Source of the DNA: Heterostelium album PN500
Lineage: Eukaryota > Evosea > Eumycetozoa > Acytosteliales > Acytosteliaceae
Length of the DNA stretch: 64,000 bases
Direction: 5' to 3'
NCBI RefSeq assembly: GCF_000004825.1
Contig: NW_008805064.1
Span: 2,480,001-2,544,000, forward strand
Part shown: in pieces, positions 1 through 64,000 of the stretch
Numbering within the stretch: the stretch's first letter is position 1
Layout of the letters: each line of letters opens with the position of its first letter
Position numbers and translations under genes: made by a program
The notes under the pieces: generated by a model
What the model saw: only the letters and a program-made list of their open reading frames with translations
The model's database searches: none
Told to the model about the DNA's origin: nothing

Positions 1-3000
1 CATATTTCACCGAATTGGCTGGAATATTAAAGATATCACCCTTGAAGTTATAGGTGTTCTTTTCATCAAACAACATCATCTTTACTTTGACGGTAAGATC
101 GTTTTGAGTTGCCAATATATTTCTATTGACAATAGATTGACTTGGTTTTAACTTTCCAATATAGTTGTATACAGTAGAGTTGCTTCCATTGACAGATACC
201 TGTGTCCATTTGATATCTTGAATGCTGATGGTATCTGATACAGCACCGGTATCCAATACTTCTCTAATAGAATGTACTGAAATCTTGAATTCTTGGTCTG
301 AATCTTTTGTTGAAAGTGTGATATTGATTTGATCTGGTTGTGGTGGTGCAACAATCAGGGGTTGTAAAACTTGTGGTTGGTCACATGAATCGCCAGTCCA
401 ATCTTGATAACATTGACATACATTGTTGATACAATCACCATTTCCTGAGCAATTGTTTCCTCCACAGTCATAGTTTTGGAGGTCGTAAAGGAACACCTTT
501 GAATTGAACACTAACTTATCAACACTGACAAACACATCCAAAGTTTCATTCTCTGCTTTTCCTCTGGCAATACTTGAATCATATTGACAAGTAATCATTG
601 TTCCTTCGATATTGGAAGTAGCATTCTGACATTCTGCTGTTTCTACACCATTACTAATTGTTACAACTACACTGGTGTTGGCAAAGTTCTCACCAAAGAC
701 TGTAATTAAACCACTAACATGGTAGACAGTTGATGTTGTTGAAGAGACAGAAGGTGGTTGATATGACATTTCAGTGGATTCATTTAGTTGAGTAATGGTC
801 GATGCGAGAGTTAGATTGGTGTAACCAGTTCCTCTCGGGGCACTACATTCAATTTGGTATGGATCGTAGTCTGTCGATAGGAATTTGGCATCTTCACACT
901 TTGTTGAACCAATGAAAAGATCATATGTAGGTTGATTTTGGTAGGATACAAAGGAAAGGTAATTACCTGTGATAGTAAGTTTTCCTCCAACTACAGGTGG
1001 TTTAGAAATACTTAGAATCTGATAAGCTTTAAAATTAAGTTAGAATCTAAAATTTCTATGATAATAATAATACGGAATTTATACTTACGAATGTCAATGA
1101 TGGCCGAGTCAGTATTTAATCCACTTGTAGATATGTAGTAGTTGCCTGATCTAGCATTTTTTGGTAGAATGTAAACGGCAGTAGTATAATTAAATGAAAA
1201 TGGAATGATATTTGGTTGTAAAGTTAAACCATAAAGATATGGTATTACCAAAGGAACAGTTGGATAGGTTGTGTTGTCACTGAAACCTAAAGCCTTACCA
1301 GTGATAACTAATTTATAATCACTTAAAATTTCAACTTTGGTTGTCACTGGAGCTATGAATGAAACTGAAATATTTGTGAAGTCAACTCCACTTTCCAATC
1401 TTAATTGTTGAGTTCCGGCAAAAGGTGGACAAGTGTAAGTGAATTCCAAACCATTATTGCCTTGTAATTGCAACTCATATCCACTTAGATATGCTTTATC
1501 TGTAGATGTAAAGAATAAAACTTGTAAAAGTATATTGTTTGAAGCTTCCAAACTATTTGGATGATTTAATATGACCGGTTCTTTAAAAGAGAAAAATAAT
1601 AATTAATAAATAATATTATATAATCGGACAGATTATACATACTCCAAGTTTTAGAATAAGATATAGAAAAACCTCCTTGTGAGGTAATTTTGAAGTCACC
1701 ATTTTGGTTGGCTGTTGAAAAAGTAAATAAAGTAGTATTTTCAGAAACATAGTTAATGTTGGCTGGGGCTGATCCACCAACTGAGAAAGTCCATCCATCT
1801 TTGTAAAGATCGAAATTTCTACCTTTTAAAGTTACGACAGAGTTGTCTTGTACAAACTCATCAACCTCAAAAGCTTTTAATAATAAGTTAATATAATTTT
1901 TCCTTTCATTTTAAAATTTTAAACCTATTTACCTGCAAAGTTGATGAAAGCTTCACCAGAGACATAATCAGTCATTATAACTCTTGGATAGAATGTAAAT
2001 TCACCACTAAAAGCTGGAGGTAAACAACTGTAAAAAGTAGTGTTTATCAGGACAACATTGCTACAGTAGTTACTCTCTGTAATCTCAATAGTACTGGTTC
2101 CATCATAGTTATAGATTTCAAAAAGTACTTCTTGGCTATCTACTGATATTCTATCTGGGGTAATCGAATTAATCCATACATAAGTTCCACTTGTCACATT
2201 TAGTTTTTCAATAGTAAAACTACCGCATGTCATATTGAATTCGTAGAAGGTGTCGGGTTTTCCAGACATTTCACATGTTATAGTTCCTAGAATAGTTTGT
2301 TCAATTGCCATACAATTCAATCCAGAAATTGAAATTGGATCACCAAAATTATTGCCAACAATAGAAACTACATTTTTAGTAGCACTAACTGAGATTACAA
2401 CAGGTGCTAAAATTGAAATAGAAATTAATAAGATATTTGTTTACTTGGAAGCATAAAAACTACATACGAAAGTAACTGAGAGAAACATTGAGCAATCTAG
2501 ATTGTTGGGCATTTGGCTCTTGATTTCTCACCAAAATTTCAACAAATGAGGGATAAGTTAATTGAGGAGCTGGGAATAGGACCGATTTGGTTGCAAAGTT
2601 CAATTCTATTGAAGTTTCAAAGGGTGGATCTGTTTGGGTGATAAAAGTAACTTCGCTTTGTGGATAAAAGAAGTTATCACTAAAAACTACTGTTACAGTA
2701 TCACCTATAGAAACTTGAGTGGGTGTCACACTAGCAATCGAACCCTTCATCAATCCATATACAGAAACAAAAGGCAATTGCAGATTGGTTGAAAGATCGA
2801 CACCATATACGCTCTGGTCTGTTGAATTAAAGTAGAAACGAGGACCATTAACATTTCCTTTAACTGGTCCCATGTATTGGGCGTCAAAGAAAAAGTAATC
2901 TGAGCCGATCTTGGTAAGCTGTGTCCAGATGTTAAAGTTGGCACCTTGGAAGAATGTTGCTGAGATGAAACTTGAATGTTTCAAACTATCTACTAATGAG

Positions 3001-4302
3001 AGGTTACCAGTGTTATAGAAAATATTATCCTTTGACGATAGTTTGACGGCTGTTTGGAAATCATAGGTTCCTGGATATGAAGAGTAGTATAATTGATTGT
3101 CTGGATATCTAACGGCTGGACGGTTGATTTGAGCATGGTATCTGTAACCTTGATAGGTGGTATAGTCAAGTGTAATTGGGTAGGCTACATCCTGCTCCTG
3201 CATATAGAGTGTTGCTTCAAAAAATCCTGGACCATTTGGAACATTGTTGTAGGTTACTGTAACCAAGTTGGTATTGATTGTTAAAATTTGATAAGTGGAC
3301 TGATCGTTTAAAGTTTGGAAATTATATCCATAGAATCTGAATGATTCCATTGAACTGTTGAAGTACGATGAAATCCATGGCGAGTTATATCGGAAATAGT
3401 GTCTCGATTGTGGAAGCGAACCAGATTGGATTTTCAACATCATTGGTGCATCGTATTGTGGATCACTATCAAATTCGCAAGTCACTGACTCTGCGGTTTG
3501 AGAGATGATAGAACAATGATAGCTCGACTCTGAGGTGAAGAGAATAGCCAAACTTGGATCTTCTATATCTGGTATATTGGAGATTGTCATTTGTCGTGAT
3601 CTTACTTCTTGGAGTTGAATAACTGGCATTCTTCCTTGTGGTTCGAATTCGAGAATAACAAATTTCTTTGTGGTTGCATCTGCTGCGTTCCAGGCGAAAG
3701 AAACCTGTAGTGATTCATTAGCGGTTTGAGTGTACCAGAGATATGGTTTAGAGATGTCACTATTACCATTGAAGTCTCCACAGTAGAGGTAGCATCTCTG
3801 AGGGATTGAAGTATATACTGACTGACCTCTGGTTGATCCATTGATCCAACCCCAATTCAGTTGGTTGGCATCCAAAGGTTCAATTCCAAGCCAAACATCC
3901 TTGTTTCCGACATTCAAGTTATCTACACCAAGATATGTACTAAGGAATTGTACTTCATCTAAATCATCAAGTACCAGCAAATATCTAAATTTTTTTTTAT
4001 GAAAAAAAATAAAAAATGATTTAATCAATAAAAAAAGTTTTATTTTTATTTTTATTTTTATTTTATTTTATTTTTTTCAAATAAATATTTTTTATTACCT
4101 ACCCATTATATCCTGGATATTCTATAGTGCTAGCAAGAACCAATGCCTCTTCAAATGTAGATGCTATATCGGTATCAACTATACCATACATATGAGAGTT
4201 TTGATTATTGATAACCAAAGTTATAGCTGTGGCAAAGTTTACAATTAAACCCAATATGAAAATAGATACATAAATATTATATTTCATTCTAAGTGAGGAC
4301 AT
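1..4302 (-). CDS. Lectin-like / IPT-TIG / EGF cell-surface protein, ComC-like (3' end outside window)
   Basis: Six exons are read on the minus strand: 4302-4103, 3984-2468, 2406-1933, 1873-1643, 1580-1089 and 1026 to beyond base 1. All introns are GT-AG. The start is the ATG at 4302, followed by a hydrophobic signal segment (IYVSIFILGLIVNFATA). Exons 1-2 then encode a C-type-lectin-like region (a T-EA-A pattern, GYLLVLDD, DVWLGIEPL, WGWINGS, FVILEFEP). Next come repeated beta-sandwich segments of IPT/TIG type (for example ASVTPTQVSIGDTVTVVF). Exon 6 carries an EGF-like knot (CGGNNCSGNGDC, then CQCYQDWTGDSC), followed by the start of a domain resembling the ComC C-terminal region. A transmembrane end is expected to the left of the window. 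Proteins of this build act at the surface in adhesion or signalling in dictyostelids; the specific role here is inference. Exons 3-5 are each a multiple of three and in phase 1. Confidence 0.85.
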
Positions 4303-4761
4303 TATTATAATAGGATCAATCGATTCGAGAAAAGATCTAGTAAATCAAAAAAAGTTGCAAAAAAATTTGTAAATCGAAAAAAATTTATTTTTAATTTTTT
4401 TTTTGTGCAAACCATGTGATTAAAGTGAAACGCCGTTTTTGTGACCGATTTTGATTTAATGTTGTGTCAAGATCCTCACTTTGGTCTAATTTTTTTTTAA
4501 TTTTTTTCTGTGAAGGATAACGGGGGTTTAATTTCTTTTAAAAAAAACAAAATATTTTCTTTTTTCCAAGTTACCTGCCTCACCAGTTAAAGATGTTGTT
4601 TTATTTTGTATAAATCAACAACATCGATGAAATAATCAATCAACTTACACGAAATCAAAGAATTTTACTGTATTTTTTAGCTTTAGTTACGAGTATGTAG
4701 ATATTAGGTACAAAAATAGATTGTGAAGTTACAGTTTGTTTTCTCTAACTAACCACCAACC
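4303..4761. promoter_or_regulatory. Divergent intergenic promoter region between two surface-protein genes
   Basis: This 459-bp AT-rich gap separates two head-to-head genes, so it should hold both promoters. Oligo(A) and oligo(T) runs are visible, as is usual for dictyostelid promoters. I could not assign a specific factor site. Confidence 0.5.
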
Positions 4762-7700
4762 ATGAAATATTTATTTTTATTTGTTTTATTTGTTTACTGT
4801 TTTGAAGTTGGCAATGCTTCCACTTTAAACAGCTTAAAAGTTACTCCAGGAATCATATCGGGTGTTCTCTCTACCACTCCCTATGTTAATTTCGAGATCG
4901 TTGCTTCACCTGATGTCACCAAAGGAATTCTAATGTTTTGTGAGACCGCTTTTGCATTCCAAAAGGATAGTGTTACCTCGGTTTCTGCTTCAAATGCCAA
5001 TATCTATTTGTGTATTACTCTTGATGCTGATCTCTATACATTGTGCACATCAAGAGGTACCTATAATGTATCATCACTAATCTCGTCGATTCAACTTATG
5101 GATACTGTGATCCCGCGCGCCCAAGTTATGGCAGTGACCGCCACTTCGTCCACATTCTATCCCGATGCCTCGCCACCTACCATTTCAGACCTCACCGTTT
5201 CAGGTGTACAAGATACCATATACTTTAAATTCGGTGCAGTCGACCAATACAATAGAATCTCAGGTTGTTCTGTTATCTATACCACTGATACTGCAACAGT
5301 TGCCGCCATGATATATAATCCTGTTCCAGATGTCAATGGTTATATTTATGGCAGTTCAGTACCAGGCTCAGCAATTGGCGCAATTTTCTATGTATCCAAT
5401 GTCACTTGTGATGATATGTACGGAAATAGATTCAGATATAATGCACCTAGCCCAATTAAGGTCACTCTTACCATTCCTCCATTTACTCCTTTAACACCAA
5501 CTTTGGTGAGTTATTCCTTCTCGCCAATGACACTGTCCAACTCTGATATTGCCAAACAAAATACGATAAAGTATGTTGCAATTATCTCTGAACCACAATC
5601 ACAGTTAACTTCGGTGACCGCCACTATGCTCAGTAATCCTTGTTCAGTTTCATTTGAAAGTAGCACTGTTATCAATATCTATTGTATCGTTAATCCCTAC
5701 CCATCTACCGGAACCTTTTCACCAGATGTCACCATCAGTGATGTCAACTACCGACAATCTTTCATTTACCTCAATAACAATGGAACTCTTCAAATTACAT
5801 CGAGTTACCTTACCAACTATCAGATTGTTTCCACCAAATACAGTACTGCAACAATCAATGGTTTACCTCCATTCACATTGCAAACCAACATTACATTCTT
5901 CTCTGGTGGTGTACCAATCTCGTTTATTAAATTGAATAGTTTTTTCAAAATCACACCAACTAGTCTGGTTTCTGGCACACTCACAGATGGAGTTCTGAGT
6001 GTTTTGCTCCCATACGACTCAAACTTCAGTCCATCCTTGAATACTACCGTATTCTTTATTACTCCACCATTCGGTTCCGGCCAAATTATTTCTATCGCCG
6101 GTCCACCAACATTCAGACCAGCACCCAAAGTATTACCTACAATAACAAACTCTAATCCTATAGTTTCATTGGATTTAACTGCACCATATCCATCACCAGT
6201 ATATGGAGTATACGTTGCAAGTCAACCAGACGAAGATTTTACAACAAGAATTTCATATTTGAAAAATGTAAATTTCAATGATATCAACTATAGCAACAAA
6301 GGTTTGATTATAGGTACCAAATCAACAGGTTCCTACTTGATTGCACACGACGCAAGTTTGGGTAATAAATTAGCTAATTTATGGGATGTACGTTATGGAA
6401 ATGGACCTATAAATTTGGGACTTACTCAGTTCACCCAATTTTCAACTGGATCAAGTACTTTATATTCGAGATGTACTCAATTGAAATTACCAAGTATATA
6501 TTAGAAGAGTTAATTTAGTAATTTTTTTTATTAATATAATAATATTGTAATTTTTTTTTTTTCTTTAAAAGAAAATATATATCCAAAGATTATATCTTTT
6601 GATTATAGTCCAAAAGCTCTTTCCGTTTCCAACGAGACTCAATATGTAGTGTTTGATTTGGTTTTCCAAAACAACTCATTGGTGGGAATGTTTGATGAGG
6701 TTTCCATTCTCCTTGTCTTTAAACTAGTACCTACCATACCGACTCCTTGTCTTCCACTTCCAAATGCTATTGATACTTACAAATGCTTTATGCCTGTGGC
6801 TCCAGGAACATTCACCAATACCTTTATGGTTAAAATCGCCATTTCATATGTTAATGGTTTCTCCCATATAGTTCCAAGTGAATATTTAATCATGAATTCC
6901 AGAGCAAACAGTTTAAGATTCATCAACCCCGATCCATTTGTAAATTATATTCAACCAGTCTTTAGAAACTTGGGATACGACTCAACTTTGAAACAATTAA
7001 CATTCAAAATCGAGGCAGTCAGCTCATATATTACTTCAGTTATCGTTACCATACACAATGCTTTCGAGATTGACGAGAACCAACAAACAATCTACACCTA
7101 CTCTGCACAATTAAATCCATCAAAGATAGTCCAGTCGAATGTTAGTTTAAATCTCCCATGTAACTCGAAATCATTCAAATATAGTGAGATTAATCTGGTA
7201 AAATTCACCATTGTCGATGTAAATAGCCAGAGTTACACTTTTATTACTCCTCAACTTCAAGAAACCTTCCCTACTTTCAATATTCCACCTATTGTGTGTC
7301 CCGATGCATTCCCACCAACAATACAATCGATTTCATACACACAACCACTTACCAACCAAGTGAATTTGACCATTCGTGTAACAGACAATCTAAGTGGTTT
7401 CAGGAATATGACTGTATTATTAGATACTCCATATATATTCTCGAAAACAGTAACCATCGATCAAAGCAATCGCATCTCTGGTAATGCCAATGACGGTGTT
7501 TACTCTATCCTAATTAATTTCCCACCACCTGGAAATATAGCCTTAACCATATCAGTTCCACATCTATACGATAATCATGAAAACGATAGACCCTACTTAG
7601 TTCAAGACGTCGTAATGATAGGAAATACTCAGCCAATCATTCTAAGTGGTGATGGATCCGTACCAGATACTCCATCTATACTGTCTACAACATCACCAAG

Positions 7701-8532
7701 TAATGTAACTCTCGGTAGTGAGTGGTCAATACAGTTGGAAATGACTGGTGATGTTCATCAAGTATTTGTTGATATTACAGACTACTATGGTTTCTTTAGA
7801 GGAGAATTGATCAAAGATTCATCATCAGGACTCTATGTTTTCTCTTATTATCCTGTCTATGTAGGAGTTCACTACTATTCATTGCTGGCCATTGGAAAGA
7901 GTCTACAAAGTAGATATCTTTTGCAATCGACTAATCTCCCTTCGTTCACAGTAAATTCAACTAGATACACCAATTCAGCACCGATCATATCAACACTTTC
8001 ATCGGATACAAGCAATACCTACTCTCCAAAGATGACTTTGTCATTGAAGGAATTTTATCCTCAAGTTGGTCACAGACTAAGATGTGCTGTTATCGATCCA
8101 AATAATCAGATTATCAATGGCTCTGACTTGACCACCAGCCAACCATACAAATGTAATGTTAATATCCCTCATTTGTACAGTGGTTTACAGAAATTCTATT
8201 GGTCAATCTATTTCGAACACAGTTTTACAGGAAGAACCAGATTCTTCACAAAATCTGAACTACAAGCATTAGGATTGGATCCTTCTTTTGTATTAGATTT
8301 CGACTCACCAACAACTACTTCTTCACAAACTACAACTACCACCAATCCGACCACTACAACCAACTCAGGTACAACTACATCATCTCAAACCACTGGAAAT
8401 ACACCAATTACCACTGCTACTACCTCACCCTCATCAACAACCGGAAACCCATTAAATGGTTCTTCCAAAATTAATATTAATATTGCTGCCTCTTCAATTA
8501 TCATATTATTTATATTATTATTGAGTTTTTAA
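4762..8532 (+). CDS. GPI-anchored cell-surface protein with repeated Ig-like/ComC-type domains
   Basis: Two exons, 4762-6493 and 6572-8532, are joined by a 78-bp GT-AG intron. The join is in frame (phase 1) and gives about 1,230 residues. The protein starts MKYLFLFVLFVYCFEVGNAS, a clear signal peptide. The body has repeated beta-rich segments sharing the phrases SNRISG and NDGVYSI. The same phrases occur in the ComC-like gene at 33.7-38.3 kb (AHRISGDVYNGVYQI), so the two share a domain family. The C-terminus is a Thr/Ser-rich stalk of about 60 residues followed by a short hydrophobic tail with no cytoplasmic part (SIIILFILLLSF), which fits a GPI-anchor signal. No EGF repeat is present. It is divergently paired with the TIG/EGF gene, which suggests related surface functions. 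The function itself is unknown. Confidence 0.85.
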
Positions 8533-8673
8533 AATAACAATAAAATTAATTAATTTTTTAATGATGCATCAAATAAACGAAAAGATCTTTATAAATTGTT
8601 TTTATTTAATTTTTTCGTCCCTCATAAAGACCAAATTGATAGATGAGACAACACACTTGGGTATTGTGTTATT

Positions 8674-8768
8674 TCATTATATATAAGTTAGGTTTTTTTG
8701 CACAGCTTTTTTGTATTCTCGCATTATTTTTGCACAAAAACTATGCAAAATTTGATGAGGCATAAAAT
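8674..8768 (+). repeat. Short interspersed repeat, copy 1
   Basis: This begins TGTTATTTCATT, continues through a T-run into GCACAGCTTTTTT, then GCAAAATTT and GGCATAAAAT. The same order of blocks occurs at 9045-9140, and the first half occurs inverted at 10155-10214. There are no ORFs in it. Its nature (MITE remnant, transcribed element or other) is unknown. Confidence 0.5.
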
Positions 8769-9044
8769 TAAATTACAAGAGATATTTTGTGATAATAATA
8801 GAAACTATTAAAAAGAGAAAAGTTTTTTTTTTTTAAAGTGATTTATGTTTTAAAACTTGAATCTGATTTAAGTTTATTTCATGACTAAAAATTTCCAAAT
8901 TTGACAGAATATGAAAACAAGACATAATGATTTTATGCACAGTTTTAAAAATCTTTACCCATTTTAATTCCTTATCATATCGATTATGGGGTTAAAAAAC
9001 AATCAAACTATTTATTTCGTACACCACCAGAACTATCTTCTACT

Positions 9045-9150
9045 TGTATTATTTCATTTTATAGGTTGGGATTTTTTTTTTTGAACAGCTTTTTTTATAT
9101 TAAAGCTTTGCAAAATTTTTCATTTTATGCCTCATAAAATGAAATTAGAA
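9045..9150 (+). repeat. Short interspersed repeat, copy 2, with terminal palindrome
   Basis: The block order matches copy 1: TTATTTCATT, T-run, ACAGCTTTTTT, GCAAAATTT. This copy ends in a perfect hairpin, CATTTTATG-CCT-CATAAAATG. Copy 1 has only one arm of that hairpin (GAGGCATAAAAT). Confidence 0.5.
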
Positions 9151-9369
9151 ACCTCAGACAGATTCAACCACCATCCTACCACATTCTGTGAAGAACAAAA
9201 TCAATGAATTATACTTTTTGGAAAGGGGGAAGTTGAAATGACATCAGCATTAAAAAACAGTTTTCAAATGAGGGATATATTTTTAAGAAAGATATAAGTT
9301 GATTAGGCCAAAGTTTGATATTCTAATCAAAATCTATTAAATACTAATTATCAAATAAATATTTTAAAC

Positions 9370-9846
9370 ATGAAATTATCTATTATTATTTTAAGTATCT
9401 TATTCTTTGTAACTCTTGCCAACTGTCAAGGAACTTGTGGAACTGAATTCTTTTGTACCGATGACACTGCCTGTCAGCAATGCTATGCTCTCAATATGTC
9501 TGTATGCTACGAAGCCAAGGTTTACCTGGAAAGTTCAGCATGGGTTAAGAATGATCTCTCTTTGAGCGTCTACTGTGAAGGTATCGAATGTTATCTCAAC
9601 ACGTATTCCGATGGTTCCTGCCAAACCGTAGATTACTCAACTTTACTCCAAGAGACCTCTCAATGCAACTCTTGTTACGGTATTAATGGAGCTATGACAT
9701 TCGAGATCCAAGGAACCAGAATTTACACCTATGCGTTGTCAACTTTGGAATCAGAGAAACAAATTGGAAAAGAAATTGAAACATTGAAGGTTGTAGACAC
9801 CATTATCAGAACAACCCCAATCAGTCTAAAAGGAGAAGAATTATAA
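9370..9846 (+). CDS. Small secreted cysteine-rich protein (158 aa)
   Basis: Single exon. The first ATG gives MKLSIIILSILFFVTLANCQ, a textbook signal peptide probably cut near NCQ-G. The mature part has closely spaced cysteines (CGTEFFC, CQQC, CYE, CEGIEC, CQT, CNSC), which indicates a disulfide-rich secreted domain. There is no transmembrane segment or GPI tail. I do not recognise the family. An AATAAA-like poly(A) signal follows within 40 bp. It stands alone between AT-rich gaps. Confidence 0.8.
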   Translation: MKLSIIILSILFFVTLANCQGTCGTEFFCTDDTACQQCYALNMSVCYEAKVYLESSAWVKNDLSLSVYCEGIECYLNTYSDGSCQTVDYSTLLQETSQCNSCYGINGAMTFEIQGTRIYTYALSTLESEKQIGKEIETLKVVDTIIRTTPISLKGEEL

Positions 9847-10427
9847 AAATTCTAACTATTAATAATAAAGAATAAATTTATATATTATTTGTTATTCAAA
9901 GTTTACATATTTCATTTACTTTTAAAATATTTAATTTTGAGTGGTTGAATTTTTTTTATCTTGGAGGAATTAAACAAATATAAACTCTATCTCATTATTT
10001 TAATCTAAATCAAACCAAATGTTTCTAAAAAGTCTTATCAAAAAATGAAAATAATATCTGAAGAGTGACTCTTGCATAGATAACTGATATCAACTAGATA
10101 GTATTAAAAATTTTCAATTTTTTAATAAAATGGATTTAAATGAAAACCATGTTTAAAAGAGCTGTGCAAAAAAAAATTGAAATGGTGAAACCTACAAAAT
10201 GAAATAACACATTTTTATCCTTGATCATATGAAAAAAATTGGAATTCTAACTATTTAAAAGACACACAATGATTTAAAGAATGATATTAACCATCATCTA
10301 CACTAAAGATAAAAGAAAAAAATAAATAAAGAACTAAAAAATAGAATTGAGAAAATAAATAAATGTTTTTATTTCATTATTGATTATTTCCTTTAAGTAA
10401 ACTATTTACCAATCATAATCAAGTAGT
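9847..10427. other. AT-rich intergenic stretch
   Basis: Beyond one inverted copy of the short repeat (10155-10214) I see no gene or RNA in this 581-bp gap. Confidence 0.5.
10155..10214 (-). repeat. Short interspersed repeat, copy 3 (inverted, partial)
   Basis: Read on the minus strand it gives GTGTTATTTCATTTTGTAGG, then a T-run and GCACAGCTCTTTT. These are the first two blocks of the copies at 8674 and 9045. The right-hand blocks are missing. Confidence 0.45.
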
Positions 10428-10560
10428 TTACTGTTTTTTTCCATGAGTATCCTCATTAACTTTGGTTGTTTCTCGATTACCCCATCCGATCTGTGCAATA
10501 TTAACTGATAAATTATAATCTGGAATTGGTCGATATTGTAGTGCACTAATATGAGTTATT
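10428..10560 (-). pseudogene. Orphan exon-like ORF fragment
   Basis: A 43-codon open stretch on the minus strand ends at a TAA at 10428-10430. It reads ALQYRPIPDYNLSVNIAQIG and onward, with host-like codon use and a balanced amino-acid composition unlike the AT-rich surroundings. It has no ATG of its own. A possible splice acceptor (ATATTAG) lies just upstream, but no matching upstream exon is visible before the stop of the next minus-strand gene at 10666. It could be a relic of a lost gene or a missed terminal exon. Confidence 0.3.
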
Positions 10561-10665
10561 TTTTAAGGAAACTGCAAAAAACTTAAAAAAAATCGAGACT
10601 GTGTGTCAGAATAACATTATAATAGTATCTTCAATAGCAAATCAAACATTTAATAATATTTTATT

Positions 10666-11636
10666 TCACAGTTGATATTTTTTAAGAATAAAAGTCAAGA
10701 GTGTTTTGTATTCAACAGTAATATCATTCTCCCAATGTGAATCGGTAATTTGTTCTTTAAGTTTGAATGAATATTTCAAATCATTGTTTACTCTGTCACC
10801 AACAACAGTCAACTTATCGAGTATTGTCATTAGCGAGTCTCTAGCGAATTTCAAGTCGAGTGGTTCTACACCCATGCTTTTGTCGACTCTATAGCGTCCG
10901 TCGCTTGCTCTGAGTCCATTTAAAGCGGTATCTATTCTCGTGGTTGCCAATACGAGTCTCTCCAATTTGATAGTGGTATCTTTTGCGATGGCCGTCTGTA
11001 GGTTGCAATCGTTAATGATTTCGTTGAAGAGCAGCATGAATTCCTTTGATTTAACAGTCTTGTAGATGCTTGGCCAATCGTTAACATAGCAAGCGTCGAT
11101 CACCTCTTTCAACTGATTCTTCTGTGATGCATATCGTGTTGGTTTGGTGTGAGACTCAGTTTTATTGTGCTCTGCCAAAAGTAGAGCAAAATGATCTTGT
11201 GTATTCTTTAGATCTTCCAAGAGAATCGCTTTAGTATTCAGATGACTAACCTTTCCCCGATAATAATCAATAGTTGCTTTTGATATATATGAATGATTTA
11301 TAAGATTAGTTTCGATATTACTTTATATTATAATGTGGTCGTTTATTTTCAAGTAATCTATTACCTACCTAAAAATAATGTAGTGATTCCAGTAACACCT
11401 ATGATCGTTGATACAATTGTCTTTTTAGAAAAATTGAATTTAGAATCAGTTTTTTTTTGATCACCAGTGGTTGTTTCATCATTCATAGTTTGATGATGTT
11501 CAACACCACCATCGGTAATATTGAACTTAGTATTCGAATGAGTTGAGTAATTGTTGTATCTTAAATACAAATTATTCTTAATACTATTGCTAATGAATAG
11601 CAATTTTCTTGATTTATTTAAATTTAATGAAAACAT
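10666..11636 (-). CDS. Probable mitochondrial membrane protein, paralog of the gene at 17.7 kb
   Basis: Two exons, 11636-11369 and 11276-10666, joined by a 92-bp GT-AG intron in frame (FL-G|CA-ACT), give about 292 residues. The N-terminus is basic, hydroxylated and free of acidic residues (MFSLNLNKSRKLLFISNSIK, then YNNYST), which fits a mitochondrial presequence. A single hydrophobic segment follows (TIVSTIIGVTGITTLFL). The rest is a soluble, helical region of about 200 residues. A conserved core (FNEI, then L-R-D-AL-N, then AR-(S/N)-LM-(T/V)-(I/V)-LDK) is shared with the paralog at 17.7-18.6 kb. The intron falls at the same place in both, directly after the hydrophobic segment. The family is not recognised and the function is unknown. 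Confidence 0.75.
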
Positions 11637-12160
11637 TGTTTGATTTGAAAAAAAAAAATACTAAGAACTAAATTTCTCAAATACAATTAATTATTTAAAG
11701 TTAGATCTAATTATAAACTTTTAAGTAATAATGATGATGTGTTTTTACATAAAAATAATTCTATAAGTTTTCTGTTTTTTAGGAAAATAACAGTTTGTAA
11801 GATGGGTTGTCATTTTTCAATTAAAAATCTAATAATATTTGTTTTTTTTTGCCAGGTCATAATGAAAATCAAAAAAAAGAGATCAATGATCGGCTATAGG
11901 AAAAAGATATTTTGTTTTATGTGTTAAAAATTATGTGTTAGGTAACAAATATATTTCAAAAACAACCAATCATTATAAATCAATTAAATAAATTATTTTT
12001 TTTTTTAGATTTTTTTTTTTATAAGATATTTAAGATATTATTCTTTGTCTTTGAAATCATTTTCTTTATCTTTTGATTTCAGTCAGTACTTGAAAGATTT
12101 TAAAATCTAATAGTCTATTAAATTTTATTTCTTTTTTAATAAAAATATATTAAAAAAAAA
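11637..12160. promoter_or_regulatory. Divergent intergenic region upstream of the UBR ligase gene
   Basis: This 524-bp AT-rich gap lies between head-to-head genes and so should carry both promoters. Long T runs occur before the UBR start at 12161. No gene is seen. Confidence 0.45.
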
Positions 12161-15100
12161 ATGGAAGAAAACCAGTGGTTTCTCTTTGGATTAGATGACA
12201 TCTTACCGACTTTGAAACGTGTGGGAGATCTACCTGTCTATGGTTCTGAAGCATTCACATCATTCTCTGAATACAACACCTCTCTCAAAAAGATAGAGAA
12301 GACTCAAGATATCGATGTTATTCTTGCCAAGTTCCTCGGTGTGAATGAACCACCTATCCCATTGTTTAGTAAAGATAAATTCAAATTACCATTTTGTAAT
12401 GCAGGTATGTTAGGTTATGTTATGTTATTACTAAAACTTGGTTTTATTTTAAATTGTTTGTAATTGTACAAATTTTATTAATCAAATTAAAGATCTTCAA
12501 CATAACACATTGTTATATAGATGTTTAGATTGTTCTTTGAACTTCACAGCATGTGTATGTGAAGAGTGTTTTAGAAAAGGAAATCATCTGGAGGAAGGAC
12601 ATCATTTCACGACTCAACTCACTATTCAAGGTGCAACATGTGATTGTGGTAATCCTGATCTCTGGAAACCGAGTGGATTCTGCTGTGACCACCATGCACC
12701 CACCACCGAATCTACTCCAAGTGAACTACTCGAACCAGAAATGAGAAAGAAACTTCATCTCTTTGTTCGTTGTCTTCTTAACTTTATGTTGAATGAAGTC
12801 GAGATACTCAATATGACGAAATCCAACGATAACGCTGAGAAACAAAGAATGCAGAATCTTAAGAACCGAGTGTCTTTGGTGCTTGCATGGATTCATGGTG
12901 CCGTACAGCAATCATACCCATTGCTACATATCATTGCTGAAGAGTTGACATTGCAAACACTCGATAACAAATCATTCGATATCAACAAGCCGGTGCCATT
13001 ATCCTACACCACCAAAGAAGAAGAGACTGACATACTTCCTCAACTTGCCACTGTCATTCCGATTCTAACTTATATCAGAGGTACTTTCGATCATCCAGAT
13101 CTATATCAGTGTATGTATCAAACCTTATCATCACTAGTGTGCATCAGACTGTTCAAGATATACCTATTCGATGTTGTACTTGAAAACTACTCAGAGCTAT
13201 CATTGAAGGTGGAAAAGTTTATATTTCTTTGTGGTTTATTCTATGATTCCGCACCAATCTATACGATGTTCTCCACTGACTATTCAAAGAATAATCTATT
13301 CCGTGTTGTTATTGCTGAATATGTAAGTTATATTGATAAACTTTACTAATTAATAATATTATCATACAATTCAATTGTTTAACTTTAACATAATCTTTTT
13401 AAATATATTATTTAGAAACAATTAATCTCAAAAAAAGAGATGTTTGATTTGAATAATGCAACTGATCGTGAAACTTTTCAAGCGATTTGTGATCCTCATA
13501 CAGAGATGGCTTTCTTGATAAGATTCTTTAGAGAACAACCAATCAATCAATACATCTACAACAATGATGATATCATGCATGAATACTTTAAAGTCATCGA
13601 TTTGATTCAAGATATAGTTCCATTGAAAAGAGCATTGATAAAACCAAAAGAATATGAACCAGAACCTCTCCAAGTAGCAAATGCCATTTCAAGCTGCTTT
13701 CAAAATGGTTTCAGAATATTATTGAAACGTTTTCATAGACAAAAGTGTAAGTAATTATACTAAACAAAACAAAACAAAAAACAAAATAATATTAATTAAC
13801 AAACAATTCATTATTATTAATCAGTACCAACAATAAAGTATTTGAAATCAATTCTCTCTTTATTCAAAGCACCACGATCTACAAAGTATTTAACTTGTAA
13901 CGAGTATGTATAAATCATAAAATTTTAAAGAGTAATATTAAAGAGCTCATTTATTCATAAATATTTATTTATTTATTTATAGTTATAAATTAATATCAAA
14001 TAATATATTTAATGCAGTGGATACAGTCAGTTTATACTCACCAATCACACAAATGGCAGGTGTATACTTGTTGAGTTCACTACAACAAGATGATAACTAC
14101 AGTCTTGATGTTGTGAGATCATTGATTGACAATGACAAGTTACTCTATATGATTAACCAGTCTCTCAAACCAATGATGCTTCTCTGCCAATATGGTAAAT
14201 GGACCAAGAACTTGAACATCAACTTAGAAACTAGTTGCTACATGCTTTCGTCGATGTTCATAGATTTGTTTATGATTCAATACAGCTCTATCTTATTGGG
14301 TCCAAATTATTATTTGAACTTTATGATTAATTCTTTCACTTCGAATTATAAATCAAGTAAGTTTTAATTAACAAATAACAATAACAATGATAACTTTATA
14401 TCTTATTAATATTAATAATTATATTTTAATTTTAAATCACCAGATGAATATACTTCATGTTGGTCTGACATGCTCAAAACTATCATTCAGATTCAACAAC
14501 TTAGAATGAATCCAAAGCATACTCCTGAGAATGTACGTCACTATGCTACTCAAAGTCTAATAGCCAATAAGAAGATGGAGAAAGAAAAGTTTGTGGAATT
14601 ATTGAAAAGTATACTTTATTCTGAAAAGTTGTTGGAAGATGCCATTCTCGAGATATCATCAGGTGCCAATCAACTCAACACAGAGCTGAAACTAAAGCCA
14701 GAACGTGTTAAATACTTTGATTTCTACTTCCCACTCTACCTTGACGAACCACCTATGAAAAACTACCACGAACTCATCAAAGATAATGATAACTCTCATC
14801 CATTACCAGGTGTATTGGGACCACTTCACCACAATCTCGAAGCAATCAACGATCTCTACAACGAATCACTTCTCTATCGAATTGTGTTCTTCACACTGTT
14901 ACCACTTGTCCATCCACAATACAAATTGGAAGAAACATTCTCTGATTTTGAAAAGTTTAACAAATTCTCAAGTTTCCAAGAGATGCTTCAATCACAAGAA
15001 GAACTTGACAAGAGTGTCAATAATTGTCTCTATCTCTTGTGTTTGGCTCAACAACACTATTCTGAAAAACAATTCAATACTTTATCAGGTGAAGAGAAAT

Positions 15101-17207
15101 CAACACTTTCGACTTCAATCAAATTACAATTGTCTGAAAAAGACAACAACAACACTATTAAATCATCATTTATCTCACATATTCTAACATATCACAAAGT
15201 TGGAACAACCAAAGAGAATGATGGTGAGAATAATAATAATAATAATACAACTCAATCGATGAGTATTCTTGATCTACTTATTGATCTTTTGGTGATGACC
15301 AACAAGAATAGATATGTTGACAAGAAGAAATTGATTAATCATTTGATCAATGGACTAAAGGATATCGATGAGAGTTTAGTAAATTATATCAACAATAGAA
15401 AGCCATCTGATGATATCATTAAAGGTAATGAAGACGAGAAGTTGAGATCAGATCAACTTGAGGAGGTACACAAGAGACAAAAAGAAATCAAAGAGATGAT
15501 GGCACAACAACAAAAACAATTCCTTCAACTCAATGAAATCGATGAGAGTGAATCGAGTGGTCTACACGATAACAACACTCCAATCTGCGTCACATGTAGA
15601 AGTAGCACCGATACAGATACCGATCCACTCGGTGCCATGGGTAATGTTTGTGGATTCCATGCACACATCAATTCTAAACGTAACTCACTAAAGTCCTTCT
15701 GTCCTTCTTTAAAAGATAATGAATTCGGATCATACGAATTTCATACATTCGGCTCTTTCTATCCAGAGGAACTAAAAGAATCACAAATCCTCATCATAAT
15801 GCAGTTCTCACCGTCTTTCAACATCAGTTGTTGTGGTCACCACATCCACAAATCATGTTTGATCAATTTGAGTGGCAAAGAATTTCAAGGTTTCCATTGT
15901 CCACTGTGTGACCGTCCAACCAATCTCATTCTCCCACCAGACAACATAAACAAACTAAAGTCATGGGGAAATGATTGTTTCATCGATGTTCTTGTGAAAT
16001 CCGATATGACATTTGCTATGAATGCACCCGACGTTTCTGAGCCTTTGACAATGAAACTACTCTGGAAGTACGCATTATCCAATATCGAAACACTTGAATT
16101 GACATCTCGTCGACAAAAGAGCTACAACCGTGGAACCAGCCATGAGAACAAACCATACTTTGTTTACAATGATGCAGAATTCTCGAAAAGATTGAATACA
16201 CTGACCATCATCTATCACAACATCATCAATCTCAGAGAGATTCCAGATGATCCCACTGAACTTTGGTCTGATGACAATCAATTGTATGATCCGTTCATCG
16301 TTGCAACTTTATCATTCTATCTCAATCGTTCATCCGATCCAAAAGCTCACATTAAGAAAGCATATGAAAATCTAATTTTCTGTGTGCAAGCAACAATAAT
16401 GGATTCTTATAGAAGAGGAAATCCTTTGTCACCCGACGTCAACGACAGAGACAAACTTGTAAAGTTCTTCTCGAGTGTCACCGATCAATTCATTAGAAAA
16501 GCTTATCTTTTCCATCATTGCATATCATCAAGATTGCAAACTGGCAACCAATCTGAAAGCCAGCTAACATTGGAACAATTCTCTGATATTTCTTATCTGA
16601 GAACAGCACTGGACATTCCAACTTGGCAAACCACTCAAAACGAAATGATGACCAGAGAAGTTAGTATTACCTTTACAAACGGCATCAGTTTCTCAATACC
16701 GCCAAAACCAGCAAAATTCATTCCTTTACCACATTCCTATGTTGTAAGTAATTCTTATTCAATCGATTAAAAGATGATACATAATAACAAACTAATATTA
16801 TTTTTATGATATGATACCAAAAGGATTTCATGGTGAAATATATGAAAGTTGCACCTCTGAACTCATGCAAGAAATCATCAACAATGAGACAAGTTTGTCT
16901 TCATTGTGGAAGTGTAATCTGTACCAATCCAATTTGTTGTCCAAATGAACTTACGATCCACACTCAATTATGTCAAAGTAGTATAGGTCTCTTCATTAAA
17001 GTTGGAATACCAGAGGTATCGTTATACTTGCTCCAATATGAGATCAAGAAATACAATGTCTATCATTGTTTGAAAGGTGAATCCAACTCTACTGACTCAA
17101 GTGTACTCAATGCAGAAGTACTTAGAGAACTCTACATCTCATGGTTAAGTGGTGAACTTCATCAAAATTGTTTGAATTTAATTGCTGGTGCACGTGAGGA
17201 TCAATAA
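12161..17207 (+). CDS. UBR-box / RING E3 ubiquitin ligase (N-recognin family, UBR1/UBR2-like)
   Basis: Seven exons are in frame throughout: 12161-12404, 12493-13322, 13416-13746, 13825-13903, 13983-14356, 14444-16743 and 16824-17207, for about 1,513 residues. Residues ~77-150 form a UBR box with its Cys/His ligands (FCNA, CLDC, CVCEEC, HLEEGHH, CDCG, GFCCDHH), the domain that binds type-1 N-degrons. At ~1000-1120 is a RING-like zinc domain (CVTC, CGFHAH, CCGHHIHKSCL, CPLCDRP). The C-terminus has the Cys-rich conserved cap of UBR ligases (CLHCGSVIC, CC, H). The length is somewhat short for yeast or animal UBR1. The expected role is recognition and ubiquitination of proteins with destabilising N-termini in the cytosol. 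A truncated paralog with the same exon plan lies at 26.0-29.4 kb. Confidence 0.9.
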
Positions 17208-17663
17208 ATAAATAAATAAATAAATAAATAATAATAAACAAGATGAAAATATATTTAAAATTCTTTTCATTTTTACTATTTTTTGTTTTTTTTGCTAAAT
17301 TTTTGATCAAACATTGTGATCAAAGACGAAGAAAGAGAAAGTTGTTTTTAATTTAATAAAAAAAAAATACAGTGCAATCAAAAGTTTAATTTAAAACAAA
17401 AGTATAATGATAATAATTGATACTGTTCAATTTAAAAGTAAAGAAATAAATAAGAATGATAGTGATCATGCAAAAATTAGCTGTCAAAAAAATAAAAAAA
17501 TAAAAAAATAATCTTAAGAAAAATATAAATAGTTCTGTTATTTTATCTATAACCACTTTGTATAAGCAATAGTAATACAATATTTATTTATTTAGGCTTT
17601 GATTAAAAAGATGAATCGAATAGTAAAGAAATTGATTTTCGAATAAAAGATTTTTATATAATA
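17208..17663. other. AT-rich intergenic stretch with (TAAA)n
   Basis: A TAAA tetranucleotide run (about 17205-17232) directly follows the UBR stop codon. The remainder is AT-rich with no supported gene. It should contain the UBR 3' end and the promoter of the next gene. Confidence 0.4.
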
Positions 17664-18628
17664 ATGTTAATAAAAGTCAACATTTGTTAAATTGTAATAA
17701 TATTAAACACTATTCAACAACCTCTAATCAATCACCTCTACAACAAGCAACAGAATCGTCGTCAACAAATAACAGTGATCATACTAAATCAAATGGTCAG
17801 GAAAATAATAATTCTGACAATGAAAATGAAAAGAAATCTAATTTTGCACTGATGAAGAATGTAGCTCTTATTTGTAGTATCATTGGTAAATAAATTCTAC
17901 TTTATTTAAAAAATGTTTGTTTTGTTTAATAATAGAATTATTTGAAATTTCTAGGTGTGGGATACTATGCTAAAACAAACGACAGTCTGATAAATAGTCT
18001 GGTTTTATTCGAAGACAATATGTGGGATGTGCAAGACTACTATGCAAAACTAAAGTCGGATCAACAACAGCAACAGCAACAACAACAACAACCTGGTAAT
18101 GTTGTCAAAGAGCAGTTCACTTATCAAAAAAATTCTCTCAACAAGTTTACAGATATATGCAATGAGAAAGAGTGGGATGTCGTAACTCAAGCTTTGAAAT
18201 CACCAGAATTCATCAACCTATTCAATGAGATTATGGGCAACTACCTGTTGAGATGCGAACTACTCGACCAATTTCAACTCTATAAGCTGGTGGTTGCAAT
18301 CAAGAGATTGGACTCTGCACTCAACAATATTGAAGACTTGGACCAAGTCGATGAGAAAACAGGTGTTGTTTTCAATGATGTTAGAATCGCTCGTAATACG
18401 CTGATGGTGGTGCTTGACAAAATTACTTGGTATGATATACCTATAAAGATTCGTTACCAAAGTGATTACCTCAGTGAAATCGAAAGAGGTAAGCAAGATC
18501 CCGACACCTCCAATGAATGTAATAAATTTCTTCGTCGTCTCGAAGTGAAAATCTATCAGAGAGAATACGATGATATGTTGAATGGCAGAAAAGTGAAGAC
18601 TTTGTTCAAAAATAGAAAAGTTTATTAA
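17664..18628 (+). CDS. Probable mitochondrial membrane protein, paralog of the gene at 10.7 kb (5' end unresolved)
   Basis: Two main exons, ~17678-17885 and 17955-18628, joined by a 69-bp GT-AG intron (SII-G|GT-GTG), give about 295 residues. After a presequence-like start (LLNCNNIKHYSTT) comes a polar Ser/Asn-rich linker, a hydrophobic segment (ALMKNVALICSIIGVGYYA), a Gln run, and the same core as its paralog (FNEI, LDSALN, ARNTLMVVLDK). The start is a problem. The nearest upstream ATG (17664) is in another frame and meets a stop after eight codons, and the coding frame has no ATG before an upstream TGA. A missed 5' exon, a one-base indel in the short T run near 17684, or decay could explain this. 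Confidence 0.65.
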
Positions 18629-18880
18629 ATAAAAAATGTACATTTTTGTAAATACTCCCCAAGTTTTTGAATTCCAAAAAAAAAAAACTGTGTCCATTGT
18701 CTGTTTTTGCGGGCAAAGATATTATTTTTTTTTGTTCCCTCATCACCATTTCGCCAAATATTGGGTTTTTGAAAAGCATCGACATACCTTGTCATATTAC
18801 AACGGTGCTCCTCATAAATTCATACGTCAATGTATAATAATAATAATAGTTAATAATTAATTCAAATATGAAAATAAATA

Positions 18881-19536
18881 ATGAATAATAGTTTTATATT
18901 TTTTTTATTATTATTATTGATAGTTGATGTCAAAACACAGAATTGTGCTTTTTATAATGTAGATACACAGAAACTATATAATTTCAATGCTTTGTAAGTT
19001 AGATATCGATCATAGAGAAAAAAAAAAATTAATTCTTACAATTTATAAATCTTAATGAATCTAGAACAGGTCAATATTTTGGATCATATCAAGGATATAA
19101 TTATTACTTTAATATTTGTGGTACTTCTACTCAGTGCGCTAACAGTGGTTTAACGGATTCAGCGGTGTGCTTAACTTCATCGTCAGGCAATTCCGGCTAT
19201 ATTAGTGCTGGTCGAGTCGACCATTTAAAGGTTCTACCATTAGGTATGCTATGAGCTATCATAATAAACAAAAATACTATAAACTCTAACTAATCTTTAT
19301 TGACAAACAACCTATAAAATATATAATAAATAGATGGATTCCAAGGTGGAAAGATTGAATATTCAGATGGATTATGGTGTTATGATGTACCGTCAATCAA
19401 TAGAACTACGACGATAGAGATGTACTGTGCATTTGGTCAAGATACAATAATCGATCGTGTCTATGCAAAGTCTACTTGCAACTATGTAATATCAATCTCA
19501 AGTACCTATGCTTGCCCTGTTTACTTTAAAAATTGA
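18881..19536 (+). CDS. Secreted MRH-domain (mannose-6-phosphate-receptor-homology) protein, copy A
   Basis: Three short exons, 18881-18993, 19065-19243 and 19334-19536, are joined in frame by GT-AG introns, for about 164 residues. Exon 1 starts MNNSFIFFLLLLLIVDVKTQ, a signal peptide. The mature protein follows the MRH plan: NCAFYN, KLYNFNAL, YYFNICG, a Cys pair, a linker to LPL-DGFQGGKIEYSDG, LWCY, NRTTTIEMYCAF, then STCNYVISISSTYACP. MRH domains bind mannose-type glycans or act in ER and lysosomal sorting. With no membrane anchor, this one should be a secreted or lumenal lectin-like protein. It is a tandem duplicate of the next gene, with identical intron positions. No single exon is long enough to stand out as an ORF. 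Confidence 0.8.
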
Positions 19537-19808
19537 TTCTTCAGATAACACAACACTCAATAAATCTAATCTTTTGTATCATATTCTTTAAAGTGATTGA
19601 TCAGCACGGTTTTTTTTTTTTTTTTACAAACAAGATTTCGTGTCGTCGATCCGAAAAAGGAAAAAGAATTACTTTACAACTTCGACCAAACAAACTGTTT
19701 GACCAATTTTTGCTTAACACCTTCGACCAAATAAACTGTTTGGTCATCTAATATAAAAAAATAATAATAATAATAAAAAACACTTATTTTTTTTTTAAAG
19801 ATACTTTA
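19537..19808. other. Spacer between the MRH duplicates with two hairpin repeats
   Basis: The spacer holds two 25-bp direct repeats, about 19680-19705 and 19721-19746, each starting TTCGACCAAA and each able to form a small hairpin (GACCAAA...TTTGGTC in the second). AT-rich sequence follows up to the start of copy B. Confidence 0.45.
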
Positions 19809-20497
19809 ATGAAAACATTAAAAGTTGTCTTTGTTATATATATTATTACAACATATATATCTATTATAAATGGTAATAGTTGCGCTTTTTACGATACCTC
19901 TACAGGAAAACTATATAATTTCAATGCATTGTAAGTGATTTAATTCATAACACACATTAGATACTTGTTGACAATAACAATAATACTAATATTATGTTCT
20001 TTTATTCATTTTTCACTATTTAATTAAATAAAGGAGTGGTCAATATTTTAAAACTGTCCAGGGTTATGATTATTTCTTTAATATTTGTGGGTATGCAACG
20101 CATTGTGTCAATAACGGCAATCCGGGTGCTGCCTGCTGCCAAAATCCATCGCCACCCAGACCCAATTCATACACTAGTTGTGGTCAACTAAATCAAATTT
20201 CTTTTCTTCCACTTGGTAAGTTCGAGATGATAAACAATTGTTTGTGATTTGTTGATGGATCGCGATTATTAACAAACGAAAATAGATGATGGTGGCGAAG
20301 GTGGTGTGATTAAGTATTCAGGTGGACTGTGGTGCTACGCTGTGCCCAATATCAATAGATCGTTGACTATCCAGTTGAATTGTAAACGAGATCAAGAGAC
20401 AACGATTACTAGACTCTACCAGAAGTCGACTTGTGTTTATGTCGTTGAGATCACCAGTAAATATGCTTGTCCAGTCGACATTAGATATGGTTTCTAG
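19809..20497 (+). CDS. Secreted MRH-domain protein, copy B
   Basis: Three exons, 19809-19930, 20034-20215 and 20286-20497, are joined in frame by GT-AG introns in the same phases as copy A, for about 171 residues. The signal peptide begins MKTLKVVFVIYIITTYIS. Key MRH phrases are all present: CAFYDTSTGKLYNFNAL, YDYFFNICG, CCQNP, LPLDDGGEGGVIKYSGG, LWCY, NRSLTIQLNCKR, STCVYVVEITSKYACP. Exon 2 has extra Cys and Pro (CC, PSPPRP) compared with copy A. There is no anchor, so secretion or retention in the secretory pathway is expected. Assignment to MRH is by motif pattern; sugar binding is not shown. Confidence 0.8.
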
Positions 20498-20808
20498 TTT
20501 TACCGACTCAGTGAAATCATTTATGGTTGGTTTGCAATCATGTTTACTCTATCAATACCACAACAATAGATAATTAAAGTGGATTATATTATCGAGTAGG
20601 TACTGATAGATATTTACATTCTCAAAGGTCATGATTAAAGATTAAAGATCATAACAATATCAACCAAATAAAGTGAATGTATAAATAAATCTATAAAGAT
20701 AAACATGTTTAGAATGTTAAAATGATGATCATTTTTATTCATTTATTTATATTTAAATTGATTAGATTAGAATTATGTTGTAATATTAATTAAAGATTTA
20801 TTTTATTG
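20498..20808. other. Convergent 3' intergenic region
   Basis: This is an AT-rich gap between convergent genes and should hold both poly(A) sites. I see no gene in it. Confidence 0.4.
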
Positions 20809-21627
20809 TTATTTTTTTAAGAATTCTATAATAGAATATTGTAATGTAATTTCATTGTCATTAGGACTGCTTTGTTTGTCGACAGTTTTAATGTTTAACA
20901 GTCTATTGTTATTCGAATTAGCTATTTTTGTTATTATATCTTCTTTGACTTGCTGTTGCAGACTGTTATCATGTATCTCTAGAGTTAAAAGTGTTGTATT
21001 GACTGACAATGACGATATAAATGATTGAATCGATGATGTTTCCTCTTCTCTATTGGTAGCATTGTAACCTCGGTAGATATTTATCTTTAGATGACACAAC
21101 GACTGGTTAGATGTGATAAGCTGACCGATCGCTCTCAGATTCATCGCAAAACAATCTGTGAATTCTAGATGAGTTATAAGCGGTGAACTCAGAGTGTTTT
21201 CTTCTTCTTCTTCTTTAGAGCGCACGAGTAACAAAGGGTAATGGTGATCCGACAGTATCTGACATGACACCGAGAGTGACCGGAGTTTCCTGTTGGCAGC
21301 GAGTGCGGTGAGCAGAGGCGATGCAATCGATTCGATTGTAGATGATTGTAGCTTGGCACCATATCCATTCCAATTACAATTACGAACCGTTAGCTCTTCA
21401 AGTGTGTTGTTGGTGGCCAATAATCGACAGAACTCGATCCAATGTTCCAAGCGATTGGCATCTGGCTCTGAATTTCCTTTCTCTTGACAACCACATATTC
21501 CGTTACGAACTGTAGGCAGAGAATCTAACCTAAGAAAAGCTAATCTTGCATCTAATGATCTTACATTATCGATTGCTAATTTCAAATCACATATTTTTGA
21601 ATGTTGTTCGAAATCTTGTTCATTCAT
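20809..21627 (-). CDS. LRR-like protein related to the F-box/LRR gene at 39.8 kb (272 aa)
   Basis: Single exon from ATG at 21627 (MNEQDFEQHSKIC). It contains several leucine-rich-repeat-like units (NTLEELTVRNCN, RKLRSLSVSCQILS, ITHLEFTDC, SLCHLKINIY, TTLLTLEIHDNSL). The order and phrasing match the C-terminal half of the 506-residue gene at 39819-41339: ICGCQE versus NCGCMS, LEHWIEFCRLLATNNTLEEL versus IEHWTQFCKSLSSNTTLREL, and SVSCQILS versus AISCQVLS. The N-terminal F-box-like half is missing here. The gene may encode a solo LRR protein, or be a shortened duplicate. The function is unknown. Confidence 0.75.
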   Translation of the reverse strand: MNEQDFEQHSKICDLKLAIDNVRSLDARLAFLRLDSLPTVRNGICGCQEKGNSEPDANRLEHWIEFCRLLATNNTLEELTVRNCNWNGYGAKLQSSTIESIASPLLTALAANRKLRSLSVSCQILSDHHYPLLLVRSKEEEEENTLSSPLITHLEFTDCFAMNLRAIGQLITSNQSLCHLKINIYRGYNATNREEETSSIQSFISSLSVNTTLLTLEIHDNSLQQQVKEDIITKIANSNNNRLLNIKTVDKQSSPNDNEITLQYSIIEFLKK

Positions 21628-21771
21628 CTAATTAAACTTTAAGATATGTTTGTGTGTGTCAGTGCCAGTAAAAGAAAAGCTGTTGTTTTAGGTTCAAAAA
21701 TTTCATAGAATTTTAAAAGAGAAAATATACTTTGTTTCAAATAATCATTTAATCTTTATAATAAATTAGAA

Positions 21772-23401
21772 ATGAATTATAATAACAAAAATAATAATAA
21801 TAATAACAATAACAATAATAATAATGATTTACAAAGATTAGTATCATTACCACATTATCTATTGTCAAAGATAATCAATCAACTCACAGACAACTTGGAT
21901 CGTATTGTTTTTAGTTTGGTTTGTAAGAAGTGGTACAATGAAAGAGATCGCTACCTATTGTTCAATAGTGATCATCTAAGAATACCTAATAGAAATAATA
22001 GTAGTAGTAGTAGTAAACCAATAAATGCATATCATGATCAAATCAATCGTTCCTATAAATCAAAGACAAATTCAAAGATCTTTTTAGGCATTTTATATCA
22101 ACCATCGATAAATATAAAAGAAATAGACTATCATTTTAGAGAAGAAACCAATTGTAGTAAGTAAAGTTAAATTAAACAAAACAACAAGAACAACAACATA
22201 TCTATAGTATACTAATACAAATCTTACTTTAGTAATTAGTAATGATGTTAGTCAAATAGTGATAGGTGTAACTTCAAAGAAATCATTTGATAATGAAAAC
22301 AGTTTATTTGATAGGATAGAAGCTTCTCCAAATGTCAAATCTCTAAATATACTTGATAGCTATGCAACAACAAAGACAGATCGATTACCAAGTAATATCG
22401 TTGATCTTACAATGAAATCACCACATCTAATGTTGTCTCTGACAAACTCTTCTTTGGTCACACTCGATCTAATTTTAGATGGTGATAACACTGTCATTAA
22501 AACAAGTATACTGCCGAAAACATTGAAATCGATCATGTTGGGTGGTGTTCATCTAGAGATAGACTGTGTACTGCCTAATCTGGAATCACTAAACCAAACG
22601 AATACCTACTTTTCAAGATGTTACGATATCGATGAGACGACACTTCCCTATCTACCGCCAACACTGCGCAGCATCACCTTGGTTCCCAGTTGGCTAAAGT
22701 ACTTCCAGCACTCGAGTAGAATCGAAACAATGCGAATATTCCAGATATCAAACAGGTCTATTGCGACGCAGGGCGATCACAATATTGCCTATCGCAATAT
22801 GTACCCGAATTCGCTGACCGACCTCTCAATCTACACACTGAGGAGCTCGTTTGAAATGACAAAGTTACCGTATCAACTAAAATCTCTATCGATCACTCTC
22901 AACAATGAATCGAATAAGAAAGCGAGATACATACCCGGGGAGCCTGCGTTGCCTGGCTTTCTGGAGACACTCGATCTTGGATCACTAAACTTTGGCTTAA
23001 CATATATGATATTCAGAATCAAAAGACCAGGTACACTTCCAAACACACTGAAAAAGCTCTACTTGAACAAAGGCTATGAGGAATTGTCAGAGCTAGCGGT
23101 TGGTACCATTCCTGACTCTGTAGAATTCATTGATTTCAAAGATTATACATGTAAAATTCCGAAAGGTATAATACCGCATTCAGTAAAACATATTGCCGTT
23201 ACTATGCCATTCCTAAAGAATAATAAGCCACATAAACTACCAAACAGCATCAGCACAATAACAATAGAAAACAAACTGCGACTCAGAAGACTAACAAACA
23301 GCACCTTTTTAATGATGAACATCAATGACAACTCTGATTTCTCAATCATCAAATCAAAAATGATACATAAACAATTGATTAAAAAAATAAATGGTTTATA
23401 A
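21772..23401 (+). CDS. F-box / FNIP-like repeat protein
   Basis: Two exons, 21772-22156 and 22233-23401, joined by a 76-bp GT-AG intron in frame, give about 517 residues. After an Asn-rich start comes an F-box-like motif (LPHYLLSKIINQLTD, then RIVFSLVCKKWYNERD) and a conserved YLLFNSDHLRI segment. The second exon is a ladder of LP-x-x-LKSL-type units (LPKTLKSIMLGG, LPYQLKSLSITL, LPNTLKKLYLNKG, LPNSISTITI), which resembles the dictyostelid FNIP/LRR-like families. F-box proteins of this kind are presumed substrate receptors of SCF ubiquitin ligases; the substrate is unknown. A frameshifted paralog with the same exon plan is at 30.8-32.4 kb. The start is the only ATG upstream of the F-box. Confidence 0.8.
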
Positions 23402-23621
23402 TGATGATAATAATAAAAAAAATAAGATTTTTATTTTTTTAAAGTTTGTTTGAATTGAATTATTAATAATAATAACCATGATTACTGTATTGTATTGTTG
23501 TATTGTTGCTTTGGTTATTTTATAATTTACTGATCCGGTCAGTTCGCATTTGAAACCAACAGTCGGCAGGATTGACACACACACACGCCACACACGCAGT
23601 TGTTAGTAACAACTCGTTTAT

Positions 23622-23747
23622 CTATTTGGATGGACAGTATAGTGGTTCATGGCCTTGTTTAGAGCAAATTGGGCAATTCGGAGTGCACTTGAAGCAATGA
23701 TTTTCGCTATGCACGTTTTTGTGTCCACACTTTGGGCATTCGAACAT
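23622..23747 (-). CDS. Zinc-knuckle microprotein (41 aa)
   Basis: This very short ORF on the minus strand starts at ATG 23747 and ends at TAG 23622-23624. It begins MFECPKCGHKN and continues HSENHCFKC, then CPICSKQGH and YC. Four cysteine pairs or singles with interspersed histidines (CxxC, HCFxC, CxxC, H) give a ribbon- or knuckle-like zinc site. It is framed by AT-rich DNA and has much higher G+C than its flanks, which supports coding. It is shorter than usual ORF cut-offs. Partner and role are unknown; protein-protein or RNA contact would be a guess. Confidence 0.6.
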   Translation of the reverse strand: MFECPKCGHKNVHSENHCFKCTPNCPICSKQGHEPLYCPSK

Positions 23748-24379
23748 CTTTATTTGAAGTAATTAGTTATAATTGAAATATTTACGTAAAAAAATAAATC
23801 TATTAATAAAAAAATTTTAAACGATTTATATAAGTTTTAAATCCCCGACCAATCTTTTATCATAGGTTCAAAAATCTTATTTATTTCTATTTTCTAAAAA
23901 AACTTATGCAAAATCCTACCTTTTTAGGAAAATATATATTTTTTAATAAAAAAAAACAAAAAATAATTAATATTTGTATTTGTTTATTAACATTATCATT
24001 ATTTTTTTAGATTTTTTGATGAAAATCCAAATATATCAAAATTTTTGTTTTTTTTAACTGCTTTTTTTTTTTGAAATTTAGAAAAAAATTATAACCCCTA
24101 TGAACTCTGAGTTCAAAATATTTTTGTTTGCGAATATCTTTCAAGGTTATGTCGCGACTGTTCAAAAACTAAAAAATAAATAAAAATTTTTGTTATTAAT
24201 TATTTGTTGAACAATAGATAGGTTAAATTTACTGTATCAATTGTCTATTTTAATCATATCACATCGAGTAATAAAACCCAGGGTAAATAAAAAAAAAAAA
24301 CCTTTGATTATTGATTAATGTGAGAAAAAAAAATTAATTTCTTCCTTGGAATGTTTTGAAATAAAATGGTAGAGTGTGG
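23748..24379. other. AT-rich intergenic stretch
   Basis: This stretch has long A and T runs and no supported gene. It includes the presumed upstream region of the minus-strand microprotein gene. Confidence 0.4.
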
Positions 24380-24660
24380 GGTCAGAAATCTCTTCTCCTT
24401 TGGTTTAAAAAATGTGGTTTTCATATTCCTCATCATTTGATGTTCAAGTTATTTGTTAGTAAATTGTGTTGTAGCCTTTCACTTAAATGGAGCGGTTTAT
24501 ATTTAATTTATATTTCGACGGTCGAGAGAGCAATATTATCAAAGTCATCAAACTTGGTCTTAAAGTTCATTGATGATTTTTGTACAAATGATCTTCTTTT
24601 AACTTCTGGAAGATACCACCTGTTAGGAAAGTTGTTTGACTGATTATTATAAATAGATCA
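24380..24660 (-). pseudogene. Decayed protein-coding relic, family unknown
   Basis: On the minus strand a 42-codon block reads RWYLPEVKRRSFVQKSSMNF and on to LSTVEI with host-like codon use. It is then broken by stops, with further protein-like pieces (PLHLSERLQHNLL) in the same frame. The plus strand also shows an 89-codon open frame here without an ATG. Richer G+C than the flanks suggests former coding DNA. I do not recognise the family. Confidence 0.3.
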
Positions 24661-24732
24661 AACTATAGTTTATTTCATTTATAAAAATAACTAATATCTA
24701 GATAATAATATCAAACAAACAAATAATAATTA

Positions 24733-25863
24733 ATGATGGAATCAACTCCCACAACACAAAAAGCTTTAGTACTTCATGCTCGTGATAAACCAATGTCGTT
24801 GGAGCAAGTACCAATTCCTCGAGCAAAAGCAGGTCAAGCAGTTGTTAGAGTGTTGGCTGCAGATATTGTACCTTATATGAATGAAGTCCTAACAGGTGCA
24901 CTGCCATATCCATTGTCACTTCCAATGACACCAGGTAATACTGCCATCGGTAGAGTTCATGAAGTCGGACCTGATTCAGTACTTCTTAAACCTGGTCAAT
25001 TGGTTTTGTGCGATATTACTATTCGTGGTAGAGATAATCCACATGTAACCATTCTCTTTGGTATTCATGGAGGTGGATATCCAGAAGCACAAAAGTTGAT
25101 GGATGGTGAATGGAGAAATGCAACCTATGCTGAATACACCACTCTCCCACTTGAGAACCTTTATAGATTGAATGAAGATGTATTGACAAACCAATTTAAA
25201 TACTCGATTTCAGATCTCTGTTTGTTACCAGTCTATCTTGTTCCTTTCGGTGGTTTATCAGATGGAGAAGTCAAGCCTGGAGAAGTTGTTATTGTAGCTC
25301 CTGCAACTGGAAGATTTGGTGGTGGTGCTGTTGCTGTTGCATTGGCAATGGGTGCAACAGTTATTGCAGCTGGTCGTAATAAGTCTGCATTGGAATTGTT
25401 GGAGAAAATCCATGGACATACTGGTAGATTAAAGACTGTTGTTGTAACTGGCGATGAAGCAGCCAACGCCAAGGCATTCAAAGAAGCATCACCAAATCCA
25501 CTTGGAGCAGATGTTTACATTGATTTCTCACCATTTGCGTCTGCAGGAAACACACTCCTTAATTCGGGTGTGGCTGCATTACGTCCATCTGGTCGTGCTG
25601 TTATTATGGGCGGAGTATCAGGAAACATTACTCTACCATATCTTGATATCATGTTCAGAAGTATCCGTATACAAGGTCGTTTCATGTATGACCGTAAACA
25701 TATCATCCAATTGATTCAAATGGTAGAATCTGGACTCTTGAAGCTTGGTACTCATGTTGGTGTTACAACCACAAAAGAATATAAATTAGAAACCATTAAT
25801 GAAGCACTTTCAGAGGCGTCCAAGTTAACTGGATGGGGTAGTCATGTTGTGTTGCTTCCTTAA
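24733..25863 (+). CDS. Zinc-less medium-chain dehydrogenase/reductase (quinone-oxidoreductase-like)
   Basis: Single exon of 376 residues. The N-terminal half is a GroES-like alcohol-dehydrogenase fold (PGNTAIGRVHEVGPD), but the catalytic-zinc GHE signature is replaced by PGNT, so it should be a zinc-independent member. The C-terminal half is a Rossmann NAD(P)-binding domain with APATGRFGGGAVAVALAMGA followed by VIAAGRNK; AGR at the end of beta-2 suggests NADPH. Near the end, GRFMYDR and the segment before VVLLP match the family plan. The reaction is probably NADPH-dependent reduction of an enone or quinone; the substrate is unknown. The gene lacks introns and low-complexity runs, unlike most neighbours. 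That is compatible with, but does not show, acquisition from bacteria or fungi. Confidence 0.85.
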   Translation: MMESTPTTQKALVLHARDKPMSLEQVPIPRAKAGQAVVRVLAADIVPYMNEVLTGALPYPLSLPMTPGNTAIGRVHEVGPDSVLLKPGQLVLCDITIRGRDNPHVTILFGIHGGGYPEAQKLMDGEWRNATYAEYTTLPLENLYRLNEDVLTNQFKYSISDLCLLPVYLVPFGGLSDGEVKPGEVVIVAPATGRFGGGAVAVALAMGATVIAAGRNKSALELLEKIHGHTGRLKTVVVTGDEAANAKAFKEASPNPLGADVYIDFSPFASAGNTLLNSGVAALRPSGRAVIMGGVSGNITLPYLDIMFRSIRIQGRFMYDRKHIIQLIQMVESGLLKLGTHVGVTTTKEYKLETINEALSEASKLTGWGSHVVLLP

Positions 25864-25993
25864 ATACTTTGTCATTAGCCAAACTTAATAAAATTAGTAT
25901 TAATTAGTGTATTAGATATCTTTTAATAATATTTATTGATATTGATAATTATTTTATTGTTAATTTGTATTGTAAAAAAAATATGATTGTAAG

Positions 25994-28900
25994 TTAAGAT
26001 TGTTGTTGGAGTTTTTCATTCATTTCCTTTCTTTTCTTTAATGCTTCAATCATCTTATCTTCGTTGCTCATATTCTCTTCTGTTTTCTTTTCTTTATCGA
26101 TTTGATCTACTGTGGTTGTTGTTGTTGTTGTTTCTTGTCTCTCCTTTACATATTTGGTAAAGACTGAATTGAACTCTTGGATGGTTTTCAAAATAAATTT
26201 GACCAACAAAGATAAATCATGATTGTCTCCGATGATCTTGTTGATATCTGAAACCAAATCAAGGATATTGAGCAATTGAACACCATCTTCGGTTTCAACT
26301 TGATACACCTGGAGGATATTCAAAATGGAGAGCGGTTCAGCTTTGATTGATGGATCTTTTGCCAAAAGAGACTTGATTGTTGGAACAATACTCGATTGTA
26401 ATTCATCTGATAATGAGTAGATTTTCTTTGTTACAAAGTGACGAAGTGCCATTCCCAAAATATAGAGAACGTGTCTGGCACATGTTTCCAAACCTTTGGA
26501 ACCGAATTTGGGAATGAAATAGTCAGAGTTTTCAAATGTTAATGCTGGAACTGATGATTGTAACTTGAATTTCGGATGAGAGTATTGCAATAACACAGAG
26601 AACACAATATCGTAGAGTAATGGTTCATTGAAGTGGTTGTTGATCACTTCAAATTGTGGAGTGAGACGATCTAGTACTGCTGGCTCTGGGAATTGTGTTG
26701 GGTTGGCGGACTTGATATTCTCATTGAGATTCTTTAGAGCAACTTGAGAGTCACCACGAATGTAATCATCGAAATAGTAGTCGAATCGTGGGTAGTACTC
26801 TGGCTTCAACTTTAGGAATTTATCTTTTCCAGTGGTAAAGGCTATCTCGTTGATCAAGGACAAAGCTTCTGCTTCTCTCATGATTTGATCTTCAACTAGT
26901 ATAAGTTTCAATTCGTCAAGTAGTATATTTCTGTTGGCAATCAGATTTTGAATGGCGAATTTACGACATTTCTCATAGTTGGAATTGTTTCTAAACTGGA
27001 GGACCCAAATAAGACAAGTTAACATATCTGATAAACAATATGCATATTCCTCTATTTTAAATAAAAAAATATTAATATTAAATTAAATATGAAATTTATA
27101 GTTGATTACTTACTTGTTGATTTATAGTTTGATGTGGATGTACTGATTAATAGATTCAAATAATAATTTGAACCCAATAAAACAGATAGAAGTTGATTGT
27201 TATTAACATCCATTGGATACATTGAATTCTTATACATTAAAACGAATTCTGTAACGTTCTGATTCAATACCCATATTCCATTGACAGATTGTAATTTGAC
27301 AACCGATGGTACCAAAGTAGTATTGAAAAGGAATAATAATTGGTCATTATTAAACAGTTGTTTGGATTCCAAAAGAGTCTGGTTTGTTTCCATATATAAC
27401 ACATTTCGAATTAATCTAGCAAAAGGAGCATGAAGAGAGAAACTATCTTTTCCACTCAAAAGATCATTACTTGGTAATTGATAACTGAAAAAATATATAA
27501 AATTAATTTTATATTAATTATTTGAAAATTAAATCTATAAAAAGTAATTTCAAACATACTTGTTAAAAGTAAAATAATTTATACTTGATGGTTTTACATA
27601 TTTAAGAATCAATGGTATGTATTTTACGATTGGTACTAGTTGTTTTGAAATACAATTATTAGTATTGGTAGTTTATAATTATTAAAATAAAACTTGATAT
27701 TTACATTCTAATTTCTTTAAAATGGTTTCAAAGAGACTACCAACGGCAACATGGAATATATTTTCCAATCTCAAAACAGAATAAAGATGTGGAAGAGAAC
27801 CTTGTGGTGAATTGGTTTTTAGTCTTTTAATTGGGGCTAGTCCTTGCATTATGGAAAACAATTCAAGGAATTCTTCAAAAATCCAATCGTTGTTGTAGAC
27901 CCATTCGACAATCTCCTTTGAATATCCAAAAAAATAAGAGATAGCAACTATATCATTGTGTGGAGCCAAGTAGTTGTTGAAAGATTCTCTATCACTTGCA
28001 TCATCTAAATTAAAGACATCTTTCTTATTTAATAGAGTTTTCTAAATATATTAAAATAAATTAGAATTAATTTTATCATTTAAATTTATAAAATTAAAGC
28101 AAATGACTTACATAAAATGATAAAATAATGTGAATGAGATTGCTTGATGGGCTAGGACTTTTAGTAATCAAAGGAATGACACTTGGAATAGAATTTAGAG
28201 CCTTCCATGTCAATGCAGCTATATTTTCAGTTTTGCTTGATAGTTGAGGGTAAACCTTGAGTATTTCGCCAATATAGACTGTACTAAATGGAACGATATT
28301 GGACAAAGGATCAAACAATAACTTGGCAATGTTCATAATGTCAGGATCGGCTAAGACACCCTTCAATACTAAACCAATTGGATTCTCTTTGGTAATGGGT
28401 GGTAAGACATCACGATCATCAAGAGCTTCAAGTTCCAAGAATGGCAATGGTGTTGGTTTCAAATGGTCAAATGTTCTGGGATCCAATGATTGAAATGACA
28501 TCTCCTCTGCGAAAATGTACATGATCACATAACTTTGCTTGAAGATCTCTACCAACCATTGGCAGATATCCAAGAGACGTCTTGCAACCTTGTTCAGAGC
28601 AGCTTCACCACCTTTTGCAGCGATCAACACTTGGATCTCATTTAAAATGAAATGGATGAGATATCTCATGAAAAGATGAATCGACTTTTTAAGCTCTGGC
28701 TCTATAAGATCGATTGGATAGACACTCTCTCCTTCTGTTGTAGCGTGATCACAACAAAATCCACTTGGAAGAATGGCCTCGATCTTACCACAGTCACAAG
28801 CAGAATCACCTTGAGCTGTTTGCTTGGTGTAGGTATGACCTCTTTCTATATGTTTACCTTTCTTGAAACATCCTTCACACAAGATAGCTCCAGGATTGCT

Positions 28901-29426
28901 TGAACAGTCCTCACATACATAAAATTCCTGTGTACAATCTTTTTATTTAAAGTTAATTAATTGCAATTCACAAATGTTATAAATGTTTTTGATATTTACT
29001 TTTTAGACAAAACGGGAATTTAGCAGCGGCTTTACCATAAACTTGGTCCATTGACTTTGGACTGCACAGGAACTTCTCAAAGATATAGTAAATATCATCG
29101 AAAGATTGAATTGATTTTAGTGAAACAGTAAAATTAGAGAATCTGAAGCCCTTGACACCATAACCAGCAGTGAGATATCCAAGTCTGCCGGCTAATGAGG
29201 AGTAGGTAGCCATTGCCTGCTTCAACTGTTGGAAGAATGGGTTGTTAGCTTCATTACCAAGACTCTCTTTATCGAGAGATTTTGCCAATAGTTCCATATA
29301 GGCATCGTAGTCAAACGGATTCTCTTCGCTGGTCGTACCAATCTTGGCTTTAAAACTAAATCCATTTTCATCTCCTTCTAATGTATAATCATCATTCTTT
29401 TTATTATTGAAATCGTCACTATCCAT
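25994..29426 (-). CDS. Truncated UBR-box protein, paralog of the UBR ligase at 12.2 kb, lacking RING
   Basis: Six exons are in frame: 29426-29000, 28938-28112, 28041-27705, 27635-27560, 27484-27114 and 27051-25994, for about 1,031 residues. The UBR box at ~138-215 is intact (FCLKN, CEDC, CEGCFKKGKHIERGH, CDCG, GFCCDH). Exon boundaries 2 to 6 match those of the full-length gene one for one. The protein ends EMNEKLQQQS, at the point where the full-length gene continues EMMAQQQKQFLQL toward its RING. It therefore keeps the degron-binding domain but has no visible catalytic RING or C-terminal cap. It could be a regulator or competitor of UBR ligases, work with a separate RING partner, or be an early-stage pseudogene. 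The open frame over six exons argues for a working gene. Confidence 0.85.
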
Positions 29427-29654
29427 TTTTTAAATCTATCTTTTATTTATATTTTAAATAAACAATGATCTTTTTTTCCTTCTCTCCATTGAATATTTAA
29501 ACTTTTTATTAATAATATCTTGAGATGTTTTAATTGTTATGTCATCAAAAAATAACATTTTCATCAAAAACCACCCCCAAAAAAGGGACTGATTAAATCA
29601 AAATCATCAAAATCAAGATATTTATATTAAACAATTATTGAGCATATCAATTAA

Positions 29655-29840
29655 TTATGATTTTATTTTATTTTTTGGGTTTAACCAAGATATTTTCGGA
29701 ATTAATCTAATAAAAAAAAGATTCAAATTAAAAATTTTGAGATATTTTAATTATCAAGATCAAATTGTTTAAGACTTTTTTCTCGATGATGTCACCCCTG
29801 CTAATGAAAAAACAAACTTTGCCTGGTCAAATTTCATAAT
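29655..29840 (+). repeat. Direct repeat flanking the UBR tail copy, left unit
   Basis: The unit reads ATTTTTTGGGTTTaaCCAAG, then TATTTTCGGAATTAAT, GAGATATTTTAA, GATGATGTCACC and CTTTGCCTGGTCAAAT in that order. The same blocks in the same order and strand occur at 30290-30465. No ORF is present. Confidence 0.6.
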
Positions 29841-29889
29841 ACATAAAAAAAAAAATCTTATATATTTATTTTATCATAAATAGTAAATT

Positions 29890-30245
29890 TGTTGATCTTG
29901 CAAAATTATTTTTTCATTGTTAATTTGTATTGTTAAAAATATAATTGAAAGTTAAGATTGTTGTTGGAGTTTTTCATTCATTTCCTTTCTTTTCTTTAAT
30001 GCTTCAATCAACTTATCTTCGTTGCTCATATTCTCTTCTGTTTTCTTTTCTTTATCGATTTGGTCGACTGTGGTTGTTGTTGTTTCTTGTCTCTCCTTTA
30101 CATATCTGGTAAAGACTGAATTGAACTCTTGGATGGTTTTCAAAATAAATTTGACCAACAAAGATAAATCATGATTGTCTCCGATGATCTTGTTGATATC
30201 TGAAACAAAATCAAGGATAGGGTCCAAATCAAGATCTTTTTTCAC
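29890..30245 (-). pseudogene. Partial duplicate of the 3' end of the truncated UBR gene
   Basis: This repeats the last ~90 codons plus about 50 bp of 3' flank of the gene ending at 25994. Near-identical runs include SDINKIIGDNHDLSLLVKFI and KKRKEMNEKLQQQS. There are only a few substitutions (DLVSD to DFVSD, FTKY to FTRY, KMIEAL to KLIEAL) and a two-residue shorter Thr run. There is no ATG and no upstream exon. Similarity ends abruptly near 30222. The copy therefore arose recently from the neighbouring gene and is probably not expressed as a UBR protein. Confidence 0.8.
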
Positions 30246-30289
30246 TTTATTTTTAAAATTTTTTTAAATTAATGGTCGGTAATTCATAT

Positions 30290-30465
30290 GAACAAATTAT
30301 CATTTTATTTTTTGGGTTTCATCAAGATATTTTCGGAATTAATTAAAAAAAAATTGAGATATTTTAATGACCAAGATTTGAAAAAAGATTATTTTCTTCA
30401 TGATGTCACCTTTAGTTTATTTCATTATTTTTTGGGTGAACTTTGCCTGGTCAAATATCATTTAT
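30290..30465 (+). repeat. Direct repeat flanking the UBR tail copy, right unit
   Basis: This has the same ordered blocks as the unit at 29655-29840 (TATTTTCGGAATTAAT, GAGATATTTTAA, TGATGTCACC, CTTTGCCTGGTCAAAT), with small indels between them. Together the two units bracket the duplicated UBR tail. Confidence 0.6.
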
Positions 30466-30760
30466 TCATGTTAAATTAAACAAGTTAAGTTTTATCTGCA
30501 ACCTAAAAAAAAAAGAGATATAATACTGATATTGTAGAGAAGGCAGTGGGTCATGTCATTAAACTATATGATCGTTTGCATGAATTCATTGTTTACCAAT
30601 AACTAAAGATAGGAACTGCTCTCTCATTCACAACACTAAACTACATCACACTCTATCATAGATATCTTATTTAAACTATTTATTACAAAGAATAAAACTA
30701 AGTTTGGTGATGGTCACAAATTTGTGTAGTATTATTTTTTATTTTATTTTATTTTTTTAA

Positions 30761-32366
30761 TTAAAATATATCAAATGGGTTTCTGCGATTAATTCTATCT
30801 GCAAGTAATGACTGATCAATAAAATAGAATTTAGATTCGTCATTGTGACACATCATCAAAAAGAGGTCATTTGTAATTCTTCTAAGTTTCATTATGTTGG
30901 TAATACTGATTGTGGTGATCGTTGCTGGGAGTTCACCAATCGGATTCGCTTTGAAAAACTCAACAAAACCAGATATATGAGTAACTGATGGCGGTATCTT
31001 TTCTGAGATGCTTGCCAACTTCTTTTTGTAACTTCTGAAATCTATGAACTTCAACAGAGTTTGGAATCGATCCAATTGATATATAACTATAATCTTTGTC
31101 GTATCGTTTGTTGAGATAGAGTTCGCAAAGTGTGTTTGGAAGTGAATTTTCTATCAGTCTCATAGGTCTATCTGAAGCCCAACCTAGATCTAATATTTCT
31201 AATCCCAGTGGTAGATCACTTATCATTTGTGGCTCTTTCGAGTTGGTGGGTGAACATAATTCCAATTCCAGTGATCTAAGCTTCAATGGTAACTTTGTCA
31301 TCTCCAAAGAGTTTCTGAATACATAGATTGTCAACTTGGTCAGAGAAACCGGATATATATTACTGTCCGGTATATCATGAACAATATCTTGACTTTGGTG
31401 GACAACCATAGTTGTGATGGTAGGAGTCGATAGTTTTGATATGATTGGTGACCATTCAGGGCTGACCGATATTTTACGGAGTTTGGGCATCGTCGACATG
31501 GTCAAATCTTTAATCTCATAGCCCCTGTTGAGGTGAAGATCCCTTTGAATTAGAACCTCTAGACTTGGAAGAGTTGCATCGAATTCAAGCTTTATATTAC
31601 GACCTAGTGTCAGTGATTTCAATGTCTTTGGTAAGCTACTTGTTTTAATTGGTTTGTTGTTACGTTCTGCCATTAAAAGGTTAATATTCAGCGCTGTCAG
31701 AGATGAGAATGGTAGCAGTGGAAATAATGCAGTATTGGAAATTGCAAGTTCTTTCAAGTTGGTCGGTAATCGATCAGCTTTACATTCACCCTGATTGGTA
31801 AATTCTTCCAAGAATTTAACATTGGAGCACTCTAATTTCTTTAAGAAACATTCATTATATAAAAATTTCTTTATAGCGTAGTGGATGGTTAAGTCACTGA
31901 CTTCATTTGGTATATCTATATTAGGTGTGTATTGAACACGATGTTAGTTTATTTTTTTTATTGTTTTATTTATTTGTAATAGTATGTAAATATAGTATAA
32001 TATTATAATTTATACGAATGTTTACATACAGTAATCTGATTGATCATCACAAAGAATATCAGTGTTCTTCAAGCTTAATCTATTCTTTGCCTCGAAACCA
32101 ACCCAAAGAGATACATTTGACTTTTCGATGTAGGATCGAGATATTACATTCCTATAGCTGTTATTGATTAAATTATCTTTTGAATCTATTGATAGGTAGT
32201 CACTGTTAAACCAAAGATAAGAATCTCTATCTTTAAACCATCTTTTACAAACTAAACTAAAACATATTCTATCTTGATTATCTGATAAAAAACTATTTAT
32301 TTTTGACAATATTAAAAGAGGTAATCTATCAAAATCGAATATATGACAATTATTGTCATTATTCAT
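30761..32366 (-). pseudogene. F-box / FNIP-like repeat gene with a frameshift, paralog of the gene at 21.8 kb
   Basis: Exon 1 is 32366-32030 and exon 2 is 31915-30761, with the same intron position as the paralog. Exon 1 holds an F-box-like motif (LPLLILSKINSFLSD, RICFSLVCKRWFKDRD, YLWFNSDYLSI). Exon 2 holds LP-type repeats (LPTNLKELAIS, LPKTLKSLTLG, LPLKLRSLELEL, LPNTLCELYLNK). Near 31049 the frame breaks. The first frame reads GSIPNSVE then nonsense, while the paralog's next phrase, FIDF, continues one base out of register through to LRRITNDLFLMM and the end. One extra G accounts for it. This could be a recent pseudogene or an assembly error; everything else is well kept. Confidence 0.7.
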
Positions 32367-32575
32367 TGTTCAAGACAAACAATTTATATCTTTTTTTTCA
32401 TAAAAATATTAAAATTATTCAAAGATAAAAAAAAAAAGAAATAAATAAGATTTGAAAGTTTTTATAAAAACTTAAAAAATTTATTTTATTGTTAAGGTAT
32501 ACAACCTGACTATGTTTTTACCTTAACAAACAACACTTACTTCAACTGCAATGACAAATCAAAAAAAAAAATGAT

Positions 32576-33248
32576 TTAATAAAATGGCCAGAAATAAGAT
32601 TTAAATGAAGATTGACTATGATGATTTTTTCTGAGAGCATTACTCATCCAATCTAGACCTTCAAATAAGCCTGAACCATCGATTGCAACTGTCGGTTGGA
32701 GATACCACTGGCGATCTCTGATGGTCTGTAATTTCAAACGGTCAGAGATCTCAGCCATTGACAATGATTGAGGTAAATCTTGTTTGTTGCACAAGAATAA
32801 AAGAACGGCACCATTCAACTGAGATTGTGCCAATATCTTTTTGATTTCTTCCGATGCTTCCTCCAATCTTTCTACATCGGTAGAATCTACTACAAAAATA
32901 ACGGCCGCAACTTCAGAGTAATAATGAGTCCATAATTTTCTAATAGAATTTTGTCCTCCTATATCCTAAATGTTTTAAAAAAAAAACAAAATTATGTTTT
33001 TAGAATTTATACTTTATTAACTAATAAAAATTTGTTTTAATTGTATTTACCCAAACAGTGAAATTAATATTTCTATATTGAACACTTTCAACATTGAAAC
33101 CAACTGTTGGAATGGTATTGACAACTTCACCTAATTTCAATTTATACAACATCGTTGTTTTTCCACTTCCATCCAGACCAATCATAATAATTTTATAATC
33201 AAGTCTTGGATCAAATAATTGGTAAATTTTTGTAAACATTCCTCCCAT
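32576..33248 (-). CDS. ARF-family small GTPase with C-terminal extension
   Basis: Exons 33248-33051 and 32965-32576, joined in phase 0 by an 85-bp intron, give 195 residues. It starts MGGMF, so Gly2 can be N-myristoylated after Met removal, followed by the amphipathic helix typical of ARFs. The P-loop is GLDGSGKT (~25-32), switch I has TIPTVGFN, switch II WDIGGQ, the guanine-specificity motif NKQDLP, and a final [14 protein letters not shown] catalytic-type Gln is kept. It differs from canonical ARF1 by many substitutions and by an aromatic, basic tail after ALRKN ([15 protein letters not shown]). ARFs control vesicle coats and membrane traffic. Whether this is a true ARF or an ARF-like protein is not certain. 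Confidence 0.9.
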
Positions 33249-33739
33249 TTTTATTTATTTTTTTATTTTTTTAATAATGTTGATTTTAAGTTTTTTAAAC
33301 AATAACAATAACTTTTTTAATAGAACTCTACTGAAATTAAATCCATATTTATATTATTATTTCAAGAAAATTAACGTATTAATCTTTGATGTGTTTTAGC
33401 ATTGCTGGTTTTTTGGAATGGGCAACAAAAAAAAAAAAAAAAAAAAAGGGGTTAATTTTTTGATTTTCTTGAAATGACTTTTGTGAACTTTTGCTCATTT
33501 TAATTAAGTTCTCTATATGAGTTCAAAAATTTAAACAGTTACGAGTAACTTATTAACATTAAAACATTCTTTGAAGTTAGTTACAGTCGAAATATCTTTA
33601 ACTTTTTAGACATTCTATCGGAACCAATTATGATTGTCTATCATTGCCAGAATATCAACATAACCTCTTTTATCGGCTTATTGTTTAACATAAAAGATAA
33701 TAAGTTTTTTTTTGACTACTAATATTTTTTTATTATTTA
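33249..33739. other. AT-rich intergenic stretch
   Basis: This includes an uninterrupted A run of about 21 bp near 33430. It should hold the ARF promoter and the 3' end of the ComC-like gene. No gene is seen. Confidence 0.4.
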
Positions 33740-36700
33740 TTATTTAAATTTTTCAAGTTTTTGTTCTATTCTTTTAACCTCTTTTCTTGTTTTTGATCTC
33801 TTGTGAAGATACATGGTAGCGGCAATAACCAACGCCAAAAATACAACAGCACCAACAACAATTCCAGCAATTGCGCCATTACTTAACTTCTTCTTTGATT
33901 TACATGTTAAATCGAGATCATCGGTATTAACATCAATCAAATTTGAAAAGTCAGGATCCAAATATACTGATTTAGAATAATTTGGTATTGTAATACCAAC
34001 TTTGATCGATCTGAATTGTGTTGTATCTTTAGTTTCAGTGTCTTCTTCTATAATTCTGTTGATGATTGGTGTCTGAGTATCGTCAATGATACCATAGTCA
34101 ATAAAACGTCCATATAAACTTGACTTATCGATATTCATCTTGATCCATTGAATATTGTTTTTGGTGTAGTTCTGGCTTCCAAACTGTGAGGATGAACAAG
34201 AATCACTGCTCGATCCTTTGATTGTTGATTCCATAATGATTTGGAGTGAATTCGTTTTCAATTGGAATGTGTAATCTGAAAGTCTGATTGCAAATTTGAT
34301 TGACGATTGCTGCATTGTCAAAACTTGGTCACCGAATGTAATGTTCGTTTGATTTGGGAAGAATGATATGGTTGTTTCGATGGTTGTTGTTGTTTGATTC
34401 AATAGTGATGTGTAAACATATGTTGGATTTAGACTTGTTGCTGATAGATCTGTGAAATTCCATTGGTTTATCATGTACTTTTGAACTGTATTTTCCAAAT
34501 CGTCGATTTCTCTGACTTCAAGAATAGAAATCATCGTTGAGATAGTATCACCTCCGTTAGTTATATTAGTACCTGTTGTAGGCTCTGGTTGAGGTGAAGG
34601 TGTTGGAATGATCACAATTTCCGACGAACAAGATGGTCCATACCATGGCGCGCGGCATTGGCATCCGAAATTCTCTTTACATTCTCCACGGCCATTGCAA
34701 ACAGGTGTTCCTGGACAAAGTGATGCTGGAGGTGTCGATGTTGGTGTTGGAGTAGGAGTTGGTGTGAAGGTATAACCATATGGAATGATTGGATAAACTA
34801 TGAATTCATTCGATTTAACTCTATCGTTTTCAATTTGAACTTTGATGAAATTTGATGTGAAACGGTTGACTTTTGGAATTCTAATGCTAACTGAGGAAGT
34901 GTAGGAAGCTACGGTTTGTTGATATCCTTTGCCATCTTGATAATCAATTCTCACGACAAATGTTGAGCCTGTGAATGACAGCGATTTACCAGAGATAGTC
35001 AATGGTCCACCCGATATGAGAATGGGCGATATACGTTCAATAACTGGAATCGTTTTGTTGAATGTTCTAGAGATCTGGCTGGATACTCCCATTCCTATAA
35101 GGTCATCGTATAAATAGCTTTTATAATTGTTTTGTTTGTCAACAATTCCATAAATTGCAACAAAGATATAATCCAATCCGAATCCGTATGGCATTTGATC
35201 CCTTGCGATATAATGATTGTCAGTTCCATCTTTGAAGTCAAGAACACTCTTGATTTGGAATTGATCACCATTAGAAGCCGACAAATAAATCATTGGTGTG
35301 TGGATATCCATTATGCCAGACTCGCCATCTGTTGTTACAAATTTAAATTCAATTGGTCTTTCAAATCCACCAACTTCTACTGATGAATTGAATGTAATAC
35401 TTTTCAATTTAGGTGCAAGATACTCTGCAGAACCTGTTTGTCAATCATAAAAGAAAAATCGTTAAATTTAATAATAAAACATTAAAAAAATAGTATTTTA
35501 ATAGTTACCTCCACATGTATTACGAATTTCTAAAATAGCATTTTGATTTCCTCTGATTGAATTTAATGGATCAGTAGTTATCTTAACTGGACCATTGTCA
35601 TACAGCTCGAGTGTGTCAAGATAGAACGATTGAGTTCTGCAAATGAAGTTTCCAGCAGGAAGTTCAAATGCAACTTCATAAGTTCCATTCTTATCATCTC
35701 CATCTATTAAATTTGAAGAGTTAAATACAACAAGGTAAGGATATGAATCATATTGTGAGACAATACGTGCAACTCCATATTTAAAACCGTTGTGAGTGTC
35801 GGAAATCACCAAATTCCAACCAATAAATGATGAATTCTTGAATTGTGAAATGCTTTTCAATATTGGTGGTTTTGTTTCTCCAGCTGACATATGTTTGGAA
35901 TATTGTTGTTAGTTATCAATTGAAAAAATAACTATTATTTAAATTTACATACTCGGATTGGTTATTATCATTTTAGAATCGCTTGAATTATTAAAAATAG
36001 ATGCAACTGACATACTATCTATTTGACCTATTAAATATCCAGCAGCATCGCCAATTGTATAAGCATCTCCATCGACCATCCAAGAGTTTATTGGGAATTT
36101 GATTGTGAAAAGTTTCAAATCATAGTCATATGATCCAAAATATTGGTATTCATTCTTTGTGTCAAATGAAATGTAAGGAATCATATTTGGAACATATTTA
36201 GATGTGTTGAAATACAATGTATTGTTTAACAATACTCCATTATGATTTGTTAAATCGAAAAATGTTTGATTAAATTTGAAATATGTTAAGTCTGTAACGA
36301 TAAGGTATCCTAAAAAAAAAACAAAATAATATAATTGTTAATAAATGTTAATATATATATGTAAAATATGGTTTTCGAAAACTTACTTGATGAATTAACT
36401 ATAGGAGATGGTACTAATAGATTTAAATCAGAACTAAATGATTCACCTTCATAAAAAGCTGCGACATCACCCTTTATGTTTATTGGAGTCAGCGACATTG
36501 CACCATATGGTAGTGTAACGAACTCTATTTGATAGACTCCATTATATACATCACCAGAAATACGATGAGCTTCGGTAATAATGCTTAGGGATAATTCTAT
36601 ATTCAATAGTGGTACGTTGGTGGTTATTGATATGGTTGCAATATTTGTTGTAGGCGAAGCTTCCTCCATTACTACATAATTTAACACAAATGTTGAATCT

Positions 36701-38325
36701 ATAGATTATTGTTAGATATCTGTGCTTTATATTATAATCTGATTGTTAAAATCATTACTTACTAATACTCTCGAGATCACCACTCAACCCAAGCTCATAT
36801 TGAGAACTAAGTGGTTTGAACTTAATGGTGAGCTTGTTTTCATAAGCATTTGAAGTAACAAATGCAAATTTATAGATTGGATCGCTGACAGTGTCAAATG
36901 CATATGGATTCATCAGAAGAATAGATGGTTGCATTTTGGAATAGAAATTATAGTCCAATTTATAATTAAAAACAAATGGAAGTTGAGTGCTAAATATTGC
37001 AAATTGACAAGTGCCAGTTTCTGTCTGTTGGTTGACTGGTATTTCTGGTATAGCTATTTTGTTAGGAAAATAAATTAAAATAATTGTCTAAAAGTTAATG
37101 TAATAAGATTATTATTTACATAGTCTAATGAAAGTAGCATTATATTCATACAGCTTTGTACTATAGGTATCTTGAATAATTGTTTGGTATCTGACAGCTG
37201 GGATGTTATAGCTTGTTGAATAAGCATACTCTGATATAGTAGCGTTTCTTGATACCAAGGTAAACGGTTCAATTGTATTCTTATAATTTTGAATGACAGA
37301 ATTCATATTTTGAACTGTTACATATTGTTCCACAGTTCGGGATCGGTCGCTCTGTAATCTAAAATCTTCGGTATACACATAGAGATTAGGTGGATAAACA
37401 ATGATATCAACTACTCTCGATGATCTTATAGCTATTTATAAAGGTAATTTTGTTTAGTCTAAATAGAATTATTAATTATTTCGTTTGTCTGTATTGTTTA
37501 AACATACCATTATAAGGAAAAGGATTGTCGACGACGATGTAAGTCAGATAACCATAATAATACAATGAGAGTGTTATATTTAACTTTGCAGGAAGCAATG
37601 CATATGCTGATAGTAAGTTTAGAGAACAATACCAATCTTGAGGAACTGACCGAAGTATTTGGCCACATTGACAGGTAACTCCTGTTGCATCTACTGTAGA
37701 TTGGATTTGTTTAGAACTTGATTCTTGGGAAAAGTTAAATCTAATGAAAAACGTTGAAGTCGGTTTATAGGTAGCGGGAGCAGGTGGAGTGTAACTGATG
37801 ATTTTAAAGTTTTCAACTTCAATCTCTACAAAAATGTGGTATATTGGTTAATAAGATTGTCTAAAAACAAAAATAGAATTGAAGACCTCATACTTTTACA
37901 AATAAAAGAGCTTGGTAATCGAAATAAACCGGCTTTGACTGCGAGAGTCATTGTAAAGTTGCCTATATTCATATAATAGTTTAGGAGGAATCGCTGTGAA
38001 GCTAAATCATCTTGGCTGATCAAGGTGACAGGAGGATATCCATATTCAGTGAAATTGTCTGGTGCGTCCAAACCTATATCATTGAAATTCAATTCTTGAG
38101 AATAGTCAAATACAACAGTCACTAAAACCTTGCATCCCTGTCTATAAATAAAAGGTTGGATGAATGGTGTCGACGAAGATATCAGTGATTGTGCATTATT
38201 TTTATTAACTGAACAAATAAAAGTAAAAAAGTTTTGGTTAATCTATCTGGATTTTTTGAATAAAAATTATGATAAATACCTTGTAAAAATAAAATTATAA
38301 CTAAAATAAATAAATATTTATTCAT
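33740..38325 (-). CDS. ComC-like EGF / IPT-TIG single-pass membrane receptor
   Basis: Nine exons: 38325-38280, 38208-37894, 37825-37508, 37431-37120, 37053-36763, 36698-36387, 36309-35953, 35883-35509 and 35433-33740, for 1,339 residues. All join in phase 1. Exon 1 is just a signal peptide (MNKYLFILVIILFLQ). The seven middle exons each encode one beta-rich domain of ~97-125 residues. Exon 9 carries an IPT/TIG domain (IERISPILISGGPLTISGKS), a Thr/Pro spacer, an EGF-like module (CNGRGEC, CQCRAPWYGPSC), a large domain resembling the C-terminal domain of dictyostelid ComC proteins (ILEVREIDDLEN onward), a transmembrane helix (AIAGIVVGAVVFLALVIAAT) and a short basic tail. It is a likely type-I surface receptor or adhesion protein; the ligand is unknown. 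Confidence 0.9.
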
Positions 38326-38591
38326 TGTGATATTTTATCAAACTTTATTTAATTTGATCTTTTTGTCAGTATGATTTTTTATGGTTGAAAAAAAACAACC
38401 AACATAAGATATTTCCAAAAGATCTATTCTTTTCAAGATTTATCGTAAATTTCTTTATTCATATTTTTGCACTCCATTTTGAAATATCTAAAAAAATTAA
38501 AATATCTATTTTTATAAATCAAATAATTCTTTGATCGCAGTAAATCATTAAATTTTTATTTATTTTTTTTTTTAATATTAACAAGGAGTTT

Positions 38592-39178
38592 TTAATATTT
38601 ACATTCAACGTTAAATATCTTTCCGGTATCATAAGATTGATTCATTGCATCTTTAACTTTACGAACAACATTTTGACGTTCACTTTCGATTTGATCCTTC
38701 TCAGATTTGTCTCTATCAGGTTGACAGCTTGGACTAACAAGAACAGCAGAAACAGTCGAAGCACCACTGATACCATTGATCTGAGCTTGAAGATTGGCGT
38801 AACCAGTTGAAGTTGTACCTTGGTTATCTATTCTAATGGGAGTACGTCTTCCAGCGCTATTTGTCATATCAGTCAATTTACTTCTAAAGATCATACTAAA
38901 ATTTATAAGTGCAACTTCATTGGTAACAGCTAAATAGAATTATTTAATTTTGAATTAATTAGAACATCATCTATCATTTGAATGCAAACCATTTGTTAAG
39001 CAATTCGGATATATTATTATTTACCTTTTCTATCAGTGAAGTTTCCTTTGTTACGTATAGCTGCACCTTGAACTACCTTGACTTGTAATGGTCCTTTCTT
39101 AGCTTGTTCAGCAGATTGCACAACAGCAACGGCCACAAACAATATAGTTAATAAAACTAAAGCTTTAGAATATTGCAT
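38592..39178 (-). CDS. Small secreted protein, family unknown (163 aa)
   Basis: Exons 39178-39025 and 38929-38592 are joined in frame by a 95-bp GT-AG intron. The start MQYSKALVLLTILFVAVAVV is a signal peptide ending near VQS-A. The mature chain is basic and polar, with a predicted helical, charged region near the end (DRDKSEKDQIESERQNVVRK) and only two cysteines (SCQP and ECKY) that could form one disulfide. There is no membrane anchor. I do not recognise the family. It lies divergently from nothing and is tandem with the ComC-like receptor; a functional link is not shown. Confidence 0.75.
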
Positions 39179-39818
39179 TTATTTCGTAGAGTAAGTGTTT
39201 AATTGGAATGATAGAATTGTATTCAAAAACATTTTCAATTTATAGTAAATTTTAACAAAATAGTATGGTGTACGATAATCAATCAAGTTTGTGAACTATT
39301 ATCTGTGCACGTGTTAGCGATGGAGATTTATACATATTAAATTATTTGATTCTATAATAACACAAAAGAAAGTGCGATTAACCCACTTTGGATCAAAGTT
39401 GAATAAAACACATGAACAATTAGTCTGAAGATCAATTTGATGTGCGCACACTTATTCGTTGGTGTGCTGTCAAAAAAGAGAGAATTTGAAGGAGATTAAA
39501 AGAAATTGTGATACAAACTCTGAATTAAACCAATAAAATGTTAGTTAGTTCAATCATTTTCTTGTGATTAACTAACCAACTAACTAAGTTTAATATAAGT
39601 GGAATTAAGTGTGCTTCTGGTAAATATAAACATGATATTGTTATTGATATCAATGGATGAAAATGTTATTCTTAGTTGTGAATCATGTCATACTACAAAT
39701 TAAATAAGATTAAAGAAAAATGATAATATTTAATGTTTTATTCGTGTTCACTTTTGCAACTCATTTTTAACTACCAATTGGTAGTTTATTCGTTAAGATA
39801 TTGCTATTTATTAACAAA
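39179..39818. other. Intergenic stretch with two strong dyads
   Basis: This 640-bp AT-rich gap contains a long imperfect hairpin at 39541-39587 (TTAGTTAGTT ... AACTAACTAA, with AATCA/TGATT inside). It also has a perfect 18-bp palindrome, AACTACCAATTGGTAGTT, at 39769-39786, just past the stop of the next gene. No gene is seen. Confidence 0.5.
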
Positions 39819-41339
39819 TCATTTTATAAACGAGAAAGTATAAGTATAGGTGGTGGTATCGAATTTCATTTGGATCGATGGTATTACTTCATTGATTTTA
39901 GATGAAATCTCACTTGATATCCTGCTGTAAGAGTCAACTTCCAAGTGTCTGATAGTTTCGTTTATTGCCAATGTATTAAGGAATGACAGGATTGATTGTT
40001 CGTGTTTGATAATTGTTTCTCTGAGTTTCGGGTCTCGTGACATTTGTTTTTCGGTATAGTCAAAGTTCTTATCGTATGGCATGATAATGGCAAGCTTCTG
40101 TATCGATCGGGTGTGTTTAAACATCTCTCTTAGGTATTCCAGATGCTTCAAATCACAGTGTGACAAGTACAAATGAGTAATCGAGCTATTGTTATGAGAG
40201 AGTGCTTCGTAGAATGAGCTAGACAACACTTGACATGATATGGCGAGTGTATGCATTGTTTTATTAGCTGATAGTGCAGCACTCAGTAACTCTGAAGCAA
40301 AATGAACCGAGTCGGCAACCAGCTCGTGTGAATGAGAACCTTGTCTCGATGAGAGATGCAGCTCTCTTAGTGTTGTATTGCTAGAGAGCGACTTGCAAAA
40401 CTGTGTCCAATGTTCGATTCCATTTGCTTTAAACACCTCCTCGGTATCATCGAACGACATACATCCACAGTTCCCAAACTGTGCGAAGCTACCATTGATA
40501 TTTCTATCCATTTTATACAGGAAGCAATAGGATACATGTGAACTGAACCATTCCACATGACTCTGCTTTACTATTTCAATTAAATCAGAGATGTCAACGT
40601 TGTCGTTTAATATATGTATTTTCGAGAGTGAATCCAGGTTGAACAATAGTCGGAAAGAGAGGTGTTTCATCTCTCCACTGAATTCACCGTATTGGAATTG
40701 CAGGGAGTTAGCTCTCCACTCTTTAAGATAGCCAGCTGCGAATTGATTGAGATTGGTAGAACTGTCGTATGCTTCAACATTGTGGACGTTTAGATGAACA
40801 AATTCAATGTTGGACGATCGTTCATCTCCAGACAAGTCATAGTCCACTATTTCACTTGATAAATCTTGATCTATAGCGACTTCGATCTTTAGTGTTGGAA
40901 ATCTACAGAGCAACTCCTTAACCAAGATTGGACTATCAGTAGCAACTGTCAGTGTTTGTAGATTACTTAGCATTCCTATCAATTCGTATAACGGTAGGCC
41001 TGCATTACTTTCAAATTCAGAGTTGAACATTGAATCTTGTACATAGAGATTTGATATACGGTCGTATTTGTACAGTGAATATTCAGTCGACAGGTTTCTA
41101 CTATTAAACTCTAACAGTGAATCATAACAAACAAAATATCTACAGCACATGCACTTTGAAATATAATCGAACCAATACCGACTCACCAGCGAGAAATCAA
41201 CCAACCGACTACCAATTACATTTTCGAAACATCTAAAACTATCGTTCTTCAATAGTTGTGCGTTGTCCTTTAGTTTTAAACTATTGCCATAATCGAGTAA
41301 ATGTGTTATTATTCTTTGTTGTATATATTTAGTAAACAT
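39819..41339 (-). CDS. F-box/LRR-type protein (506 aa)
   Basis: Single exon from ATG 41339. The N-terminus has an F-box-like helix pair (IQQRIITHLLDYG, then LVDFSLVSRYWFDYISKC) of the kind seen in dictyostelid F-box families. The rest is leucine-rich-repeat-like (LIGMLSNLQTLTVAT, LFNLDSLSKIHIL, NTTLRELHLSSR, NKTMHTLAISCQVLS, ITHLYLSHCDLKHL, ETIRHLEVDSYS). Its second half is homologous to the 272-residue gene at 20809. It is probably a substrate receptor of an SCF ubiquitin ligase; no substrate can be named. It is divergently paired, across 250 bp, with another F-box-like gene. Confidence 0.8.
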   Translation of the reverse strand: MFTKYIQQRIITHLLDYGNSLKLKDNAQLLKNDSFRCFENVIGSRLVDFSLVSRYWFDYISKCMCCRYFVCYDSLLEFNSRNLSTEYSLYKYDRISNLYVQDSMFNSEFESNAGLPLYELIGMLSNLQTLTVATDSPILVKELLCRFPTLKIEVAIDQDLSSEIVDYDLSGDERSSNIEFVHLNVHNVEAYDSSTNLNQFAAGYLKEWRANSLQFQYGEFSGEMKHLSFRLLFNLDSLSKIHILNDNVDISDLIEIVKQSHVEWFSSHVSYCFLYKMDRNINGSFAQFGNCGCMSFDDTEEVFKANGIEHWTQFCKSLSSNTTLRELHLSSRQGSHSHELVADSVHFASELLSAALSANKTMHTLAISCQVLSSSFYEALSHNNSSITHLYLSHCDLKHLEYLREMFKHTRSIQKLAIIMPYDKNFDYTEKQMSRDPKLRETIIKHEQSILSFLNTLAINETIRHLEVDSYSRISSEISSKINEVIPSIQMKFDTTTYTYTFSFIK

Positions 41340-41589
41340 TATTATTATAACTATTTTTATTCCTAACCTTAATGATCATTTACATTTTGTAGATCAAAAA
41401 TACAAAATTGAAAGAATAGATATTTTTTTGAAAAAAGATTGATCATTTTATTCTTAAAAATTACTGACAAATTGTTGGCATGATATCTTGGAAACTGTAA
41501 GTAGTTTCAAACAAGTGAAAAGGACCAAATAATATGTAAAATAATATTAATATTAATATTAGTATACACTAGTTTATAAACCTAAAGAT

Positions 41590-43261
41590 ATGAATGATGA
41601 ATTAGTTGTTGATTTTCAAGATTTAAAATCACTACCAAATCTTATCAATATCTATCATATATATTTCGAAAGTAAACACACAAAGTTCATTGAAACTAGG
41701 CTGAAATGTGTACTACACTTTGTGGCCTATCACAACTACAATAAATATACACATTATTTCGATTTGAATGGTTATTGCAAGTTCATCGCTGAAGTGTTCT
41801 TTGATGAATCGCAAAAGGTATTCCATCAAATATTGTCTTTACGTTGTATCAAGCAAACTAAAATTTTAAAATCTATTTATAATATGATTATCAATGATGA
41901 AAGAGTATAGTATATATTTAAAGATCAATATGTTTATAATCGTTGTTAACAACTAGCTAACATTCTATATATATTAGTTTAATGACTGGTTTGAAAGAAA
42001 GAATGATTTAGATACCAATGAATTAAAAAATAGAATAGATAGATTCAGAAATCAATTGGAAAGAGATCGTTTGCCACAACTAGATACTTTCACATACGAT
42101 AATCTATATGAAATAGTTAATAAGAATAATAACAACAACAATAATATAGATGAAGAAGAAATAACAACAATAACAAGTACAAATACTATATCTAATGTAG
42201 GAATCAATAATAATAATAATAATAGTAAACTATCTGAATTGTTATTGGAAAAGATAATATCCTACACCATTCAGTTTGATAAACATTTTTATAATAATAC
42301 AACACTTACAAGTAGTAGTGAGGAAAGTAGATACAATCGACTTCAATACCTTTCTTCTCATTTACACGATAGCCATTTTAACAATGTAGAAGAACATCAC
42401 TCATCCAGAGTTATTGATGGAGCAGTCCTTTTAAACCATTCTTTGGTATCAAAGCAGTTTTTTAGTATAGTTTCAAAGATTATCAGTTACAGTTATTACT
42501 ACTGGAATGGATATCTCAATATCAGCAACAACAATAATAATAATAACAGATATAATTTAGTAAAATCACCACCATTATTATTCGATTACGAAATGATAAA
42601 ATATATTCCATACGATAAGGGAATAGAACATGCCAATCAATTGATGTCACGTGTCAAAGTTTTCACAATGAGATCCGATGAATTTGAATTCTCCTCGGAT
42701 TCAGGTGTATCTAGATCCTCAGTGTTTGACGACGACCATGAAGCCTATAACAACTTCCTAGTCTGTGAAATCTACAAAGAAGCTATCACTAGCGATGGCT
42801 ACTTGGTATATCCTCCGGTAATGCCAAATCTCAAGGAGATCGTTGTGTCAGAGTACTATGCGTTTGGCGATAACTACAATGAGTTCATCACTCACCTCGT
42901 TCGAAGCACTCCAAACGATGGCGATACACACGGCATTGAACGGTTCTCGATAGAAATGGTTCAAGATCCAAATATAGAGCAAGATGAGTGGTCGCCTCAA
43001 CCTATTGATTTCCTTCGACTATTGGTGTGGTTGCATTCAGCTACATTGAGAACAGTTCGGCTAATCTGTCGGTCATTCGTACGCCTTGACCTTGGCAATC
43101 TTGTTGAAATCCTTGAAGATATTCTTCCACACATCAAAGAAAATGAAATCCAATTCGAATTGATATTAAAATCTTCATTGGTACGGGTCGAACAATGCGA
43201 TCATAGAGATTTTAACAAAGAGGTATTTCAATTTTTATTAGAAAATACTGTATATAAATAA
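41590..43261 (+). CDS. F-box-like protein with Asn-rich linker (532 aa)
   Basis: Exons 41590-41904 and 41978-43261 are joined in phase 0 (NDER|FNDW). The first exon encodes a helical N-terminal region of ~105 residues. After Asn-rich linkers comes an F-box-like region (LSELLLEKIISYTI, then LLNHSLVSKQFFSIVSKIIS) similar to that of the divergent neighbour at 39.8 kb (LVDFSLVSRYWFDYISK). The C-terminal 250 residues have scattered leucine-rich, beta-alpha-like segments without clear repeats. A role as a ubiquitin-ligase adaptor is inferred from the F-box only. Confidence 0.75.
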
Positions 43262-43685
43262 ATTTTAGAATTTTATAACAGCTCATTGAATAAAACAAAG
43301 ATAAATGATAGATAAACTATATTATTCTTGTGTCGATAAGAAACCAATAATTGTTATTAAATTCTATTTATTCATAATAATAAAAACAACTATTAACTAA
43401 TTTTTTTTTTTTTTTTTTTTTTTTGATGGAATCTTCAAAGAAAATATGAAAAAACAGCTTTTTTTTTTTTTGATGATTGTTTACCAATAAAATTATTTGA
43501 ATATTATCTATATAACATTTTAAAACAATATGAGTAATATTATGATTAACAATTTAGTCAGATTCAGACAATATATAAATAGAATGGAGAAAGTAATATT
43601 AAAACATAATTCAAACAATAAATTCAATAATATAATATTAATATAATTAAATCTTTATCTTTCACTCTTTTTAAATTAAAGTAAA
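43262..43685. promoter_or_regulatory. Actin gene upstream region
   Basis: This 424-bp AT-rich gap contains an approximately 22-bp T run near 43401-43424 and a TATAAATAG box near 43574, about 110 bp upstream of the actin start. A TATA box with oligo(dT) is the usual dictyostelid promoter arrangement. The left part should hold the 3' end of the F-box gene. Confidence 0.45.
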
Positions 43686-44921
<1,236 letters not shown>

Positions 44922-45118
44922 TCAGTCATAATATATATAGTAAAAACGTGTAAATAGTAAATTCTTAATTCTTTGTGTAAATATATAATAAATCATTACA
45001 AAAAAAAAAAGGTAACTGTTGATTTTATCCGGTTGCCTTTGTTTCGCACAACTTCTAAAAAAATTTTTGATTTATTTGCGAATTGCTATTTTTATATTAT
45101 TTTATTAGCTGATTTTGT
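44922..45118. terminator. Convergent 3' region with a stem-loop
   Basis: AATAAA-like signals follow the actin stop, then an A run. At 45011-45037 an 8-bp stem, GGTAACTG with CGGTTGCC (two G-U pairs), encloses an 11-nt loop. It lies between convergent genes, so a 3'-end role is possible but not shown. Confidence 0.35.
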
Positions 45119-45574
45119 TTAGTTATCCTCTGGGTCTTTATCGAGAAGGTTCTTCAATTCACTCTTGTCTGTAAGATGAATCTTGTATAAATAACCATCA
45201 CCCATTGGGTCTTCGTTAACCATCTCTGGTGATTCTGCTACTTCTTGATTTACTGATGTGATCTTTCCACTGACTGGTGAATAGACTTCAGAGGCAGCCT
45301 TTACTGATTCAATTACAGAAGCCTCACGACCGGCACTGACAGTCTTTCCGACCTCTGGAAGTTCGACAAAGACAATATCACCAAGTTGTCTTTGTGCAAA
45401 GTCAGTGATACCGACAGTACCTTCGTCACCATCGACACGGATCCACTCATGTGACTTGGTATAATATGTGTTACTGTAGAATCTGAATGGTGATGCAGAG
45501 AATGTCTTTGGGGCAACAGCTCCTCTGAAGGCAGAACTGCTATTGAAGGCCAATCTGATTGATCTTGAGAACAT
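45119..45574 (-). CDS. gcvH: Glycine cleavage system H protein, mitochondrial
   Basis: Single exon of 151 residues from ATG 45574. The first ~34 residues (MFSRSIRLAF, then RFYSN) form an Arg/Ser-rich mitochondrial presequence. The mature part is a complete H protein: YYTKSHEWIRVDGDEGTVGI, TDFAQRQLGDIVFVELPEVG, and the lipoyl site VIESVKAASEVYSPVSG with the lipoylated lysine at about residue 92, then NEDPMGDGYLYKI. H protein carries the methylamine group between the P, T and L proteins in glycine breakdown in the mitochondrial matrix. An upstream in-frame ATG would add a hydrophobic MLLHFINQFLF stretch; I prefer the inner ATG because the presequence begins there. Confidence 0.95.
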   Translation of the reverse strand: MFSRSIRLAFNSSSAFRGAVAPKTFSASPFRFYSNTYYTKSHEWIRVDGDEGTVGITDFAQRQLGDIVFVELPEVGKTVSAGREASVIESVKAASEVYSPVSGKITSVNQEVAESPEMVNEDPMGDGYLYKIHLTDKSELKNLLDKDPEDN

Positions 45575-45937
45575 TTTGAATATAAATAAAATGATAATAA
45601 ATAAAAACTGATTGATGAAGTGAAGTAACACCCTTGCAATAAATGGTCATGACTTTTGGCAAAATAAAAAAATAAAAAAAATAAAATAAAAAAAAAGTTT
45701 AAAAAAAACAAAAATTAAATTTACTTTTTTTTTTTGCTCTGATTGATGATCATTTTGTTAACTAAATATGTACAAAAAAAATCTTGCTTTGTGCGTCACT
45801 ATTTCTTTAAACTCGTGAGGATGAATGTCCAAAAGTTGTATTTTATTCGAAACTGTGTTGGCAGTAGTTTGTGATAGTAAGATATCTAAAATGTGCTAAT
45901 AATCATGCGACATTTTTTGTCATATTTCAAAGAAAAC
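45575..45937. other. Upstream region of gcvH
   Basis: This is AT-rich with homopolymer A/T runs and should include the gcvH promoter. No gene is supported. Confidence 0.4.
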
Positions 45938-46234
45938 ATGGAAGTTGCCAAATTTCAAGTATTTTATGAACTTGAAGAAAATGAAAAAAATTTGAGTGGT
46001 TCCTTAATTCTGTCATTGAATGGAATTAAATTGGTATTTGATTTTCCTAACATTCCAACTCTTTAAGATGACAATGGCCATTTGGTATGTATATTTTTGC
46101 GGGAATACTTATTATTGTTTTTATTGGTTGTATCATTGTTGTCAGCCACTGGAAAGAGAGCAAGATGCTGGTCAACCGATTGCTTCACCAGTGAATCGTT
46201 CTTCAGTATGGTTGCTATGATTTGCTACAATTGA
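45938..46234 (+). pseudogene. Interrupted small ORF upstream of tRNA-Asp
   Basis: One frame starts at ATG 45938 (MEVAKFQVFYELEEN, then LVFDFPNIPTL) and meets TAA at 46064-46066. It then continues in the same frame as DDNGHLVCIFLREYLLLFLL and a Cys-containing tail to TGA at 46232. Both halves have host-like codon use and a protein-like composition. A single T-to-A difference would read through, but there is also no intron consensus that removes the stop. It could be a decayed gene, or a 42-residue ORF followed by other sequence. The family is unknown. Confidence 0.35.
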
Positions 46235-46387
46235 TCTCTAGACAGCGATTTACTGTTGTAATGACTTTATCTCGGTTAATGAACTAAGCAGCTGCTTCAA
46301 GAGTGTAAGAATTCTTCTGATACTGATCTGATAACAATATTTTGGGTATAAATAAAATTTTTAAATTTTTGTTGATCAAACATCAGT

Positions 46388-46459
46388 TCCCCTTTGGTCT
46401 AGTGGTGAGGATTTTCGCCTGTCACGCGAAAGGCCCGGGTTCAATTCCCGGAAGGGGAG
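46388..46459 (+). tRNA. tRNA-Asp (anticodon GTC)
   Basis: This 72-nt cloverleaf has acceptor arms TCCCCTT and AAGGGGA, discriminator G, D-arm TGGTCTAGTGGTGAGGA and an anticodon stem TTCGC/GCGAA around the loop CTGTCAC with GTC at 46421-46423. The T-arm CCGGG-TTCAATT-CCCGG contains a good B box (GGTTCAATTCC). There is no intron. It is the apparent targeting landmark for the retrotransposon that begins 67 bp further on. Confidence 0.95.
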
Positions 46460-46510
46460 AAATAATTTTAAAAATATTGTTTCGCATGCGGATACTAATG
46501 AATTTCTTCA

Positions 46511-46526
46511 TAAGTTTAACACTAAA
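46511..46526 (+). repeat. Target-site duplication, left copy
   Basis: TAAGTTTAACACTAAA is found again at 51041-51056, directly after the poly(A) tail of the LINE. This left copy starts 52 bp downstream of the tRNA-Asp gene. Confidence 0.9.
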
Positions 46527-46774
46527 GTTTTTTTTCGTTTTTTGTATACAATTAGTAACTGTATACTACTATTTATAATTATTATATTTTCATATTTATA
46601 TCAACTATTTAGCAATAACTATTAATAATACAACATATTATTGCAATAATATAAGATTTAATATAAATTTAAACTAATTATTACATATTCATCTAATCAC
46701 CATCAAATCTTATTTTATTCTATAATATATATTTATATACATTTAAATAACAATAAGAACAACCAATTAGTAAA

Positions 46775-47554
46775 ATGAGTACTCTATTCGAGTTCTATAA
46801 AAAGAATCTAAAGCTTAGCAACAATGCGACCTTCATGCAACTCATACAACTAGAGAGCATTCATGTACGTCTATACTTTCCTAAATCAAATTACGTCAGT
46901 AACAAGATTTTAGAAAAACTATATGATCTCTTCATTATGAGCACTGTATCAGATCCCGAGGGTCGTAGGACAAGCAAAGGAATTGTATTTAACGGAAGGA
47001 TTGACAGATCACGTCTCAATGATCTACATGTTTACTGTAGTGAGAACCTTTCGATAAATAAACCTAGAAAGATTGTTGCCTATTTCCCTTCTTTCAACTT
47101 TCTAAAAGTATCAGCAATAACAACATCAGACAGCTCTAAAGCAATTAAAGAGGATGAATTCAAGAAGATATACAAGAAGAATCATGCTCTTTTTTCACAT
47201 GTCTCCTCTCTGCTACCCACCAAAGACAATACCACTAAACTATACAAAGCATCTACATGGGTACTCTACGAGAAAGATGTCATCATTTCTGACGCTGACT
47301 ACAAAGACGAAGAATCGGGTTATACTTCAACTCTAACCAAATACGTAGAACCTACACAAAGAACTTCTTCTACAACTACAACAACAACTTCAACCGATAA
47401 GAAGAGAAATAAGAAGAAGAATGACACTACAACAGTTAGACAAAGAGAAGTTAAAGATTCAGAAGATACAAATCAAAACAAGAGAACTCAGGCTCCAGCA
47501 GGTAATACGCAGACACATGTGAGAATACCCTTAGCCCCAATTGGACAACCTTAA
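46775..47554 (+). CDS. LINE ORF1 protein (259 aa)
   Basis: It starts MSTLFEFYKKNLKLSNNATF. The first ~175 residues look like a folded domain with mixed hydrophobic and basic residues (IHVRLYFPKSNYVSNKIL). The last ~80 residues are a low-complexity Thr run followed by a Lys/Arg-rich stretch (KKRNKKKND), suited to nucleic-acid contact. No CCHC knuckle is present. In tRNA-targeting dictyostelid LINEs, ORF1 proteins are thought to bridge the element's RNA to the pol III machinery; that role is inferred here from position only. ORF1 ends at TAA 47552-47554, overlapping the open frame of ORF2 by 20 nt. Confidence 0.85.
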   Translation: MSTLFEFYKKNLKLSNNATFMQLIQLESIHVRLYFPKSNYVSNKILEKLYDLFIMSTVSDPEGRRTSKGIVFNGRIDRSRLNDLHVYCSENLSINKPRKIVAYFPSFNFLKVSAITTSDSSKAIKEDEFKKIYKKNHALFSHVSSLLPTKDNTTKLYKASTWVLYEKDVIISDADYKDEESGYTSTLTKYVEPTQRTSSTTTTTTSTDKKRNKKKNDTTTVRQREVKDSEDTNQNKRTQAPAGNTQTHVRIPLAPIGQP

Positions 47555-50500
47555 GCTACTTCTATGGAACTGCAGGGGCGCAGTTCTACAAAAATCACTG
47601 GAAGATATAGCCTCTTTAATTTCATCTACTTCACCACACATCACCCTACTTACAGAAACTAATCACGTCACAATCACCTCACTCAACTCATATTTCAACA
47701 AAAATAATAATAATAATAAGATAATAACTACTTCAAACGGTCAAGGAACTGGGGTTGCAATCATCTCTCATTCCAAGCATATCAATCTATACCCCTCTCT
47801 CATCGATCCTAATGGAAGATTCATTCTGTGTACTATAAGAATATTCAACAATAGCTTCAATCTCCTACATATATATGCTCCAGCAAGCAAACCAGAGCAA
47901 AGATTGTTTGCTGATCAACTCTTCAACAACACTTCTCTTTGGTTACCAAACCATATAGACATTTGCACTGGCGACTTTAATTGTATACCAGGAGACAGCT
48001 CACCACTATCAACAATATTAGATTTCCTCAGCGATGATCATGATCTTATTGATCTAGATAGTACAAACAACAGCAGCACTTGGAAACGTGGCGATACAGA
48101 AAAGAGATTAGACAGAATATATTGCAAATTTACAATAGAAACATCCAACTTCCAACTACACCCTAGAGCACTATCTGACCACTCACCAATCACAACAAAC
48201 ATAAAAATCACACCACCACAACTATCACAAACACAGTGGAGACTCGATAAGGAAACTTCACTAGAACCAGAAGTACAATCACTTATTAATAACATTATCA
48301 CCACCAAAAACATCAACAACATAGAAGACTGGATAAAAGTCAAATCATTAATCATAGAATGCTACATAAACTATCAAAAGAAAAGGAAAAGAATAAAAAG
48401 AAATGCGATAATCAACTTACTGAAAACAATAGACTCCAACCTCCCCAACAACATCATACAATCAGCAAAATTAGATCTTATCAAGTTACAAACAGAAGAA
48501 AGGAATCTAAGAGATTCAATTCGCAAGGTCAACCAACAACTAAACGGTGAAATCCCTTCTCGATTATTAACCGCTAAACTAGCTCAATCCAAAAAAGATA
48601 CCAACATCGTCGGTTTAAGATTAAATGAAACCACGGTTACATCTAATCTCGATGATATGGTGAACATCATGGAGAAGTACTACAGATCGTTATTCAGAAA
48701 TGTTCCAGATGATCCAACCATACACAATAGACTACTTAACGAATGGAAATGTGAAATAACCGATGACAGCATTGCCAGAGAATTCACAACCGAAGAGATC
48801 ACAGAAACTATTAATTCATCCAACCCATGGAAATCACCTGGCCCAGATGGCTTAGGACTATGGTTCTACCGAGCCCACTGCGATGTCATTGCCCCTATAC
48901 TCACCAAACTTTACAACCAATCACTCAACTCAGGCAATCCACTACCAAGCGAATTCAAAGTAGGCACCATCACAACTATTTACAAGAAAGGTGATATATT
49001 CGATCCAGCCAATAGAAGACCAATAACACTACTCAACAACGATTACAAAGTTATCACCAAAGCAATCAACAATCGAATGAAAACCTTGGTAGACCTAATC
49101 ATCAACGACAACCAAACTGGCTTTGTACACAAGAGATATATCATGGACAACATCATCACGATGAATGAAATAATAGAATACTGCAAACTCAGAGGATTAA
49201 GTGGCTTAATAACATTATTCGACTTCAACAAAGCCTTCGACAGCATCTCTCACGGCGCTATTAGAAGAACACTACAACACATTAAAATAGACAACAAAAT
49301 AATCAACCTAATAATGAACCTTCTCACAGGTTCTACCGCCAGAGTAATTGTCAACGGATTTTTAACTAACCCTATTCCTATCAACAGAGGAGTTAAACAA
49401 GGAGATCCACTATCACCAACGTTATTTGTTCTAGTCATCGAATGTTTGGCCAGAGCCATACTCAATTCCAAAGCAATCGGTCTTCCACTAAACGATTTCA
49501 ACACAATGGTTAAATTATTACAATTCGCAGATGACAGTAGCACATTTTCAGCAAATTATAAAGATCTGAAACTAAAATTAAGAATCTTTAACCTGTTCTG
49601 CCAAGCCACATCATCCAAAATCAATCCCACCAAGTGTTGTATCATCCAAATAGGTCCACCTTGCAGCGACCATCTTCACCACCCCCCGATCATAGGCGAC
49701 ACAAGAATACCAAAGTCAATTGTCAACGAAAGATATCTCGGTCTTTTCTTTAACTCCGAAGGATTACATCATTCACTTTCATCAATAGTCAGCGAAGTTA
49801 AATCATCACTGATCAAATGGAAGAAGTTTGGCACAACCCTAAGGACTAAAATGTCAATACTCAAGTCATACACACTATCAAAACTCTCTTACCACATGTA
49901 CCTTGACAAATTCACAGAATCAGATATCAAATCACTCAACAAAATAATCACTTGGTTCCTATGGTCATCCAACCTCAGACCTTTCGAAGATGCAAAATCA
50001 TTTAAGAATACAATGACACTCTCCAGAGCAGTACATCATTGGAAAAATGGTGGCATTTCATTGTGGGATATGAAACTACGAAATGACGCTCAACACATTT
50101 GGATACTAAATAGAGTAATTGCAAATCAAGATGTCTATTCCCCATACTACCAAAGCTGGCGTAACCAGATCAGACATAACAAGATAACCTCACCTACACT
50201 CAAACATTCCATCCTTCTTTGGCAACAATTCAGACCAATTATGAAATTACCTCCACATCAAATGAAACCAATATTGCGTAATGACGAACCACTACCACTT
50301 AAACTTATATACCACGACCTTATCAACCATCACCACAAACCAGTACTTACATCAGGTCAATTCCAACTATCTCTTCCCCCCACCAAAATAGACTTTACAT
50401 CAACCCGAAACATCTTCTACTACATTAACTCCATCAAACACCACAGAGGTAGAAACACAGTATTCAGATTCTTCTCAAGATCACTTCCTGGTATGGCATA

Positions 50501-50864
50501 CATCAAACAAGACAGTTGTAAACTATGTTCAGCAAATGACTTTGACCCACACACACATTATTTCTTTAATTGTCGAGTCATCCTAAACAAATTCAACCTC
50601 AAACACATCACACAACATCTACAAATTGCCAACTACGAAGACGAATGGTCACTGGAAAAATCTACTACTCACTTCTACCTCTGCGATGAATCATCAGACC
50701 TAACAGCGATCATCTACCACAACATTTGGAAACATGTCAGTTCAATTCTATTCAGTCAAGATGACAAAATACTCGATTTCTCCAACCAATCTATTATATC
50801 CGACTTCGATATCCACAGAAACATTCTAAAATTAATAAACAACACTCCAACACCAGCCAACTAA
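47535..50864 (+). CDS. LINE ORF2: AP-endonuclease / reverse transcriptase / zinc finger
   Basis: This frame is open from 47535 to the stop at 50862-50864, about 1,107 residues. An AP-like endonuclease occupies ~1-225 (LLLWNCRG, LLTETN, TGDFNCIPG, ALSDHSPI, with the metal-binding and catalytic E, D/N and SDH residues in place). Reverse transcriptase spans ~420-700 (NPWKSPGPDGLG, FDFNKAFDSISH, GVKQGDPLSP, and the active-site FADD at 49524-49535). A CCHC-type zinc finger sits near 990 (CKLC ... HTHYFFNC). No RNase H is visible. There is no ATG near the start; the only non-standard starter is TTG at 47541. Translation should depend on ORF1 by frameshift or reinitiation. Confidence 0.9.
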   Translation, partial: PQLDNLKLLLWNCRGAVLQKSLEDIASLISSTSPHITLLTETNHVTITSLNSYFNKNNNNNKIITTSNGQGTGVAIISHSKHINLYPSLIDPNGRFILCTIRIFNNSFNLLHIYAPASKPEQRLFADQLFNNTSLWLPNHIDICTGDFNCIPGDSSPLSTILDFLSDDHDLIDLDSTNNSSTWKRGDTEKRLDRIYCKFTIETSNFQLHPRALSDHSPITTNIKITPPQLSQTQWRLDKETSLEPEVQSLINNIITTKNINNIEDWIKVKSLIIECYINYQKKRKRIKRNAIINLLKTIDSNLPNNIIQSAKLDLIKLQTEERNLRDSIRKVNQQLNGEIPSRLLTAKLAQSKKDTNIVGLRLNETTVTSNLDDMVNIMEKYYRSLFRNVPDDPTIHNRLLNEWKCEITDDSIAREFTTEEITETINSSNPWKSPGPDGLGLWFYRAHCDVIAPILTKLYNQSLNSGNPLPSEFKVGTITTIYKKGDIFDPANRRPITLLNNDYKVITKAINNRMKTLVDLIINDNQTGFVHKRYIMDNIITMNEIIEYCKLRGLSGLITLFDFNKAFDSISHGAIRRTLQHIKIDNKIINLIMNLLTGSTARVIVNGFLTNPIPINRGVKQGDPLSPTLFVLVIECLARAILNSKAIGLPLNDFNTMVKLLQFADDSSTFSANYKDLKLKLRIFNLFCQATSSKINPTKCCIIQIGPPCSDHLHHPPIIGDTRIPKSIVNERYLGLFFNSEGLHHSLSSIVSEVKSSLIKWKKFGTTLRTKMSILKSYTLSKLSYHMYLDKFTESDIKSLNKIITWFLWSSNLRPFEDAKSFKNTMTLSRAVHHWKNGGISLWDMKLRNDAQHIWILNRVIANQDVYSPYYQSWRNQIRHNKITSPTLKHSILLWQQFRPIMKLPPHQMKPILRNDEPLPLKLIYHDLINHHHKPVLTSGQFQLSLPPTKIDFTSTRNIFYYINSIKHHRGRNTVFRFFSRSLPGMAYIKQDSCKLCSANDFDPHTHYFFNCRVILNKFNLKHITQHLQIANYEDEWSLEKSTTHFYLCDESSDLTAIIYHNIWKHVSSILFSQDDKILDFSNQSIISDFDIHRNILKLINNTPTPAN

Positions 50865-51040
50865 TCAAGTAAATGAAATTAACTCTCTTCCCAACCTGCC
50901 AACTAATTAATTAAATCAACCAACAACTAAAAAGAAAAAAAAAAATAGACTACGAAAAAAACTTGATGGTAAATCCATCCTTTTAATACAACTTTTAATA
51001 AAACATGTATACCACTTTAGTTATTATAAAAAAAAAAAAA

Positions 51041-51056
51041 TAAGTTTAACACTAAA
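51041..51056 (+). repeat. Target-site duplication, right copy
   Basis: TAAGTTTAACACTAAA matches 46511-46526 without a mismatch. It follows the A-tail that ends the LINE. Confidence 0.9.
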
Positions 51057-51466
51057 AAGTGATTTTTTGATTGTCCGTCTATCCTAGGTGATGAATTCAA
51101 CACCACCATCGATTTTACCGACTTTACTACTACTATTTTTACTTCATTATAGCAGGATATCTCCTAACTGGTCTTGTCATTTGATTCAAAAATTTAAACG
51201 AAAAAAAAATATAAATTCAAAAAAATAGATAAATTTTGGTAGATCAAAGATCAATGTAGAAGAGAATTTATATAATGATATTGTTAAAAACAAGTTTTAT
51301 TGAGTTTTATTACATTTTATTTAAATATATATCCTTTAGAAGTGAGTCTTTATTATGATTATTTTTAATACTATCGATCATGATAAGATGATATATAGTA
51401 AAGAGTGACAGTAGTCTTTGCTGTTTTTTTTGGTTTGGAAAATGATTTTTTACATTGTTTATTTAA
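51057..51466. other. Intergenic stretch with a short G+C-richer patch
   Basis: A patch at about 51070-51180 is less AT-rich than its flanks. After a possible acceptor (CCTAG) it can be read as GDEFNTTIDFTDFTTTIF before a stop; an ATG-led frame (MNSTPPSILPTLLLLFLL) also exists. Neither can be tied to a gene. The remainder is AT-rich. Confidence 0.3.
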
Positions 51467-51931
51467 TTATTCTAATAGAACATTCAAGTCTATATCACCG
51501 ACAGTCTCAATGAAATGAGCATTGAATAAGGTTTGTTCGCATCTCGCAGCTTCTCTGATGTGTGATTGTTTAACTCTAATTGCCTGACCACGTTTCACAA
51601 GTCTATTTCTAATGACACAGACATACCTGCCCTGCAAGGGCACGAACGCAAAAATAAAAAAGTCGATACCGGATTGGATCAGTTGAAAATCTTTTTTGAC
51701 AGCCAGATAGTGAGGTGGTGATACTGGTGAGAAGTTGGATCGCTGAGACGATATCTGCAATGATACTGATGGGTCGTAGGTGTCCTGACTCCTCAACATA
51801 ACAACTACTGACTTATTGGTGGTATTTAAAATCTGAATTTTATCTGGTTGTCCTTCAAGATAGGTTGGTGGATCTTCTACATACTGTTCACCTAAATCTA
51901 CGGCTATTTCAACGTGATACTGAGCATCCAT
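51467..51931 (-). CDS. Unrecognised family protein, tandem copy 1 (154 aa)
   Basis: Single exon from ATG 51931 (MDAQYHVEIAVDLGEQ). There is no signal peptide or membrane segment. It is aligned along its whole length with the gene at 53095-53577: VEDPPTYLEGQPDKIQILNT versus IEDPPTIFDGQPGIVRILNT, then DTYDP, ISSQRSNFSP, FAFVPL, VCVIRNRLVKRG, RVKQSHIRE, DLNVLLE. Alternating hydrophobics suggest a small beta-rich cytosolic protein. I do not recognise the family and give no function. Retained reading frames in both copies support a real gene pair. Confidence 0.75.
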   Translation of the reverse strand: MDAQYHVEIAVDLGEQYVEDPPTYLEGQPDKIQILNTTNKSVVVMLRSQDTYDPSVSLQISSQRSNFSPVSPPHYLAVKKDFQLIQSGIDFFIFAFVPLQGRYVCVIRNRLVKRGQAIRVKQSHIREAARCEQTLFNAHFIETVGDIDLNVLLE

Positions 51932-52129
51932 TTTATATTTATAAATCTTTGTTGATCAAAAAAATTTAACTGCAAATAACTACACACTGTTTAATATTTA
52001 TAAAAAAAAAAACAAGAAAAAAAAGAAATCATAAAACTTAAAATATTGATTAAAAAAAAAAAAAATTTTAAAATTTGAGTTTTTGAAAACAAAAAAAATA
52101 AAAAAACTTCACTGTTTAATGTCTAGAAT

Positions 52130-52310
52130 TTTTGTGTAGTTTATTTATAGGTTTATTTTTGGGTTTGAACCAACTTGAAAGTTAACTTTTCTATTTTAAC
52201 CCTTTTTGTACTTGTTGATTCGATAGGATTTGTGTCTTGTGAATGAATTGTTGTATTTACATCTGTACATTGTTAAACACTTGATTAATCCAAAAGAATG
52301 CTTGATTATC
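52130..52310 (-). pseudogene. Relic of a third copy of the 51.5/53.1-kb family (3' end only)
   Basis: The 3' flank of the 53.1-kb gene (52930-53100) is matched here block by block: GGGTTTGAACCAACTTGAAAG, then TCTTGTGAATG, GTTGTATTTA, and GATTAATCCAA. The last block contains the stop. On the minus strand the final codons read ILLD-stop, like NVLLD-stop in the intact copy. Upstream of that point the similarity to the family is lost. Confidence 0.5.
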
Positions 52311-52329
52311 ATTAGGTTTCACCAAGTTG

Positions 52330-52690
52330 ATCTGTCGTTTGATGGTTGCTTTTAATACCCTTTCCACCTCTCAGATCTCTTCTCTTCTCATCATTAGCTT
52401 GTTATTAGTTTTGGTCGGTCTCGGTTTGGTTGATGGTGATGTTTAAACTTGGCGATTCATGACCGTTGTCACTGTTATTATCACGATGCTTTTGTTATTG
52501 CTTTTGTTTTTATATAAAATATATTCGTGTTAGTGCCAAGACTGTTCCCTCTCCACTACCAACATTGCTACTGTTGTTATCTCAAGGCATCAATCTTGAT
52601 AGTTGTTTACTGCTTGTTGGAATCATAGTTTCGATCAACCGTTCACCGTTCCAACCGACTACTCAATACCAACCTTTATAAGTGTACACA
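52330..52690 (-). pseudogene. G+C-richer relic, possibly decayed coding DNA
   Basis: About 360 bp stand out from AT-rich flanks. One minus-strand frame has long protein-like pieces (DNNSSNVGSGEGTVLALTRI, NNSDNGHESPSLNITINQTE, RRDLRGGKGIKSNHQTTDQL), divided by several stops. On the plus strand a 34-codon ORF looks like a signal peptide (ISSLLIISLLLVLVGLGLVD). Neither is convincing as a whole gene. It adjoins the decayed third family copy, so decay of a minus-strand gene is the simpler reading. Confidence 0.3.
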
Positions 52691-53094
52691 TCTAAATAAA
52701 CAATTCATTCATGTTTGGATTAGTTTTATATGCATTATTAAATTCATTTCTCTGAACTTATTTACTTTTATTACTAGTTTATATCTTAATCAACGTAGTC
52801 TGCTCTTAAAATTTATGTGATAAAAGTAGATTAAAGAGAATTTACAATTGTTAATTTAAAAAAAAAAAGTTAGTAAAAAAAATTGTTACTGATTTGATTA
52901 AAACAATGGTTCGACAGTGCATCAACACCGTAGTTTATTTAAAGGTTTTTTTGAATATATATTATGTTTTTTTTTTGGGTTTGGACCATCTTGAAAGTTA
53001 AATTTTCTATTATTATTACTACGTTGCTTTGATAGGATTTCTATCTTGTGAATGTGTTGTTGTATTTAAATCTGTATTAGCCTAAACGCTTTGA
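52691..53094. other. AT-rich intergenic stretch
   Basis: No gene is seen. The right part (52930-53094) is the 3' flank of the next gene and is repeated in the relic at 52130-52310. Confidence 0.4.
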
Positions 53095-53577
53095 TTAATC
53101 CAAGAGAACATTGAGGTTAAGATTTGGGCTTCTATCAATCTCGGTGAAATCAGAGCTAAATAATTTTTTATCGAATCTCACAGATTCTCTTATGTGTGAT
53201 ACTTTAACTCTTAATGCTTTTCCTCTCTCGATATAGCGATTTTTGACCACACATAGATATCCATCATCTAAGGGCACGAAAGCAAATACATAAACGCCGG
53301 CATCACTGTTCACTGGCTGAAAGTCTTTACGGATAGCTAGAAAATCAGGGCCGACCACCGGACTAAAAGTGGAGCTTTGAGACGATAAATGAAGTGGTAC
53401 TTTTGGGTCATATGTTTTCTGATCCCTCAACAAAGCTATGATAGGTTGTCTGGTAGTATTTAATATTCGGACTATACCAGGTTGACCATCGAAAATTGTG
53501 GGTGGATCTTCTATATTTACTTGACCCAACTCTACAGCAACAACATGTGCATCCACTGGATTATTATTATATTGCAT
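53095..53577 (-). CDS. Unrecognised family protein, tandem copy 2 (160 aa)
   Basis: Single exon from ATG 53577 (MQYNNNPVDAHVVAVELGQV). It is a paralog of the gene at 51467 over its full length, and somewhat more regular: IEDPPTIFDGQPGIVRILNT, QKTYDP, LSSQSSTFSP, DFLAIRKDFQP, VFAFVPLDDGYLCVVKNRYI, RVKVSHIRESVRFDKKLF, LNLNVLLD. No targeting signal, membrane segment or known motif is present. The intergenic DNA 3' of this gene is also partly duplicated, which shows that the duplications included flanks. Confidence 0.75.
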   Translation of the reverse strand: MQYNNNPVDAHVVAVELGQVNIEDPPTIFDGQPGIVRILNTTRQPIIALLRDQKTYDPKVPLHLSSQSSTFSPVVGPDFLAIRKDFQPVNSDAGVYVFAFVPLDDGYLCVVKNRYIERGKALRVKVSHIRESVRFDKKLFSSDFTEIDRSPNLNLNVLLD

Positions 53578-54811
53578 TTATGATATTTAAGTTGATTATA
53601 TAAACTATAAAAAGAAATATATAACTATATAGTTAATTATTAAGAATATTAGAGTAAATTAATGCTTTTGTTTGTTAGTGTTTACTTCTATTTATAAATA
53701 AAAAAACATTTGCTTTGATCAAAATTTTAAACTTAAGTTTTTGATTTTTGCTGAATTAAAAATTTAATTTGCACCCTCAAAAAAAGATAAAATCGTGTTC
53801 ACTATTGGATTACTCTTACCATATAAACCCCATTTTCTTAAATATATTTTTAAAATTAACAATAAAATAAAATATTTTGAAAAGATCTTTTTAATTTATT
53901 CCCTAACAGTCAAAATGTGATCATTTCGAAACTATTAATACTAATCTGAATTAAGCTCTCCAACTTTTTTTACATATATAAATATGTATTTAAGTTTATT
54001 TCTCTCAATGAATTATATGTTTTCTCAAATTGTTTATTTTTTAACAAACTTTTGATATTATTATATTATATAGATACTGCTCATTGTATTCTAGATAATC
54101 GATCTCAAGATCACAAAAAAAAAAAAAAAAATAGAGTTGGTTGAGTTTATTAAAATAGTGTAATTTGATTTTTGATCAGGTACACTTTCAAATAAGTGTG
54201 GTGGTAATAAATCAAATATTTAAATATATGTGTGGGGATTATAATACATAAAAATGTATTTTGATTTTTAGTTTGTTTTTTTTTTTATCTAAACAATGTG
54301 AGTTATTACTCTGATTCTCATATTAGAGGATCATGAAAACAATTTAATAAATATATTTTGTTTTTGGGGCAAAAACACACAAATATAACTATTATATATA
54401 TAGATTAAAATAGGAAGTTGATCAACACAAAGGAGAATATTTTATTAACTGAAGTTTATTTTTAATGTTGGTTTAAATACCATCACAACATATATATATT
54501 AACATCTCAATATGTGTGTGTGTGTTTTGATATTCAAATCAACTGGCATCTTATCATTCCATCAATTTTAGTTGCCAATCCAAAAAAAACAAAACAAATC
54601 AATCAAATCAAATTATATTTTTAGTGATTAGTATATTGTTGTTGTTATGTATTACCATAACTAAAAAGTGCTTATTTGTTTCTTCATTCATTCAAAAAAA
54701 TATTTATTCTTTTACTGTAGTTATTTTTTTCTATATATTTTTATTAAATATTATCTGCTCTAAAACTATTTTAAAAATAGAATTGTAGTAATAAATTTAT
54801 TATATAAAAAT
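53578..54811. other. 1.2-kb AT-rich intergenic stretch
   Basis: No gene is supported. It contains long A/T runs (for example around 54115-54130) and a short TG repeat near 54514-54524. It should include the promoter of the GPI protein gene on the right and of the 53-kb gene on the left. Confidence 0.4.
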
Positions 54812-55618
54812 ATGAAATCAATTATTTTAATATTTTCTTTGATATTCCTCTTTAATTGTGTATTATCGGTTGATGTCTTGGTGACAGAAATCTATCAAGG
54901 TACATCATGTGATCCTTTGAAATTAATTAAAACTCAACTCAACAGTCCATGTACCGCCTACGGTAAACTTAGCTTCAATACAACTCATTACTTTTTGTTG
55001 ACCACCGATCCCGACAAACTTAACCCGAAATGCGATGGATACAATCAAACCAGTGGAGTACCAGAACCATTAAACAAATGCCAGTCCGACCGTCTCGATA
55101 GCAGAGTCAGCTACATCATCAGAAGAAAGAGCGCTCAAGCAGAGTCGGACATTCTCCAAATGGTAAATCCAAACACCTGCAGTCAAATCATTACCTACGG
55201 TTCGAGCAATTGCACTAGCAACATGGTAATGTTTAACTTCCCACAACACATCTGTTTCCCGGGTGGACTCTCGGATGGAAAACTCGGATATCTCCGTACC
55301 AACTGTACCAGTAACAATACATTCGTCTACGAGTGTGGACAAGATGCAAGCTGCTCCAACTGTACCCTTCTGTCAAGTCCAGCCAACAACCAATGTGTTC
55401 AAAGTCCAAATCCATTTTTGAATCCAATGTACAGCTCCTTCCAATACAACAAAGAGAGTATTGTCACACCAACTCCAACTCCAACTCCAATGACCAACAA
55501 CACCACTCCAAAACCAAGCAAACCAGTTGTTGTTGATTCAACAAACACATCCTCAAATCTATTTGTATCATTCCTTCAACTATCAATTTCTTTATTGATA
55601 ACTCTATTATTCTTGTAA
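54812..55618 (+). CDS. GPI-anchored Cys-rich surface glycoprotein (268 aa)
   Basis: Single exon. The signal peptide is MKSIILIFSLIFLFNCVLSV. The ectodomain has about fourteen cysteines (SCDP, SPCTAYG, PKCDG, NKCQS, NTCSQ, SNCTS, HICFPGG, TNCTS, YECGQDASCSNC, QCVQ) and several N-glycosylation sequons. After a Thr-Pro stalk ((TP)n at ~225-233) and a Ser/Asn spacer, the chain ends in a hydrophobic tail (LFVSFLQLSISLLITLLFL) without basic residues, which fits GPI attachment. The disulfide pattern does not recall a family I can name. It is likely a plasma-membrane or secreted protein in cell contact; that role is inference. Confidence 0.8.
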   Translation: MKSIILIFSLIFLFNCVLSVDVLVTEIYQGTSCDPLKLIKTQLNSPCTAYGKLSFNTTHYFLLTTDPDKLNPKCDGYNQTSGVPEPLNKCQSDRLDSRVSYIIRRKSAQAESDILQMVNPNTCSQIITYGSSNCTSNMVMFNFPQHICFPGGLSDGKLGYLRTNCTSNNTFVYECGQDASCSNCTLLSSPANNQCVQSPNPFLNPMYSSFQYNKESIVTPTPTPTPMTNNTTPKPSKPVVVDSTNTSSNLFVSFLQLSISLLITLLFL

Positions 55619-55930
55619 ATATATTCTTAAAAAAAAAAACAAAAAAACAAAAAAAAACAAATAAATACATTTTTTATAAATCTTAATTTTTTATTTTTCA
55701 GATGTTCATCAAAAAGAAGAAAATTTTTAAAAAAAAAACATTATTATTTATTCTTGATTTCTTCTCATTTAAATTATATAAAGAGATTTTATTGAAAATT
55801 GTGTTTTAGTAAATTAATCCACAAAGAAATACAATGAGTTATAATAAATATTAAATAATATATAAGTAAATATCTATCTATTTTTTTTTAAGAAAAACAA
55901 ATCTATATAACATTACAAAGAAGTATTCAA
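55619..55930. other. AT-rich intergenic stretch
   Basis: This 312-bp gap has poly(A)-rich sequence and no gene. Confidence 0.4.
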
Positions 55931-56746
55931 ATGTATATGAAAAAAACAAAATATGCACCATCTTTGAAGCCGTCATCAGTTGGTAGTAGCAGCTCAAGCG
56001 GTGCAGGTAGCAGTCATATCGCCAATGACATTGACTCTTCACCGATCGACAAAAATGGAAATGTATTATATAATCCAGACTACACTCATTATGTTGTTCA
56101 CTGTCAAAAGACTGAATACGATGTTTATATAGGTAGAAAGAATCCAAAAGTAAGTTACTATTCATCAATTCACTTCATTTTCTATTTTCTATTTTTTATT
56201 AAACATTTTATTTTGTATTTTCAGATTGACCAAAGTGGTAATTTTAAGTGGGGCAATCCATTCAAAGTTGGAACTCATGGCGATAGAAACGAATGTGTTT
56301 TGAAGTATAGAGATTGGATTTTCCATAAGGATCAGAGTGAGTTGTTCCAGCAAGCAAAGAAAGAGTTGCATGGAAAGATCATTGCATGTTGGTGTTCACC
56401 TTTGAACTGCCACGGCTATGTATTGGCTGAGATTGCCAACTCCAGCGTGACAAACATCGATTATAAATCGGTTTCAAAACCATCGGTTAGAACTACCTAT
56501 GCCGATCCAAATCAGTCCAAGATAACATCGTTCTTTGTAAAGAAAGAGGTCAACGACACTGCACCATCTTATAAACCAGATCCAAACTCATGGGCATCTC
56601 TCATTCAAAAAGAACAAAACACCACCAAACAGCAAACTACTTCAAATTCATCAACAACATCTACTGTCACCAGCTCAGTTGTTGCCACAAAACCAGTTGT
56701 TGACTCTGAAAAGGATTTCCCAACCCTTGGACTAAAGAAAAAGTAA
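55931..56746 (+). CDS. DUF4326-like domain protein
   Basis: Exons 55931-56149 and 56225-56746, joined in phase 0 by a 75-bp GT-AG intron, give 246 residues. The domain spans ~50-140: YVVHCQKTEYDVYIGRKNPK, WGNPFKVG, DRNECVLKYRDWIF, LHGKIIACWCSPLNCHGYVL. This is the pattern of DUF4326, a small domain found in phages, bacteria and protists with conserved WGNPF and CWC...CHG residues that look like a ligand- or metal-binding site. The C-terminal 100 residues are Ser/Thr/Asn-rich with TSFFVKKE and a final DFPTLGLKKK. Its biochemical activity is not established. Confidence 0.8.
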   Translation: MYMKKTKYAPSLKPSSVGSSSSSGAGSSHIANDIDSSPIDKNGNVLYNPDYTHYVVHCQKTEYDVYIGRKNPKVSYYSSIHFIFYFLFFIKHFILYFQIDQSGNFKWGNPFKVGTHGDRNECVLKYRDWIFHKDQSELFQQAKKELHGKIIACWCSPLNCHGYVLAEIANSSVTNIDYKSVSKPSVRTTYADPNQSKITSFFVKKEVNDTAPSYKPDPNSWASLIQKEQNTTKQQTTSNSSTTSTVTSSVVATKPVVDSEKDFPTLGLKKK

Positions 56747-56846
56747 TCTAAATGAAATGATCATCAACTAATCTATGACATTTTAAACTACTTTTTTTTT
56801 TTTTTTTTCTAAAGAATAAAGTAAATTATATTAAAATGATTTTTAT

Positions 56847-57724
56847 TTAAACTTTTAATGATGGAATGGAAGTCAATGGAGAATAAAAGTTGCTGAATGC
56901 TTCAAGATTGAAATCTTTGGTTACAGTTTTTTGAGCGACCTTTAACAAGCTTGGTTGGAAAGATTGTTCGTCTTCGTCTTCACTGTCAGAGTCGTCGTTG
57001 TACTGTGGGTTTGGACCTTTGCATTTGGCAACGAGGTTGGACAATTGCTCTGGGAATGGATCACAGTCGGCATACTTGTTGGTGTCGAAACACTCAGCAG
57101 AGGTGGTGTTGCAGATCAACTCGATTGGTTGATTCTGAGAGTTGCAGTACAAGGTCTCAGAGATGTCCTTGATCAACAACCATGAGGTACCGTTGGTGAC
57201 GTACTTGGACCAGTTGAAATCCTTCTTGCATCTGGTGTTGCTTTGGTCGTATGACTTCATGTAGAGAGTCAACTGTTGCTTTGGTGGCTTGATTGCCTTC
57301 TTGGTAGCAGACAAGTAAGCATAGAAGTATGGGTTGGTGACATATCCGTTTCTGAAACGGTAGCAAGTGTCCAAACTACTAGCGCTAACACTGAATTGAC
57401 CGGTACAGTTTTGAGTCATATAGAAATAACTTTGAAGACTACCATTGACAATGCTATACTTTAAGGCATAATATTCGAATGGGATACTAAATAAATATTA
57501 AAAGAGTAGTTAGTATACATATCTTTTGATAATGATTGTATATTAAAGAATTTGTTCTTTCTAACTTACCATTTATCTAAAAGATAACTGGTTCCATGAC
57601 CACTAATTGGACCAGTGCAATTTATTCCGTCATGTGGCACATAGTTAATGTACTTGGGTGGTTTCTTTGCTGAACAGCAACTGATGATGGCTGCAAATAA
57701 TAAAACAGTTAAGATAACTTTCAT
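56847..57724 (-). CDS. Secreted cysteine-containing protein with acidic tail (264 aa)
   Basis: Exons 57724-57570 and 57486-56847 are joined in frame by an 83-bp GT-AG intron (K-TG|T-ATC). The start MKVILTVLLFAAIISCCSA is a signal peptide. The mature chain has paired cysteines (INCTGPISG, KCIPFEYYALKYS, QNCTG, DTCYRF, TRCKKD, LYCNSQ, LICNTTSAECF, ADCDPFP, AKCKG) and ends with a Glu/Asp-rich patch (NDDSDSEDEDEQSF). I know no named domain with this spacing. It is probably a soluble secreted protein; the function is unknown. Confidence 0.8.
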
Positions 57725-60700
57725 TCTTTTAAAATATATATAATATTGTTTTGAAAACTAAATTAACTGAGCAACATATGTTGTTCAATTTATAGTTTTT
57801 AGTTTTGCCCGAAAAGAGATTTTCAAACAGTTCTCAATAATATCACTCAAGATATTGATTGGATTTTTCATTATTTTATAATAATCTTACATGATTTTCT
57901 TAATTTTTAAAATCAAATGTCTTTGATTAAGTTGAGTGGTGCCAGATCATGCATTTATTTGGGTGACCCGGGTTTTTCAGGGTCAGACAAATAAAGAAAA
58001 AAAGCACAAAAATCTTGATTTTTTTTGCAATGTTTTTTTTTTTATTGTTTGGACATCAATCATTTTAATGCTTTCTTTTCTAAATAGAAACATGATAGTT
58101 ACCAATAATAAACTTAATATATCTTAGCTTATATAATATATATTTAAAAAACTATCGTGTATTTGTTTGCCATTGTGAAAATTTTAAAAAACTTATTTTC
58201 TATCTTTTTTTGCCCGAAAGGAGGGAGATTTTCATCAGATAACTGATTTTTTTAAAAGTTTAGAATAATCCTCTGTGATTTTCTTTAATTTTTATTTGTC
58301 AAAGATTGAGGTACCATCTCAAGATATTTATTTTGATTTTATCGGTAAAAAAATAAATAAATTTTAAACCTGGTATATATTGGATGGTAATGTTCTAGAA
58401 AGACCAAACCATCTTAACAAACAAAGTGAAGATCATTCATATCGTTTTACCGTCGATAATTATAAAGATATTTTTAATAATATGTTGACTTAATTATTTT
58501 GCTTTTAAATTGCAATTCCTCGAAAAAGATTTAAACTTTATTGTTTTAACATTTTTATTTAAACATACATATATATATTGATATATATTGATTATTTTAT
58601 TTGTTTTCATTAAATAAATCATACCGTAGATGTGCACTTGTTTTTTTTTTGCTTATTTTAAAATAAGCACTGATTCAAAGACAATCTATTTTAATCAATG
58701 TTGTAAATTTTTTGAGAATTTCCTTCATCCTGTTTCATTCAACAAAATAACGTCATAGAAACAGAATTTAAATAATGCCTTTTTTTGGAATTAAAGTAAA
58801 TGGTGATTCATTTGACAAATTTTCATCATATAAAGTCATCATTAATGATTAATTTTTTTATTTTTTTTAGAAAAAATTTTAATTTTCACTCTTCGATAAA
58901 ATCGTTATGATGGTGTTGGTGAGTCACACTATAATACTTGGCCAATGGTGATCATTCCTAGAAATCGACACCATCAAATGATTACCAAGAGTCTCAATCA
59001 AGTTTCAACAGGGAACAAATAAAGCTTTGATATGAGTTATTTTATAAGATTAGATAGTTTTGAGTGAGCTCAATGTAAACAACAAAGGTAAACTAAACTC
59101 ACTCCTTTGAAATCATGATCATCGTTGGTCTATTTGTTCGTCAACCAATAAGTTTTAGTCTTTCTTGTTTTTCTTAACTTTCATTCATGCATATTAAATA
59201 AATAAAAGAAGTTATTTTTTTCTTTTTTTTTTTTTTTTCTTTCAATCAAATTAGATTAAAATTAATTAATTCAAATTTCATTCGATTTATTGATAGGTCA
59301 CCACCTCTTTACCCTCGAATAATTTTTAACAAAACAGAATATTCTTTTTTTTGTTTTTTTTTTTCAGTGTTTTTGGAACACCACTTCCTTTTTAATTGTT
59401 TAAGGTCCAGAAAGTTTGTTTTTTCTTCTGTTTTACATTCCAAGCAAAGCGCTGCCTTTTTTTTAATATCAATACAAATATACATATACCAACATTAATA
59501 ATAATATTAATATTATTTATCTTATTTATTTTTCATAATATTATCCAATAATCATTCATAGTATGATCTGATTAATATAATATAATCATATATAACACTA
59601 TATATTCAACTAGTTGAAGAAGTAATTCTTTACAATAGCATTAAATTAAATTTATAACTATATCAATCGAAATTTAATTGTTATTTTTCTAAAAAAAAGA
59701 AAACAAAACAAAAATAATATTTATTAAAAATAATTATATCATTACCATTATATTATACGTTAAATAAGTCAGCAGTGCAGTAGTTAGATTTTTATCAGTC
59801 AGTCAGTTTATTTATTTATTAGTTCATTAATTAATTAATTAATCAATCAATCTAAGAAATAGTAATAGTTATTTAGTACTCGATTGTTTTAAAATACATA
59901 TCATTATAGCAGGTTACCAGGCAGGTGTTTTGATAATTGTAAATATAACATTTTTATATAAATATTTGTACGATAGCACATATTCTTCAAATTAGTTCAT
60001 TTCGTATTCACACCCCTTCCTTACAACATCACCCAATTTCGATCTTTAAATTCAAAGTTTTACAGTAACTCTTGAATTTGCACAGCCCCATTTTATTTAT
60101 TATGAAACACATAAACACATAAGCACATAAACACACACACATACAAACACAAGACATCAAGCTTATCACTATTAGTAGCGTCATTCAACATCATATCTAT
60201 GACAACTTTAAAATGATAAAAAAAAAAATAGTAGTTAAATAATAATAAAAAAAGAACATAACAAACAACAACAATAATAATTATAACACATGGCTAAATC
60301 TTTCAAATTGTTATTCATCTATCGTTTTTCTTTTAATTATTTATTTATTCACTACCAATGATGATAGAAAAGAATAAATAGAACAAACAGAATAAAATTG
60401 ATAACAACAATAACAAAAACAACAACAACAACAACATTAATAACAAAAACAATATATATCATAGATGATACAAATTAAAAATAAAAATAAAACATTCTAT
60501 TCAATTTCAACACTGGTAAACAAAACTTCGACTACTTAGTTTGAATATCTTGTGTGTGTGTGTGTATTATGTTTAACATTTTATCTGATCTTTTTTATAA
60601 CAAAAAAAAAAAAAAAAAGATAAAAAATAAATAAAATCATATATCATCTATTATTCTTCTATTGTAAAGAATACAAACAAACAAAACATTAAATAATAGA

Positions 60701-61197
60701 TCATACACCATAAATAACTTGTTTCTCTATTTATTAAGTTGTAATAGTATCGTTTTCAATTTTTATTGTTATAGTTTTGGCAATAATTAAAATAATAAAG
60801 AATAGCACAATAGTCTTTTTTTTTTTTTTTTGTTTTGATCAAAACAAAGCCATCTTTTTTTCAAAACCATTTAAATAGCCTAATGTGACTAACGATTCTT
60901 CCAATTTCGGGCTTTCACAACAACAAGAAAACTTAACATATTCACACTTTTTGAAAAAATTTCACCATTTATTCATTCGTTTTACACAGTTCAAAAAAAA
61001 ATATAAATATATAAAAAAATCAGAATTTCAATTAAACTAACTTTATTTATTTGTTTATTATTTTATTTATTTATTATTAAACAAAATTTGTCAAAAAAAA
61101 ATAAGAAAAATTAGACAACAGTAATCAACACGAAGACATTTCATACATATATATTTATTCAATAGTTTTAGAAATATAAAAAGTTTTAAATTCTAAA
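57725..61197. other. 3.4-kb gene-free region with several structured patches and simple repeats
   Basis: I see no supported ORF. It contains a stable hairpin near 57957-57993 and a G+C-richer patch at about 58890-59160 with several inverted repeats. Simple repeats include ACACAT at 60103-60145, a CAA/AAC run at 60400-60440 and (TG)n near 60552-60566, plus long T runs. Part must be the promoter and 5' leader of the Clu-domain gene that starts at 61198. Regulatory and non-coding-RNA content is possible but not shown. Confidence 0.5.
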
Positions 61198-64000
61198 ATG
61201 AGTATAGAAACAACTATTAGTAGTAATAATAATCATAGCAACAGTAATAACAATAGTATTAATTTTCAAGAAAAGAAATTTGATTCACCAACCGACACAA
61301 CAACATCGACATCATCAACAACAACAACAACTACAACAAATATGATCGATAAAATTGAACAGCCAGTCAGCTTAGAGAGTGATATGGCTTTAAAGTTTAA
61401 TAGTATGAACACTGCCATCGATATTATGAATCCGGCCAAGTATCGGTCACCGATAATGGACAGCACAGGTTCACCTATCAATTTTTCATCATCTTCACAA
61501 TCGATCGCAAATACATCGTCGTCGTCGTTGTCGTCGGTGATCTCTTCGACATCGTCGTTCTCACTGAGCGATTCGCTCAACTCGAGCTTGAGCATGAGCG
61601 AGTCCGACAAGAAGACACGACGTTTTTCACTGTACGTCTACCAACAGCCGACCGACGAGCAACGCCAACAGATATCGGAGCTCTACGGATACAAAGGACA
61701 CAACGACGACATGGGCTACGCCTATGCACACGACTCTAACATCCTCGCAGAGGACAATGGTTCCTCGTCCGACAGTTACTCCAGCTACAGACCGACAACT
61801 CGTTCACGCTCAACTTCGCGTGGACATTCACCCCTCTTTGCAAATAAAGACAAATCATTATCACCAACAACTACAACAACAACAACAACCAACAACAACA
61901 ATCAACAACAATCTTCACCTTTATCACATGAAACAACATTGGATCCACCAACCAAACAACAATCAAATAAAGATGAACAACAATCACTCATAAAAGGAGA
62001 TATAGATATTAATAATACAAAGACAAAGACGATGGAAAATGGAAGTAATGCAGTAAATATAAAGATACCGAAAACACAACAACAAGAGTTACAAAATATT
62101 ACTGCTGCTTATTCATCACCACAACAACAACAACAATCAGCACCATTATTAGCATATCCTCATACAATTGTACCATATACATTACCACCAGCTTCCAATG
62201 TAATTAGCGAGTTAAAGACATTGGAGCCACCCGATCCCAATCAACTGCCACAATCCTATTTGTCCACAGTAAAGTCAGCGTATGCTTCGCAGGACAGACC
62301 TGTCGGTGGTTATTCCAGCGAGGAGTACAACGAAAAGGAATCGATTCTTAGGCCAATCGCAAAGCCTTTATCCACAGCCAAAGACTGGAATGCCGAGTTC
62401 CAAACACTGGTAAACAACAACCGTATGGAAGGTTATCGTGAGATCTCAAAGTTGGCACACGACTTTGTATACACTGCCAAGATCTACGGTAAAGTAATCA
62501 TTTCCGAGCTAACACTACCACTTCACCTTAAAACCATCAAACCGATTAACATTGGTGGTGTTGCCGGTGGACACAAATATATTGCATTGGGTATTTTATT
62601 TAAAGTAAGTAAATCAATATCTTTGTTTTCACCAATATCTTTCAATCAACTAACTTATTACTATTTTTATTTGTAGCTTGCATTAGATTCACAAGGACTC
62701 TATGTTGGAGATCAAAACGCTATGAAAGCAGCAGGACATGAATTGAAAGGTTTGATGAGTTATTACAATGCTAGAGTGGAGGGATTACACCATCCACTGA
62801 TGGCATTGATCGATTATCGTGGTTATCGTTTGGTTGCCATGTCACTGCTGCCCATCACCGGTGAGACAATCGTCTATGGTAGTAGCGATGGTGGTATCAC
62901 TGTACATAGTGACAATGAACTGTTCAATCAAAAGATGAAAAAGTCTGCATCGATTTTGAATATCAAAGGACATGTCGTCGGTCGTGACACTCCCAAGCTA
63001 CTGCATTCCTGTGGTGATATCGAAGGTCACATTGGTTCCGACGGTAACTTTTACCTGTTGGATTTCGCACGTGTATTCCCACCCATCGTTAAAATCAATG
63101 ACAATGGTCCACCTAGTCATCTTTATGAATTAATAAGAGTAAGTTAAACTTCTTAAATCTTGATTGATTTAACCAATTCGAAAAAGTCAAATTTGAATAC
63201 TAACTTTTTTTTTATGCAGCCAGAGTTGGTAAAATCCAATCATAAGCCTTTGTCATCTGATGCTCTTACTGGTTGGGGAAAGTTTGATACCAACGCGGTC
63301 GAACATAACTATGAAGTAAAAGAGGCTTCCTATCGATTGTTCTTACAGGTTATGCCAAGGTTTATCAAGTATTTGGATAGTTTGGAGGTTTGCGAGAAGA
63401 GAGAGTTGCATTTCACTCAGGAGTTGCATCGTGTCGGTATAAATTGTAGATATTTCGGTTTGATTAGAAGAGAGCTCAGATGTTCGTCGTTGAGAAAGCT
63501 GCTGCTTGCAGAAATCTTGGCACGTACGATGAAGTCAGAGATTATGGCTTTGTTCAGAGGCAAGATGAAGACTGCCGACACACCATCGGAAGAGCCATTC
63601 AAAGAGGTGGTAGTCCAGTACTTGAACACCATTTTCAAGTATGAGAACACTACCAAAGGAAAGATATGGCCAGCCAGTCTGAAAGCATCGATCACCAGAA
63701 AATTCATGGGTACCTTCCAGATCGTTCCATTGAATCGTGAAGTCATCACATTTGAATCGATTCAAAACAAAAAGTTTGACGAGGAAGCATTGAAGCGTTA
63801 TATCCGCGCCAGCGAATTGGAGGAAGAGGAGATGTTTGCTGACGACGTCGATGTCCAAGCAGTGATGAAGCGTTTCAATCAGTTGACTGGTGTCGGTTTG
63901 ACAAAGCGTGCAATGAAAGAGTTGCTCAAGAAGGACGGTATCATTCGTTTGGTGCAATCCGATGTCAAGAGAATGAAAGCCAAGGTCAAGGCTCATCATT
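61198..64000 (+). CDS. Clu-domain protein (3' end outside window)
   Basis: Exons 61198-62604, 62677-63138 and 63220 to beyond 64000 are joined in phase 0, giving at least 883 residues. The first ~340 residues are low-complexity (Ser/Thr/Asn/Gln runs) with one conserved phrase, SLYVYQQPTDEQRQQISELY. From ~365 the Clu domain is clear: DWNAEFQTLVNN, IGGVAGGHKYIALGILFKLA, AAGHELKGLMSYYNARVEGL, HPLMALIDYRGYRLVAMSLL, GSSDGGITVH, DIEGHIGSDGNFYLLDFARV. A helical region follows. Clu proteins bind mRNAs for mitochondrial proteins and keep mitochondria spread through the cell. I do not see the usual N-terminal Clu ubiquitin-like domain, so this is probably a divergent Clu paralog rather than cluA itself. 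Confidence 0.85.

Follow-up and report, generated by a model that had tools for sequence, protein, structure and literature searches.

A full-length TRE3-A retrotransposon behind a tRNA-Asp gene of Heterostelium album and a landing rule that probably extends to other Pol III genes

A LINE behind a tRNA gene raises the question of what its family reads when it lands: tRNA genes alone, or a wider set of genes. The locus lies in a stretch of 64,000 nucleotides of the Heterostelium album PN500 genome (contig NW_008805064.1, positions 2,480,001 to 2,544,000 of the forward strand), hereafter the window, where the initial annotation saw an apparently whole, recently inserted TRE3-like element. We consider it probable that this is a recent insertion of TRE3-A, an L1-type non-LTR retrotransposon, into the 3′ flank of a tRNA-Asp gene, under a landing rule that is wider and takes in Pol III genes. 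The genome survey suggests that the rule for TRE3-type elements here reads 'downstream of Pol III genes', with several kinds of small-RNA gene as targets rather than tRNA genes alone.

The window locus

The features of the locus, all on the + strand, are as follows.

46388..46459, +: tRNA-Asp (GTC) gene, the target (Rfam RF00005, 64.2 bits; ARAGORN 46387-46460)
46482..46491, +: CGCAT-type tRNA 3′ element TCGCATGCGG, one mismatch from CCGCNNGCGG (pattern scan of the window)
46510..46526, +: left target-site duplication, 17 bp, first A ambiguous (longest exact match between flanks)
46527..51039, +: full-length TRE3-A element, 4,513 bp (end-to-end alignment with copy L002, 99.8%)
46775..47554, +: ORF1, 259 aa, without assigned function (open reading frame)
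47535..50864, +: ORF2 open frame, 1109 codons, with APE endonuclease and reverse transcriptase
47562..48182, +: APE-type endonuclease domain, Exo_endo_phos (Pfam PF03372, E 4e-9, residues 8-214 of the translation from 47541)
48984..49646, +: reverse transcriptase domain, RVT_1 (Pfam PF00078, E 2.3e-33, residues 482-702 of the translation from 47541)
50517..50573, +: C-terminal cysteine/histidine cluster CKLCSANDFDPHTHYFFNC, zinc-finger-like (by eye in the ORF2 translation)
51028..51039, +: poly(A) tail of 12 A, closing the element (sequence)
51040..51056, +: right target-site duplication, 17 bp (longest exact match between flanks)

The duplication, ATAAGTTTAACACTAAA, is exact, and the next independent match between the flanks is 11 bp long. 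Since its first A may be part of the poly(A) tail, its length is 16 or 17 bp, which accommodates the perfect 16-bp duplication annotated at first. It starts 50-52 bp past the tRNA-Asp gene, by choice of tRNA end and first base, and the element itself follows at 66-67 bp on the same strand, in agreement with an insertion annotated at 52-67 bp downstream. The description of a whole, sense-strand element with two open ORFs and a poly(A) tail is likewise borne out by the features above. With two ORFs, and with APE endonuclease and reverse transcriptase both in ORF2, the element has the anatomy of a TRE3. ORF1 matched no Pfam family above the cut-off, and the cysteine/histidine cluster at the ORF2 end had no match to a Pfam domain model. 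No ATG lies near the start of the ORF2 frame, the first in-frame one being deep inside at 48657. The window copy differs from its nearest relative, L002, at 7 positions in 4,513 bp; together with the perfect duplication, this upholds a recent insertion as far as it is testable.

The element is Pp_TRE3-A, already published from Polysphondylium (Heterostelium) pallidum. Compared by published figures, it matches in length, full-length copy number and distance: Table 1 of PMC5006619 gives 4,515 bp, 35 copies with 4 of full length, and a target distance of 26-138 bp downstream of tRNA genes, and we found 4,513 bp, 32 resolved copies with 4 of full length, and 24-95 bp behind tRNA genes. The TRE3-like assignment thus stands, and the window copy is, in our view, among the four published full-length copies. 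Against the part of PMC5006619 cited here the element itself differs in nothing, and the published element list gains nothing from the window copy; the gain is in the genome survey around it. That part of the source describes the association with tRNA genes alone, to which the association with Class I RNA genes and that of a SINE are added here.

TRE3-A copies across the genome

The 32 copies were resolved by hand merging of 46 genome matches: eight TRE3-B cross-matches (72%) were dropped and seven second pieces merged, leaving 31, to which L034, a copy without its 3′ end, was added. Diverged fragments (e.g. C10:591710, C4:965499 and C7:1489560) are left out of this count. The tRNA list comprised the best 63 matches; 56 loci were fetched, and the sample spans 10 tRNA kinds. 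The tRNA association foreseen for further copies was found for nine of the 32, whose starts lie 24-95 bp behind a tRNA gene on the same strand, and was missing for 23, which are not directly behind one, so a tRNA-only rule fails to describe the family. Full-length L002 lies ~50-70 bp behind a copy of the tRNA-like SINE described below; its neighbour, a tRNA-Glu gene, is on the opposite strand, and L002 was left out of the tRNA-linked count.

One TRE3-A copy lies 30 bp behind a Class I RNA gene scoring 52.4 bits (Rfam), and another 71 bp behind a Class I match of 29.2 bits, below the Rfam cut-off. At L060, L054 and L131 the Class I genes start with AAG, end with CTGT and are preceded at 67-69 bp by a DUSE-like word, traits shared with the dictyostelid Class I RNA genes in the available part of PMC7919456. 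That part holds 0 occurrences of retrotransposons, the association with insertions coming from our survey, and gives Pol III transcription of Class I genes as a possibility ('may be').

A DUSE-like promoter word, picked in part from the same flanks on which it was counted, occurs upstream in sense in 6 of the 19 testable non-tRNA TRE3-A copies, against 36 of 1272 background windows, each 400 bp long (binomial P 1e-5). It was seen in none of these 19 in antisense and upstream of none of eight tRNA-linked copies. Counting began with nine copies, their flanks mostly already seen, and then took in every non-tRNA copy whose flank had been fetched, 19 in total, with 100 N in two of them; four further non-tRNA copies are outside the test. 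The three-C form carries the enrichment (4/19 versus 16/1272 windows, P 8e-5) and the two-C form by itself is only weakly enriched (2/19 versus 20/1272 windows, P 0.035). Four of the six words have three Cs, at odds with the part of PMC7919456 cited above, which gives two Cs for every Class I DUSE of P. pallidum.

At least 12 of the 23 non-tRNA copies have no assigned small-RNA gene. Full-length L004 has a DUSE-like word only, without a recognised small-RNA gene, and in front of L009 and L040 nothing was recognised at all; a small-RNA match before L040 (RF02060, E 1.5) was set aside as a chance hit. Rfam searches at E up to 1 on L013, L045, L054, L118, L119, L048, L052 and L043 returned a weak Class I match at L054 as the sole match. 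A structured ncRNA before L013 was rejected, the fold being not above shuffles (z -0.78).

A tRNA-like SINE

A SINE of ~200 bp is present in 22 copies; inspected by eye, it has an A-box-like start and GGGTTCGAGGC. Thirteen of them lie 19-79 bp behind a small-RNA gene, all in sense: seven behind tRNA genes, one behind the RNase P RNA gene and five behind Class I genes (two of these scoring below the Rfam cut-off; in the Class I flank set, three of six loci were chosen since a SINE had already been shown there, and of the other three one had a SINE). The SINE probably follows the TRE3-type landing rule and borrows TRE3 proteins.

A CGCAT-type element behind tRNA genes

The CGCAT-type element was found ~22 bp downstream of 57/57 sampled tRNA genes, a count made on the same genes on which the patterns were set; the fairer test, on 26 held-out genes, gave 22. 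CCGCATGCGG and ATGCGCGCAT are the elements with a candidate role as factor site. With these counts, the CGCAT-type element lends itself to a simple test for a new Pol III-gene factor. A fuller reading seems to us evenly balanced between right and wrong: the element, palindromic, undescribed and present behind nearly all tRNA genes, would be the site of a Pol III-gene factor and, independently, TRE3 and the SINE that borrows from it would read the whole Pol III set, genes with an external DUSE included. The insertions would then mark Pol III genes, some of them unannotated (before L013 and L045), and would suggest that Class I genes belong to the Pol III set.

Alternative explanations

On the plain published view of TRE3, tRNA genes are the only targets, and any copy found elsewhere has strayed, been moved by rearrangement or marks a tRNA gene since lost. 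The nine copies directly at tRNA genes, further copies in nests behind tRNA genes and the report of the family as such in the cited part of PMC5006619 agree with it. We think it unlikely, however, since two TRE3-A and five SINE copies sit at Class I genes, and a further SINE at the RNase P RNA gene, always downstream and in sense, and this despite only 18 Class I matches listed in 33 Mb. Moreover, L004, L009, L013, L045 and L054 are non-tRNA copies, yet they have 13-16-bp duplications and are therefore insertions in place. It is very improbable that the CGCAT-type element is recognised rather than Pol III factors, even though tRNA-linked copies have the element or sit inserted in it and CCGCTTGCGG occurs downstream at two Class I loci, L054 and L137. 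We rejected it as a targeting signal because insertion positions vary, falling before (L046), inside (L010/L012 and L003) and after (L001) the element, and because genes not showing it are also hit. It was seen at only two of nine inspected Class I loci, partly because SINEs cut the flanks, and flank inspection did not show it behind the tRNA-Sec gene or the RNase P gene, each of which has a SINE behind it.

The SINE could instead be moved by another retrotransposon with the same target zone, e.g. one from the NLTR or Skipper-2 group. In P. pallidum, Skipper-2 likewise sits behind tRNA genes, at 54-136 bp (PMC5006619, in the part cited), and inspection of SINE and TRE3 tails showed no shared sequence beyond poly(A). 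We hold this to be rather unlikely, since strand and distance of the SINE match those of TRE3-A and copy L082 has a poly(A) tail, as in elements moved by LINEs.

Mechanism and comparison with other elements

The APE/RT anatomy, poly(A) tail and duplication of the window copy imply insertion by target-primed reverse transcription. Under the wider rule, TRE3-A and the SINE would land ~20-95 bp downstream, in sense, of certain or probable Pol III genes, apparently including Class I RNA genes and the RNase P RNA gene. To our knowledge, neither Class I RNA genes nor the RNase P RNA gene have an internal B box. Because the targets would include such genes, the tether is probably a component common to Pol III genes, most likely TFIIIB or the polymerase; if TRE3-type insertion does follow Pol III genes of this sort, it cannot be TFIIIC on a B box alone. 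This would narrow the question of how downstream-inserting LINEs find their targets, and the insertions would serve as natural tags of Pol III genes, bearing on whether Class I RNAs are made by Pol III.

Two SRP RNA candidates were found, at C4:196595 and C7:128688. The genome match lists hold no TRE3-A, TRE3-B or SINE match near C7:128688 or the two U6 matches, which leaves the wider rule neither strengthened nor weakened. Behind C4:196595, on the same strand, lie fragments of another repeated element from ~23 bp and a decayed TRE3-A at ~840-950 bp; this neighbourhood is graded suggestive and was not counted toward the wider rule.

According to the cited part of PMC5391098, TRE5-A of D. discoideum is a LINE whose targeting likewise widens beyond tRNA genes, to the 5S gene and A/B-box loci on rDNA. 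It depends on a B box and goes in ~50 bp upstream, facing the opposite way, whereas TRE3-A here inserts downstream in sense, also at genes without a known B box; the window copy, downstream and in sense, does not have the TRE5 placement. The D. discoideum TRE3-A, as far as the review PMC5911963 is cited here, resembles the present element in its two ORFs, APE and RT in ORF2, sense insertion downstream of tRNA genes and poly(A), and its targeting has been linked to an internal or external B box. Its ORF2 has a -1 frameshift, in contrast to the +1 (or -2) frame relative to ORF1 in all four full-length TRE3-A copies here. A second LINE family of this genome, TRE3-B, is 52% identical in ORF2 comparison and has the -1 frame in both of two copies.

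The element and its family

The window element is a TRE3-A copy lying in sense orientation behind a tRNA gene:

46388-46459, + strand: tRNA-Asp gene, upstream of the element
46510-46526: target-site duplication, 17 bp, exact, flanking the element
46527-51039, + strand: TRE3-A element, 4,513 bp, sense, behind tRNA-Asp
51040-51056: target-site duplication, second copy, 17 bp, exact

The initial annotation, which had described such an element downstream of tRNA-Asp on the same strand and bounded by duplications, was correct, give or take one or two bases. In Pfam, no family reaches its cut-off for ORF1 (259 aa), whereas ORF2 carries endonuclease (APE-type) and reverse transcriptase domains; its best matches in solved structures are LINE-1 ORF2 proteins. 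An open frame at window 43839-44921 has a translation that by eye resembles actin.

The genome searched (32.9 Mb, 39 contigs) holds four full-length TRE3-A copies (L001-L004), with 7 to 30 pairwise differences over ~4,510 positions, and two of a second family, TRE3-B, whose ORF2 is 52% identical to that of TRE3-A and which lie 59 bp behind tRNA-Lys and 61 bp behind tRNA-Pro (loci L007 and L008). Table 1 of PMC5006619 gives, for P. pallidum (now Heterostelium pallidum), Pp_TRE3-A with 4,515 bp and 35 copies, four of them full length, 26-138 bp downstream, 10 being at tRNA genes if the number in brackets is read as a count, in line with other rows; the entry for Pp_TRE3-B is 4,741 bp and 38 copies, two full length. 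Comparing these tabulated values with the copies in this genome, we infer that the species is this one and that the window element is Pp_TRE3-A.

Aligned without gaps to its closest relative among the copies, L002, it shows 7 differences in 4,513 positions; this closeness and the perfect duplication support a recent insertion, as had been proposed. ORF2 lies in frame +1 (or -2) relative to ORF1 in all four full TRE3-A copies, with the ORF1 stop within a short overlap, whereas D. discoideum TRE3-A is given as -1 (review, PMC5911963); the TRE3-B frame is -1 in both copies.

Copies at tRNA genes

Hand merging of matches gave 31 TRE3-A copies, and one without a 3′ end makes 32. The tRNA placement read from the single window copy recurs at further copies in the genome when distance and strand are measured: 9/32 begin 24-95 bp downstream of a tRNA, in sense (Asp 66 and 95, Gln 47 as counted to the first base aligned, Met 62, Lys 53 and 74, Cys 62 and 52, Val 24 bp). 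Other elements intervene between copy and tRNA at the nested copies L034, L042/L058, L047 and L050, and probably at L048. A single copy seems to be divided between the ends of two contigs, C18 (L012) and C16 (L010), since the duplication CAAGGTGCGACCGCA is present at both. Behind one tRNA-Met on C2, two TRE3-A copies (L005/L034) stand in tandem, 31 bp apart; the 5′-truncated copy is the closer to the tRNA and therefore probably the younger.

Copies away from tRNA genes

Copy L060 begins 30 bp downstream of a gene scoring 52.4 bits against the Class I RNA model RF01414 (cut-off 41.5). For L054 the distance is 71 bp, to a Class I match that is weak at 29.2 bits, below this cut-off, and that starts with AAG, ends with CTGT and has 67 bp ahead of it a word like the DUSE promoter; AAG start, CTGT end and DUSE are Class I features (PMC7919456). 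The full-length L002 lies ~50-70 bp behind a tRNA-like SINE.

A DUSE-like word (CCCATAA or AACCATAA) occurs in sense in the 400 bp ahead of 6/19 non-tRNA copies (L004, L013, L043, L045, L054, L060), in antisense at 0/19, and at 0/8 tRNA-linked copies tested. Background is 36/1272 windows (64-kb window, both strands) and 3/112 at tRNA loci, and the enrichment has a binomial P of 1e-5. Counting against this signal, four of the six words are a three-C form, unlike the P. pallidum Class I DUSE, which has two Cs in every case (PMC7919456); the two-C form by itself is weak (2/19, P 0.035). At L013 and L045 the word is followed 58 and 61 nt further on, respectively, by the common letters AATTGGGGC, and runs of T precede the element (T8 from 24 bp, T7 from 32 bp). 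L043 has neither element end and no duplication. No recognised unit was found upstream of L009, L040 and most fragmentary copies.

Placement of the SINE

The L002 flank, used as query, gave 22 matches, which are 21 copies because two fall in L128; a further copy (L138) brings the total to 22. Thirteen lie directly downstream of a gene, in sense:

tRNA: Lys 58, Leu 77, Val 65, Glu 77, Gly 56, Sec 79 bp
Tyr-like tRNA match, below cut-off: 71 bp
Class I, above cut-off: 42, 37, 34 bp
Class I, below cut-off: 60, 19 bp
RNase P RNA (RF00009, 86.4 bits, match cut at 5′ end): 50 bp

One more stands behind TRE3-A copy L060, and eight have no assigned gene neighbour, the flank of one (C11:1476423) lying outside the comparison. 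The grounds for proposing that TRE3 proteins mobilise the SINE are its position, its strand and a poly(A) tail.

A tRNA 3′ element

All 57 tRNA genes on which the patterns were set (56 loci, from the best 63 tRNA matches) carry a CGCAT-based element within 60 bp downstream, in one of three forms:

CCGCNNGCGG, at most one mismatch: 35/57
GCGCGCA: 18/57
CGCAT-gap-CCGCAT: 4/57

At the same genes the forms occur in 0/57 upstream 60 bp, 0/57 at 60-120 bp and 1/57 at 120-180 bp downstream, and in the window in 3/2132 60-bp tiles. Among 26 further tRNA genes, 22 have the element; of the other four, two are split by TRE3-A insertion (L012, L046), L015 narrowly misses the pattern, and the tRNA-Sec gene L130 has AACCCATAA upstream. 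Genome-wide, tRNA-linked or not, CCGCATGCGG occurs at 63 places versus 1 for its backwards control and ATGCGCGCAT at 37 versus 3. In 38/57 genes a run of four T lies ahead of the element, and 2/9 Class I loci inspected (L054, L137) carry the tRNA-type element. An older D. discoideum paper reportedly described consensus boxes beside tRNA genes, and a related element may therefore already be on record there. The D. discoideum external B box, which follows the internal one at ~100 bp (PMC5911963), differs in both sequence and place.

In the openly accessible literature surveyed, including text of PMC5006619, PMC5911963, PMC5391098, PMC7919456, PMC13063481 and PMC11193728 but not supplements or Repbase, we found no earlier report of TRE3-A at Class I genes or a SINE, of a SINE behind tRNA, Class I or RNase P genes, or of the tRNA 3′ element (CGCATGCG).

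At L091, convergent tRNA-Gly and tRNA-Arg genes have between them a single CCGCCTGCGG/CCGCAGGCGG palindrome common to both.

Neighbouring repeats

Before TRE3-A copy L009 lies a tandem pair (L119; unit ~95 nt, 88.5% identity) with ATGAAGACTCCATCAT in common with the L045 flank. A short repeat, GGCTATATTTCTCACGGCCTGTGTGAGAATGTAAA..., with a poly(A) end, is found at TRE3-A and SINE sites (L128, L009 3′ flank, L048 5′ flank). A repeated element, CTGTAGGGTAATATCAAGCTCTACACCTTGACTATCAGTAATGG..., with a poly(A) tail, adjoins TRE3-A copies (L050, L047, L058 and L049 flanks) and also begins ~23 bp downstream of a candidate SRP RNA.
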